Shown here piece by piece: positions 1-39,223 of a DNA stretch of 39,223 nucleotides. Under the pieces are notes generated by a model. That model ran no database searches. It was given only the letters and a program-made list of their open reading frames with translations, and was not told where the DNA came from. The stretch covers positions 1 through 39,223 of IMG/VR virus record IMGVR_UViG_3300020125_000394; one strand, 5' to 3'. The first letter of the stretch is position 1; each line of letters begins with the position of its first letter. Source of the stretch: a virus. The translations under genes were made by a program, and so were the position numbers.

Positions 1-153
1 ACTCTGGAAGAGATGCGGACCTATCTCCGGGAATACTACTTGAAGCCTGATTCCACGGGGAAACGCGGTTCGATTCGGGAGAAGGATTCTGGGGAAGTTA
101 AGGAGTCTTACCTGAAGAAGCAGCGGGCGCTGGCCAAGTTACTCCCTCAATAG
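1..153 (+). CDS. C-terminal fragment of an unknown protein, cut by the left edge
   Basis: An open frame runs from base 1 to a TAG at 151-153 and gives 50 residues rich in Lys, Arg, Glu and Tyr, ending KKQRALAKLLPQ. The start lies outside the window. I do not recognise the family; the charged helical ending would suit a DNA- or RNA-associated protein, but that is only a guess. It converges with the methyltransferase gene on the other strand, and the two coding ends overlap by 15 bases, which is compact phage-style packing. Confidence 0.5.
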   Translation, partial: TLEEMRTYLREYYLKPDSTGKRGSIREKDSGEVKESYLKKQRALAKLLPQ

Positions 154-1119
154 CAGCTTCTCAACTTCCTTGATTCGTCGGCGCGAGAGGTCGCATTGGC
201 TCTCGCGAATATCGAATCCAATCCACTTGCGGCCCCAGCGTTCGGCGACGGCTAGGGTTGTGCCACTTCCGCAGTGAGGGTCCAGAACGATTCCGCCAGG
301 TTGACAAAAGCTGCGAATGAAAAACTCAGGGAACGATTCTGGGAACGGCGCTTCGTTCTCGTGAGCGAGCTTGGACCCCATGACTCCGCCGCCCACGATT
401 CCTTTGATGACATTGCCAGGGTTGGCGATTGCCGGAACGGTGTAGCCGACTTGGGATTGCTGATGCGTTCCGTCCCGCTCTTTCGTCATCACCTGCCGAT
501 TCTCGCGGAGCACCGATTCTCCATTGGCCTTTGTGTGCAGCCGATGCGACGGCCTCTTTCCCTTGCTCCGAACTACGCCACCAGCGTCAACAACTGATTC
601 GATGGGATGCCCCCACTGATTGACTCGCGCCCCGTTCGCCTGCCGATTGCTCATCGCGCCACCCGGTGCCCACTTCGGCGGGTGGCCCATCGCGGTATTT
701 GCGGACCAGGGCAGCTTGCCATCGGCGGTTCCGCAAACGATGAATTCATAATCGTTCCTAAGCCAGTCTGGGCCGCCGCTGCCGGGAATCCCCACTCGCT
801 GAAAAATCGGCGGCTTGCGGAGCTTCACCCCGCGACGGTGCAAATCAGCCATCAGCAGAGCGGGCGTTGCGGACCATGCGAATTGCCGCGTCTGCCCTTC
901 CACGTTCCACGCCACTAGCCCCCTGCAAACTCTCAGGCACTCCATGAATCGCTCCACGCACCAATCCACCCATTCCTGCCCCTTGAGCTTGAAGTCGATT
1001 CCGTAGGTCCGCGCGGCTTCGTAGGGCGGGCTGGTGAACACGAGGTCCACCGACTTGTCCGGCATGGTGCGGAGCAGTTCCAGGCAATCGCCGCAGTAGA
1101 TTACGTTCGCTTCAATCAT
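139..1119 (-). CDS. DNA methyltransferase (N4-cytosine/N6-adenine type, beta-class motif order)
   Basis: The 326-residue protein has the catalytic motif TSPPY at about residues 29-33 near the N-terminus. The SAM-binding motif LDPHCGSGTT lies at about 279-288, followed by WGRKWIGFDI. Catalytic motif before SAM motif is the order of beta-class amino-methyltransferases; SPPY occurs in both N4-cytosine and N6-adenine enzymes, so the base cannot be decided. About 150 residues between the motifs would hold the target-recognition region. No restriction nuclease is adjacent, so it is probably an orphan enzyme that modifies phage DNA against host restriction. It is the last gene of the leftward early operon, and its ATG overlaps the upstream stop in ATGA. 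Confidence 0.9.
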   Translation of the reverse strand: MIEANVIYCGDCLELLRTMPDKSVDLVFTSPPYEAARTYGIDFKLKGQEWVDWCVERFMECLRVCRGLVAWNVEGQTRQFAWSATPALLMADLHRRGVKLRKPPIFQRVGIPGSGGPDWLRNDYEFIVCGTADGKLPWSANTAMGHPPKWAPGGAMSNRQANGARVNQWGHPIESVVDAGGVVRSKGKRPSHRLHTKANGESVLRENRQVMTKERDGTHQQSQVGYTVPAIANPGNVIKGIVGGGVMGSKLAHENEAPFPESFPEFFIRSFCQPGGIVLDPHCGSGTTLAVAERWGRKWIGFDIRESQCDLSRRRIKEVEKLLLRE

Positions 1120-1424
1120 GCTTTGCTCCCGTTCTTCTGTTTGAGCGTGGTCAGGAATTCCCCCTGTCGGTCAAGCCGGCCAGTAATTGCCGCTAGTTCC
1201 GCCTGAAGCTGTCCAATCTTGGCCCGGTCCCCCTCGGCGGCCGTTTCCAGGGAAGCGATTCGTTCCCGGAGCTTTGCCGCGTCTTCCAGTTCAGACAGGG
1301 CCAGATTGAGGGCGTGTTTCAATCCGCTGTTGCTCTTGAGCATTTCCTGGAACTGTTCGTTCCACCAGGCCAAAGTCCACTTGTCGGGCTTCTCGGCTTG
1401 GCGTTTCTCGAATTCTTCGGTCAC
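1116..1424 (-). CDS. small coiled-coil protein, function unknown
   Basis: The 102-residue protein starts with GTG, preceded by a good GGGAGG ribosome-binding site. After a Trp-containing segment (KWTLAWWNEQFQEML) the second half, about residues 45-95, has heptad-like Leu/Ala/Ile spacing with many Glu, Arg and Gln, as expected for a coiled coil. It is coupled to the methyltransferase through ATGA, so the two are translated together. A helper role is possible, but nothing in the sequence shows it. No family recognised. Confidence 0.65.
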   Translation of the reverse strand: MTEEFEKRQAEKPDKWTLAWWNEQFQEMLKSNSGLKHALNLALSELEDAAKLRERIASLETAAEGDRAKIGQLQAELAAITGRLDRQGEFLTTLKQKNGSKA

Positions 1425-1472
1425 AGTGCCTCCCTCGCGGCGTCGTCAGGCATGGGGGTTCTCCGGGGGGGG

Positions 1473-1685
1473 TTACTTGTTTCTCTTAACAGGCAGCATC
1501 GCCAGTTTCGTCATTGCCGCGATCCACTCTTTCACTTCCGCGTCCGCTAGAAGCTGCTGTAAGGCAACCTTATCGAATTCGTGACCGTGAACGGAAAGCA
1601 TTTCGTCAACGTGTACCGCTATTGATCCCAGCTTCACTAGCAAGGGAATCGGCGGGGTTAGTTCGGGCGGTAGCTTCTTCGCCAT
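1473..1685 (-). CDS. small hypothetical protein (70 aa)
   Basis: The protein opens MAKKLPPELTPPIP and is then mostly alpha-helical (DEMLSVHGHEFDKVALQQLL, then VKEWIAAMTKLAM). An AGGAG ribosome-binding site sits 6 bases before the ATG and lies inside a 27-bp sequence that is repeated at 4261-4287. No motif is recognisable. It follows the DUF6527-like gene in the early operon, separated by a C-rich spacer. Confidence 0.6.
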   Translation of the reverse strand: MAKKLPPELTPPIPLLVKLGSIAVHVDEMLSVHGHEFDKVALQQLLADAEVKEWIAAMTKLAMLPVKRNK

Positions 1686-1686
1686 G

Positions 1687-1713
1687 TCAATCTCCTGGAT
1701 GGGGGGAGGGGGT
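1687..1713. repeat. 27-bp direct repeat R1, copy 1
   Basis: This is an exact match to 4261-4287. On the minus strand it is a C-rich spacer followed by the AGGAG ribosome-binding site of the gene starting at 1685. Together with the 38-bp repeat R2 it brackets gene 1715..2020, just as the second copies bracket gene 4287..4706. Confidence 0.85.
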
Positions 1714-1714
1714 G

Positions 1715-2020
1715 TTACTTAATTTCGCCGTTAGTGATGAATCCGTGCCAGCAAGGGGACTCGACATGGCCCACTCCCATTGTGCAGTGAGTCGATGCGT
1801 CCACTGATGGCCCAAGGGTTAACGTCTCGAATGTTTCCCCCTCACGTTTCCAAAGGAATCGAACGGAGTTGCTTTGCTTCATTGGCTCGCCACCGTCGAT
1901 AGGATTGAGGAACTGGACCCCAAGACGGTGGTTGCGATGAACCGGGCAAAGGAACGTGATTCCCATTCCGTGCCGCCCTTCGCTGCTCGCCCAGCGCGGC
2001 TCTAGTTCAGTGAGTCTCAT
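1715..2020 (-). CDS. DUF6527-like protein
   Basis: The 101-residue protein starts MRLTELEPRW. A Cys/His element (CPVHRNHRLGVQFLNP) and WKREGETFETLTLGPSVDAS lead to an ending with SPCWHGFITNGEI. This matches my recollection of the DUF6527 layout, in which Cys and His residues probably bind a metal. The biochemical role is unknown; relatives occur in phages and mobile DNA. The ATG at 2020 is chosen because it overlaps the upstream stop in ATGA; a longer reading upstream only uses the out-of-frame end of the previous gene. The gene is flanked by repeats R1 and R2 as if it were an exchangeable cassette. Confidence 0.75.
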   Translation of the reverse strand: MRLTELEPRWASSEGRHGMGITFLCPVHRNHRLGVQFLNPIDGGEPMKQSNSVRFLWKREGETFETLTLGPSVDASTHCTMGVGHVESPCWHGFITNGEIK

Positions 2021-2052
2021 CCCCCATCCCCCTTCGCGCCGGGAGGAGCGGG
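2015..2052. repeat. 38-bp direct repeat R2, copy 1
   Basis: It matches 4701-4738 with one mismatch in 38 positions. On the minus strand it encodes the last residues of the upstream gene (PAPPGAKGDGG, against PAPPAAKGDGG in copy 2) plus the ATGAGA start of the next gene. Confidence 0.85.
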
Positions 2053-2658
2053 AGGCAAGCAGGGTGGAGCAACAGGCTTGGCACAGGCACATTTCCCGCA
2101 CATAGTCTGCCCCTGTTTGAAAACAACAACTCCGCCATTTCGAGCGTCATAATTCAAATCATTGCCGCAGATGTCGCACTTATATTTCACGGGCTGACGG
2201 TTATCCCATCCCTCCCCATCGGGCAGCGGCTTGGCGGGGGAACACTTTGCCCGCTGACATTCCGTGAGAATGTTCCACAACTCGCGGTCGGCCTTCGTTC
2301 CAAAGATGCGGCCCAATTCGTCGGCTGCAAGCTGGTTGATTTTCGTGACCGCTATTTGAATCGCCACGTGGTTATCAATCGGTTCCTCCCCATCCGGCTT
2401 GGCGGGGGGAGTCGCGGGCTTATACGCTGGGCATCGCCCCACTCCGGCCTTCTCTTCGCGGATGCTGGCTAATTCACGCTGCTGCTTTTGTTGCAGGTGC
2501 ATGAGCAACACCCAGCGGGTTTCATTCATGCTGTTGACGCCAAGCGTAGTATTGCACGGGCAGCCATCTTGCATCCAAGCGTTCTCGACAGTCAGACGCT
2601 CTCCACAGCCTTGGCAGTTCGGATTCGCGTAGGGAAATTTACCGATGACCATGCTCAT
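2017..2658 (-). CDS. zinc-ribbon-containing hypothetical protein
   Basis: The 213-residue protein has CQGCGE and CPC near the N-terminus, a helical segment (HLQQKQQRELASIREEK), a Pro-rich linker, and a clear C-terminal zinc-ribbon pair (CDICG near residue 160, then CGKCAC near 188). It ends in a Pro/Gly tail PAPPGAKGDGG. Four or more Cys pairs suggest structural zinc, but no catalytic motif is visible. The start at 2658 has an AGGA site 7 bases upstream and overlaps the preceding stop in ATGA. A scaffold or nucleic-acid-binding role is possible but not shown. Confidence 0.65.
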   Translation of the reverse strand: MSMVIGKFPYANPNCQGCGERLTVENAWMQDGCPCNTTLGVNSMNETRWVLLMHLQQKQQRELASIREEKAGVGRCPAYKPATPPAKPDGEEPIDNHVAIQIAVTKINQLAADELGRIFGTKADRELWNILTECQRAKCSPAKPLPDGEGWDNRQPVKYKCDICGNDLNYDARNGGVVVFKQGQTMCGKCACAKPVAPPCLPPAPPGAKGDGG

Positions 2659-2957
2659 GGATATGTCCTGTGGGAATGAATAAGTGATTTTCCAACATCG
2701 TTCTCGATCTCCACTTCCGGTCCAGCTAGACCCACGTCGTTAATCCGGCAGCACGTTCCATCGGTGAACCTCACGACGATGCTGCCACCGGGGACAGTGA
2801 ACGCATCGTTGATCGTCTTGCCTTCCAGCCAAGGGTCGGCGGCTCCGAATTCCTTGGTGTAGCGAATCGGGTGCGGCAGGTAATGGTCCACTGCCCAGCC
2901 GGTGCCAACGGCAGCCAGCGTCGTCAGCCAGAACAAGTCGCGGATGGAGAATTTCAT
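2655..2957 (-). CDS. small membrane-anchored protein with planctomycete N-terminal signature
   Basis: The 100-residue protein begins MKFSIRDLFWLTTLAAVGTGW and continues WAVDHYLP. The (R/K)FSIRDLLWLT-type opening followed by a single membrane span is a hallmark of many short planctomycete proteins. Residues about 5-22 form the hydrophobic segment. The rest (DGTCCRINDVG and neighbours) is likely a small soluble domain. A GGAG site lies 6 bases before the ATG. The function of this family is unknown; its presence in a phage early operon points to a planctomycete host and possible capture of a host gene. Confidence 0.75.
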   Translation of the reverse strand: MKFSIRDLFWLTTLAAVGTGWAVDHYLPHPIRYTKEFGAADPWLEGKTINDAFTVPGGSIVVRFTDGTCCRINDVGLAGPEVEIENDVGKSLIHSHRTYP

Positions 2958-2998
2958 GCTCGCTCCAAATTACACTCGTCTTGAAATCCAATCTGCTG

Positions 2999-3361
2999 CT
3001 AGATAACCGATGCTTCGCTCCAAACATGCTCTGCCACGCGGCCATTGCCCTCGAAGCACCACGCCAGAACTGTGGCTGCGTCACATTCACGTGCGAACCG
3101 CACGGCATCATCGGCACTCGCGACGAAGGACTCCGCCCCGATGCGCCTGCCGTCCCAATAGCGAAGATCGCTGTTAACGTGTCGCTCGATCAGCCAGCCA
3201 GGATGATATTGCTCATCGTCCGTTTTTTCGGGAAATCTAAGCCGGTCAAACTCTTGGCTCACACGGTCTGCCAAATTTAGGTCAGCCTCCCCTGCTGGGC
3301 TGTAACTGCCGTCCGGATGCTGCACGAAGAGTGCTGCGAGGATTCTTCTTTCTGTACTCAT
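2999..3361 (-). CDS. hypothetical protein (120 aa)
   Basis: The start is taken at MSTERRILAALFVQ because this ATG overlaps the upstream stop in ATGA. The protein is acidic, with features such as HPDGSYSPAGEADL, YHPGWLIERHV and DGRRIGAESF, and looks like a small alpha/beta domain. No catalytic motif or family is recognised. It lies in the string of small accessory genes at the distal end of the early operon. Confidence 0.6.
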   Translation of the reverse strand: MSTERRILAALFVQHPDGSYSPAGEADLNLADRVSQEFDRLRFPEKTDDEQYHPGWLIERHVNSDLRYWDGRRIGAESFVASADDAVRFARECDAATVLAWCFEGNGRVAEHVWSEASVI

Positions 3362-3921
3362 TCCGATTCTCCTTTTTCTGACGTGATGATCTTGAGCCAC
3401 TCCTGAACATCGCATGTCCAGGGACGGTCAAGTGAAATTTGTTTCCGCATTGCTGATTCAAGAGTTGCCAACTTCTCGGTGGCGAGGGCGGCTTGCTGGG
3501 TGGCAGCGGTGGCACGTATCAAATACTGATTTGCCAACCAGCCAATAGTTCCAACGCTCTTGGCATCGTGAGCTGTCTCGTACTTGTCCTTCCAGTCGTC
3601 TCGCTCCCCCTCTAGCCGGGCTATAGTCCCAACTTTTGCAGCCGCCGTCGCAATCAGGAAATTCATCGTCTGATTCGGCGAACATTCGAGAGCTTCCGTG
3701 AGCAGGTCGCGTTCGGCCTTGCGCTCTTGCTCGACTTCGGAGAGCTTGGATTCTGCTTCTTCTGCACGATTCGCCAACCCAGTCATCCACAGCCCGATGT
3801 CGTAGCCCCGGTTGCCGGTGAATGGAATTTTCTCCTGCTCCATTTTCTCCTTCGCCCATTCGTTCCAATCGGCTAACTGGTTTAGTCTTTGCTCGATGCT
3901 TGTGCTCTCACCTTGGGTCAT
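3358..3921 (-). CDS. coiled-coil hypothetical protein (187 aa)
   Basis: A helical N-terminus (STSIEQRLNQLADWNEWAKE) is followed by a short loop (PFTGNRGYDIG). Long Ala/Glu/Lys-rich coiled-coil segments then span about residues 50-75 and 100-160. It ends RPWTCDVQEWLKIITSEKG. No enzyme motif is present. It is ATGA-coupled at both ends. It could be a structural or adaptor protein, but no function can be assigned from sequence. Confidence 0.65.
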   Translation of the reverse strand: MTQGESTSIEQRLNQLADWNEWAKEKMEQEKIPFTGNRGYDIGLWMTGLANRAEEAESKLSEVEQERKAERDLLTEALECSPNQTMNFLIATAAAKVGTIARLEGERDDWKDKYETAHDAKSVGTIGWLANQYLIRATAATQQAALATEKLATLESAMRKQISLDRPWTCDVQEWLKIITSEKGESE

Positions 3922-4139
3922 GGGGATTCTCCTGCGTGTTCCTGGATTCGTTCGCTAAACGTCTTGTCGTGAATGCTCACTCGGATGCAAGTATCCTTCT
4001 CGTGAGCGGGCTGCTGGAAACCGCCGACGTACCACATTTCGCCTTTGGTCCGCTGGTCAACTTCGGTAGCGAGTCCGCAGTCTTTGTAAATCAACCGCAT
4101 GATGTCTCGCCAGTTGTACTCTTTGAATTTGCCGGTCAT
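3918..4139 (-). CDS. small hypothetical protein (73 aa)
   Basis: It begins MTGKFKEYNWRDIMRLIYKD; an in-frame GTG one codon upstream is an alternative start. An AGGAG site precedes it by about 10 bases. The sequence CGLATEVDQRTKGEMWYVGG looks like a small beta-rich domain. No family recognised. It overlaps the next gene by ATGA. Confidence 0.6.
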   Translation of the reverse strand: MTGKFKEYNWRDIMRLIYKDCGLATEVDQRTKGEMWYVGGFQQPAHEKDTCIRVSIHDKTFSERIQEHAGESP

Positions 4140-4148
4140 CACTTTGCC

Positions 4149-4257
4149 TCACTCCTTTTCGATGATGGAGAGGATGGAATCGAGTTTTTCTCGTATTCGT
4201 AGTATCCGCTCATCACGCCGCTCCCATAAACAACTTGGCCTGCTTCGCCCTTGGCAT
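4149..4257 (-). pseudogene. small ORF with apparent frameshift, or two overlapping tiny ORFs
   Basis: A strong AGGAGATTGAGAC-ATG start at 4257 opens MPRAKQAKLFMGAA and then stops. Reading on in the frame one base over gives ERRDERILRIREKLDSILSI and then IEKE before a stop right at the next gene's ribosome-binding site. That looks like the natural helical continuation. One extra base in the ATGGGAG stretch (about 4227-4221) would explain it. The alternative is a 14-aa ORF followed through TGATG overlaps by a 24-aa ORF (MSGYYEYEKN...), which fits the operon's habit of overlapping starts. I cannot decide between these. Confidence 0.35.
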
Positions 4258-4260
4258 GTC

Positions 4261-4287
4261 TCAATCTCCTGGATGGGGGGAGGGGGT
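4261..4287. repeat. 27-bp direct repeat R1, copy 2
   Basis: This is an exact copy of 1687-1713. It supplies the ribosome-binding site for the small ORF starting at 4257 and touches the stop codon of gene 4287..4706. Confidence 0.85.
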
Positions 4288-4706
4288 TACTCTTTATCGA
4301 ACGCCGGTAGCTTCGTCGAACCGCACAACAATCGGGCCTTGGCTTCACTGGTCGCCCAGCCGCAAAAGTAAGCTCTGCCGTCGCGGACTAGACGATACGC
4401 GGCCCAGTGCTTTGGAGCCTGCTTTATCGCAACGAATCGCGGGTAACAAAAATCGTGCTGCTGTCCGTTGAATGGACCGCCGACGAACTGGTGCATGGCC
4501 CAATGGCTGCGATTCAAGAGGATGCTTTTAATGCGGTCAGCACATTGGTCAACAATCCACATGATGCGGCCTGTTTCGATAATGTCTCCCGGTTCCGTAA
4601 TTTCCAAATCTCCCAACAGGTCCAGCTCGAATTTGAATCCAAGCATTTCCAGAAACTTGAGCGTCTCCGGCAGATAGCGGTTCGTGTGCTGCGGTTTATC
4701 TCTCAT
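4287..4706 (-). CDS. hypothetical protein (139 aa) in a repeat-flanked cassette
   Basis: The start MRDKPQHTNRYLPETLKF at 4706 is chosen for its ATGA overlap with the gene upstream. The N-terminal half is helical (LKFLEMLGFKFELDLL, then IMWIVDQCADRIKSIL). The C-terminal half has QFVGGPFNGQQHDFCYPRFV and a region rich in Trp, Tyr and Cys. The GGPFNGQ element recalls small phage proteins whose function is unknown. It occupies the same position between repeats R1 and R2 as the unrelated DUF6527-like gene. Confidence 0.6.
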   Translation of the reverse strand: MRDKPQHTNRYLPETLKFLEMLGFKFELDLLGDLEITEPGDIIETGRIMWIVDQCADRIKSILLNRSHWAMHQFVGGPFNGQQHDFCYPRFVAIKQAPKHWAAYRLVRDGRAYFCGWATSEAKARLLCGSTKLPAFDKE

Positions 4707-4738
4707 CCCCCATCCCCCTTCGCGGCGGGAGGAGCGGG
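4701..4738. repeat. 38-bp direct repeat R2, copy 2
   Basis: It matches 2015-2052 at 37 of 38 positions. It encodes the Pro/Gly tail PAPPAAKGDGG of the upstream gene and the ATGAGA start of the downstream gene on the minus strand. Confidence 0.85.
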
Positions 4739-4852
4739 GAACTCTTTTACCCAATCTCGCGCAGCTTTTGCGAACGTCACCCTTGCCGTGTGCAATGCGT
4801 CGTCAGATTGGCGACAGTCCAATTCTCGCTGCTTGCTTTTCGGGTCGGCCAT
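4703..4852 (-). CDS. small hypothetical protein (49 aa)
   Basis: It starts MADPKSKQRELDCRQSDDAL with a GGAGAGG ribosome-binding site about 7 bases upstream. A longer in-frame GTG start further out lacks a comparable site. The protein is a short amphipathic helix followed by the PAPPAAKGDGG tail shared with gene 2017..2658. Function unknown. It is the first gene after the 298-base non-coding region, so its transcript leader may contain the structured element described there. Confidence 0.55.
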   Translation of the reverse strand: MADPKSKQRELDCRQSDDALHTARVTFAKAARDWVKEFPAPPAAKGDGG

Positions 4853-4989
4853 GTACAGCCTCTCCAAGGAATAGATTAACCGTCGCACAGGAATCAGGGT
4901 CGAACAACCAACAGGGAAGCGCTGTCGCACAACCCTGTTCCATGTCTACATATCACCCGGCGCGCACCAACCCCAATAGGAATAGGTCT

Positions 4990-5096
4990 GAATCACTGTC
5001 CCAAACGATCCTTTGGGTTACTCATTTCCGGCAACAGCCGTCGTAGTTGACCACCTGGCGGGCCTGGGCTACGTATGCCGCTGAGGACAGTGATTC
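4990..5096 (-). ncRNA. candidate structured RNA closed by a 12-bp perfect stem
   Basis: Bases 4990-5001 (GAATCACTGTCC) are perfectly complementary to 5085-5096. Stacked one base inside this stem are 5035-5038 with 5080-5083 (CAGC/GCTG) and 5042-5046 with 5069-5073 (CGTAG/CTACG). A hairpin 5000-5005/5012-5017 (CCCAAA/TTTGGG, 6-base loop) sits on the other side. The result resembles a junction of two arms inside a closing helix. It could be a leader element of the minus-strand operon or a small RNA; a replication or protein-binding site is an alternative. Confidence 0.4.
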
Positions 5097-5131
5097 CCGT
5101 CGAACATTGGCATCCTGGCCTGTAAGGGAGA

Positions 5132-5149
5132 CGACGGGCCTCCCCGTCG
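5132..5149 (-). terminator. hairpin directly after the HNH stop codon
   Basis: On the minus strand CGACGGG-GAGG-CCCGTCG forms a perfect 7-bp stem with a four-base loop, starting 2 bases after the TGA of the HNH gene. There is no run of U after it, so it may be a processing or partial termination signal, or part of the adjacent structured element. The sequence CCCGTCGA is also repeated directly at 5096-5103. Confidence 0.4.
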
Positions 5150-5150
5150 A

Positions 5151-5501
5151 TCACTTCCTTCTCGACCGTCTCCGCTCCTTTAGTTTCTTGTTGGCGGTTC
5201 TGGTCGAAACCTTCCTGTCTCCGTCAAACTCAATTTCCTCGTGGCAGTCGTTGCACATGGAAACGATATGAACGTCATTCACCCCAGCCAGCACGTCGCT
5301 CCGGTAGTTCCGGTGGTGAGCCTGATTCGCCCTCCCGCCGCATCCCCGGCAAACGTGGCCGTCGCGCTGTAGCACTCTGGCCCGAATTGTCCGCCAAAGA
5401 TCAGACGCCAAATACGCCGCATAGCTTGCGTAGCCAAGCGCCTTTAGCACTCGGTTACGCTTGCCATATTCGTTCAGAGAGTAGCGTCTGTTTGGTTTCA
5501 T
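5151..5501 (-). CDS. HNH endonuclease
   Basis: The 116-residue protein has the HNH layout WRTIRARVLQRDGHVCRGCG at about residues 36-55, then NQAHHRNYRSDV and a second Cys pair in MCNDCHEE. The two CxxC pairs bind structural zinc, and the HH in AHHRNY supplies the metal-activating catalytic His. Such nucleases cut or nick double-stranded DNA. In tailed phages they often assist DNA packaging, but those sit next to the terminase; this one is in the early replication operon, so a recombination or mobile-endonuclease role is also possible. The C-terminus is strongly basic (RRRSRRK). Confidence 0.88.
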   Translation of the reverse strand: MKPNRRYSLNEYGKRNRVLKALGYASYAAYLASDLWRTIRARVLQRDGHVCRGCGGRANQAHHRNYRSDVLAGVNDVHIVSMCNDCHEEIEFDGDRKVSTRTANKKLKERRRSRRK

Positions 5502-5510
5502 CGCGTGAAC

Positions 5511-5798
5511 CTACTCGTCGGAAGCAGCCCTTAACTTCTTGACTTTCACCGTGTCCTCGTCGAGATGGTTCAGTTCGACCATGAATCCGTCGAAACTGTA
5601 GTTTTCCTGGTTGTTTTCCTTCATCACCTCGATCAGCTTCGATTTCAGCTTGACCTCGGATTCCAGAAGCTCCATCCGGGCATCGCGGGCATCGACGTAC
5701 TTCGTCGCTGCTTTTTCAATCGCCGGAATCCGTTCTGGGGCGGTTCCCTCGATGAATGTCTGAGACTCTTTCGGAACCTTGACTCGTTTCTTCGCCAT
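5511..5798 (-). CDS. small coiled-coil protein (95 aa)
   Basis: It starts MAKKRVKVPKESQTFIEG after an AGGAG site. The central part, about residues 25-65, is one long charged helix (KYVDARDARMELLESEVKLK...). The end (YSFDGFMVELNHLDEDTVKV) looks like a small beta element. The helix followed by a 'y.f.g..v' strand pair resembles small phage early proteins of unknown function found beside recombination genes. No firm family. Confidence 0.6.
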   Translation of the reverse strand: MAKKRVKVPKESQTFIEGTAPERIPAIEKAATKYVDARDARMELLESEVKLKSKLIEVMKENNQENYSFDGFMVELNHLDEDTVKVKKLRAASDE

Positions 5799-5832
5799 AA
5801 ACTACTCCTATGAAAAGGGTTAAAACGCTTGC

Positions 5833-6006
5833 TCACTTCGCTTTCTTTTTGCGCTTCACTTCAATCAATTCGACGCGAACGAGCTTGGCTTCCGGAGAGG
5901 GCTTGCCTCGCACTAGCATGTACTGTTTATCCGGGTGTGCCCAATAGCACAGACCTTCGGCAAGTTTCCAGGCGTAGGAAAACGCTCGCGGCTCTTTCTT
6001 CGCCAT
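5833..6006 (-). CDS. small basic hypothetical protein (57 aa)
   Basis: A complete frame starts at ATG 6006 with an excellent AGGAGG site 5 bases upstream. It encodes MAKKEPRAFSYAWKLAEG, then CYWAHPDKQYMLVRGKP and a Lys/Arg-rich end (VKRKKKAK). It lies between the helicase and the 95-aa gene, with short spacers and the same orientation. No family recognised; the basic tail suggests contact with nucleic acid. Confidence 0.6.
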   Translation of the reverse strand: MAKKEPRAFSYAWKLAEGLCYWAHPDKQYMLVRGKPSPEAKLVRVELIEVKRKKKAK

Positions 6007-6014
6007 AAATCCTC

Positions 6015-7613
6015 CTAGAACGCTGGTTGCTGTCTTTCCTGGGGCGTTTCCAAGTAATCCCCGGAATGATTCCCACGGGTGACTGTGAACGGGAACAGCT
6101 GCTTCACCTTCCTCCCACCATCAGGGGAATACGCCTGAAGCATCCTGTATCGGTGGCCGTCAACCAGAACAGTCTTGGGAACGCGGTAATTCGTCCCCTG
6201 CGCCTTGTTCTCGTCGTAGAAAATGCCAACAGCCTGCTTCCAGGTCCGGTTCGACTTCCCGGCTCGGAAGAGAGTTTGCACCATCAACTGCTCGGCCGAC
6301 TTGAGTTTGGCCTTCTTCTTTCTCTCTTCCTCCTTAATCTCGACGAGCTCCTGCCCGTTGAATTCAAGGCCGCTTCCCCTACGTTCCTCGGAAGAGGGTT
6401 CGTAGCCGCAGTTCCGGCACTTCCCCCCGCGGTAAATCGCCTGGCACTGGGGACACTCTATGCTTGGGCGGGTCTTGTGCTCGGTGACTGTCTTCTCGGA
6501 ACGGTCCAAACTCCACAGCGGGTCGTCCTCGAAGAAGCCGTGGCGGGCTACATTTCCGCCATGATCAAGAATTAAGGCGTCTGTTTTCTCGGGATGGATG
6601 CGGGAAGCGCGCCCAACCATTTGGCGGTAGCGGACGACGCTTCCCACGGCCACGCACAACTGGACGCACCCGATTCGCGGAATATCCGTCCCCCGCTCGA
6701 CGACCTGGACGTTCGCCAGATAGTCAATCTTGCCGTGATTCAAGTCCCAGAAGATCGCCCGGCGCTGGCTGTCTTCAGTATCCCCGTCCACGTAGGCCAC
6801 GCTTAAACCGGCCTTCTCAAGCTGTTCCTGAGCGTCCTGGGCGTGTGAACGACGCGGGAAGAATCCGACTGTGGGGCGACCGTCCGCGAATTTCTTCCAG
6901 TCCCGCACGAGGTCGCCGGCCAGCCCGTCCATAGCTGCAGCTTCGCTGTCCTTGGTGAATTCATCCCCCCGCTTCACGAGCAACCCGAGCTTCCCCTGGG
7001 TTCCGCGGAAGTAGCGGAACGGACTGAGGAAGTGATTCTGAATGAGCCAATCGGTCGAAGGACCAAGCACGATTTCTCGGTAGACGTCGGCAAGGCCACG
7101 GGCTTGTGGTGTTGCTGAAAGCCCGATGACGTAAGCGGGGTGCTGGCCGAGTTCGTTCCGCTTGCGGTCGTGATAGGCCAGGAACCGGGCGAATTTATCG
7201 TGATGGGAGTGACACTCATCGAACACACATAGGTCAAAGGTAATGTCGGTTGTGTACTGGTCGTCTTCGATGAACCAGGATAGCAGGGAATCGATGCTGG
7301 CGACCTGAATTCGGCTGCCGTAGCGTGGTTCCCGCCCGCTCATCACGATTCCGTGGGGGAGCTTCGGTTCCTCGGTGAAGGAATCGGCGGCGTTGTCGAC
7401 CAAACCCCTTCGGTGGACACAGAACAGGCTTCGTCCGGTCTGATTCGGAAGCGGAGCCCGGTTCCCAGCAGTTCCCAGAATCCACTTCGAGCAGCGTGTT
7501 TTTCCGAACCCTGGGTTCGCACAGAGAATCACCCGACCGTGCTTCGCCAGGGCGGCGCGGGTGCGGTCGCGGAGGTCTTCCTGATGCGGATAGAGGGAAG
7601 GGAGGTCGATCAT
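6015..7613 (-). CDS. SF2 DNA helicase (DEAD/DEAH type, RecQ/UvrB-like core) with zinc ribbon
   Basis: The 532-residue protein carries Walker A ANPGFGKT (about 32-39), motif II DECH (132-135), motif III SATP (166-169) and motif VI QMVGRASRI (331-339), so both RecA-like domains are intact. A four-Cys zinc ribbon (CPQC...CRNC, about 387-402) follows, then a helical tail. Proteins of this build unwind or remodel branched DNA using ATP and are common in phage replication/recombination modules. Here the neighbours include a Rad52-like protein and a 5'-3' exonuclease, so a role in recombination-dependent replication is likely. Its ATG overlaps the preceding stop in ATGA. Confidence 0.92.
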   Translation of the reverse strand: MIDLPSLYPHQEDLRDRTRAALAKHGRVILCANPGFGKTRCSKWILGTAGNRAPLPNQTGRSLFCVHRRGLVDNAADSFTEEPKLPHGIVMSGREPRYGSRIQVASIDSLLSWFIEDDQYTTDITFDLCVFDECHSHHDKFARFLAYHDRKRNELGQHPAYVIGLSATPQARGLADVYREIVLGPSTDWLIQNHFLSPFRYFRGTQGKLGLLVKRGDEFTKDSEAAAMDGLAGDLVRDWKKFADGRPTVGFFPRRSHAQDAQEQLEKAGLSVAYVDGDTEDSQRRAIFWDLNHGKIDYLANVQVVERGTDIPRIGCVQLCVAVGSVVRYRQMVGRASRIHPEKTDALILDHGGNVARHGFFEDDPLWSLDRSEKTVTEHKTRPSIECPQCQAIYRGGKCRNCGYEPSSEERRGSGLEFNGQELVEIKEEERKKKAKLKSAEQLMVQTLFRAGKSNRTWKQAVGIFYDENKAQGTNYRVPKTVLVDGHRYRMLQAYSPDGGRKVKQLFPFTVTRGNHSGDYLETPQERQQPAF

Positions 7614-8014
7614 TTCTTCGCCTTGGCTGCTTTGGCTGCTGCTCGCTCCGCTCTGGCATCTGCGCGGGCGAGTGCGCGAATCTCATCATCCTTGGTGGAG
7701 TTGTAAACAAACTCGTCTCTCTGTTCGCGCTCAGCGTCCAGAGACGTTCCCTTCAGAAGTAGGTCCGCGAACATCCGTGCGATTTCGCCCCGTGCCGCGT
7801 CATTCCACGGACAATGGCCCTTCGTCAGCAGCTTCCGCGAAAGAGCAATCGCCGCCACTTCCATCTCGCTACGGCTGGAAACCACCGGCAGCGGGTCAAC
7901 AAACCGCACAGCGGCTGGATTCTCGTGTTCCACGATGCAGATGCCGTTATCGCGGAGCAGTTGAAGATCACCTTCGGAGAAGGTCTTCGGCGGCACAATC
8001 ATCATCGGTTTCAT
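7610..8014 (-). CDS. hypothetical protein (134 aa)
   Basis: The protein opens MKPMMIVPPKTFSEGDLQLL and is mainly helical, with KLLTKGHCPWNDAARGEIAR in the middle and an Ala/Arg/Lys-rich helical tail (ADARAERAAAKAAKAKK). The tail suggests nucleic-acid or protein contact. No motif for an enzyme. It is coupled to the helicase by ATGA, so it may be a helicase partner, which is an inference from position only. Confidence 0.6.
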   Translation of the reverse strand: MKPMMIVPPKTFSEGDLQLLRDNGICIVEHENPAAVRFVDPLPVVSSRSEMEVAAIALSRKLLTKGHCPWNDAARGEIARMFADLLLKGTSLDAEREQRDEFVYNSTKDDEIRALARADARAERAAAKAAKAKK

Positions 8015-8017
8015 AAA

Positions 8018-8884
8018 TCACTTCCACGATTTGGCACTCTTGAGAAGATTCTTACACAGTTCAATCACCTGCTTATGAAGACCTGCCTTGGGAATAAGCA
8101 GGTTCAAATCGTCGAAGACCCTCATAGCGGCCTCCATCGTCTTGGCCGCCTTCGCCCGTAGATCGTCGCCATGGTCTTTCTTCTCCTCGGGCTGCGAATC
8201 GGCCGGCTCGCCCCATGGGTGTAGGCACTTGGCACAGTCCACCATGCCGAATTCGTCAGTGTTCCACTTCGTTCCCGCACAGTTCGGGCACTTCCCGTAA
8301 TCCACCTTCCCCGGCGCGGAATTCCGCTCCTTGCCACTCCTCGGCGGCCTGGGGTCTGTCTCCTGGGAACTCGTTTCCCGCTCTGTTCCTTCCTCTCCTG
8401 ATGAATCAGCGGCCTCGCCGGGGTCCGGGGCGGCAGAAGCAGGGTGTGGTTCTTTCGACGAGTTAGCATCGCCGCCCGGCTTCCCTTTCTCGCTGATTGA
8501 ATCGCTCGCAAGTCCATTGCTGTCAACAGGTTTGCGTTCTTCCAAATTCCGCACGTGCGGAATTTGAGGCTTCTCTACCTTTCCTATCTTGATGAGTTCA
8601 TTGATGGAGAAGTCCTCGGGCTTCATGGTCGCCGGAATTCTCTTTACTGCGTTCGCAGCCTTCATATACCTGCCGGCGGAATCGTGCGAAAACTCAAAGT
8701 GCTGTTCGACGAATGGCATAAACTCACCGTGCGGCAGTAACTCCTTCATGGTGTTCAGGACGCCACCGATCTGAATGGCCGTCCCCATCCAGTCCCTTCC
8801 GGCCTTCACATGCTCACGCCAGAGCGCTTTGAGTTCTGGAATGAGGTTGTAAGCCTTCGTTTGCTCGGTGGTGAGTGCTGACAT
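8018..8884 (-). CDS. DUF3102-like N-terminal domain protein with C-terminal zinc ribbon
   Basis: The 288-residue protein has an N-terminal helical region (DWMGTAIQIGGVLNTMKELL, then PHGEFMPFVEQHFEFSHDSA and GRYMKAANAVKRIP). This pattern matches the DUF3102-type phage domain, which resembles the DNA-binding part of partition/primase-associated proteins. A long low-complexity Ser/Glu/Pro linker follows, then a zinc ribbon (CPNCAG...CAKCLHPW) and a C-terminal helix. It is probably a DNA-binding replication or segregation factor. The start has AAGGA 8 bases upstream. The leader between this gene and csrA contains interleaved inverted repeats that could control its expression. Confidence 0.65.
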   Translation of the reverse strand: MSALTTEQTKAYNLIPELKALWREHVKAGRDWMGTAIQIGGVLNTMKELLPHGEFMPFVEQHFEFSHDSAGRYMKAANAVKRIPATMKPEDFSINELIKIGKVEKPQIPHVRNLEERKPVDSNGLASDSISEKGKPGGDANSSKEPHPASAAPDPGEAADSSGEEGTERETSSQETDPRPPRSGKERNSAPGKVDYGKCPNCAGTKWNTDEFGMVDCAKCLHPWGEPADSQPEEKKDHGDDLRAKAAKTMEAAMRVFDDLNLLIPKAGLHKQVIELCKNLLKSAKSWK

Positions 8885-8901
8885 TTGCTCGTCCTTAAAA
8901 G

Positions 8902-8999
8902 CCGGACCCGCTGGAGGTGTGATAACCCCGGCGCTTCAGAAAAGCGCAGAATCTCCCCAGCGGATCCGGTTGTCAGAAATTCGGTGCGGGGGTTATCAC
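8902..8999 (-). ncRNA. interleaved inverted repeats: candidate pseudoknot or attenuator leader
   Basis: In the minus-strand transcript the order is as follows. B' GTGATAACCCC (8999-8989) comes first, then 19 nt, then A' CCGGATCCGCTGG (8969-8957). Next is a 6-bp hairpin GCGCTT/AAGCGC (8947-8931), B GGGGTTATCAC (8929-8919), 4 nt, and A CCAGCGGGTCCGG (8914-8902). B' pairs with B over 11 perfect bp; A' pairs with A over 13 bp with one G-U pair. The stems cross, which is pseudoknot topology. Stem A is followed directly by CTTTT and then the ribosome-binding site of the next gene, so it could act as an attenuator. An origin or operator at the DNA level is the alternative. Confidence 0.6.
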
Positions 9000-9011
9000 G
9001 TCGAGCAATAT

Positions 9012-9458
9012 CTACTCTTCTTCGCCTTCTGTCAATCCTTCGTTCTGAATTTTTCCGTCCGGCTCGTGAGAAATCGACACATGCCCGCGGCCGGCGCAAG
9101 CCGCGGGGAAGGCGATCCTGGTCCCAGCAAGCAATTCTTCTTGGGTTAAGTACCAGAAAGATTTGCCATCGAAACCCCATTCCACGAGAGAACCTTTCGG
9201 GAAGCCATCCGTCAGCGTCAGTTCGCAATACTCTTCTCCCTCCTTCGGTTCCCATTTGTCTGAGGGAACGCCGCTTAGAAGCGGCCGCTTCGCCCCATTT
9301 TTCTTAATGTCGTCGTAAATCTCTTGCCGATGGACTTGGGTAGTGGCGGGGGCTTCGATGCCCAGGCGAACCTTGTCACCGCGAATGTCCACGACCATGA
9401 CTTTCACGTCGTCGCCGATCATCAGCGATTCCTGTTTCTTCCTACTCAGAACTAACAT
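9012..9458 (-). CDS. csrA: CsrA-domain protein with long C-terminal extension
   Basis: Residues 1-60 are an almost canonical CsrA: MLVLSRKKQESLMIGDDVKV, then DIRGDKVRLGIEAP and VHRQEIYDDIKKNG. CsrA dimers bind GGA motifs in mRNA leaders and repress or stabilise translation. Ordinary CsrA ends near residue 60-75. Here another ~85 residues follow (including DGFPKGSLVEWGFDGKSFWY and a Glu-rich end) with no recognised family. The frame is continuous, so this is a genuine fusion or extension. The start overlaps the NinG-like gene by 17 bases, with AAAGGA upstream. Likely targets could be phage or host mRNAs; the next gene's leader contains several GGA motifs. Confidence 0.9.
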   Translation of the reverse strand: MLVLSRKKQESLMIGDDVKVMVVDIRGDKVRLGIEAPATTQVHRQEIYDDIKKNGAKRPLLSGVPSDKWEPKEGEEYCELTLTDGFPKGSLVEWGFDGKSFWYLTQEELLAGTRIAFPAACAGRGHVSISHEPDGKIQNEGLTEGEEE

Positions 9459-10017
9459 TAGAGATTCCTTTCATTCGTGAAACAGCGGAGTGTAATCGAA
9501 ACGCGTAGCAAATCCTCATGTCGATGAGCTCGTCCCTGGTGAACTGCTTCGACTGGGTTTTAAGCCGCTCTAATCGCTCAATGTGCTCGGGCCGCACTTC
9601 CAGCATCCATTTCCTGAATAACTGCTGCTCTCCGCTCCGATAGACATTACAAGCCGAACACTGGGGAGCTACGTTTTCTTCCTCGAACAGAATCGAATTA
9701 CACCTCGAAGCCAGAAAGTGGCCGGTGTGCATGTGATTAACTCCGACCATCCATGCCGTATTCCCCTTCCACGGCAGAATCTTTCCGCAGGTCACGCAGG
9801 CGCAGTAGCCAACCTGGCGGAACGCCTGGCCGATATCGCCACCAATGATGCAGGTCGTGAGACCATCGGGCATGGCAGCCGCTTCGGCGCGAATGACCTG
9901 TTGGAACAGGGGTGCAACGAACTTCCGTATATACGTTCCAGTCGAATACTGCCGCGCGACTTCCAGCATCTTTGCGCGGGCGTTCGCGGCCTTCTGTTCG
10001 GGGGAGAGTTTAGGCAT
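9442..10017 (-). CDS. ninG: NinG-like recombination protein (HNH-family)
   Basis: The 191-residue protein contains CACVTCGKILPWKG, then TGHFLASRCNSILFEEENVA with PQCSACNVYRSG after it. This is the arrangement of lambda NinG/Rap: one CxxC pair, a GHF/His element and a second CxxC pair followed by helical segments. Lambda Rap is a structure-specific endonuclease that resolves branched recombination intermediates. It sits among other recombination genes here, which supports the call. The N-terminus (SPEQKAANARAKMLEVARQY) is helical. The stop and start with its upstream neighbour overlap by one base (TAATG). Confidence 0.78.
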   Translation of the reverse strand: MPKLSPEQKAANARAKMLEVARQYSTGTYIRKFVAPLFQQVIRAEAAAMPDGLTTCIIGGDIGQAFRQVGYCACVTCGKILPWKGNTAWMVGVNHMHTGHFLASRCNSILFEEENVAPQCSACNVYRSGEQQLFRKWMLEVRPEHIERLERLKTQSKQFTRDELIDMRICYAFRLHSAVSRMKGISNVSSE

Positions 10018-10256
10018 TAGGTTTCCTTCATCAGTAAATTAAACGCTGCTCCGGTCAGTCCTTGCCGTGCGAGGGATTGCGCCCTCCCAACTGGGCCAAT
10101 TGCCCTCATCATGCGGTCCCACCATTGCTCATTCGCCTTGGTGCTTTTGAGCCGGTCCAGAACCCTTCTGGCCCTAGCGAGGGTGCTTTCACGGTATGGC
10201 CGTTCGTCCCAGCCGGTATGCCGCTCCATGATTTTTCTGGCCTGTCTGATGTTCAT
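10017..10256 (-). CDS. small hypothetical protein (79 aa)
   Basis: It starts MNIRQARKIMERHTGWDERP and is helical and basic, with RARRVLDRLKSTKANEQWWD. No family recognised. It is coupled to the exonuclease gene by ATGA and to the NinG-like gene by a one-base overlap, so it belongs to the recombination cluster. The basic helices would suit DNA binding, but that is inference. Confidence 0.6.
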   Translation of the reverse strand: MNIRQARKIMERHTGWDERPYRESTLARARRVLDRLKSTKANEQWWDRMMRAIGPVGRAQSLARQGLTGAAFNLLMKET

Positions 10257-11428
10257 ATGCGAGTAGTTTGCGGCAATTCCAGGTCGGTGCGGAGCGTCAC
10301 AAGTTTTCGAGTGATTTCGAGTTTGCTTTCAAAGTCAATCAGGGCCTTCCGCTTGGCCGGCTTAATCGTTTCATCCCCAGCTTTGGCCGCTTCAATCGCC
10401 TTCTCTACGCTGCCGAACTGCTTCACGAGGTCCGCAGCGCCTTTCTCCCCGATCCCGACAGCGCCCTTAATTCCGTCAGTCACATCGCCCATGATGACCT
10501 GATAGTCGATCCACTGGGCAGGCGGAATCCCTGTTGCCTGGGTATGGGCAAAGGAACTGAGCCATTTGTAATCGGGCAGGTGTTCCCCGCTGGTTTCATC
10601 CTCAATCCATGTGACGTCCAGAAGCATGTTGCACTTCTCGCTCAAACACTGGCGGCAGTCCTTATCCTGTGTTAAGAGCGTCACCCTGCCCTGGAATTGA
10701 GTCGCAAAGCTGGCCATGACATCATCGGCCTCGAACCCTTCGGAGAGCGCACAGGCGAAGCCAGCCCCCTTCAGGAGGTCGTAAACCAAATTGAGTTGCT
10801 GAGTCAGTTCAGGATCACGCGGCGGCCGGTCCTTGTACTTATCATCCCAGTCTTTCGTGAACTCCTTGCGGTGGTTGGACTTAGAGTCGAAACAGCAGGC
10901 GCAATCGGTCAAGCCCTTCTCTTTGAGTCTGTTGACGGTTCGCTGAACCCATGTTGTGACGCTGACTGCGGCCTCGACCCCAGCCCCGGAGTACCAGAAT
11001 CTATGGAGGAAGTAGCTGACATCGACCGCCAGGAGCCAGCGGGCCCCGCCGTTCGCTCGTTCCTCCTTGTCGGCAGCCCTCGATTCGTCGGTGGTCAGTC
11101 CCTTATCGACGATGGCAGCCAAGCGGGCCAGGCGATCAGGGCGGGAAGCGGCCTGCATGTACTGGCTGTAAGTCGCTTCGGCCTCGCGGTCTGATTCCTG
11201 GGGGTACGCTCGGCAGACTCCGGCAGCGCGGGAGAGCAGGCCAGGGGAAACCCATTCGGGCCAAATTTGTTGGTGGGTGTCGGGCCACTTGGATTCCGCG
11301 AAGCGGGCCAGATCACCAACCCAGAACATGATGTCACGCTGTTGTTCGATGAGGTCTTTGCCCCAGGCTTCCGCTTCCTGAAGCGTCATGTTGGAACAAT
11401 CGAGGAATCGCTTTCTGAGTCGGCTCAC
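10253..11428 (-). CDS. 5'-3' exonuclease (FEN/T7 gp6-like) with extra N-terminal domain
   Basis: The 391-residue protein has the FEN-type nuclease core in its last ~260 residues. LLAVDVSYFLHRFW is followed by GFEADDVMASFA, LLTQDKDCRQCL and the helix-hairpin-helix region GDVTDGIKGAVGIGEKGAAD. The acidic residues in these motifs bind the two catalytic metals. The first ~125 residues are an added helical domain (FWVGDLARFAESKWPDTHQQ, then WPEWVSPGLLSRAAGVC) that faintly resembles the DUF3102-like domain encoded at 8018. The enzyme would resect 5' ends or remove primers for the Rad52-like annealing protein. The GTG at 11428 is preferred because of GGGAGGA upstream and the GTGA overlap. Confidence 0.88.
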   Translation of the reverse strand: MSRLRKRFLDCSNMTLQEAEAWGKDLIEQQRDIMFWVGDLARFAESKWPDTHQQIWPEWVSPGLLSRAAGVCRAYPQESDREAEATYSQYMQAASRPDRLARLAAIVDKGLTTDESRAADKEERANGGARWLLAVDVSYFLHRFWYSGAGVEAAVSVTTWVQRTVNRLKEKGLTDCACCFDSKSNHRKEFTKDWDDKYKDRPPRDPELTQQLNLVYDLLKGAGFACALSEGFEADDVMASFATQFQGRVTLLTQDKDCRQCLSEKCNMLLDVTWIEDETSGEHLPDYKWLSSFAHTQATGIPPAQWIDYQVIMGDVTDGIKGAVGIGEKGAADLVKQFGSVEKAIEAAKAGDETIKPAKRKALIDFESKLEITRKLVTLRTDLELPQTTRI

Positions 11429-11793
11429 TTCGCATCCTCCCACAGAATCAGGCAGCCGTAGAATGGCCAGCCATAGAAGTTGCCGAAAAACTCCCGCATG
11501 TAGTGCCAGTTTTCAAATCCGTCAGCCCGAGCGAAAGCGTCTAGGTCAACAACTGGGTCCTTGGTCGCTCCGATGAACACGTTCGAGGTAAATACTTCGA
11601 TGGCCAGCGTCCCGAGCGATTTCGCTTGGAAGAATTCGATTTGCGGGGAGCGGTAGGCTTTATCCTCCCAGTAGCGCAGGCTCAACTCTTCGCCTTCCTT
11701 GATTGGCCGCTTCCGCTTCGGGCGGATGGTCTGCCGCTTCGTGCCAGCCTTGATCGGCTCGACGAATCGCTTTTGGAACATGAGCACGGTCAC
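11425..11793 (-). CDS. ASCH/PUA-like domain protein
   Basis: The 122-residue protein shows the ASCH pattern: MFQKRFVEPIKAGTKRQTIR near the N-terminus, then RPIKEGEELSLRYW and a beta-rich body ending FYGWPFYGCLILWED. ASCH domains are related to PUA domains and bind RNA or modified nucleosides; phage copies are common and of unknown exact role. It starts at GTG 11793, which overlaps the upstream stop (GTGA); ATG at 11781 is an alternative. A second, different ASCH protein lies at 16112. Confidence 0.78.
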   Translation of the reverse strand: MTVLMFQKRFVEPIKAGTKRQTIRPKRKRPIKEGEELSLRYWEDKAYRSPQIEFFQAKSLGTLAIEVFTSNVFIGATKDPVVDLDAFARADGFENWHYMREFFGNFYGWPFYGCLILWEDAK

Positions 11794-11969
11794 TCTGCCC
11801 CCCGCTCATTCACTTGGGTTACTCTGATTCCCTCGCCCCACACCAGCATCATCACCCCTAACACGCTTCGGGGGTCGTTCCCCTGAACCACCGTCAGAAG
11901 CGTTCCCTTGGGGTCGCGGATTTCATAGGTATTAAGATTTTCCAACAGGGGTTCGGGTGATTCGATCAT
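11790..11969 (-). CDS. small hypothetical protein (59 aa)
   Basis: This complete frame begins at ATG 11969 with a strong GAGGAG site and encodes MIESPEPLLENLNTYEIRDP, then a beta-type segment (LLTVVQGNDPRSVLGVMMLV) and an acidic end. It overlaps both neighbours (ATGA in front, GTGA behind), which argues that it is real. Family unknown. Confidence 0.6.
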   Translation of the reverse strand: MIESPEPLLENLNTYEIRDPKGTLLTVVQGNDPRSVLGVMMLVWGEGIRVTQVNERGAE

Positions 11970-12157
11970 CGTTCAATCTCCTCAGTTGTGACCTTGGGCT
12001 CCACTTCGGCCAGTCCGACAGAGATTAGCCCGCGGACGATGAACAGCAGCGCCACAACCTTCTCGACCAGCGCCTCAGTGTCGCCGATCTTCAGGGAGAT
12101 GATTTCCTGCTCCAGTTTGTTGGCGCGATCGCGGAGTTCAAGCAATGGGTGTTTCAT
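11966..12157 (-). CDS. small coiled-coil/helical protein (63 aa)
   Basis: An N-terminal charged helix (HPLLELRDRANKLEQEIISL) is followed by a more hydrophobic helix (EKVVALLFIVRGLISVGLAE) and an acidic end. AGGAG precedes the ATG by 8 bases. The hydrophobic stretch is long enough to touch a membrane but contains charged residues. No family recognised. Confidence 0.6.
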   Translation of the reverse strand: MKHPLLELRDRANKLEQEIISLKIGDTEALVEKVVALLFIVRGLISVGLAEVEPKVTTEEIER

Positions 12158-12187
12158 GGTCGTTCTCCTAATTTGGCCATCGTTTCC

Positions 12188-12397
12188 TCACTTCGGTTCT
12201 TCCACTAACTCCTCGTAAACTGCATACCAACCATCTCCCCACGGCGTTCCCCACTTGGTAGACGTCATTTGCCGCCAAGCCCAAGGCTGGCCAGCGGTTT
12301 TTTCTGCTATCCGTTTGGCGACATCCAAGGTGGAAGCTACGCCGAGAATGGTTGATTCTCCGAACGCGATTTCTTCGACAGCAATGTAAACTTTCAT
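12188..12397 (-). CDS. small hypothetical protein (69 aa)
   Basis: It begins MKVYIAVEEIAFGESTILGV, followed by a helix DVAKRIAEKT and a Trp-rich segment (QPWAWRQMTSTKWGTPWGDG). A beta-helix-beta layout ('MKVYI....STLDVAKRIAE') is typical of small phage proteins of unknown function. The AAAGG site lies 6 bases before the ATG. A longer frame covering the same bases on this strand is a shadow. Confidence 0.6.
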   Translation of the reverse strand: MKVYIAVEEIAFGESTILGVASTLDVAKRIAEKTAGQPWAWRQMTSTKWGTPWGDGWYAVYEELVEEPK

Positions 12398-12405
12398 AAA
12401 AACCT

Positions 12406-13185
12406 TTATTCAAAGGGTACATCACTCGAAACGCCACCCGGTTCCTTCGTCTCTGCGATCCGCTTCGTGCAGCGCTCCAGCGCATCAGCGGTCCAGCAGG
12501 AAGAATCAGCCAAGGGGAATTCCCCAACGACTGAGACCACGAACCGCGAGAAGCCCTCGGCCAGTTCCTTCTTGTTCTTCTGATCTGGGGCGAATTTCAG
12601 CCGCCAGTTTTGTTTGAGCTCGTGCAGGGCCTCGGTAGTGATTCCCTCGGTTTCAACGTCCTTCGGCAGCGCCCAGGCGGGTAGGCTTGGCGTCTTCCAC
12701 CAGAACGCAGGCAAATCGTTGGTTTTACTCGCCTTGTTCCATAACCTCGAACCAGTTTGGTTTTCCTCGCTGGTGTCGGCGAAAACTGCGTCAAGATGGT
12801 ACAGGTAGCGACCGATTCCCCACTGAGACCCGGCCCGCTTCATAGCTCCGGAGAATCCGCCCTTTGCGGGCTCGATATTGGTCGGTTCAGAAACGTCCCA
12901 TTTTGTGATCCACTCATCATTGATCTTGATGGAGATTCCACAGACAAAAGCGGCCCTGGTCCGCACTTCGCCCTTATTGTTCATCGAGCTAATCTCGATC
13001 ATCCGCGGTTCTTCGTTCCGCCAGCCATCGACCCCGCACACTTTGTCTAACCGTTCCTGAATCGCCCTATTGGTGATATAGGCCACCACGAGGCAAAAGA
13101 TTCCCTTACCGCCTCGGCCGGCGTGGGAAGGTCGCCATTCGACGTCGGCATCTTCAAAGGGGAGAGCTAAGTCGAGCAGATTCAT
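12406..13185 (-). CDS. Rad52-like single-strand annealing protein
   Basis: The 259-residue protein starts MNLLDLALPFEDADVEWRPS. It contains the Rad52/22 family core: an FCLVVAYITNRAIQERLDKV segment, GVDGWRNEEP, a beta-hairpin region, and EPAKGGFSGAMKRAGSQWGI with GRYLY. That last motif is the hallmark of this annealing-protein group. Such proteins coat single strands and anneal complementary DNA during phage recombination. A 5'-3' exonuclease two genes down gives the usual exonuclease/annealer pair. The start at 13185 follows an AGGAATT site; longer readings upstream run through the C-rich spacer and look non-coding. Confidence 0.88.
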   Translation of the reverse strand: MNLLDLALPFEDADVEWRPSHAGRGGKGIFCLVVAYITNRAIQERLDKVCGVDGWRNEEPRMIEISSMNNKGEVRTRAAFVCGISIKINDEWITKWDVSEPTNIEPAKGGFSGAMKRAGSQWGIGRYLYHLDAVFADTSEENQTGSRLWNKASKTNDLPAFWWKTPSLPAWALPKDVETEGITTEALHELKQNWRLKFAPDQKNKKELAEGFSRFVVSVVGEFPLADSSCWTADALERCTKRIAETKEPGGVSSDVPFE

Positions 13186-13219
13186 AGGGGGGAATTCCTG
13201 CGGGGGAGAGGGGAACGGG

Positions 13220-13579
13220 TTACAGCGGGATGGACTTCCACGCGCGGTCAATCGCTCGCGCCCAGTCAGCCAGTGCCGCGTGATAGTCATAGTCAGCGGT
13301 CAGGCCATAGCGGAACCGCTTTAGTCCGTCCAGCGAGATAACGGCTTTGGCGGCTTCCAAGGCCAACAGCGAGTAATCGCGGTTTTCCTCCGGCGAGCAG
13401 TTCAGCCGTTCACAAAGCGAGTCAATCTCTTCGACGGTAAGCGGGTCGTGTTCCTCGAAGAATGTCCCTTCGCGGTCGCTCCCAGCGATGAATTTCCCGG
13501 CCTGCGGATCGCGTTTTTCCAAGTCTTGCCAGTGGCGCAGGGCAGCCAGAACGGTTGCTAGTTCTTTGGGGGTAAGCAT
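13220..13579 (-). CDS. hypothetical protein (119 aa)
   Basis: It starts MLTPKELATVLAALRHWQDL with AGGAG upstream. The sequence LTVEEIDSLCERLNCSPEEN is helical, and an Asp/Tyr-rich segment DYDYHAALADWARAI follows near the end. Small helical proteins of this kind are frequent at the promoter-proximal end of phage early operons. No family recognised. Confidence 0.6.
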   Translation of the reverse strand: MLTPKELATVLAALRHWQDLEKRDPQAGKFIAGSDREGTFFEEHDPLTVEEIDSLCERLNCSPEENRDYSLLALEAAKAVISLDGLKRFRYGLTADYDYHAALADWARAIDRAWKSIPL

Positions 13580-13682
13580 CGGTCATTTCTCCTGTCGCCC
13601 ATATACTTGGGGAATAGCTGGCATATCAATTCCTCCATCCCGCTTCCCGTCCAAACTCACCCGGTTCAGACATCGGCAGGAG

Positions 13683-13790
13683 TTATTTCTTCTTACTGGC
13701 CTGCTCTTTCTCTGCGAGCATGGCCGTCTGATGTTTCATCAATTTCTCTAACCGCTCGGAAGTGAGCGGCAGTAGTTTTTTGGTTTGCAT
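13683..13790 (-). CDS. first small ORF of the early operon (35 aa)
   Basis: ATG 13790 follows GAGGAG at ideal spacing and encodes MQTKKLLPLTSERLEKLMKH and then an Ala/Glu/Lys helix ending SKKK. The longer upstream frame lacks such a site and overlaps the operator region. The strong ribosome-binding site and first position make it plausible as an early-expressed peptide; function unknown. Confidence 0.5.
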   Translation of the reverse strand: MQTKKLLPLTSERLEKLMKHQTAMLAEKEQASKKK

Positions 13791-14117
13791 TTCATTCTCC
13801 TCTACATAGCCCATGCGGCTGTACACTACTTTTCCGAGTTTGTACACTAGTTCGCCCTTGGCAATTAAGGACTTAGAACACAGCCGAAAAAAATTCGCAA
13901 CTTTTTTCCGTACTATCGGGGGGTGACCTATGAGCCGCTTCGTGTACCATATTGCTGGCGCGGGCAAAATGGCCTCTTGTTGAGAATACAGTCCATTTCA
14001 GGCCAATTCGCCCATAATCGACGCTCTAGGATGCCCCAGGACGCGTCCAAACCGCTTCGCTCGACCTAAATCACCTGCCACATTTCGCCCTCAGTCTCAA
14101 TAAGCAGGAATTCGCCC
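13791..14117. promoter_or_regulatory. divergent early/late control region (327 bases, no gene)
   Basis: This gap separates the leftward early operon from the rightward late operon. It contains two TGTACACTA sites (13820-13828 and 13841-13849) exactly 21 bp apart, and an A-tract (13887-13893) facing a T-tract (13902-13907) around TTCGCAA. A weak candidate leftward promoter is TTGCGA (13900-13895), 17 bases, TCTAAG (13877-13872). I found no convincing rightward promoter. The rightward gene at 14118 has an AGGAATT site. Confidence 0.6.
13820..13849. promoter_or_regulatory. tandem operator-like sites TGTACACTA x2
   Basis: Two identical 9-mers have a 21-bp period, which places them on the same DNA face two turns apart. 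They share the TACACTA (TAGTGTA) core with the inverted repeat around the RHH gene promoter at 15122-15163. They lie between the candidate early promoter and the first early gene, where a bound repressor would block transcription. Confidence 0.5.
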
Positions 14118-14477
14118 ATGCCCGAAACCCCCCCGCCCGCAACCAGTTCCCCCACCGCTTCCCCTGATGATCAGGAGCTCGACCAGGCTGCGGGAACAGT
14201 CGCGCTGCCGATATCAGACCCAGACGGCATCGCTTCCGGAACGATTCACTTCCCAGCCCACCTACTCACAGCCAGGCAAGCCGCCGCCGGCCACCGCGAG
14301 CCGCCGCGGACAGCCGCGGGAGCCGATTCGCCCGACCCCACCCCAGAGCAACGGGCCGCATTCTGGCAGGGAGTGAAGGACGGCAAGCACGCCGTCGAAG
14401 CAGCTCGAGCCGCGGACGCCATTTCCAGCACGCAACCCGCTTCCAAGAGCGATTCCAACGAGGATACTCATGGATAG
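14118..14477 (+). CDS. Ala/Pro-rich hypothetical protein (119 aa)
   Basis: The protein starts MPETPPPATSSPTASPDDQE after AGGAATT. The N-terminus is disordered and Pro/Ser rich. A segment IASGTIHFPAHLLTARQAAA and a helix PEQRAAFWQGVKDGKHAVEA follow. It is the first gene of the rightward operon and overlaps the next gene by 8 bases. No family recognised; a small terminase or head-associated role cannot be excluded. Confidence 0.6.
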   Translation: MPETPPPATSSPTASPDDQELDQAAGTVALPISDPDGIASGTIHFPAHLLTARQAAAGHREPPRTAAGADSPDPTPEQRAAFWQGVKDGKHAVEAARAADAISSTQPASKSDSNEDTHG

Positions 14478-15126
14478 CCCCTCCAAGCCCCCTGAGCCTG
14501 CCGCAGACGCCAGCACAGCCGCACAGCCACAAGAGGCCAAACAGGAGGTGGGGAACATGCTCGATGCGTCTCCGACGGTCTCCGCGGCTCAAAAGCCCGT
14601 CCTGGTGAGTCCCACAGGGCAGCCGCTGGCACGAGGTCCCGATGGTCGGCTCTACAATCCGGCCAAGGGCGAACCGCCGCCAAAAGCGCAATCGGCTGCG
14701 CTTTTGAATTCTCCTAAACCCTTACAGGCCAAGGATATAAATTCTGGGGGATTCCCAGAAGGGGGGAATACTGACAGCGGAATCAGTGGATTAGATGCGA
14801 TTCCGAAGCACTGGCCGAAGCTGCCTCCGAACGTAAGTCTAAGCGTAGAAATCAGTTGGGTTCAGGCGGAACGGCTGTATGTGGTGAAGGAACAGCCCGG
14901 CAAGAGGACGAAGGTAGACCTTTCGAACGCGACCAGCCCAGCCCCTTCTATGGCCGCATTATCATGGCTTGAGACCAGCATCAGGAGCTACGCGAAGTTC
15001 ATTGAGGTCGCCAGCAAGACCGCGGCCGCTTCGAATGATGAGGCCGAATTCGTTCGCAAGGAACGCATGGCCATAGCCGAGATCAGGAGCATACTTCGTG
15101 AGATGATGCCAGAGGCCAAGGGTTAG
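14470..15126 (+). CDS. hypothetical protein upstream of terminase (218 aa), possible small terminase
   Basis: The first ~110 residues are low-complexity (Pro, Ala, Gln, Ser), with LVSPTGQPLARGPDGRLYNP inside. The second half is folded: SLSVEISWVQAERLYVVKEQ, then SMAALSWLETSIRSYAKFIE and a final helix with IRSILREMMPEAKG. The helical end and its place ahead of the large terminase make a small-terminase role possible, but no helix-turn-helix is obvious. Its stop codon lies inside the RHH promoter/operator. Confidence 0.6.
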   Translation: MDSPSKPPEPAADASTAAQPQEAKQEVGNMLDASPTVSAAQKPVLVSPTGQPLARGPDGRLYNPAKGEPPPKAQSAALLNSPKPLQAKDINSGGFPEGGNTDSGISGLDAIPKHWPKLPPNVSLSVEISWVQAERLYVVKEQPGKRTKVDLSNATSPAPSMAALSWLETSIRSYAKFIEVASKTAAASNDEAEFVRKERMAIAEIRSILREMMPEAKG

Positions 15127-15163
15127 TGTATTGACAAAGTGAGTGGTTTGTTCATACACTAAC
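15122..15163 (+). promoter_or_regulatory. promoter within a 10-bp perfect inverted repeat (RHH gene operator)
   Basis: GTTAGTGTAT (15122-15131) and ATACACTAAC (15154-15163) are perfect inverted copies. Between and across them is a sigma-70-type promoter: TTGACA at 15131-15136, an 18-base spacer, and TACACT at 15155-15160. A start about 7 bases after the -10 falls at or next to the ATG of the RHH gene, so the transcript would be leaderless. The repeat is positioned for self-repression. Confidence 0.75.
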
Positions 15164-15167
15164 ACAC

Positions 15168-15338
15168 ATGGCAAGACCACCCTTCAAAGATCGTGACGCT
15201 GTTCTCTCCAAGGCCATGGCTATCAGGGCCAATCAAGCCGAGCTTCAACGATGGAAGGAGGCAGCAGCAAAGCAGGGGCTAACGCTCTCGCAATGGCTGC
15301 GAAACGTGCTCGATCGAGCGGCCCGCACCGGAAATTGA
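15168..15338 (+). CDS. ribbon-helix-helix (Arc/CopG-like) transcriptional regulator
   Basis: The 56-residue protein reads MARPPFKDRDAVLSKAMAIR, then NQAELQRWKEAAAKQGLTLS and QWLRNVLDRAARTGN. The strand AMAIRAN followed by two helices (aELqrWkeaA, tLSqWLrnvLdraA) is the RHH fold, also seen in antitoxins and MobC-like proteins. RHH dimers bind short repeated operators. The promoter in front is enclosed by a perfect inverted repeat, and no ribosome-binding site is present, consistent with leaderless translation. I see no toxin gene next to it, so a phage repressor is more likely than an antitoxin. Confidence 0.75.
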   Translation: MARPPFKDRDAVLSKAMAIRANQAELQRWKEAAAKQGLTLSQWLRNVLDRAARTGN

Positions 15339-15368
15339 TCCCCGACCCCGGCCGGCAGCGGGGGCCCC

Positions 15369-15848
15369 ATGCGGAATGTCCCTATAACCCGAATCATCAA
15401 AACGAGTGTTAAGATGGGCAACACTATGAGCAAGCTCCCCTCGTGCTTCGTTTCCGAGTACAAGTCCAAGACAGGAGGAGCGAAGGTCATGGGAGTTCCC
15501 ATCTTGGAACTGGACCGGGATGAATTGCTGGCGACCATCGGGCATTTAATAGCGTGTCCGAAGATAGAGCCCTCGGAATCCCTGTTGAAATTGGTGGGAA
15601 GAAGCGACTCAATTCCCCGCTGGCGGAACGAAGACGTGGAGGAATTCCTGGATGACCGGTCTGGGAGGTATGAAGCGGCTCTGGAGACTCACGAGAAACT
15701 GATTCGGGAGTTGCGGGACGCGGTTCAGAGGTTGGAATTGGAGAATGACCGATTGAAGTGGGAACTGATGTCGCCGAAGCGTCGGTACATGCGGCCGCCG
15801 ATCATCTCGTTCTTTGGTTTTCAGATGGAATCGGCGGACGTGGACTGA
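15369..15848 (+). CDS. hypothetical protein with C-terminal coiled coil (159 aa)
   Basis: The N-terminus is uncertain: ATG at 15369, 15414 or 15426, none with a clear ribosome-binding site. MSKLPSCFVSEYKSKTGGAK (start 15426) looks most natural. A helical acidic middle part (ILELDRDELLATIGHLIACP) leads into a coiled coil (LETHEKLIRELRDAVQRLEL). It ends with an aromatic tail, IISFFGFQMES. Function unknown. Confidence 0.55.
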   Translation: MRNVPITRIIKTSVKMGNTMSKLPSCFVSEYKSKTGGAKVMGVPILELDRDELLATIGHLIACPKIEPSESLLKLVGRSDSIPRWRNEDVEEFLDDRSGRYEAALETHEKLIRELRDAVQRLELENDRLKWELMSPKRRYMRPPIISFFGFQMESADVD

Positions 15849-15860
15849 TAGACTGATCGC

Positions 15861-16115
15861 ATGTGCCAGCACATTTACCCCGGCGTCAAGGAAGCGGTTC
15901 TGGCCTTGGTCCGAATCTTCGGGCCTGCATACGTCGGGGAAATACGGGGTGAACTGAGGAGCCTGATTCATGCGAAGCAGGTGGGGAACCTGCCGGAAGA
16001 GTTCGTGAAGTACCCGAGGGGGATTACGAGGAGCTTCGTGATTGATCTGCTGGAAGAACTGTGGGTAGCGGGTGAAGTGATTCAGGTGGACGACCATAAG
16101 TGGAAGGCAGCATGA
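15861..16115 (+). CDS. small hypothetical protein, winged-helix-like (84 aa)
   Basis: The sequence VKEAVLALVRIFGPAYVGEI, then SFVIDLLEELWVAGEVIQVD and DHKWKAA, has a helix-helix-wing pattern in which the last part would be the beta wing. This is a weak structural impression, so DNA binding is only possible. The stop overlaps the ATG of the ASCH gene (ATGA). Confidence 0.55.
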   Translation: MCQHIYPGVKEAVLALVRIFGPAYVGEIRGELRSLIHAKQVGNLPEEFVKYPRGITRSFVIDLLEELWVAGEVIQVDDHKWKAA

Positions 16116-16591
16116 AAGCTCTCACGATTTGCCAGCCGTACGCGCATCTGATTTGCCTGCCGGATGATGACGACCGCCGGAAGCGGGTCGAGAATCGAAC
16201 GTGGCCCACCAACTATCGCGGCCCGCTTCTCATTCACGCTGGCAAGAGCCGCCAGTGGCTCGAATTGAACGACGCTGGAGACCGGGATGAGCTTTACGAT
16301 TTGGCACTCGAGGATATGCAGTTCGGGGCCATCATCGGAATTGCAAACCTGCGCGATTGCGTGGAACTCAGGCGAGATGCGTACAATGGTCGGCTGCTTC
16401 CATTTCCTGAAAGCGTTCAACGTCGATGGCCGTGGCTGTCTGTTCACGAACACACAGAGGGGCCGTGGTGCTGGGTGCTTGAGGCTCGCCGGTTCGAGAC
16501 GCCGATTCCCTACAAGGGAGCGCAGGGCATTTTCAACGTGCCTAATGAAGTCGTAGAAGCAGAAGTGTTTACAACGAGCCTGTTTCGATGA
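16112..16591 (+). CDS. ASCH domain protein
   Basis: The 159-residue protein opens MKALTICQPYAHLICLPDDD and continues RKRVENRTWPTNYRGPLLIH with AGKS after it. This is the textbook ASCH opening (Q-P-aromatic, then E-N-R-T-W and L-I-H-A). ASCH proteins bind RNA or modified nucleosides; some are ribonucleases. The rest includes FGAIIGIANLRDCVEL and HTEGPWCWVLEARRFETPIP, also typical. It overlaps both neighbours by ATGA, and lies directly before the terminase. The ATG at 16112 is preferred over an in-frame GTG at 16100. Confidence 0.88.
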   Translation: MKALTICQPYAHLICLPDDDDRRKRVENRTWPTNYRGPLLIHAGKSRQWLELNDAGDRDELYDLALEDMQFGAIIGIANLRDCVELRRDAYNGRLLPFPESVQRRWPWLSVHEHTEGPWCWVLEARRFETPIPYKGAQGIFNVPNEVVEAEVFTTSLFR

Positions 16592-18510
16592 TTTCCCCGC
16601 TCTACGACCTCTACCCCAAAGACCCCACCGAGAATCTCAAGTGGCGAATCGCCTGCCGGGAGCGGGCGCTGACTGACCTCCGCTTCCGGAAGGTCTTAAT
16701 CGACGCCTGCATGTCGGACCTGCTGTTCTTCATGGGTTTCGCCTGCTGGAGCTTCGAGCCGCGGGCGAAGGTGAAGATTCGGCCGTTCATCCCCTGGCCC
16801 CATCAGGAATCGGTGTTCTTAGCCATCGACCAGGCGATCGACGATTCGGGGGAAGACAAGACCATCGATGTCATCGTGGATAAGAGCCGGGCCCAGGGGG
16901 GAACTTACGGGTATCTGTGGGTCGATTTGCGTCGCTGGCTCCGCGACCCGATGTTCTCGGCGGGGTTCGTGACCCGGAATGAATCGCTGGTCGATTCCAA
17001 GACCGATTCGAGCACGGTTCTCTGGAAGGTGGCCTGGGCGATTGAAAAGCTCCCCTTCTGGCTGGTCCCAGAGGGTTACGACCCGCAGAAACACCGGAAT
17101 TTGGGCCAGCACACGTTTCTGAACCCATCGAACGGAGCTCTGCTGTCGGGGTATGCGGCCGGGCAGGACGTGGCGGCCGGCGGGCGGGCGACCGTGTTCA
17201 CGATTGACGAAGCTGGCGCAAGGGACTTCGTTTCCGGGAACAAGGACGAAGCGGTGCAGGAATCGCTCCATGACGTGACGAACTGCCTGCGCATGGTCTC
17301 GGCCCGGTATGTTGATGCCGGGGTGTTCCATGAAGCCTGTGAGAATCCTGATTCTGCTCGAAACAGCGTTCATCTGGTCCTGGACTGGAAGGACAATCCG
17401 GTCCACGCGAAGAATTCCTACTTGGTCTCGGATTCCGGGCCAGTTGCTCGGAATCCAGCAGACCAAGCTGAAGTCGACGCTTACCACCTGCAGAATCCCG
17501 ATCTGAGGAACCGGCTGGAAAAACGGGGATTCAAGTACGAAGGGCGAGTCCGTTCCCCCTGGTATGACATGCGGTGCCTGAGACCTGGAAGCACGCCCCG
17601 GCTGATCGCTTCCCAGCTCGACAGGGATCCCCGCGGGGCCGTCGGGAAGGTGTTCACTTCGGAACTGCTCGAGAAGGCGAAGAAGGGCTGCCGACAACCG
17701 GTTTGGCAGGGGACACCGGTGTTCGATGCCGAGGACCTGAAGCTAACCGGTTTGCTTCCCCGCGAGGACGGGAATCTGAAGCTCTGGTTCAAGCCCGGAG
17801 CCGACTGGTCCCCCCCTCTCGGCCCGTTCACGGTCGGCTGCGATATGGCCTCCGGAAGCGATGGGGTGTACTCCTCGAACAGCGTGGCCTCGATTCTGGA
17901 CGACCGAACCGGGGAACAGGTCGGGGAGTACACGGTGAAGGGGATGCCACTGATTAAGTTCGCCCGGGTGGTGGTCGGGCTGTGTCTCTGGCTGCGGAAG
18001 GCGCGGCTGGGGTGGGAAGATTCTGGGATGAGCTCTCCCTTTGCGAAGGAGATTCTGGAAGTCATCTACTATGGAAACGTGTTCTTCCGGGACGTTCCTG
18101 AAATCGGTTCCAAGCGAAAGAGTCGCAAGGCCGGCTGGGGGAACCGGAAGAACGAGGACAAGGCGGACCTGTTCGAGCAGATGGCCCTGGCGATGGAGAC
18201 GGGCAAGCTGACCCTCCGGTCGGACGACCTGATTCGAGAGTGCGGAGAGTACGAATGGGAGGACGGAAAGATCGTTCATGCTCCCACGCGGAACCACGGG
18301 GCGAAGGAAGTCAATCACGGCGACCGGGCGATTGCTGCCGGTGTGGCCTGGCTGGTTTACAACTCGGAATCGGACGGCAAGATTGACAAGTCAGAGGAAA
18401 CCAGCGAAACTCCCGAAGTAGGAAGTTTTCTCTGGCGGGAACTCCAAGAGCAGAGACGGGCCGAAGAAGGGAGTCCCGAATTCGGAATTTGTGACGTGGT
18501 GAACTTCTAA
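16588..18510 (+). CDS. terL: terminase large subunit
   Basis: The 640-residue protein carries the terminase ATPase P-loop variant KSRAQGGT (about 99-106) and Walker B plus catalytic Glu in VFTIDEAG (203-210). Its C-terminal RNase-H-type nuclease starts with GCDMASGSDG (Asp about 419). Later come SGMSSPFAKEILE and NHGDRAIAAGVAW, where the Asp near the end completes the nuclease site. The motor pumps DNA into the prohead through the portal and cuts the concatemer. It is followed 7 bases later by the portal gene. The family (headful or cos) cannot be told from this reading. Confidence 0.92.
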   Translation: MISPLYDLYPKDPTENLKWRIACRERALTDLRFRKVLIDACMSDLLFFMGFACWSFEPRAKVKIRPFIPWPHQESVFLAIDQAIDDSGEDKTIDVIVDKSRAQGGTYGYLWVDLRRWLRDPMFSAGFVTRNESLVDSKTDSSTVLWKVAWAIEKLPFWLVPEGYDPQKHRNLGQHTFLNPSNGALLSGYAAGQDVAAGGRATVFTIDEAGARDFVSGNKDEAVQESLHDVTNCLRMVSARYVDAGVFHEACENPDSARNSVHLVLDWKDNPVHAKNSYLVSDSGPVARNPADQAEVDAYHLQNPDLRNRLEKRGFKYEGRVRSPWYDMRCLRPGSTPRLIASQLDRDPRGAVGKVFTSELLEKAKKGCRQPVWQGTPVFDAEDLKLTGLLPREDGNLKLWFKPGADWSPPLGPFTVGCDMASGSDGVYSSNSVASILDDRTGEQVGEYTVKGMPLIKFARVVVGLCLWLRKARLGWEDSGMSSPFAKEILEVIYYGNVFFRDVPEIGSKRKSRKAGWGNRKNEDKADLFEQMALAMETGKLTLRSDDLIRECGEYEWEDGKIVHAPTRNHGAKEVNHGDRAIAAGVAWLVYNSESDGKIDKSEETSETPEVGSFLWRELQEQRRAEEGSPEFGICDVVNF

Positions 18511-18516
18511 TTCCCG

Positions 18517-20286
18517 ATGCTCGACCTCCACGACAAAGAGAAACGCGGTCGCCTCATCAAGGCGATTAAGTCGTCGAATCAGGAAATCGAGAAGCATCGT
18601 CGCGTCCGGAATCTCATGGTCAAGCACCATGCCGGTTCCTGGTATGACACGACCACCCCGCAAAATGGGCAGAAGATTCTGGTCAACCTGATTAACCAGA
18701 CGGCGAAGATTTACACCGTCGCCCTGGCCCAGAACAACCCGCAAGTTCTCATCTCCACGTCCTCGGTCGACAAGCTCCCCTTCGCCCGGAGGTTCGAGGT
18801 CAACCTGAACAAGCTGATCTCGGACATGGCCCTCGACCAGACGTTTCGGGCAATCGTCCTGGACGCGTTCTTCTGCGTCGGAGTCGGCGTCGTGATGATG
18901 CGGGACACGGACACCCGCTTCCACGGACTGCTCGAATCGGAAGAGGACGTGTGGCTCGACCCAGGACAGCCGTGGCTGAACCGCGTTTCCCTGGACGACC
19001 TGATTCTGGACATGCCCAGCAAAGAGCGGAACAAGATGCGCTACTGCGGGCATCGGTACAGGGCCGATTACGAAAAGGTCATGGACGAACCGGGTTACGA
19101 CAAGGAGGTCAAGGCCAAGCTCAAGCCGACTAAGCGGAATTCGCTCGGCGGACCAGATTCGACCCAGGAAATCGGAATTGATTCGGCCCAAGACGACGAC
19201 CTGAAGGACATGATCTGGCTTCAAGACGTCTGGATTGCGGAGAACAAATCCATCGTCACGATGGCCGTCGAACTGGATTTACCCCCGCTCATCGAACGGG
19301 ACTGGACTGGTTCCCAGGCTGGGCCGTACAAGTTCCTGTCCCTGGGAGACGTTCCTGACCGAATCATCCCCGCTTCCCCTTCAATCAACCTGTTCGGGAT
19401 GCACCTGCAGCAGAACCGGCTGCACGTTCGGATGGAAGCGGATTCCAACGCACACAAGGTCGTGAACGTCTACTCGCCAGCCGGTGCTGACGATGCCAAC
19501 AGAATCAAGGACGCACCGCGGAATTCCTGGCAGCGGTCGAACGACCCGAAGAACATCAATCAGGTGGAAATCGGCGGCATCGACCAGCGGGACATGGCCG
19601 CCGCGGCGTTCATTCAGGAAGAGTACGACCGCTTCGCCGGGAACCTTCAGGCGATGGGCGGACTCGGGCCCCAGGCAGCGACACTCGGGCAAGAAGAACT
19701 GATTGCCGGGAATCTTTCCAAGAACGTCGCGGACATGCGGATGTCGGTCGTCAGCTTCGCTTCGGACTGCATCTTGGACCTTGGAAGACTGATGTGGGAG
19801 GACCAGACGCTTGAAATTCAATCCTCTATCCCGGTTGGAAATTCTGGCATACAGGTTGATTCCTCTTGGTCGCCCGAATCGCGGGTGGGAGAATTTGAGG
19901 ATTACGATTTCCGGGTTGAACCCTACTCGATGGTCTTCAAGACACCCGAGCAAAAGCTCCAAGAGCTATTCCAAGTACTTCAGCAACTTGCCCCACTCTG
20001 GCCGATGTTCCAGGCCTCGGGAGCATCAATGGACGCCGAAGCCATCGTGGACGAGATTGCCCGACTGAAGAACCGACCCGAGTTCAAGCGGTTCATCACC
20101 TTCGCCGCGCCGGCAGCGATGCTCGGTGGGGATCAGAACACGGTTCGGCAGTCTCCGGTGACTCAGCGGGAAACGGTTCGCAAGAACGTCTCAACAGGCG
20201 GAACCGCGAAGAACAGCGCTCAGGAGATGGTCAAGACGCTCATGGGGAGCGGTTCTGGTGGGCAACTCAACAGGAAACCGGCGTAA
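18517..20286 (+). CDS. portal protein
   Basis: The 589-residue protein starts MLDLHDKEKRGRLIKAIKSS. Position after terL, length and layout fit a portal: an N-terminal helical region with WYDTTTPQNGQKILVNLINQ, a beta-rich wing, and HRYRADYEKVMDEPGY in the clip/stem region. A C-terminal helical crown follows (EQKLQELFQVLQQLAPLWPM). Twelve copies would form the head vertex through which DNA enters. Portals have no short signature, so the call relies on context and general pattern. Confidence 0.82.
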   Translation: MLDLHDKEKRGRLIKAIKSSNQEIEKHRRVRNLMVKHHAGSWYDTTTPQNGQKILVNLINQTAKIYTVALAQNNPQVLISTSSVDKLPFARRFEVNLNKLISDMALDQTFRAIVLDAFFCVGVGVVMMRDTDTRFHGLLESEEDVWLDPGQPWLNRVSLDDLILDMPSKERNKMRYCGHRYRADYEKVMDEPGYDKEVKAKLKPTKRNSLGGPDSTQEIGIDSAQDDDLKDMIWLQDVWIAENKSIVTMAVELDLPPLIERDWTGSQAGPYKFLSLGDVPDRIIPASPSINLFGMHLQQNRLHVRMEADSNAHKVVNVYSPAGADDANRIKDAPRNSWQRSNDPKNINQVEIGGIDQRDMAAAAFIQEEYDRFAGNLQAMGGLGPQAATLGQEELIAGNLSKNVADMRMSVVSFASDCILDLGRLMWEDQTLEIQSSIPVGNSGIQVDSSWSPESRVGEFEDYDFRVEPYSMVFKTPEQKLQELFQVLQQLAPLWPMFQASGASMDAEAIVDEIARLKNRPEFKRFITFAAPAAMLGGDQNTVRQSPVTQRETVRKNVSTGGTAKNSAQEMVKTLMGSGSGGQLNRKPA

Positions 20287-20601
20287 ATGAGCGGCGTGAA
20301 ATACCTCCTGAACGGCGTAGAAGTGACGAAGGAAGAGTTCCACAAAGGGGGCAGCCTCGACTTCCTGAAGGCCCCGGCGATGGTGGCAAACACCTATTCC
20401 CAGCACGACCCGCTTCTCTCTGACGGTCTGGGCTGCATGAAAAAGCAGGTTCCTGAGTTGCGAAATGTGATTCGGCAGCATAACATTCCAGGCGTCCAAG
20501 TGAAGGACAACGGCCAACTGGAGATTACCAGCCGCCGCGGACGGAAAGAGTTGCTCGCGGTGAGAGGCTTGGTAGACAACGACGGTTCCTACGGGGATTA
20601 A
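20287..20601 (+). CDS. small hypothetical protein (104 aa)
   Basis: It follows the portal stop immediately and begins MSGVKYLLNGVEVTKEEFHK. The sequence LSDGLGCMKKQVPELRNVIR, then NIPGVQVKDNGQLEITSRRG, resembles small phage proteins placed between portal and scaffold genes. No function is known. Head-assembly help is possible from position. Confidence 0.65.
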   Translation: MSGVKYLLNGVEVTKEEFHKGGSLDFLKAPAMVANTYSQHDPLLSDGLGCMKKQVPELRNVIRQHNIPGVQVKDNGQLEITSRRGRKELLAVRGLVDNDGSYGD

Positions 20602-20604
20602 TCC

Positions 20605-20763
20605 ATGACATTGTTCTGGCTGGAACTGAAACCCAAGGGAGGATGGTTGCTCCGATTCGCCGGAGACCACTTTGTAATCCTTGAGCCAGCCGGTCTCTAT
20701 GGAACTCGTGTTACGCACATTTCCGACGAGTGTGACCTAATTCCTGTCGCGTTTGCTGGGTGA
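20605..20763 (+). CDS. small hypothetical protein (52 aa)
   Basis: A complete frame starts at ATG 20605, 4 bases after the previous stop, and reads MTLFWLELKPKGGWLLRFAG, then a beta-type segment and DECDLIPVAFAG. The short spacing and clean frame support it, although there is no strong ribosome-binding site. Family unknown. Confidence 0.5.
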   Translation: MTLFWLELKPKGGWLLRFAGDHFVILEPAGLYGTRVTHISDECDLIPVAFAG

Positions 20764-20779
20764 AACAACGGAGATTAAG

Positions 20780-21787
20780 ATGGCGCTCGCAGAACTGACC
20801 GAGAAATCCACGACCGAAGAGGTCAATTCCTACGTCGAGCAGCTCGCCGAGGAAGTCGAAGCGGAGCGGGCCGGAACAGAGAAGAAAGGCGATGCTCAGA
20901 TTGCTGCCGAGCACGCCGACAACGAACACAAAGAAATTCCTGCCGAGGAAAAATCCGGCAGTAAAAAGCCCGCCAAAGACGGCGGTTCGGCGAAAGCCGA
21001 AGAGTCCGGTGATGAGGAGTCCACTTCCCCCGAATGGATGGATGAGGACTTGAAAGCCGAGGTTGCCGCGTATGGGTTCGAGGAATCGGAACTAGCCGAT
21101 TTCACCAGCCGCGAGGAGCTTGAACGGGCGATGCGTCTTTTCGACAAGAGCGCACTGACTGCCGGCCGCAAGGCTTTGGAAGAAAGTGCATCTGGCCGCG
21201 ATGAAAAGGGCCGGTTCTTGAAGAAGGAAGCAGAACCCAAAGCCGAGCAGAAAGCCGAGGGGAAACCCGAAGCGACTGACGGCAAGTATGAGCCCAAGTT
21301 GGACAAGGCGGTCTACGACGAGGAAATCGTCAATGAATTCACGCGTCTGCGTGAGTCCGTTCGTGACGAGTTCGCATCCCGTCTGGAAGCCCTGGAATCC
21401 CATTTCCAGGAGCAGGCCGCCGCTGCGGAAGAGAAGCAGTTCGATTCTGCCATCGACAAACTCGACATGCCCAAGCTGTTCGGCACTACTGGCAAGGAAA
21501 CGCCAGCCGAATTAAAGAAGCGTGAAGAGGTCATGGCGCAGGCCAGGGTACTCCAAGCAGGGTACAAGACCTTCGGCAGAAATGTCGAAATCGAATCGCT
21601 GGTCGGCCGTGCGGCTCCAATGGTTTTCTCGGCAGAATTTGAAAAGCACAACCTCAAAAACCGCACCCGCAAGATTTCCAAGCAGAGCAACGCACGGCAA
21701 GGGGGTGGGGCAACCCGTCCCTCAGACCCACGGGAAAATCCCCGCGACGAAGCCGACCGTCTCTACAAGGAGCTTGAGCGGGTCTAA
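20780..21787 (+). CDS. scaffold-like protein
   Basis: The 335-residue protein starts MALAELTEKSTTEEVNSYVE after ACGGAGATT. It is very rich in Glu, Ala and Lys, with long disordered segments (KKPAKDGGSAKAEESGDEES) and coiled coils (DEFASRLEALESHFQEQAAA), and a basic tail. This acidic, helical composition just before the capsid gene is what head scaffolding proteins look like; they guide capsid assembly and then leave. No protease domain is visible. Confidence 0.72.
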   Translation: MALAELTEKSTTEEVNSYVEQLAEEVEAERAGTEKKGDAQIAAEHADNEHKEIPAEEKSGSKKPAKDGGSAKAEESGDEESTSPEWMDEDLKAEVAAYGFEESELADFTSREELERAMRLFDKSALTAGRKALEESASGRDEKGRFLKKEAEPKAEQKAEGKPEATDGKYEPKLDKAVYDEEIVNEFTRLRESVRDEFASRLEALESHFQEQAAAAEEKQFDSAIDKLDMPKLFGTTGKETPAELKKREEVMAQARVLQAGYKTFGRNVEIESLVGRAAPMVFSAEFEKHNLKNRTRKISKQSNARQGGGATRPSDPRENPRDEADRLYKELERV

Positions 21788-21803
21788 ATAAGGACTCGGC
21801 TCG

Positions 21804-22919
21804 ATGGCACTCGGCATTGAACAAATCGACGATTTCGTCAACTCAATTCACCAGAAATACTTCGGCGAGGAACAGGGGCGCGCTCAGGACATCTCCAAGC
21901 CGCTTCAGAAGTACAAGTTCGCCTCTCGCCTCTTCGACGCAGCGAAGAAGGACGAGATGAGTTCTTCCCAGTGCAAGTGGAAGATCAAGGTCCGGACGAA
22001 CGACAACTTCCAGGTCGTCGGCCTCTATCACCGGGACACGTCTGACCGGGTGAACGTCCTCGACGAAGGTTCGCTGAAGTGGGCGCTGACCACCAACAAC
22101 TACCACTACGACATCGACGAAGAAATCTTCCGCGCCGGCGGACGGCAGATTTACGACTACATCCAGGGTCTCGAAGATGACCTGATGGATTCGTTCTACA
22201 TGGGCATGGAGGATCAGTTGTTCGGCGCTGGACCGGCCAGCCCGACGCAAAGCCCGTTTCCCCCAGTCTCCCTGCTCTGGTGGATCACTTCCACGTCGGA
22301 CAGCACGACCGAGAACAACGCCACCGAAGGTTTCACCGGGCGCGAGCCGCTAGGATGGAGTTCGAGCGGCGTCGGTGGTATTTCCACGACCACGTACGAC
22401 CAGTGGCGGAACCGTGTGTTCCCCTACACGACGGTCGACCGGGATGACTTCATCGAGAAGACCATCACGTCGATGGACCTGTGCCTGTTCGAGCCTCCCA
22501 CCCAGCGCCAGGACCTCGTTCCGCAGGGCCGTGCCGACTGGGAGCTTCTGACGACCTATTCCCGCTTGGCAGCCTGCCGTCGCCTTCTCCAACTGGGGAA
22601 CGACAACATCGGAGACGACCTGGCCGCTCACTCGGGAAATGTCTATCTCCGGGGAGTTCCGATGAACTGGATTCCGGCCTGGTCGAGCGCCGCTTCGGAC
22701 AACGCCAGGACGGACGGAATCATCCTGGGGATCAACTGGAACACGTTCAAGTGCTTCTACGCCGCCGGTCGCCGGATGCGGAAGAAGAAGGCGTTCCAGC
22801 ACCCCGAGATGTCGAATGTCCGCGTCCGCAACATGGACGACTCGTTCCAACTGGCGTGCTTCAACCGCCGGGGGAACTTCCGCGGCTACTGCACGGACAC
22901 AGTGACGGAAGTTTCGTAG
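21804..22919 (+). CDS. major capsid protein
   Basis: The 371-residue protein follows the scaffold-like gene and is followed by a strong terminator, as is usual for the most abundant virion protein. It starts MALGIEQIDDFVNSIHQKYF and has mixed alpha/beta content with LFDAAKKDEMSSSQCKWKIK, then DEEIFRAGGRQIYDYIQGLE and DLMDSFYMGMEDQLF. An HK97-type fold is likely from length and order, but no diagnostic motif is visible, so the identity rests on context. Codons are strongly biased to C at third position. Confidence 0.8.
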   Translation: MALGIEQIDDFVNSIHQKYFGEEQGRAQDISKPLQKYKFASRLFDAAKKDEMSSSQCKWKIKVRTNDNFQVVGLYHRDTSDRVNVLDEGSLKWALTTNNYHYDIDEEIFRAGGRQIYDYIQGLEDDLMDSFYMGMEDQLFGAGPASPTQSPFPPVSLLWWITSTSDSTTENNATEGFTGREPLGWSSSGVGGISTTTYDQWRNRVFPYTTVDRDDFIEKTITSMDLCLFEPPTQRQDLVPQGRADWELLTTYSRLAACRRLLQLGNDNIGDDLAAHSGNVYLRGVPMNWIPAWSSAASDNARTDGIILGINWNTFKCFYAAGRRMRKKKAFQHPEMSNVRVRNMDDSFQLACFNRRGNFRGYCTDTVTEVS

Positions 22920-22931
22920 TAGTGATTTCTT

Positions 22932-22964
22932 CCTGGGGCGGTAACTTCGCCGCCCCAGGTTTTT
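22932..22964 (+). terminator. strong intrinsic terminator after the capsid gene
   Basis: CCTGGGGCGG (22932-22941) pairs perfectly with CCGCCCCAGG (22950-22959) around an 8-base loop and is followed by TTTTT (22960-22964). It lies 12 bases after the capsid stop. Later genes would need read-through or another promoter. Confidence 0.88.
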
Positions 22965-23017
22965 CAGGGACAACGCCCACCCTTGGCTGGGTTCCACGCT
23001 TTTGAAAGGACTGACAG

Positions 23018-23884
23018 ATGAATCTGACCTTCACCAACTTCGATTCCCGGCTGATTTCGCCCCGGCTGTGGAGAGGCTTCGCGCCGCCGGATTCCATGAA
23101 TCCATCGGGGTCAAGCTGGATTACCCCCAGCGGAAACCCGGCTTTCGGGTTTTTCGACAACTTCTTCACGGTTCCGACGACGACGCTGATTAGCCCCTAC
23201 CTGAAACTCGCCGGGGCCGGTTGCTCGGTCGAGCAGATTGTGGACACGGCGACTGAGAAGGGAATCATGCAGCTTGCCATCGACGGCAACGCGGCCGACG
23301 ACGAAGCGGTTCTCCAGTGGGGCCGTGGAATCGGTGCCCCGTTCCTCTTCTCGGACAAGGATCTGGTGTTCGAGTGCCGGTTCACGATGGATGCGATCAC
23401 GGCGGCGAAGTGGTCGCTGTTCGTCGGTCTGGCGCTGGCCGATTCCACGAACGGAGCCGGCATCACCGATAAGGTCTTCACCGATTCGACGGAAGTTCTG
23501 GCGACGACGTTCTCGGGCGTCGGATTCCAGCATCTCTCGGCGAACGGTGCGACGTGGGACGGAGGCTACAAGGCCGCTTCCCAGACCGCTCAGGACGGTT
23601 CGACGAAGACGAAGCTGTTGTCCCTGCACACGATGGTCGCCGGAACCTACGTGCGGCTCGGATTCCGGTATCGGGCCTACCCGAAGAAGGTGGAGTGGTA
23701 CGTCAACGGCGTCCGCCCCGGTGGACTCACCGCCCCGGCGCAGATCACGGCGACGGAAATCGCCGCGGCCACGTTCCCCGCTTCCACGGTTCCTATGGCC
23801 CCGGTCTTCGCGGTCAAGGACAAGGCCGGAAACGCGGCTTTGAACGTGAAGCTGGACTGGTGGGCCTGCGCCCAGATGCTGTAA
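23018..23884 (+). CDS. virion protein, beta-sandwich (lectin-like) candidate
   Basis: The 288-residue protein follows GAAAGGA and starts MNLTFTNFDSRLISPRLWRG. It is rich in beta strands with DLVFECRFTMDAITAAKWSL and VGLALADSTN, then TYVRLGFRYRAYPKKVEWYV and NGVRPGG. This 'strand-shape VEWYVNG' pattern resembles concanavalin-like (jelly-roll) phage proteins that decorate the head or sit in fibres. The position right after the capsid gene fits a head-decoration protein. Function inferred from pattern and place. Confidence 0.62.
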   Translation: MNLTFTNFDSRLISPRLWRGFAPPDSMNPSGSSWITPSGNPAFGFFDNFFTVPTTTLISPYLKLAGAGCSVEQIVDTATEKGIMQLAIDGNAADDEAVLQWGRGIGAPFLFSDKDLVFECRFTMDAITAAKWSLFVGLALADSTNGAGITDKVFTDSTEVLATTFSGVGFQHLSANGATWDGGYKAASQTAQDGSTKTKLLSLHTMVAGTYVRLGFRYRAYPKKVEWYVNGVRPGGLTAPAQITATEIAAATFPASTVPMAPVFAVKDKAGNAALNVKLDWWACAQML

Positions 23885-23901
23885 TCGGGTTGGAAACGAT
23901 T

Positions 23902-23936
23902 CCCCCGCCAGTCGCAAGATGCTAGGCTGGCGGGGG
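23902..23936 (+). terminator. strong hairpin between late genes (terminator-like, no U tract)
   Basis: CCCCCGCCAG (23902-23911) pairs perfectly with CTGGCGGGGG (23927-23936) around a 15-base loop. No T run follows, so it may slow or protect the transcript rather than end it. Confidence 0.55.
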
Positions 23937-23955
23937 TAACCCCAAGGATTCTCTT

Positions 23956-24852
23956 ATGACTCTCTTCCGCCCGCTGGTCCTGGCCCTGCTGCTGTTTTGC
24001 GTCCCAGGGCATTGTGCGGAGCCGAAGAAGGTCAGTATCAGCCGGAATTTCCAGGCCGACGCACAACTGAACTTGAAATCCTCCTACGAGCAGGGGGAAC
24101 CGATTCGCGTTGGCTGCACCTGCAATCCCGGGCCCGATGTGAAGCTGTCAACGGAATGGGCCTTCAGCTCCGGTCTCCAGGCCATCGACATCGACGATTT
24201 GACGAAGGACGTCTGGGCGAAGCCGGGCACCAACAAGATCAGCGTCAAGCTGAAGCTGCTTCGCACGCACAAGCTCACGGTGTTCGTTCCCGACCCCGCT
24301 TCCCCGACCGACATTACCAAGGCGAAGCTGCAGGTCATCGAAGTATTCGACGGGTACACGGAATCGGTGCTGGATGGTGAGTTCGTCCAGAAGGGAGCCG
24401 TTGACCCGGTTCCTGTTCCGCCCCCAGGACCGCCACCGCCGCCCCCCCCTCCACCGTCACCCGTGACGAGCGGCCCGCTACGGGTGATGATTCTGGAAGA
24501 GGCCGACGACCGGCGGGACAACAAGTACCCTGCCCAAGTGGTAACAGGCTACCAATCTTCCGCCGTTTTTTCCTATCTCGGTAGCCACGGTGCGGCCAAC
24601 TTCAAGCAGCCGGTCACGTTCGACGACGACTACGCAGCCGGACAACTGACCAAGGCCGGTTACACGACCGACGTTGAAGACGCATATCAGGCCGCCAAGG
24701 TTGCCAGCGGAGCGAACACGGCGGCAGCGAAGGAACCGTGGATGACGGTTCAACAGGCGGATTCGACGGGGAAATTCCAAACGGTCTACAGCGGAGAGGT
24801 CTTCGACGAGGCCCGCACGCTGAAAGTCCTTCAGAAATTCGGGGGGCCGTAG
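23956..24852 (+). CDS. secreted two-domain protein with polyproline linker
   Basis: The 298-residue protein has a Sec signal peptide (MTLFRPLVLALLLFCVPGHC with A-E following). An Ig- or beta-sandwich-like domain follows to about residue 145 (GEPIRVGCTCNPGPDVKLST). A Pro-rich linker comes next (PVPPPGPPPPPPPPPSP), and then a C-terminal domain with LRVMILEEADDRRDNKYPAQ and a KVLQKFGG end. That last region has the look of planctomycete thioredoxin-like domains, but no CxxC is present. It would be exported through the inner membrane. It is likely a partner of the papain-like peptidase that follows. Confidence 0.65.
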   Translation: MTLFRPLVLALLLFCVPGHCAEPKKVSISRNFQADAQLNLKSSYEQGEPIRVGCTCNPGPDVKLSTEWAFSSGLQAIDIDDLTKDVWAKPGTNKISVKLKLLRTHKLTVFVPDPASPTDITKAKLQVIEVFDGYTESVLDGEFVQKGAVDPVPVPPPGPPPPPPPPPSPVTSGPLRVMILEEADDRRDNKYPAQVVTGYQSSAVFSYLGSHGAANFKQPVTFDDDYAAGQLTKAGYTTDVEDAYQAAKVASGANTAAAKEPWMTVQQADSTGKFQTVYSGEVFDEARTLKVLQKFGGP

Positions 24853-24854
24853 CG

Positions 24855-25652
24855 ATGCAGATGATGTATCAATCTTCGAGCGGCATGGTCTATCCGGTTT
24901 GCGATGAGTTCACTACTCCCCCGCCGCATATCGAAGCGGGGCAGGGGCATGGCTACGCTGGCCCATCCCCCGTTCCGCTTCACGGCAGCGGACAGTTCAC
25001 GGCTTCGCTGGTCAATCCCGCCGACTATGAAGAGGCCATCAAGACCAAAAAGGACTGGATAACCACCCTCTGCGATCAGGTGGGGCTCGGCGTTAAGAAT
25101 CAGTCCAACAGCAACTACTGCTGGATTCACGCACCGACCCACGGGATGGAAGTCTGGTACGCGCTGTTCGAGGGCACGATCAAGGTGCTATCGGCTTTCT
25201 ACGCCGGGGCCATCATCCAGGGCGGCCGGAACTCGGGCGGAAGCGGCGTCACTGGTTCCAACTGGCTGATGGAGAACGGGACGTGCCTCGAATCCATGCA
25301 CCCGCCGATGAGCTTCTCGACTCGCAACGACGCTGCCACGGTAGAGAACGCCAAACTCCACAAGATTGATTCGGCCCTGGAACTTGACACCAACGACCAC
25401 CAGGCCATCATCACGGCGGTTCTGAACAACCAGCCGGTGACGGTTGGCATCCCGGCGTGGTCCCACGAGATTCTGATTACCGGGCTCGTGTTCGATAAGT
25501 CGGCCTACTCATGGAACAACGGGGTCGGCTACATCTTCGATAATTCGTGGGGAAGCGACTGGGGCAACAACGGTCGCGGCATCCTCTCGCGTTCCTATTC
25601 CCGTTTTGATGAGGCCATGATTATCACTGGCTGTACCCCCTCACTCGCATAA
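24855..25652 (+). CDS. papain-like (C1A) cysteine peptidase
   Basis: The 265-residue protein has KNQSNSNYCWIHAPTHGMEV with Gln83 (oxyanion) and Cys89 (nucleophile), WSHEILITGL with His204, and IFDNSWGSDWGNNGRGIL with Asn230. This reproduces the papain Gln-Cys-His-Asn order; the C-terminal NSWG..W..nG element is almost diagnostic. There is no signal peptide and no inhibitory propeptide of usual length. In a phage late operon the enzyme could open the cell wall or process virion proteins; phage lysins usually use CHAP or NlpC variants, so a C1A-type enzyme here is unusual. It follows the secreted protein by 2 bases. Confidence 0.86.
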   Translation: MQMMYQSSSGMVYPVCDEFTTPPPHIEAGQGHGYAGPSPVPLHGSGQFTASLVNPADYEEAIKTKKDWITTLCDQVGLGVKNQSNSNYCWIHAPTHGMEVWYALFEGTIKVLSAFYAGAIIQGGRNSGGSGVTGSNWLMENGTCLESMHPPMSFSTRNDAATVENAKLHKIDSALELDTNDHQAIITAVLNNQPVTVGIPAWSHEILITGLVFDKSAYSWNNGVGYIFDNSWGSDWGNNGRGILSRSYSRFDEAMIITGCTPSLA

Positions 25653-25662
25653 GGATTCGCTC

Positions 25663-25965
25663 ATGACTTACCTCGCTTTCCTCCAACAGCTTCTCACCGT
25701 CGGCGCTGCGAAGCTCCCCCGCGTCATCGCCTTCCTGCAGGCTGTCATGGACCTGCTCTCGCAGTTCAGTGACATCCTGACTCTGGCCCCGACTCACAAC
25801 GCTGCTGAACCGACCGCCGAAGAGGCCGGTCTGGAAGCTCGGGTGATTGCCGAGTCCCACGTTCACGGCGCGATCGGCGACGGGAGCCTGCTGCGGAACC
25901 TGTTCGCGTTCATCAACGCCCATCCCGAACTGCTGACGCTGCTTCTGACCCTGCTCAAGAAGTAA
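25663..25965 (+). CDS. small helical hypothetical protein (100 aa)
   Basis: It starts MTYLAFLQQLLTVGAAKLPR and is helical and Leu-rich at both ends (FLQAVMDLLSQFSDIL and LLTLLLTLLKK), with an Ala/Glu-rich acidic middle. The hydrophobic ends may touch a membrane. It lies in the lysis region and its stop overlaps the next tiny ORF (TAATG). No family recognised. Confidence 0.55.
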   Translation: MTYLAFLQQLLTVGAAKLPRVIAFLQAVMDLLSQFSDILTLAPTHNAAEPTAEEAGLEARVIAESHVHGAIGDGSLLRNLFAFINAHPELLTLLLTLLKK

Positions 25966-26030
25966 TGACCTCGCTTCAATACCTGTTCCTCATCTGGTTG
26001 CTGATAACCCTCTGGTGGTACAGGAAATGA
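25965..26030 (+). CDS. tiny single-pass membrane peptide (21 aa)
   Basis: The ATG overlaps the previous stop, and the frame reads MTSLQYLFLIWLLITLWWYR then K. It is one hydrophobic helix ending in Trp-Trp-Tyr-Arg-Lys, as in inner-membrane anchors. The stop overlaps the next ORF's ATG. Such tiny membrane peptides occur in phage lysis cassettes (pinholin or antiholin-like); a role here is inference. Confidence 0.5.
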   Translation: MTSLQYLFLIWLLITLWWYRK

Positions 26031-26155
26031 CCGACCTCGAACGCCTACAAGCCGAGCATGATTTAATCGAATCCAGAATCAAGGAACTGCACGCCCGGCT
26101 GGACGAGATTGACGAGGAGATGACGGCGATTCTGGCGAAGCAAGAAGCAAAATAA
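26027..26155 (+). CDS. small coiled-coil protein (42 aa)
   Basis: Starting in ATGA overlap with the membrane peptide, it reads MTDLERLQAEHDLIESRIKE, then a matching heptad run (LHARLDEIDEEMTAILAKQE). It is one continuous coiled coil. Next to a tiny membrane peptide it could form a two-part lysis accessory, like spanin or antiholin pairs, but it has no export signal. Confidence 0.5.
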   Translation: MTDLERLQAEHDLIESRIKELHARLDEIDEEMTAILAKQEAK

Positions 26156-26179
26156 CCCAAGTATGGAGGCAGCGGCACG

Positions 26180-26884
26180 ATGCTACTGGCAGAAGTGGTC
26201 GAGGCAAAATTCGTATTCCCTGAAAAGCTAACGGGCCTTGATGGATGGCTCGAAATGTTCAGTTCATTATTCAGGGAATACCCGTTGCTGGGAGTCCTGC
26301 TTTCGCTGATTGTTCTCGACATAGCCACTGGCGTACTCGCTTCCGGAATTGCCAACAAACTCTCGTCCGTCGTGTCGTACAAGGGGGTTATGAAGAAGGG
26401 AGTGATGATTCTGGCGGTCGTCGTCGCAAAGATTATGGAGGCGGTGATTCCCCAGGCTCCCCTGATGACGTTGGGTTGCCTGGGGTTCATCGGCGTCGAA
26501 CTGTTCTCCATCATCGAGAATTGCGGCAAGGCAGGGGTTCCGATTCCCGCCAAGCTGATGAGCATGTTCGAGAAGTTCAGGGCTGAGAAGATTGCCGAGG
26601 AGAAGCCTCCTACGGTAGTTCAGGTCAACGTCGATGAGTCTGTCGTTGCACCGAAGAAGTCCCCGTACAAGCGTCCGAGCGATGTGGTGATAAACGTGAA
26701 TGATAGCGGGGAAGTAAGCGTGGAAGAGACTGGGGCACACAGCGCCGTCGTCATTGGAAGCCGTTTCAAAGGTGAGAAGGGCGACCAAGGGAAGCAGGGA
26801 GAGCACGGCGTAAAGGGCGACAAAGGCGAAAAGGGTGAAACCGGAGCCAAGGGTGATAGATACCCGCCAAACAAAGGAACGTGA
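26180..26884 (+). CDS. phage holin (family 4-like) with collagen-like C-terminal tail
   Basis: Residues about 30-140 follow the Phage_holin_4 pattern. A hydrophobic LLGVLLSLIVLDIATGVL is followed by ASGIANKLSSVVSYKGVMKK, a second and third membrane segment, and VELFSIIENCGKAGVPIPAK. Holins form membrane holes that release the lysin. A charged linker follows, and residues about 198-226 are nine Gly-X-Y triplets (GEKGDQGKQGEHGVKGDKGE and on), a collagen-like triple-helix sequence, ending KGDRYPPNKGT. A holin fused to a collagen-like tail is unusual. The frame is uninterrupted. Confidence 0.85.
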   Translation: MLLAEVVEAKFVFPEKLTGLDGWLEMFSSLFREYPLLGVLLSLIVLDIATGVLASGIANKLSSVVSYKGVMKKGVMILAVVVAKIMEAVIPQAPLMTLGCLGFIGVELFSIIENCGKAGVPIPAKLMSMFEKFRAEKIAEEKPPTVVQVNVDESVVAPKKSPYKRPSDVVINVNDSGEVSVEETGAHSAVVIGSRFKGEKGDQGKQGEHGVKGDKGEKGETGAKGDRYPPNKGT

Positions 26885-26886
26885 TT

Positions 26887-27102
26887 ATGAACCTGCTTCT
26901 CGCCCAAGGGGGCATCCGAATCGACTGGAGCATCGGCAGCATCGCCATCGCTATCGTCATCATCGCGGCTGTAGTGGCCCTGGTGTACATTGCCCTGCGG
27001 CAGTTCAATGTTTCCATTCCTGCCTGGGTCGTCCAGGTGTTTTGGGTTCTGGTGGTCGCGGTCGTCGTGATCCTGGCCATCAGATTCGTTTTGAGTCTGT
27101 AG
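26887..27102 (+). CDS. small two-span membrane protein (71 aa)
   Basis: It starts MNLLLAQGGIRIDWSIGSIA after AAAGGA. Two hydrophobic segments (AIAIVIIAAVVALVYIAL and VVQVFWVLVVAVVVILAIRF) are separated by RQFNVSIPAW. It overlaps nothing but follows the holin by 2 bases, so it may be an antiholin or second holin component. The family is not recognised. Confidence 0.65.
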   Translation: MNLLLAQGGIRIDWSIGSIAIAIVIIAAVVALVYIALRQFNVSIPAWVVQVFWVLVVAVVVILAIRFVLSL

Positions 27103-27128
27103 CTCTGTCCAAGAAAGGTAGGTGATCC

Positions 27129-27314
27129 TTGAAACGCATTCTGATTCTGACCGTCGCCCTGCTCCTCGGAAGCGTGGCTGCCGTGGAAGCCGGTTGTTCC
27201 GGTGGTTCGTGCGGCGTCGGCCGGCGAGTTGCCCAGAACTCCGCGGCACGTCGTAGTGAAGGCCGTGGCCTCGCCCGGATTCGTCCGCGGAACTGGCGGA
27301 TTTTCGGAGGGTAA
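27129..27314 (+). CDS. small secreted Cys-containing peptide (61 aa)
   Basis: A TTG start at 27129 is preceded by GGTAGGTGA. It encodes a signal peptide (MKRILILTVALLLGSVAAVE then AG|C) followed by CSGGSCGVGRRVAQ and a basic, Arg-rich tail ending RIFGG. The Cys right after the cleavage region might make it a lipoprotein, though the lipobox is imperfect. Similar short CSGGSCG peptides occur in planctomycetes. A role at the envelope during lysis is plausible. Confidence 0.6.
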   Translation: MKRILILTVALLLGSVAAVEAGCSGGSCGVGRRVAQNSAARRSEGRGLARIRPRNWRIFGG

Positions 27315-27320
27315 ATCCCC

Positions 27321-27680
27321 ATGCAGTTCGACATCCACGTCCACCATCACTTCCCGACTTCTCCAGCAGAGGAATCCAGGCTCGCCGCGATTCTGGCTCT
27401 GCTGGAGAAGATTCACAAGCAAGGAGAGAAAATCATGTCCGCTGTTTCTGACTTCGCGGCGAAGGTCAATGAGGCTTTCGCCGACATCTCGACGCACGTT
27501 GATGGGCTGACGGCTGATGTCAACAGCCTGAAAGAGCAAATCGCAGCCCTGCAAAATTCGCAAGGAGCGATTTCCCCGGAGGACCAAGCATCGCTCGACG
27601 CGATTCAGGCCAAGGCGGAAGCCATTTCCGGCAAGCTGCACGACTTGGACGCCGCGACCGACACGCCACCGGCTCCGTAA
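27321..27680 (+). CDS. coiled-coil fibre-like protein (119 aa)
   Basis: It opens MQFDIHVHHHFPTSPAEESR and has a long helical region (EKIMSAVSDFAAKVNEAFAD, then LTADVNSLKEQIAALQNSQG) with heptad spacing. It ends in a Pro/Thr tail (ATDTPPAP). A His-rich start plus a coiled coil is seen in short phage fibre or tail-spike connectors. It is followed by a strong terminator. Confidence 0.6.
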   Translation: MQFDIHVHHHFPTSPAEESRLAAILALLEKIHKQGEKIMSAVSDFAAKVNEAFADISTHVDGLTADVNSLKEQIAALQNSQGAISPEDQASLDAIQAKAEAISGKLHDLDAATDTPPAP

Positions 27681-27710
27681 CACAGTACGCCCCTGACGGG
27701 GTTCTTCGCG

Positions 27711-27748
27711 CCAGCGGGTAGGAGGGAGAGCCTGCCCGCTGGTTCTTT
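27711..27748 (+). terminator. intrinsic terminator
   Basis: CCAGCGGGTAGG (27711-27722) pairs with CCTGCCCGCTGG (27731-27742) over 12 bp with one G-U pair, around an 8-base loop, followed by TTCTTT (27743-27748). A smaller CCCC-TGA-CGGGG hairpin lies just before it near 27690. Confidence 0.82.
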
Positions 27749-27764
27749 AACAAATGGAAAGATT

Positions 27765-28091
27765 ATGGCAAACATCACTAACCCAGAAGTCGTCAAGTTC
27801 GCCAACGAGAAAATTCGCAGGCTGAACGACATGCACGTTGCCCACTACCGGACGTGCAAGGAATTTAAAGCCGAATGGGACACGCTCGGATACGGGGCCA
27901 TTTTCGCCGTCAGCAACTCCGACGTGGTAGTTGATGGTGCCCCCGCTGATGGTCGCCACGCCATGACATCTTTCGACGCCAACAACGCCTACAACCGGGC
28001 CAGTGAAGTCGTTGCGGACTACGAGGCCAATACCAACACGAAGCTCAATCAGGCGAACGCCATCGCTGTGAACACTAACCCGCTGTTCTAA
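27765..28091 (+). CDS. virion-associated hypothetical protein (108 aa)
   Basis: It starts MANITNPEVVKFANEKIRRL with a helical first half (DMHVAHYRTCKEFKAEWDTL) and a second half with AIFAVSNSDVVVDGAPADGR and a helix near the end. It is followed closely by the beta-helix gene, so it may be a head-tail or fibre-related component. No family recognised. Confidence 0.6.
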   Translation: MANITNPEVVKFANEKIRRLNDMHVAHYRTCKEFKAEWDTLGYGAIFAVSNSDVVVDGAPADGRHAMTSFDANNAYNRASEVVADYEANTNTKLNQANAIAVNTNPLF

Positions 28092-28102
28092 GGTAACTAG
28101 CC

Positions 28103-29563
28103 ATCGTCCTTCCCACGATACTAATCGACAGCGGTTCCGGCAGTGATACCCAAGCATCCGGGGCGGGCCCCTCTACGGCCAAGTTTGGCACCACTGATGC
28201 CAGCACGGACGGAGCAGGGACGACCGTTACTCTCACGGCGGGAACGGATTTGAGCGGCGTAGCTACTGATGGAAGTCACGTTATTTTCCTTAACGACTCT
28301 ACAGCCGGTGCTCGCAACTTCGGAAAAATCACCGGGAGTGCAGGCAGCGGCGGGGCGACTCCAACCGTCACCGTTGCAGACGCTTTTGGGATTAACCTAA
28401 CTACCAAATCATGGGCCATCGGAGGGAAACGAGCGAGCATCGGCGGCACGACGAGCAAAAAGCTGTTTGACAACAATTCTGGCAATGGCGATGCAATGCC
28501 CGGCTGGATTGTCGAAATGCAGAGCGCCCATTCAGAAACCATTGCGGCCACATTCGACTGCCGCAGGGCAGGGGATACGACATCTGGCCGAATTATTCTC
28601 CAGGGCAAAAGCGGTGCAGCTACGCGACCCTTGCTGACGTTCTCCAACAACGGCAACTGCATTGTGCCTCGCGGAAACTATCTGACGTTCCAGGATTTTG
28701 AGTTGCAGAACTCTAACGCTACAAAAACAGCCAGCATTGCCTTTAACAACGCCACGACGGAAAAAGTCGTTATCAAGAACATTAAGTGCAGCAATTCCAC
28801 CAATAAATTCTGGAAGTTCCTTCTGAATCAAAGCCTGAATACCTCATGTGAAGTGATGGACTGCGAGATTGGAAATACGGCATCGTTCGCACTCGACTTT
28901 GGCTCTGCCGCTAACAATCTTGGTTCTATTCACATTGTCAATAACTGGATTTACAACTGTGGTGGCAACGCCATCTCGTTGGGCTCCAACGCATATTTCT
29001 CTTCGCTCATTCACGGCAACGTCATCTACAACACAACAGGCATTGGAATTTCCTACGACAACTCCCGCACCGACAGCCTGGGCGGGATGATTATTATTAA
29101 CAACACGATTGATAGTTCATCATCCGATGGAATCAAAGTCGTCACTTCCGCCGTGAGCATCGTGAGCCTTGACATTGTCAACAATATCTTGTCGAACAAT
29201 GGTGGCTACGGGCTAAACTTCGGCGCTGCTGGCCATACGGACGCACTCCTTAACGCTTACGGCCCGACGATTCGCGGCAATACGACCTACAACAATACGA
29301 GCGGAGCATACAAGAGCAACACCGCAGGGTATGCCTACAACACCTGCCCTTGGGCGAGCGGAGACAGCGGACTAAACCCGACCTATTCCGCCGCATCGTC
29401 TGGAAATTTCATGCTCGGAACAAATCTCAAGGCACAGGGCTATCCGATTGGCGGGACGCTTGCGGTGGGGACGGGAAGTTCCACGTATAGCTACGTTGAC
29501 CCTGGCGCGGCACAGCGGCAGGAATATGGACCACGCGCCCGTTACGTCATGGGAGGTTTTTAG
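28103..29563 (+). CDS. parallel beta-helix virion protein (tail-spike/receptor-binding type)
   Basis: The coding frame continues upstream of the first canonical codon (TTG 28250): PTILIDSGSGSDTQASGAGP is natural sequence for the N-terminus of such proteins. The most likely start is ATC at 28103, 8 bases after AAGGT, giving 486 residues. Past residue ~150 the sequence is a series of short beta turns (IHIVNNWIYNCGGNAISLGS, then IIINNTIDSSSSDGIKVVTS), typical of right-handed parallel beta-helix spikes that bind or cleave host surface glycans. No catalytic residues can be assigned. A canonical start cannot be found in this frame, which is noted separately. Confidence 0.75.
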   Translation: MVLPTILIDSGSGSDTQASGAGPSTAKFGTTDASTDGAGTTVTLTAGTDLSGVATDGSHVIFLNDSTAGARNFGKITGSAGSGGATPTVTVADAFGINLTTKSWAIGGKRASIGGTTSKKLFDNNSGNGDAMPGWIVEMQSAHSETIAATFDCRRAGDTTSGRIILQGKSGAATRPLLTFSNNGNCIVPRGNYLTFQDFELQNSNATKTASIAFNNATTEKVVIKNIKCSNSTNKFWKFLLNQSLNTSCEVMDCEIGNTASFALDFGSAANNLGSIHIVNNWIYNCGGNAISLGSNAYFSSLIHGNVIYNTTGIGISYDNSRTDSLGGMIIINNTIDSSSSDGIKVVTSAVSIVSLDIVNNILSNNGGYGLNFGAAGHTDALLNAYGPTIRGNTTYNNTSGAYKSNTAGYAYNTCPWASGDSGLNPTYSAASSGNFMLGTNLKAQGYPIGGTLAVGTGSSTYSYVDPGAAQRQEYGPRARYVMGGF

Positions 29564-29565
29564 CA

Positions 29566-29868
29566 ATGGCTGCACCGTATAATCCTCCCGTCAAAGGCGA
29601 AGACTTCGTAATCCGAATCGCTCTGGAAAACATGTCTAGCCCCGGTTCGTTCAAGGACACCCCCACGATTGCAGCAGGGGACTTCAAGGTGAAGAAAGAC
29701 GGCGGAGCGACGGCGAACCTGACGACACTTCCGACCGCTAGCGGCATCGAAGTTACGATCACGCTCTCGGCTACCGAAATGACCGCCGATAACGTCTTCG
29801 TTCAGTGCATCGACCAGACCAGTCCGAAAGAGTGGGCCGACTTCGCGTTTTGCATCCCGACAACCTAG
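29566..29868 (+). CDS. small virion protein, beta-rich (100 aa)
   Basis: It starts MAAPYNPPVKGEDFVIRIAL after GGGAGG. FKDTPTIAAGDFKVKKDGGA and EVTITLSATEMTADNVFVQC have the alternating hydrophobic pattern of a small beta-sandwich. Position between the beta-helix and the Ser/Pro-repeat protein suggests a fibre or neck component. No family recognised. Confidence 0.65.
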   Translation: MAAPYNPPVKGEDFVIRIALENMSSPGSFKDTPTIAAGDFKVKKDGGATANLTTLPTASGIEVTITLSATEMTADNVFVQCIDQTSPKEWADFAFCIPTT

Positions 29869-29880
29869 CGGGAGGCTGTC

Positions 29881-30552
29881 GTGTTTAGGTTCTTTTTCGG
29901 GAAGGCAGCGGCGGCCGGCAGCAGCAGCCCTTCAACGTCGCCGAGTGCAAGCACCAGTTCTTCACAAAGCGCATCGCCTAGTAGCAGTCCTTCCGCAAGC
30001 CCATCGGCTTCGCCCTCTTCTTCTCCCTCGGCTTCGGTCTCGGCGTCTCCCTCGTCAAGCCCGTCAGCATCCCCCAGCAGTAGTCCTTCCGCTTCGCCTT
30101 CAGCAAGCCCTTCCACGAGTCCCAGTTCCAGCCCGTCACCATCAAGCAGCCCCAGCAGTTCGCCCAGCCACACGCCGTCTTCCTCTCCCTCTGCAAGCGT
30201 TTCAGCTTCGCCTTCTGCAAGCCCCAGTGCGTCGGTCTCGGCAAGCCCATCATCGAGTCCGTCCGCATCTCCCTCTCCGTCAGCCTCACCATCTGCTTCG
30301 CCTTCGCACAGTCCTTCAGCCTCACCCTCTGCCACCCCCAGCGCTTCGGTTTCCTCTTCCCCCTCTTCCAGCCCCAGTAACATCCAGGAAGTCCTCATCG
30401 AAAGTGATACAATACTCGTGCAGGACAAGACGACTCAGCGGGCGAAAGTGATTAGTGCGGTCGCCCACACGGAAATCCTGCTGTTCACGGAAGCAGGGCA
30501 CGAATTCGGGACAGAAACCACGCTTATAGAGAGCGATTCACATGGCCACTAG
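29881..30552 (+). CDS. Ser/Pro/Ala-repeat (mucin-like) virion protein (223 aa)
   Basis: It starts at GTG after GGGAGG with MFRFFFGKAAAAGSSSP. Residues about 14-166 are nearly pure Ser, Pro and Ala with some Thr and Val (SPSASPSASPSSSPSAS and variants), and the last ~57 are an ordinary domain (IQEVLIESDTILVQDKTTQR and on). Codons for Ser and Pro vary between repeats, so the amino acid pattern is under selection, not just expanded DNA. This kind of stretch is flexible and a good O-glycosylation substrate. The C-terminal domain probably anchors it in the particle. It overlaps the adaptor gene by 11 bases. Confidence 0.8.
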   Translation: MFRFFFGKAAAAGSSSPSTSPSASTSSSQSASPSSSPSASPSASPSSSPSASVSASPSSSPSASPSSSPSASPSASPSTSPSSSPSPSSSPSSSPSHTPSSSPSASVSASPSASPSASVSASPSSSPSASPSPSASPSASPSHSPSASPSATPSASVSSSPSSSPSNIQEVLIESDTILVQDKTTQRAKVISAVAHTEILLFTEAGHEFGTETTLIESDSHGH

Positions 30553-31792
30553 ACTTTTGCAAAAAACGTTCAGGGTGGACGGGGTTCTGACGGACGTGAC
30601 CAGCGCCAAGATGTCCGACCCCACGGGCACCTATGGAATCAGGCGGAACGACACCCTGGCCGTGGTAGTGGCAGATGGCACGAACATGACCCACAGCGCC
30701 ACGGGGGTCTACGAATACTCGTTTGAGGACATTCAGGACATCGCTTACACGGCCTACGTCGAATTCGTCTACGCCGGCTCCACGTTTCACTTCGAGGTCG
30801 ACATCCCGGCCCGAGCAGAAACGGGCACGATGGTCGCCAGTTACTCGATGCTGACCGACCGGGTGGGGCATTACCTGTTCGGAATCAGGACCGGATTCGA
30901 CTCCGACCAGCTCGACGACATCGAACAGTGCATCCGGGACGGACTTCACGACGTCTATTCCGTCCGCCCGTGGAGCTTCTTCCGGCCCATTTCGGAGATC
31001 ACTACCACGGCGCCGTACACCACGGGGACCGTTTCCATCGCCGCGGGCGTGGTGACTCTGACCGCCGGAACGTGGCCGACCTGGGCGGCCGGCGGGCTTA
31101 TGAAGGTCTCGAACGCCTACTACAACGTGGCTTCTCGGGAGAGTAATTCCCAGATCACCCTGGAAGACACTTCAGTCACCGTGGCTTCGGGAACCAGCTA
31201 TGAGCTCGGGCGGCCGGAATACGACCTGCCCACGGGGTTTGAAGCGATTTCCGGGGACAGCGATTTGAACTACGAACCGGGTTCTTCTAACTTCTGGCCC
31301 CCGGTCAGACAGCGGCATGACAGCCGAATTCGGCTGCTTCAGGAGACCGACCCGTTCTACGACCGGCCCGTTCTCTACTCCGTACGTACGGTGACGTTCG
31401 ACGCGACCTTGGGTTCCCGGAAGCGGCTGGCACTCTACCCGACCCCCGATGCGGCCTATGTCCTACGGGTTCCGATGATTCTCAGGCCCACGATGATCGA
31501 CGAAACGAACCAATATCCGGTTGGCGGGGAAACGCTGACTCAGGTTATCATTGAAGCGTGCCTGGCGGCGGCGGAACGGAACTTCGACGAAGAGAACAAG
31601 CGGCACACCGAACGGTTCAAGGAAATGCTTCCACTGGCAATCCAAGCCGACTTGGAGAAAAGCTCCCCGACGAGCCTCGGACCAGATAGAGGTGATTGTG
31701 GCTATGGTTATGGGTATGGCTTTGGTTATGATTACGACTTAGCGAGGGCCTCCCGAATTGGGGACATCACGCTCGATTCCGACATCCTGTAG
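30542..31792 (+). CDS. head-tail adaptor-like protein (416 aa)
   Basis: It opens MATRLLQKTFRVDGVLTDVT. The first ~95 residues are an Ig-like beta domain. About residue 100 onward, VASYSMLTDRVGHYLFGIRT and DDIEQCIRDGLHDVYSVRPW follow the pattern of phage adaptor/connector proteins. A second beta region carries LQETDPFYDRPVLYSVRTVT, and helices with IIEACLAAAERNFDEENKRH come near the end. The tail has an aromatic Gly/Tyr stretch GYGYGYGFGYDYD. It is probably the ring below the portal in a short-tailed phage; the call is by pattern and place. Confidence 0.65.
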   Translation: MATRLLQKTFRVDGVLTDVTSAKMSDPTGTYGIRRNDTLAVVVADGTNMTHSATGVYEYSFEDIQDIAYTAYVEFVYAGSTFHFEVDIPARAETGTMVASYSMLTDRVGHYLFGIRTGFDSDQLDDIEQCIRDGLHDVYSVRPWSFFRPISEITTTAPYTTGTVSIAAGVVTLTAGTWPTWAAGGLMKVSNAYYNVASRESNSQITLEDTSVTVASGTSYELGRPEYDLPTGFEAISGDSDLNYEPGSSNFWPPVRQRHDSRIRLLQETDPFYDRPVLYSVRTVTFDATLGSRKRLALYPTPDAAYVLRVPMILRPTMIDETNQYPVGGETLTQVIIEACLAAAERNFDEENKRHTERFKEMLPLAIQADLEKSSPTSLGPDRGDCGYGYGYGFGYDYDLARASRIGDITLDSDIL

Positions 31793-31799
31793 GTGAACC

Positions 31800-32255
31800 A
31801 TGCTCCAACGAGTAACCGCAGACATTACAACCGATTCAAGCCAGAACGCGACGGTGCGTTTAGGAAAAAGGCTTCGCGGGCGTCTGGTTCAGATTGTCTA
31901 CCGTCCGTCGTTCATGAAGAACGGAGACGCATCTTCCGCCCCTTTGGACACCGGGGCTGACCTCACGATTACTACCGAGCAGGACATCCCTGCGCCTCCG
32001 AGTGGCCCCGCAAGCCCGAGCATCCCAGCAGGAACCCCGATTCTGACCAAAATCAACTTGGGCACCGGAACGTCCTTCCTGTACCCCCGTGCAAAGCCGA
32101 CTATCGCTAATGACGCGACTGGGGGTTTGGGAAGTGTTCCGTCTGAAATGATTCCTCTGGTGAACGAGTGCGTCAAGGTCGTCGTCGCACAGGGCGGAGC
32201 CACCAAATCTGGCTCTATCGAGATCGTCTACGATTCGGAGACCGGCAACTCCTAA
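31800..32255 (+). CDS. virion protein (151 aa)
   Basis: It starts MLQRVTADITTDSSQNATVR. A beta-strand pattern (RGRLVQIVYRPSFMKNGDAS, then IPLVNECVKVVVAQGGATKS) and a Pro-rich middle (PAPPSGPASPSIPAG) are visible. The short beta-rich make-up between adaptor and paralogous virion genes suggests a neck or fibre component. No family recognised. Confidence 0.62.
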   Translation: MLQRVTADITTDSSQNATVRLGKRLRGRLVQIVYRPSFMKNGDASSAPLDTGADLTITTEQDIPAPPSGPASPSIPAGTPILTKINLGTGTSFLYPRAKPTIANDATGGLGSVPSEMIPLVNECVKVVVAQGGATKSGSIEIVYDSETGNS

Positions 32256-32259
32256 CACC

Positions 32260-32287
32260 CCCTTCCTCTTCCTTCACAAAAGGATGT
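32260..32287 (+). repeat. 28-bp leader repeat, copy 1
   Basis: This exact copy of 32673-32700 covers the leader and the AAAAGGATGT ribosome-binding region in front of gene 32292..32666. It was probably duplicated together with that gene. Confidence 0.85.
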
Positions 32288-32291
32288 GCAC

Positions 32292-32666
32292 ATGGCCAAT
32301 GCTCACCGAATTCACGCTGACCTCTACCACGCCGACAAGCTCATTCCCGACCCCGGCGACGGCAAGACGATCACGGTCAGAGAAGACCTGCAAATCTGCG
32401 AAATGGTCTCCATCGCTGCCGAGACCCGCACTCTGGCGAACCCCGTGAGATCAGGAGTCAGGTTCGTGCTTCGGATGAAGACGGACGGCGGGGACATCGT
32501 GGTAACAGCCTCGAACGGATTCATGTTTACTGGCGGAACCACCTTCCTTAGAACAAAGGCGACGTTCAACGACGCCAGCGACATGCTCAGCCTGATTTCG
32601 GTAAAGGTTTCTCCCGGCGTGTTCCGCTGGCAGATTATGACTCGCCGAATCGCATTCCGAGCGTAA
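32292..32666 (+). CDS. virion protein, first of a tandem pair (124 aa)
   Basis: It starts MANAHRIHADLYHADKLIPD after AAAAGGA. It shares with the next gene the parts REDLQICEMVSIAAETRTLA, then GVRFVLRMKTDGGDIVVTAS and a DASDMLSLISVKVSPGVFRW ending. The domain is beta-rich with a conserved 'DLQICEMVS' element. It is a paralog of the N-terminal ~127 residues of the following protein, so the pair arose by duplication. Role unknown, likely a fibre or decoration unit. Confidence 0.68.
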   Translation: MANAHRIHADLYHADKLIPDPGDGKTITVREDLQICEMVSIAAETRTLANPVRSGVRFVLRMKTDGGDIVVTASNGFMFTGGTTFLRTKATFNDASDMLSLISVKVSPGVFRWQIMTRRIAFRA

Positions 32667-32672
32667 TTTCCT

Positions 32673-32700
32673 CCCTTCCTCTTCCTTCACAAAAGGATGT
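32673..32700 (+). repeat. 28-bp leader repeat, copy 2
   Basis: Exact copy of 32260-32287, located in front of the second paralogous gene, supplying its ribosome-binding site. Confidence 0.85.
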
Positions 32701-32704
32701 TCCC

Positions 32705-33259
32705 ATGCCCGGCACACCACCTTCCCGAATTCATCACGACCTGTATCGCGGCCCGAAGCGTCTCAAAGACCCCGGCAACGCTGGAATCATCCGGCCGGCT
32801 GCAGACCTGCAGATCTGCGAGATGGTCAGCAGCGCTTCCAACGAGACGCGCACGCTTCCCCGACCCACCAAAGCGGGAATTCGGCTAACTCTCCGAATGA
32901 TGACGGACGGCGGCGGTGACATCGTGGTCACGGCGACTGGCGGCTGGAATATCGCTGGTGAAACTCAGGCGACGTTCGCGGACGTCAGCGACTTCCTTTC
33001 ACTCATTTCCGTCACGGTCAGCGGTGGCCCAGGACCGAGCGGGGTTTACCGCTGGGAATCTGATGGAACGAATATCGGGGTGGTTGTCTCTTCGACTTCA
33101 CCCTCGACCAGTCCTTCCACTTCGCCCTCGGCGTCGGCGTCGAATACCCCGTCCACGTCACCTTCGCCTTCCGCGTCGGTGTCGAACACCCCTTCGACTT
33201 CTCCTTCGCCTTCGGCCTCTGTCTCTAACACCCCGTCCACCAGCCCGTCGCCGACCTAA
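32705..33259 (+). CDS. virion protein paralog with Ser/Thr/Pro-repeat tail (184 aa)
   Basis: Residues 1 to ~127 repeat the fold of the previous protein (ADLQICEMVSSASNETRTLP, then GIRLTLRMMTDGGGDIVVTA and DVSDFLSLISVTVSGG). Residues ~130-184 are a Ser/Thr/Pro tail built on NTPSTSPSPSASVS, repeated about three times with different codons. So the duplicate gained a mucin-like tail of the same style as protein 29881..30552. It ends directly at the start of the glycosyltransferase gene (TAATG), which supports a shared pathway. Confidence 0.75.
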   Translation: MPGTPPSRIHHDLYRGPKRLKDPGNAGIIRPAADLQICEMVSSASNETRTLPRPTKAGIRLTLRMMTDGGGDIVVTATGGWNIAGETQATFADVSDFLSLISVTVSGGPGPSGVYRWESDGTNIGVVVSSTSPSTSPSTSPSASASNTPSTSPSPSASVSNTPSTSPSPSASVSNTPSTSPSPT

Positions 33260-33975
33260 TGGAACAGGACCTGACGATTCTCTATCTGACGGTCAACCGT
33301 CTACCGAGCAAGTGGGTCGATTTTCACATGGCCCACTTGCTCAAGGCCACGGAAGGCAGGCCGATGATCGCTATTTCGGCTAAGCCCATAGAGCAGTTGC
33401 AACAGAGACCAGCAACCGCCTGCCTGATTCAAGAGGGACCGTTCTGCGCTTGGAATGTTTATTCCCAGATGCTGCGCGGGGCGAAGCTGGCCGAAACAAA
33501 GTACGTAGCAATCGCGGAGGATGACAGCCTATATTCACGCAAGCACTTCAGCGAATTCCGGCCTCCAGACGATGCTATGGCATACGATTTGTCGCGCTGG
33601 AGTATTTTCAGTTGGCTTGGCGAGAAGGCTTTTTTCTCGGCGATTCGCAAACATGGGAACTTTATGTCCCTTGGTCCAAGGCAACTGGTCATCGACGCTT
33701 TGGAAGAGAGAGAAAAAAAGTGGCCCCATGGACTCCCTTACTCCGGAGAAATCGGCCGGCCAGACATAGAACGGCGGATTGGGGTGACACGGCGAAAACT
33801 GGTCGAATGGCATTGCATTGATGCGTCCGTGAATCTGGCGCACCCAGAAGGTCTCTCGCCCACTTTCGTCGACAGGAAAGGCTTGGAGCGAAAGCCCGGA
33901 GAGTTGAAGGCAATCGAGGTTCCTTACTGGGGCCGGGCTGCTGACATTGCAGCGATGTATAACGAGACTCAGTGA
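33259..33975 (+). CDS. glycosyltransferase-like protein (GT-A fold)
   Basis: The 238-residue protein starts MEQDLTILYLTVNRLPSKWV, with a beta-alpha opening, and contains KYVAIAEDDSLYSRKHF, where EDD (about 87-89) looks like the metal-binding DxD of GT-A enzymes. Later FMSLGPRQLVIDALEERE and HCIDASVNLAHPEGLSPTFV are visible. Related phage proteins of this type are annotated as sugar transferases; donor and acceptor are unknown. Its 3' end overlaps an antisense homing-endonuclease-like gene by 7 bases. Confidence 0.65.
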   Translation: MEQDLTILYLTVNRLPSKWVDFHMAHLLKATEGRPMIAISAKPIEQLQQRPATACLIQEGPFCAWNVYSQMLRGAKLAETKYVAIAEDDSLYSRKHFSEFRPPDDAMAYDLSRWSIFSWLGEKAFFSAIRKHGNFMSLGPRQLVIDALEEREKKWPHGLPYSGEIGRPDIERRIGVTRRKLVEWHCIDASVNLAHPEGLSPTFVDRKGLERKPGELKAIEVPYWGRAADIAAMYNETQ

Positions 33976-34616
33976 ACCGCTTCGGTCAACGCACGTTCCG
34001 CTGACCAGCCTCGATTCAGTCGCTGCCAAAGGATCTTCATAGCCATGCCGCATTCTTCGGCCCATGCTGCGATGCATTTGGTTTTCCCTTGAAACGTCAG
34101 CATCGCGTTCTGTCGAGTGTTGCGGGCCTGTACCTTGCGAGTCTCCCAGATGCAGTTGTCCTTGCAATAGCCAAGATCGTTCTCCTTGCGTTCTATCGTG
34201 TGCTTTGGAGTTGGGCGCGGCCCCATGTCTTCAAGGAATGCCTCAAGCGACGTTCTCCATCGCTCGCAGACTGTAATTCCACGCCCGCCGTATCGGTAAT
34301 ACATTTTGCTGCCCGGTTTGTAACACCGCTGTAGCATTCCAAGCCACGCGCGGTATTCCGGCGTCCTGGCTTTGCCGTGGGTCGTGTTCCTGGCGATGGT
34401 TAGCTCACGGCAAAGGCATCCGCAGCTTTGAGAAGTCCCGCTCACAAGACCAGTCCCGCGTACAGCAACCTCTTTTCCACATTCGCAGCGGCAGAGCCAG
34501 TACGCTCGCAGAGATTTTTGCCCAGCGAACGCGATCACGGTCAGTCTCCCGAATGGCGGATACCCAGTTAGGTCTTTCACGCGGGGAGGGAGGGAAATAG
34601 AATTTGCGGCAGCCAT
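33969..34616 (-). CDS. homing-endonuclease-like protein (AP2/HNH-type, zinc ribbon)
   Basis: The 215-residue protein has a zinc ribbon (CRCECGKEVAVRG...SCGCL), then HGKARTPEYRAWLGMLQRCY and YYRYGGRGITVCERWRTSLE, with FLEDMGPRPTPKHTIERKEN. This arrangement is a well-known phage family, thought to be mobile endonucleases or their DNA-binding parts. The last ~45 residues (QGKTKCIAAWAEECGM...GWSAERALTEAV) form a DNA-binding repeat shared with gene 37745..38344. It lies on the opposite strand, between late genes, as expected for an inserted mobile gene. Start at 34616 has GAAAGGA upstream. Confidence 0.75.
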   Translation of the reverse strand: MAAANSISLPPRVKDLTGYPPFGRLTVIAFAGQKSLRAYWLCRCECGKEVAVRGTGLVSGTSQSCGCLCRELTIARNTTHGKARTPEYRAWLGMLQRCYKPGSKMYYRYGGRGITVCERWRTSLEAFLEDMGPRPTPKHTIERKENDLGYCKDNCIWETRKVQARNTRQNAMLTFQGKTKCIAAWAEECGMAMKILWQRLNRGWSAERALTEAVH

Positions 34617-34648
34617 GATGGTGTTCCTTTCACCGAATTGGTTAGAAT

Positions 34649-34674
34649 GGCCCCGAAGCGACAACTTCGAGGCC
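34649..34674. terminator. hairpin between antisense endonuclease and methyltransferase genes
   Basis: GGCCCCGAAG (34649-34658) and CTTCGAGGCC (34665-34674) are complementary except for one position, which is a G-U pair in the minus-strand RNA. The loop has 6 bases. TTTT follows some bases later on the plus strand (34682-34685), so weak termination of late transcripts is possible. Confidence 0.4.
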
Positions 34675-34708
34675 GTTCGCATTTTACTCCCGCCCTGTAG
34701 GTGATGCC

Positions 34709-35344
34709 ATCCAAGACCTCAGAAAAGCGTTAGAGAAGTATTTCCGGTTCGCCGGGGGACTCGATAATCTCCCGATTCTGGCGACTGCCCGAAACCGAGG
34801 CCGAAGACATTCCCGGGGACGGGAGAATCTGGCCCAGGTGATGAACGACCTGGGGCTGAAGAAGGGGGTCGAAATCGGCTGCCGCTACGGTCACTCGGCG
34901 ATTCTCTGGAAACAGGCGATTCCTGACCTGGACCTGACCTGCGTTGATCCCTATCGGGCTTACCACCGGGTCAGGCAGGAATCTCAGGACAGGATTTACG
35001 CCGCGGCTATGATTCACGCCGAACAGCATGGCTTCAAGATCCTCCGCAAGGCCAGTCTCGACGCCGTGGATGACTTCGCTGACGGTTCACTGGACTTCGT
35101 GAACGTCGACGGCGACCACACGTTCGACGCGGCGATTCAGGACATCATTCGCTGGGCCTGGAAGGTCCGCGAAGGGGGCCTGGTTCTGGTTCACGATTAC
35201 TGCGCGTTTGCAATGTCGGGAGTGATTCCGGCTGTGGACGCTTACACGAACTGCCACTGGATTGACCCCTGGTACGTGACGCGGGACATGGAACCGACCG
35301 CGTTCTGGATGCGGGGGGCGGAAAGGGCGGGGTTGGGATCGTAG
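34709..35344 (+). CDS. class I SAM-dependent methyltransferase
   Basis: The core is clear: VMNDLGLKKGVEIGCRYGHS (motif I, GVEIGCRYG), then DLDLTCVDPYRAYHRV, LDFVNVDGDHTFDAAIQDII and GGLVLVHDYCAF. It binds SAM and methylates an unknown target; enzymes of this type in sugar clusters often methylate glycans. The frame is open well upstream of GTG 34838 (YFRFAGGLDNLPILATARNR is natural coding sequence). The best start is ATC at 34709, 6 bases after TAGGT, giving 211 residues; GTG 34838 would remove a conserved-looking helix. A nearby ATG at 34704 is in another frame and soon stops. Confidence 0.82.
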   Translation: MQDLRKALEKYFRFAGGLDNLPILATARNRGRRHSRGRENLAQVMNDLGLKKGVEIGCRYGHSAILWKQAIPDLDLTCVDPYRAYHRVRQESQDRIYAAAMIHAEQHGFKILRKASLDAVDDFADGSLDFVNVDGDHTFDAAIQDIIRWAWKVREGGLVLVHDYCAFAMSGVIPAVDAYTNCHWIDPWYVTRDMEPTAFWMRGAERAGLGS

Positions 35345-35347
35345 CTT

Positions 35348-36187
35348 ATGAACGAGAAAATGCTGAACTGGCTTGAAGAGAAGGAATCCAAATTCCGTCG
35401 CGCTGCTGAAGTGGCTCGCAGCGGAATCAAATTGAGCATTATTGTGCCTGTACTCAACAGCCACGAAATCCTTCGTCGGCAGCTTCTATTCTACGCTCAG
35501 ATGGGAATTCCTTCGGACACCGAACTCATCATCGTTGACGACGGAAGCGACCCGCCGCTTCAAATCCAAGAACATGAAACCCCGGATATTCGGACCTATC
35601 TTCACCGGACGCATGATAAACGCCCCTGGACCTGGGCCTTAGCCAGAAACGCGGGGGCTAGAATCGCCGAGGGCGAATATCTCCTGATGTACGACCTGGA
35701 CCACATCGTCCCGAAGTTCGCCATCGACTTCATCAGGAAGACCACCGCTACCAAGGTTCAATTCGTGCGGGAATTCGGCGTGCTGGACGAACAGGGCAGA
35801 CTGACCCAGGACCGCGATGTGCTCGAAACTTATGGGCTTCCGAAGAACGTGAGCTTGGCTCATGGCCCGCTTCCCAATAACTTCGCCATGCGAAGAGACG
35901 TGTTCTGGGAACTGGGTGGATACCGGGAAGACCTCGTGACGAAGCCCTACCCCCAGGGCGAAGACCGCTCCTTCCGCAGCGCTTGGCGTACCTACGAGAT
36001 TCAGCGGGGTGGAGAAGGAAGCCAAGTCTGCGAACACCGCCCGAAGATATACCACTTCCCCAACGGGAAATACGTCGGGGACGTGGACGCCGATCCCAAG
36101 GGCCTGTTCCATACCCTGAGCCGGAAGACGGAGCGGAACTGGTTCCACAAAAACCCTGGCAAGAGTGCAAGACACCGTGGCAGATAA
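35348..36187 (+). CDS. family 2 glycosyltransferase
   Basis: The 279-residue protein has a 27-residue lead-in and then the GT2 core: LSIIVPVLNSHEILRRQLLF, IIVDDGSD (about 61-68), and MYDLDHIVP where DLD is the metal-binding DxD (about 116-118). RNAGARIAEGEYLLMYDLDH and NNFAMRRDVFWELGGYREDL match the GT2 acceptor side. It uses a nucleotide-sugar to extend a glycan or glycosylate a protein. The 3' end overlaps the next gene by 23 bases. It forms one unit with the neighbouring methyltransferases and glycosyltransferase. Confidence 0.88.
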   Translation: MNEKMLNWLEEKESKFRRAAEVARSGIKLSIIVPVLNSHEILRRQLLFYAQMGIPSDTELIIVDDGSDPPLQIQEHETPDIRTYLHRTHDKRPWTWALARNAGARIAEGEYLLMYDLDHIVPKFAIDFIRKTTATKVQFVREFGVLDEQGRLTQDRDVLETYGLPKNVSLAHGPLPNNFAMRRDVFWELGGYREDLVTKPYPQGEDRSFRSAWRTYEIQRGGEGSQVCEHRPKIYHFPNGKYVGDVDADPKGLFHTLSRKTERNWFHKNPGKSARHRGR

Positions 36188-36803
36188 GTGGCCCACCATC
36201 AGGCGAGACGACTACCTGCGCATGGCCGACCGGCATCTGCCGTTTTCTGCGGCGCTGATGCGGTTCATCGTGACCAACAAGGTCAAGAGCATTGTCGAAA
36301 TAGGCTGTGGGCCAGCGAATCTCAGTCATCTGGTCGATGACTACACCGGGATCGACACGAACGAGGAGGTTCTTCGGGACAACGCATTAAACTACGGTCA
36401 CGGGACGTGGATTAACGACGACTGGCGAAATGTGGACGCCACCACCCTGATGGTTGATTTGTTCGTGTCCTCTTCGGTAATTGAGCATTGCGAGTCGTTT
36501 GAACCGTTTCTGGAATGGGTCAATCGCTTGGCCTCGCCCTACTCCGTAGTGACGTTCCACAAGGGTCTTCGGAATAGGGCAAGGATTCGCCGCGACAAAC
36601 TGCCGCCGTTATTCGACAACCATTATTGCCGTGCTGACGTGCAAGGGTGGCTTTCCAGAAACATCTACGGGCAATGGAATCTCTACGACCTTCCGCTGTC
36701 CAGAGCGCGTTTTCGGAACCGGAAGGATTCCGTCCTAGTGATCGACCGCACCGGGAAAGCCGATTTGAGCATGTGGGAAAAGAAGGAATTGCATGGCAGC
36801 TAA
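36165..36803 (+). CDS. class I SAM-dependent methyltransferase
   Basis: It starts at GTG 36165 (MQDTVADKWPTIRRDDYLRM) within the end of the previous gene. Motif I is IVEIGCGPANLSHLV (about 43-57) and motif II is GIDTNEEVL; FVSSSVIEHCESFEPFLEWV is motif IV/V of small-molecule-type methyltransferases. The second half is less clear. It is probably a glycan or small-molecule methyltransferase in the sugar cluster. It overlaps the next gene by 11 bases. Confidence 0.78.
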   Translation: MQDTVADKWPTIRRDDYLRMADRHLPFSAALMRFIVTNKVKSIVEIGCGPANLSHLVDDYTGIDTNEEVLRDNALNYGHGTWINDDWRNVDATTLMVDLFVSSSVIEHCESFEPFLEWVNRLASPYSVVTFHKGLRNRARIRRDKLPPLFDNHYCRADVQGWLSRNIYGQWNLYDLPLSRARFRNRKDSVLVIDRTGKADLSMWEKKELHGS

Positions 36804-37791
36804 ACTTCTCTCCGTCATCGTCCCCGGCCGCAACGAAGAGTTCATGCGGCACACCGTCGAGGACATTCTGGCGCACTCTGGCGAAGAAACTGAGGTCATC
36901 TCGGTCAACGATGGCTATTGGTGCAATCCTCCGCTGGTTCAGCATCCACGGCTTCAGGTGATTCACTTCGGCGAACCAGTCGGCCAGCGGGCAGCCACGA
37001 ACTATGGCGCTCATCTCAGCCGGGCGAAATACGTGATGAAGATGGACGCCCACTGTTCGACCGACGAGGGATTCGACCGAAAGCTCATCGCCAAAATGCA
37101 GCCGGATATGACAATGATCCCATCAATGCACCGGCTGCACATCTTCGACTGGGTGTGCGACGGCTGCGGGGAAAGGGAGTATCAGGGAACCAAGCCCAAA
37201 CAATGTAAGGTGAAAGAGTGCAAGGGCACCGAATTCACGAAGGCTATGGTTTGGCAGCCCAGAACCGAGTTCAAGGCGACTGCCGCGTGGAGGTTCGACC
37301 GCACGCTTCACTTCCAATACTGGCGGGAGTACAAGGAAACGGAGGTCTATAAGAAACAGGCCACTTCCGGCATCGTCGAGACGATGAGTTGCAACGGCTG
37401 CTGCTTCCTGATGGAGCGGAAGCGGTTCAAGAAGCTCGGGGGAATGGACGAAGGGCATGGTTCCTGGGGCCAATTCGGGACCGAACTCGCCTGCAAAGCC
37501 TGGCTCTCAGGGGGGAGACTGGTTGCCAATCTCGACACCTGGATGGCCCATCTTTTCCGCACCGGCAACTTCGGGAAGGACGGCGAATCGTCCTGGCCGT
37601 ACCCCATAAGCCAATCCGCGATAGATGTCGCCCGGAAACATTCCCGCGAACTCTGGCTCAATAACTCTTGGCCGATGCAGAAACGCCCGCTGTCGTGGCT
37701 CATCGAACACTTCTCTCCCGTGCCAGAGTGGGATGATGAGGCAATTAAGCAGTTGAAGGAGACGGAGAGTAGCTTCGTGCCGGCGACGTAA
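36793..37791 (+). CDS. GalNAc-transferase-like glycosyltransferase (GT27-like) with inserted zinc ribbon
   Basis: The 332-residue protein opens LLSVIVPGRNEEFMRHTVED. Its metal motif is MKMDAHCSTDEGF (DAH 85-87), as the DSH/DAH of polypeptide GalNAc-transferases. The second half has FLMERKRFKKLGGMDEGHGS then WGQFGTELACKAWLSGGR and WMAHLFR (His253), which follows the Gal/GalNAc-T block 'LGxxDExxxxWGxExxExSxxxWxxGG ... HVFR' closely. A four-Cys zinc ribbon (C122, C125, C138, C143) is inserted between the halves and is not part of that family as I know it. It would transfer a sugar to Ser/Thr; the acceptor could be the repeat proteins. A plain GT2 member is the alternative. Confidence 0.8.
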   Translation: MAAKLLSVIVPGRNEEFMRHTVEDILAHSGEETEVISVNDGYWCNPPLVQHPRLQVIHFGEPVGQRAATNYGAHLSRAKYVMKMDAHCSTDEGFDRKLIAKMQPDMTMIPSMHRLHIFDWVCDGCGEREYQGTKPKQCKVKECKGTEFTKAMVWQPRTEFKATAAWRFDRTLHFQYWREYKETEVYKKQATSGIVETMSCNGCCFLMERKRFKKLGGMDEGHGSWGQFGTELACKAWLSGGRLVANLDTWMAHLFRTGNFGKDGESSWPYPISQSAIDVARKHSRELWLNNSWPMQKRPLSWLIEHFSPVPEWDDEAIKQLKETESSFVPAT

Positions 37792-38344
37792 GTGCGCGTT
37801 CGACCGTCCAGCCGTAGCTAAATCGTTTCCTGAGAGTAAATGGCTTGATTCCAAGTTGCTTGGCCCATTCAGAGACGCACAGCGTTATTCCATTAAAGGT
37901 GATGAGATGGTTTCTCTGGTCATACCAGTTCTCCCGTTTTTCACCGATTGGTATGGTCAGAGCCTCTTCGACGGTCCACCCAAGGCGGAGCCTGCTGCTG
38001 AGAGACAATGTGGACAAGCCAATCTGCTCTGCCCAAGCAGCCAAGCACATCGTCTTTCCATCGTGCGTCAACATGCGATTGGACCGCATGTTTCTTTGCT
38101 GCTCCTTCTTCGTTGCCCAGCGACAGTTCCCAGGCTCGTAGTTTCCGCTGTTTTCGCATCGCTCGATGCTGTGCTTGAAAGATGGCCGCGCACCCATGTC
38201 CTCCAAGAAAGCTGGGAACGAAGCCAGCCACCGCTTGCAAACAGCTATCCCCCTCCCGCCGTATCGGTCAAACGAATCGTTCTTTGGGTTGGTGCATCTT
38301 TGAATCATTTGGTGCCACGATTCGTATGTGGGAGTTCCAGACAT
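37745..38344 (-). CDS. homing-endonuclease-like protein with two C-terminal DNA-binding repeats
   Basis: The 199-residue protein has MSGTPTYESWHQMIQRCTNP, FDRYGGRGIAVCKRWLASFP and FLEDMGARPSFKHSIERCEN, the same core as gene 33969..34616 but without the N-terminal zinc ribbon. Two related C-terminal repeats follow (HDGKTMCLAAWAEQIG...GWTVEEALTIP and FNGITLCVSEWAKQLG...GWTVERALTSP). These look like helix-turn-helix repeats. It lies antisense and overlaps the end of the glycosyltransferase gene by 47 bases. It is probably a mobile insertion. Confidence 0.75.
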   Translation of the reverse strand: MSGTPTYESWHQMIQRCTNPKNDSFDRYGGRGIAVCKRWLASFPAFLEDMGARPSFKHSIERCENSGNYEPGNCRWATKKEQQRNMRSNRMLTHDGKTMCLAAWAEQIGLSTLSLSSRLRLGWTVEEALTIPIGEKRENWYDQRNHLITFNGITLCVSEWAKQLGIKPFTLRKRFSYGWTVERALTSPARSYSPSPSTA

Positions 38345-38374
38345 CCCATGTTGGTGGCTAGAATTGCGGGTAGT

Positions 38375-38396
38375 GGGTCAGTTTGAATTCTGACCC
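38375..38396 (-). terminator. hairpin after the retropepsin gene
   Basis: GGGTCAG (38375-38381) and CTGACCC (38390-38396) are perfect inverted copies with an 8-base A/T-rich loop, 4 bases past the minus-strand stop at 38401. No U run follows, so termination is tentative. Confidence 0.4.
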
Positions 38397-38400
38397 GCGG

Positions 38401-38841
38401 CTAGAAACTGAGGGTGTACGTGTTGGCCGGGCCGTTGTAGATCAGAATGCCTTGAGACAGCACGTCACGACCTAACAGTCCATCAATGCCCTGGCACGCC
38501 AAATCTGATTCGACAATCGGGAGTGTATTCACAAAGTGAAATGCCCCGTTTTCCAAAACGACGCCGATGTCCACGTCGAATTGCTTGCACTCAACAGGAT
38601 TCCCGGAAGTTGTCGGGGTGTGGATTTGGATTAGCCCAGTTGCCGCCACGCCGAGCTTGCTGAGGTGAGTAGGGTCAATGCACGTACCGCTAGCCCCAGT
38701 ATCGACAAGCACATGAATGAGAACGGCATCGGGAACCGGCTGCCCTGCCGCCTTAAGAGCATCTCGCCGAGCCTTACTGGCCCAGACAACCAGATGGGCC
38801 TTTGGCCCATCGGGTGTCATGGCGAGGGTTACACTTGGCAT
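38401..38841 (-). CDS. retropepsin-like aspartic protease (clan AA)
   Basis: The 146-residue protein has VLVDTGASGTCIDPTHLSKL, where DTGAS holds the catalytic Asp, and a matching GIDGLLGRDVLSQGILIYNG at the end, the flap and C-terminal part of the retropepsin fold. It acts as a homodimer, cleaving peptide bonds. Stand-alone bacterial members occur in cyanobacteria, planctomycetes and phages; substrates are mostly unknown. The upstream gene overlaps it by 13 bases. It might process a virion protein, or the gene may be a host-derived accessory. Confidence 0.85.
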   Translation of the reverse strand: MPSVTLAMTPDGPKAHLVVWASKARRDALKAAGQPVPDAVLIHVLVDTGASGTCIDPTHLSKLGVAATGLIQIHTPTTSGNPVECKQFDVDIGVVLENGAFHFVNTLPIVESDLACQGIDGLLGRDVLSQGILIYNGPANTYTLSF

Positions 38842-39092
38842 GCCGTAATGTCGCGGCTAAAGAACTGAATTCTTTCAATGCCTTCGATTTTCTTGACCAA
38901 AAACCGCGTGTCAAGCCCGAACTGCCCGTAGCCAGCCTGCAAGGCGTCTTCGTACGTATCCCATGTGCCGGCAACTTTCCCCCGCCCAATGAGGACGTAC
39001 TTTCCACCTGCGCCTTCTGCTAGAAGTCGGTCTTTCTCTTTCTCGTAAACATCTCTTTCTGCGTTCAGATTTTGATTTTCTGCGGTCATCAT
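38829..39092 (-). CDS. small partner protein of the retropepsin (DUF5678-like)
   Basis: The 87-residue protein has a helical start (MTAENQNLNAERDVYEKEKD, from either of two adjacent ATGs) and then GGKYVLIGRGKVAGTWDTYE with DALQAGYGQFGLDTRFLVKK. The 'KYVLIG.GKV.GTWDTYEDAL..GY..FG' motif is one I associate with DUF5678-type small proteins beside retropepsin-like genes. GGGAGA precedes the ATG. A 13-base overlap with the protease gene suggests joint expression. Role unknown. Confidence 0.68.
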   Translation of the reverse strand: MMTAENQNLNAERDVYEKEKDRLLAEGAGGKYVLIGRGKVAGTWDTYEDALQAGYGQFGLDTRFLVKKIEGIERIQFFSRDITACQV

Positions 39093-39223
39093 TGCCGTTC
39101 TCCCTTCGTCTGATTCAACTCCCTTTGTCTTAGACGGTGTGCCCACGATCCAATCGTGGCGGTCTTGACGGCTTCCTTGGCCCTGTCGTGTGTGCTCCCG
39201 ATTGCTCTATTCTGACACAAAAA
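39089..39223 (-). CDS. C-terminal fragment of an unknown protein, cut by the right edge
   Basis: An open minus-strand frame covers 44 codons from the right edge to TGA at 39091-39089, ending AKEAVKTATIGSWAHRLRQR and then ELNQTKGERQ. The stop overlaps the next gene's ATG (TGATG), as in other gene pairs here. A 7-bp palindrome (CCACGAT-CCA-ATCGTGG, 39143-39159) lies inside it. Family not recognised. Confidence 0.45.
   Translation of the reverse strand, partial: FLCQNRAIGSTHDRAKEAVKTATIGSWAHRLRQRELNQTKGERQ

Follow-up and report, generated by a model that had tools for sequence, protein, structure and literature searches.

The fhsA motif, a candidate RNA, is proposed to keep its terminator from forming through a pseudoknot that ties the terminator loop to a part upstream (PMC11109978), and in the well-studied HMP-PP riboswitch (thiS motif), a very compact leader, a pseudoknotted fold is set against a terminator (PMC6478431). 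Among phage RNAs, the put RNA of HK022 is 70–100 nt long, lies at the transcript start, and acts on termination (PMC9378689). The leaders of type III antitoxin and AbiF loci run from a promoter through a structured RNA and a terminator to a Shine–Dalgarno sequence and a gene (PMC12373285), and the STAXI motif is a pseudoknot found near DNA-handling genes (PMC2864571).

Here, we compare with these systems a leader from the virus record IMGVR_UViG_3300020125_000394. The window is this full record (39,223 nt), and leader coordinates are window positions. A preliminary description of the region had reported two long crossing inverted repeats with a hairpin between them, and both sequence reading and a repeat search bore this out. 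The region is probably a transcription attenuator leader, in which read-through is set by pairing of the RNA 5' end with a terminator-like loop.

Layout of the leader and its predicted promoter

The leader reads on the minus strand between a csrA-domain gene and gene 8018-8884, in the order A, B, hairpin C, A', B', C-UUUU, AAGGA, and ATG. The features of the locus are as follows.

9012..9458, minus strand: csrA-domain gene upstream of the leader (CsrA domain at residues 1-52, plus an extension), with the promoter in its 3' end
9030..9035, minus strand: predicted -35 box TTGACA, within the 3' end of the csrA-domain gene (promoter scan)
9007..9012, minus strand: predicted -10 box GATATT after a 17-nt spacer, a geometry that recurs in relatives (promoter scan)
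8989..8999, minus strand: A, 5' arm of the 11-bp stem, at the predicted RNA 5' end (sequence, repeat search)
8970..8988, minus strand: linker L1, which separates A from B
8955..8969, minus strand: B, 5' arm of the 13-15 bp terminator-like stem (repeat search, folding)
8948..8956, minus strand: joining segment GGAGATTCT, with letters common to G001 and partly to G040
8931..8947, minus strand: hairpin C, 6 bp with the 5-nt loop TTCTG (sequence, folding)
8919..8929, minus strand: A', 3' arm of stem A, within the loop of stem B (sequence, repeat search)
8902..8916, minus strand: B', 3' arm of stem B (repeat search)
8897..8901, minus strand: C-TTTT, a short U-tract downstream of B' (sequence)
8892..8896, minus strand: AAGGA, Shine–Dalgarno sequence of gene 8018-8884 (sequence)
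8018..8884, minus strand: gene downstream of the leader, 288 aa, with a DUF3102-like N-terminal part and a zinc-ribbon-like C-terminal part that is kept in relatives

Stem A joins 8919-8929 with 8989-8999 in 11 perfect base pairs, while the core of stem B joins 8902-8914 with 8957-8969 over 13 bp, one of them G-U. With a second G-U, stem B can reach 15 bp (8902-8916 with 8955-8969), a gain that takes in the first two bases of the joining segment. The preliminary description had placed CTTTT and then the AAGGA ribosome-binding site behind the second stem, and B' is indeed followed by C-TTTT-AAGGA-7 nt-ATG, with the ATG 18 nt past B'. It had also held that the 4-nt link between the 3' strands is short for both stems to coexist. 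The link alone is no bar, as the stems could stack via a continuous 3' strand; coexistence would still be hard, the probable obstacle being that both stems reach at least a full helical turn. Besides the two stems, a 7-bp outer complement, TTGCTCG/CGAGCAA (window 8885-8891 and 9002-9008), has a predicted fold that extends over the start codon; because it overlaps the -10 region, only read-through RNA from upstream could form it, hiding the start codon.

The predicted promoter at stem A was absent from the preliminary description and was found in this follow-up. Its predicted +1, at about 8999-9000, is the first base of the 11-bp stem A, and TTGACA-17-GATATT is the only minus-strand promoter-like site within positions 5000-15500 (10.5 kb) of the window. 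The leader thus lies between a predicted promoter and a gene, as an attenuator does. Promoters, starts, and terminators are predictions throughout, made by the E. coli sigma70 consensus, which may differ from the rules of the host. A second good promoter-like site, TTGACA-18-TACACT, is present on the rightward strand (window 15131-15160, +).

The flanking genes vary among relatives. In the window, the CsrA domain carries an extension of about 90 residues that is missing from the CsrA proteins of relatives, and the G001 relative stops after 67 residues, counted from its MLVLSRK start. Gene 8018-8884 and its counterpart at L109 4474-5465 share the same zinc-ribbon-like C-terminal half and have unrelated N-terminal halves; the N-terminal half is DUF3102-like in the window and another domain in G001, an apparent domain exchange behind a conserved leader.

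Comparison of the arrangement with chance

The interleaved pair A and B amounts to 24 bp, compared with 18 bp for the runner-up interleaved pair in the window and with a best interleaved sum of 22 bp in 60 dinucleotide shuffles of the whole window. When anchored at promoters, the arrangement scores 32, against best nulls of 24 and 20 (two shuffles each, 3369 promoter-like sites). The minimum free energy z-score is -3.9 for the minus-strand leader and -1.9 for the plus strand, and GTGATAACCCC has no other exact occurrence in the window. By our own estimate, either stem alone is expected about once per window of such size, and this is what speaks for chance inverted repeats as an explanation of the leader. 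However, the joint arrangement exceeds the shuffles, an orthologue carries compensatory changes, and the arrangement is aligned with predicted start sites, leaving that explanation with next to no probability. The interleaved repeats of the leader are not due to chance.

Orthologous leaders in related phages

Relatives were gathered with protein 16588-18510, which is similar to large terminase subunits, and this gave 68 related contigs. In one relative, G001, csrA and the counterpart of gene 8018-8884 are separated by a leader of the same layout, with a nearly equal stop-to-start distance and with TTGACA retained at the equivalent position despite a different protein tail. Its unpaired letters are partly shared with the window (CTGGGGARATTCTGCGC), whereas its stem letters differ yet pair, forming a 13-bp A and an 11-bp B. 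This case came from reading the orthologous junction and not from a pairing search. G040 provides a third orthologue of the leader, with joining letters GAATTCT, and the joining letters GGARATTCT are common to the orthologues. Homologous regions lacking compensatory changes had been named beforehand as an argument against an RNA role; in G001, the stems have changed and still pair. These compensatory changes support the earlier proposal of an RNA switch or attenuator with alternative folds.

Other routes to relatives were less productive. Single-protein queries with gene 8018-8884 or NinG recovered no relatives, the helicase as a query for the genome collection returned remote helicases only, and exact DNA patterns of the window stems or joining letters gave chance matches, except in G001/G002. 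Comparison of the leader with cultured phages revealed no similarity. Most homologues of gene 8018-8884 are without the element. Upstream of one of them (L238, in G029), a different structured leader is present, in which a 17-bp perfect stem, GTTACCAATCCCGTCGC/GCGACGGGATTGGTAAC, encloses hairpins and is not interleaved, about 50 nt past a strong promoter-like site.

A wider class of leaders with the same two-stem design

Besides the G001 and G040 orthologues, about 15 further loci share the design, and the element is spread over about a dozen phage records, with some genomes having two copies. A blind topology scan found a second G001 copy before NinG, a G006 copy before an Endonuclease VII gene, and a G012/G010 copy before a gene of no assigned function; all of these have a sigma70-like promoter with the -10 ending 6-10 nt ahead of A. 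A promoter-first search for stems of at least 10 bp starting near +1 added L184, L277, L281, and L078, which have strong predicted terminators, and L184 holds a second copy whose promoter matches that of the first but whose stems differ. Later additions were L144, L186, and another copy in L277, and L093 and L176 joined when a slightly longer 5' end was allowed. In the first six members, A begins 0-4 nt from the predicted +1, and in nearly all members the first stem starts within about 10 nt of the predicted sigma-70 start. An origin or operator at the DNA level, also raised in the preliminary description, does not suit an element whose position and direction both follow predicted transcription starts.

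In a uniform scan, 14 sites scored at least 16.5 with A placed 3-14 nt after the -10, while other placements of A gave mostly 0-2 sites and two bins just downstream gave 6 and 4, some of them real members. Three shuffles of each of 3730 sites (about 11,000 trials) produced one value above 17. The same scan found none in the lambda and HK022 genomes. Stepwise refinement of the scans on overlapping data makes these counts look somewhat more significant than they are, an effect that is smallest for the G001 comparison and the position control. Since members other than G001 were chosen for pairing, their pairing is not independent evidence. L096 and L185 were dropped as look-alikes, being not above noise or without good gene context; L168 exceeds its shuffles but is followed by no clear gene, and L168, L186, and L096 are uncertain members. 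A search with the L062 hairpin pattern returned near copies and coding matches only. That the design is kept with almost wholly different letters suggests that selection preserves the pairing itself.

The downstream genes include those of recombination and replication (NinG, Endonuclease VII, a helicase) and others without assigned function. Leaders at L109 3157-3242 and in L035 stand ahead of Holliday-junction endonuclease genes (NinG, Endonuclease VII), and the uncertain L168 element lies divergently beside a gene that is RusA-like by eye. G025, a more distant csrA-bearing phage, has two class elements, L176 5031 and L003 2016, in which an ATG lies right at the 5' arm and the open frame continues through the terminator.

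This distribution bears on the proposal that the CsrA-family protein encoded just upstream reads the leader as a translational operator, to which we assign a very remote chance. The csrA gene adjoins the leader in the window and in G001, and GGA is present in the joining segment and the Shine–Dalgarno sequence. However, CsrA/RsmA operators carry GGA in a hairpin loop, usually at the Shine–Dalgarno sequence, whereas the hairpin loop here (UUCUG) has none and the Shine–Dalgarno sequence is in no stem. The element is also present where csrA is not a neighbor: G040 has its csrA several kb off, and none was found in G006, G010, or G012. Translational operators in general fare no better, as AAGGA and ATG lie outside both stems in the window and likewise in the relatives, and the Shine–Dalgarno sequence of the window is unpaired in both folds.

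Terminator-like ends and competing folds

In several relatives, B is followed by U-tracts, with runs of 5-7 T. The terminator-like ends of five loci read as follows.

L062: GCGGG-TTTTT
L184: GGCTT-TTTT
L277: GGTCGG-TTTTTTT
L281: GGTCGGTT-TTTTT
L093: a run of T, then GGAGG and ATG

The terminator-like hairpin of members usually precedes a Shine–Dalgarno sequence and gene. In the window, the CTTTT tract after B' is weak, and a terminator scan limited to loops of 3-8 nt does not list it; the predicted terminators of L062, L184, L277, and L281 are strong. Since the window has only four U and the tract of G001a is poor, terminator strength must vary.

Three relatives show how the 5' strand meets the terminator. 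The L277 copy at 16008 (reverse complement) has an 11-12 bp hairpin whose entire loop is A' and which is followed by a T run. In L281, A' shares bases with the top of the terminator stem, so that A:A' and the complete terminator are mutually exclusive, and in L184 an inner stem flanks A'. From these architectures, the common denominator is the pairing of a 5'-terminal strand with a terminator-like loop, not the pseudoknot itself. Exclusion is explicit in L281 and L277, while for the window it comes from nested-fold energies and topology only. According to nearest-neighbor energies, with the polymerase at the U-tract (last 14 nt hidden) the A fold is more stable than the B fold by 5-21 kcal/mol in each of the 17 members analyzed; once the RNA is released, the energies favor the B fold in 11 of these 17. 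Pairing of the joining segment with A' appears in some predicted folds, not all.

A leader that protects the RNA 5' end would instead let A and B form a pseudoknot burying that end, stabilizing the mRNA against 5'-end-dependent decay with no attenuation. The closeness of A to the predicted +1 (0-4 nt, first six members) would suit it, as would the free Shine–Dalgarno sequence; moreover, the window loops are probably long enough for both stems, so coexisting stems that guard the 5' end are possible for the window. However, protection leaves the long U-tracts unexplained, as well as L277 and L281, where A competes with the terminator, and we regard it as unlikely.

The attenuator reading draws on the computed stems, their conservation without letters, A at predicted starts, the U-tracts of relatives, exclusion in some of them, and the order of the energies. 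We infer that B terminates, that A prevents termination, and that something regulates A. The mRNA would start at its own sigma70-type promoter near 8999 and extend leftward into gene 8018-8884. The 11 nt that leave the polymerase first (A) would pair with A' in the loop of the B:B' hairpin, and the A helix would hold the loop and slow or block the terminator, so that the polymerase enters the gene. If A were unavailable, B:B' would form and transcription would end after about 100 nt. Because the A fold is favored with the polymerase at the U-tract, read-through is the expected default from the leader's own promoter, and anything covering the first dozen nucleotides should trigger termination.

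Across the members, no common signal acting on A was found. Two candidates were set aside as not consistent across members: insulation from upstream read-through, in which upstream RNA would sequester A, and a leader peptide with its start codon at A, for which G001a offers AUG at +1 and the window GUG. A stricter proposal, fairly unlikely in our judgment, is that the first transcript bases serve as their own pass, such that only a free 5' end winding onto the terminator loop gives read-through, as a widespread phage device. Since both stems span roughly one helical turn or more, threading of the free end, a matter of topology and not of base sharing, would decide between the folds under this proposal. 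A limited search of open-access text found no description of termination control decided by topology, although an earlier one may exist.

Comparison with known systems

A search of Rfam 15 at the gathering score gave no match in the window or at the elements of five loci. STAXI repeats two or three times with conserved letters, unlike the leader here. Type III antitoxin and AbiF leaders have tandem repeats of about 33-50 nt that neutralize a toxin, whereas here there is no tandem repeat in 8700-9200 and no known type III toxin, the downstream gene being DUF3102-like. A riboswitch, RNA–protein, or antitoxin-like element, with the pseudoknot as the binding site of a small molecule or of the protein encoded downstream, would fit a structured RNA within a 5' leader, the GGARATTCT joining letters common to the orthologues, and a layout resembling AbiF or type III antitoxin loci (PMC12373285). 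Nevertheless, we find it improbable: riboswitches have a conserved-letter ligand core, whereas members of this class share topology and hardly any letters, stand before many unrelated genes, and contain no tandem repeats. The HMP-PP riboswitch likewise has conserved letters and a known ligand, and this class has neither.

The leader resembles HK022 put RNA in position, directly past the promoter as with putL (PMC9378689), which raises the idea that the folded leader binds RNA polymerase so that later terminators are ignored. However, put RNA consists of two conserved stem-loops that bind polymerase, with no pseudoknot described; here the stems cross, their letters are not kept in the class, and the HK022 genome itself gave no match in the same scan. 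A put-like role is therefore highly improbable. The fhsA motif belongs to bacterial fhs genes, and the partner of its terminator loop is a preceding hairpin, whereas in this phage class the loop pairs with the 5' terminal strand of the RNA, over 8-16 bp.

The attenuator reading places the leader beside intrinsic-terminator attenuators, with which it shares a predicted promoter, two folds that would compete, a terminator-like hairpin, a Shine–Dalgarno sequence, and a gene. In contrast to attenuators in general, the putative antiterminating strand here is the RNA 5' end and pairs with the terminator loop, the stem bases are mostly not shared between the folds, and there are no class-wide conserved letters. 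As nearly all stem letters change while the pairings and the transcript-start position persist, sequence-based searches miss the design. The class opens a direct test of whether pairing to a terminator loop decides termination.

Follow-up and report, generated by a model that had tools for sequence, protein, structure and literature searches.

A gene in a 39,223-base IMG/VR virus record, the whole of which we call the window, encodes a phage holin that continues into a collagen-like Gly-X-Y tail. Judged from its sequence, the fusion is real, a rare form of a known lysis protein, and not a sequencing error: the same arrangement recurs in a second phage, where the glycines of the repeat are kept in frame although the DNA beneath them has changed.

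The holin domain and its predicted topology

The ORF (26180-26884, + strand) opens with an ATG ten bases behind a GGAGG and closes with a TGA at 26882-26884 (Table 1). PF05105 (Phage_holin_4_1) matched residues 35-134 with E=1e-24 and 87.3 bits against a Pfam cut-off of 22.2, and the holin family phrog_199 aligned to residues 32-146 (1.3e-17). Across 23 aligned holin sequences, annotated holins included, D47, G51, S63 and K73 are invariant and G69, E107, S110, E113 and N114 almost invariant. An AlphaFold2 model built with 16 related sequences (a two-sequence input gave a pLDDT of 42) reached ten-residue block-mean pLDDT values of 86-95 over residues 21-140; it starts with a short helix, followed by membrane-length helices at 35-58, 63-89 and 95-117 and a further one at 124-141. 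Foldseek searches of BFVD returned viral holins (best E 3.3e-5; nine matches at E<=0.001), among them those of Streptococcus phages C1 and Cp-7; a Foldseek search of the PDB found no significant match to the window holin among solved structures. A preliminary description of this DNA had assigned the N-terminal part to the family-4 holins, a reading now backed by sequence profiles and predicted fold; the motifs that it quoted are all found in the ORF. On these grounds the product is a Phage_holin_4_1-family holin, with a putative role in opening the cytoplasmic membrane at a set time.

How would such a protein lie in the membrane? The loop between helices 1 and 2 has a charge of +2 to +7 and is positive in 23/23 aligned members, and the charge of the N-terminus ranges from -3 to +1. 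By the positive-inside rule, the positive first loop and three membrane helices predict an N-out, C-in topology, with the tail in the cytoplasm. Action of the tail outside the membrane, one of the roles proposed earlier, is less likely given this predicted charge pattern. The topology of the TcdE-type holin family has been described as largely unclear (PMC9527704).

Table 1. Features of the holin gene and its neighbors (window positions)
Feature	Position	Strand	Basis
Papain-like (C1) peptidase, 265 aa, candidate partner enzyme	24855..25652	+	PF00112 E=2.4e-7
Small helical protein between peptidase and holin	25663..25965	+	no convincing family match
42-aa charged ORF, directly ahead of holin	26027..26155	+	sequence
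GGAGG, ribosome-binding-site-like	26165..26169	+	read directly from sequence
Holin with collagen-like tail, 234 aa	26180..26884	+	ORF read from sequence, PF05105
Phage_holin_4_1 domain, residues 35-134	26282..26581	+	PF05105, phrog_199, AlphaFold2, Foldseek
Linker, residues 142-197, with predicted beta-hairpin and KRPSDV motif	26603..26770	+	L078 comparison, AlphaFold2
Ten uninterrupted Gly-X-Y triplets, residues 198-227	26771..26860	+	sequence count, shuffles
C-terminal end YPPNKGT	26861..26881	+	YPP likewise after repeat in L078
73-aa protein, two hydrophobic segments; start overlaps holin stop	26881..27102	+	sequence
61-aa peptide, signal-like N-terminus	27129..27314	+	resembles L142 counterpart; no family match

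The linker and the Gly-X-Y tail

Beyond the holin domain, AlphaFold2 predicted a beta-hairpin at linker residues 169-184 with low-to-medium confidence and left the tail unresolved, at low confidence, in the single-chain model. Pfam and PHROG profile searches found no enzyme domain in residues 142-234, so the protein is not a holin-endolysin fusion. The tail reads GEK GDQ GKQ GEH GVK GDK GEK GET GAK GDR, that is, ten consecutive triplets where nine had been counted before. No run of ten arose in shuffles (20,000 each for the whole protein, the last 100 residues and the last 38 residues), the longest shuffled run being 8.

The hallmark of PF01391 (Pfam Collagen), an uninterrupted glycine at every third residue, extends over ten triplets in the window and six in its homologue from the second phage (L078). 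The PF01391 score of the window tail, 23.2 bits, is below the 27.2-bit cut-off, probably because the tail is short, and L142 reaches 14.2 bits; we therefore call the tail collagen-like and not a PF01391 member. In PHROG the best matches to the tail were mostly tail proteins. Six KGE/KGD pairs are spread across the ten window triplets, and proline is absent from the triplets of both tails. A simple DNA repeat or microsatellite is excluded because the glycine codons are mixed (GGT/GGC/GGG/GGA) and change synonymously between the phages.

The same fusion in a second phage

Relatives of the phage were gathered from IMG/VR using the presumed capsid and portal proteins as queries. Within this set, a PF05105-family holin occurs at two loci, L078 and L076. 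L078, on the 60-kb contig IMGVR_UViG_3300037070_004226, holds a complete homologue of 222 aa with 47% identity, so that the search for the same fusion in other phages, which the preliminary description had proposed, gave a positive result. The L078/L142 homologue matches PF05105 (1.7e-24, 86.6 bits) and keeps the window protein's order of parts: holin, KRPSDV linker, six Gly-X-Y triplets and YPP. Identity in the linker is 42%, with the KRPSDV motif conserved. We also considered that the linker might be a mobile module found on other proteins and rejected the idea, as a linker-only scan of IMG/VR returned the L078 contig alone. The holin genes of L076 and L144 stop at contig ends, before any readable tail.

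In the six triplets that can be aligned between the window and L078, 6/6 glycines are kept and 6/6 of their codons differ at the third base, synonymously, and 7/12 of the X/Y residues differ. Retention of the glycines despite synonymous codon change and X/Y divergence suggests that selection maintains Gly-X-Y in the tail, a comparison of one sequence pair (the two complete tailed members in the data) and not a formal test. Because L078 keeps the glycines in frame, it also argues against a frameshift; the continuous ORF and this in-frame codon conservation indicate an intact frame.

Rarity of the fusion

How common is a holin of this kind? We took a census of 130 distinct holin-family ORFs that matched a holin profile built here, drawn from viral contigs, phage and plasmid records and bacterial genomes; the census is limited to the ORFs found by the scans and makes no claim to be complete. 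Gly-X-Y tails were present in 2/130, the window and L078, which supports the earlier view that collagen repeats are unusual on holins. The median length past the holin domain was 2 residues over the 130 ORFs, against 79-91 residues of linker and tail here. One further ORF, L283, has four glycine-spaced triplets (GKGGDGGIPGNY) without a collagen-like repeat. In 199 sampled genomes from the phylum of Fictibacillus there were about 70 holin matches; the bacterial holins that we inspected, most of the longest included, had no collagen-like run and carried charged non-collagen tails or no tail. No phage or plasmid record covered 80% of the query by BLAST, whose low-complexity filter may hide tails. 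Scans with the full-length proteins returned mostly loci of collagen-like proteins that match through the repeat alone. The titles and abstracts of the open-access literature searched contained no report of a holin-collagen fusion.

The contig of a related phage (L030; G009:C1:10669-12504) carries an open frame of 975 aa that encodes many collagen repeats and may have supplied repeats of this kind within the phage group.

Gene neighborhood and candidate partners

The holin gene is located inside a variable slot (23885-30541) bounded by homologues of 23018-23884 and 30542-31792. The slot measures 65-110 bp in many relatives and holds several kilobases of differing genes in others. A PF05105 gene was not found in 28/30 related records, and for this reason we do not regard the holin as the group's conserved lysis gene.

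The papain-like peptidase upstream has Cys, His and Asn motifs of the active site, and no hydrophobic signal segment is seen in it; also encoded upstream of the holin is a protein whose N-terminus is signal-like. At the same place L076 has a weaker papain-like match (18.3 bits against a cut-off of 20.7). The peptidase position in L142 (6755-7783) is occupied by a 342-aa protein without a Pfam match, unrelated to the papain-like proteins of the window and L076; its HEYKGHGDGLEH and GGIMNP motifs recall a zinc peptidase. Papain-like peptidases occur in 7/18 records tested, most of the others lying outside the holin slot. C1 peptidases thus recur in the phage group (window 24855-25652; L375, L376, L377, L378, L379). 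They are often preceded by a small protein whose N-terminus is signal-like, and they may act in lysis or on the envelope. Amidase_2 and Phage_lysozyme were found neither in the window nor in 17 related records, which are fragments.

Two small ORFs follow the holin. The product of 26881-27102, which has an alternative ATG at 26887, is a candidate antiholin or second holin. In L142, a 46-aa ORF (8666-8806) that has a single hydrophobic segment overlaps the holin stop in the same way; its product is likewise a candidate antiholin, and the two proteins are not visibly related in sequence. The signal-like peptide of 27129-27314 and its L142 counterpart, likewise after the holin, have ARRSEGRG in common, and the latter contains a lipobox-like LAGC. 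Together, the holin and the small membrane and secreted ORFs look like a lysis cassette in fragmentary records, with a putative enzyme.

Elsewhere in the genome, cultured phages offer no match to the major capsid protein, and to the terminase only distant matches. Long Ser-Pro/Ser-Ala-Ser tracts (SASPSSSPS) mark structural-region proteins of the window (29881-30552, 32705-33259), of L142 (12794-13597) and of relatives. The window also encodes a CsrA-like regulator (9012-9458, - strand; PF02599 E=4.6e-24 over its N-terminal 52 residues) that carries a long C-terminal extension, a cluster of methyltransferase and glycosyltransferase genes (34838-37791) and an aspartyl-protease-like protein (38401-38841, - strand; PF13650 E=8.6e-7).

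Discussion

What does the tail do? We tentatively favor, at a little under an even chance, a joint explanation in which a selected collagen-like tail on a Phage_holin_4_1 holin tunes holin oligomerization and hence the timing of lysis. Holins accumulate and then assemble suddenly, and charge pairing of the KGE/KGD type stabilizes triple helices without hydroxyproline. The holin would cross the membrane three times, leaving its tail on the cytoplasmic side; once enough holins had collected there, their tails would meet and the charge-paired (KGE/KGD) Gly-X-Y strands could associate in threes. Such association would favor or pace holin oligomerization and so set the moment of membrane opening, when a cell-envelope enzyme would be released or exposed. 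We take the neighboring papain-like peptidase as the candidate enzyme because Pfam scans of most of the larger genes recognized no canonical endolysin in the window.

Charged residues are generally abundant at the X and Y positions of viral collagens (PMC3368898). A stable triple helix formed by the tail alone is nevertheless doubtful, as the two tails are short (10 and 6 triplets) and proline-free; a strand by itself would probably not be stable, and membrane crowding would thus have to help. We consider it rather unlikely that, in this uncultured phage lineage, a cytoplasmic collagen triple helix sets the stoichiometry of holin assembly or its timing. If it does, collagen folding would be newly used as a membrane-lesion clock.

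The main rival dispenses with the triple helix: the tail would be a flexible, highly charged cytoplasmic extension that sets timing by charge, Gly-X-Y being merely a soluble sequence. We judge this rather unlikely. In its favor, holins typically end in a charged, hydrophilic C-terminus (PMC9327680), L277, L278 and L285 bear charged extensions of 28-80 residues that are not collagen-like, the L078 tail has just six triplets and neither tail contains proline. Charge, however, hardly explains why both phages keep glycine strictly at every third residue, with its codons changing synonymously and the X/Y residues free to vary. An origin by frameshift or mis-assembly, joining a holin to part of a tail-fiber gene, is scarcely credible and we reject it. 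It would account for a repeat usually found in fibers and for the PHROG matches to tail proteins, but the same fusion, with its linker and its end, stands in another contig at 47% identity, no other collagen stretch was found in the window, and conservation is in frame at the codon level.

Two further alternatives are less likely than the charged tail. The protein may be an accessory export holin in a cargo slot, which releases the peptidase and other cargo without ending the infection and uses the tail as a putative docking handle. The scarcity of PF05105 genes among the related records, the small size of the slot in many relatives and the change of protein at the peptidase position (papain-like in the window and L076, unrelated in L142) are consistent with this, and both non-lytic holin export and cargo on a holin C-terminus have been proposed (PMC9527704). 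We nonetheless judge it improbable: the usual lysis genes may be undetected in such fragmentary records, and the small membrane and secreted ORFs right after the holin resemble an ordinary lysis cassette. Quite improbable, too, is a tail that faces outward (C-out) or flips across the membrane to act in the cell envelope, for example in wall anchoring. Flipping of the C-terminus has been proposed for holins, backed by a natural holin-endolysin fusion (PMC9527704), and collagen-like phage parts normally function extracellularly, but the C-terminus is predicted to be cytoplasmic from the three helices and the first loop, which is positive in each of the 23 members.

If the tail does tune holin oligomerization, it would extend collagen-like repeats from virion fibers to a membrane-lysis protein. 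Beyond a few model systems, the way in which holins time lysis is still poorly understood, and a natural, removable and periodic tail of the oligomerization type would offer a compact handle on it, since lysis time can be compared directly with how long the tail is and how much glycine it contains.

How does this holin compare with known systems? With the Phage_holin_4_1 family (TcdE-type; holins of Streptococcus phages C1 and Cp-7) it has the domain, three predicted membrane helices and motif positions in common; ordinary members end soon past the domain, whereas the window and L078 proteins add a linker and a Gly-X-Y tail. The long-tailed Bacillota holins L277, L278 and L285 likewise follow PF05105 with a charged C-terminal extension, but one without Gly-X-Y periodicity. 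Among phage collagens, EPclA of E. coli O157 prophages (PMC3368898) and SPP1 gp12 (PMC6316719) contain Gly-X-Y repeats in which an acidic X and a basic Y are favored, as they are here. Both are thought to be virion fibers or capsid proteins, whereas the holin repeat is short, proline-free and attached to a membrane protein; EPclA, moreover, has separate trimerization domains and proline-rich X positions, unlike the holin tail. In the natural holin-endolysin fusions of the TpeE family of Clostridium sporogenes (PMC9527704), a holin also bears an extra C-terminal module. TpeE belongs to a different holin family, and its added module is an enzyme, whereas here it is a repeat.
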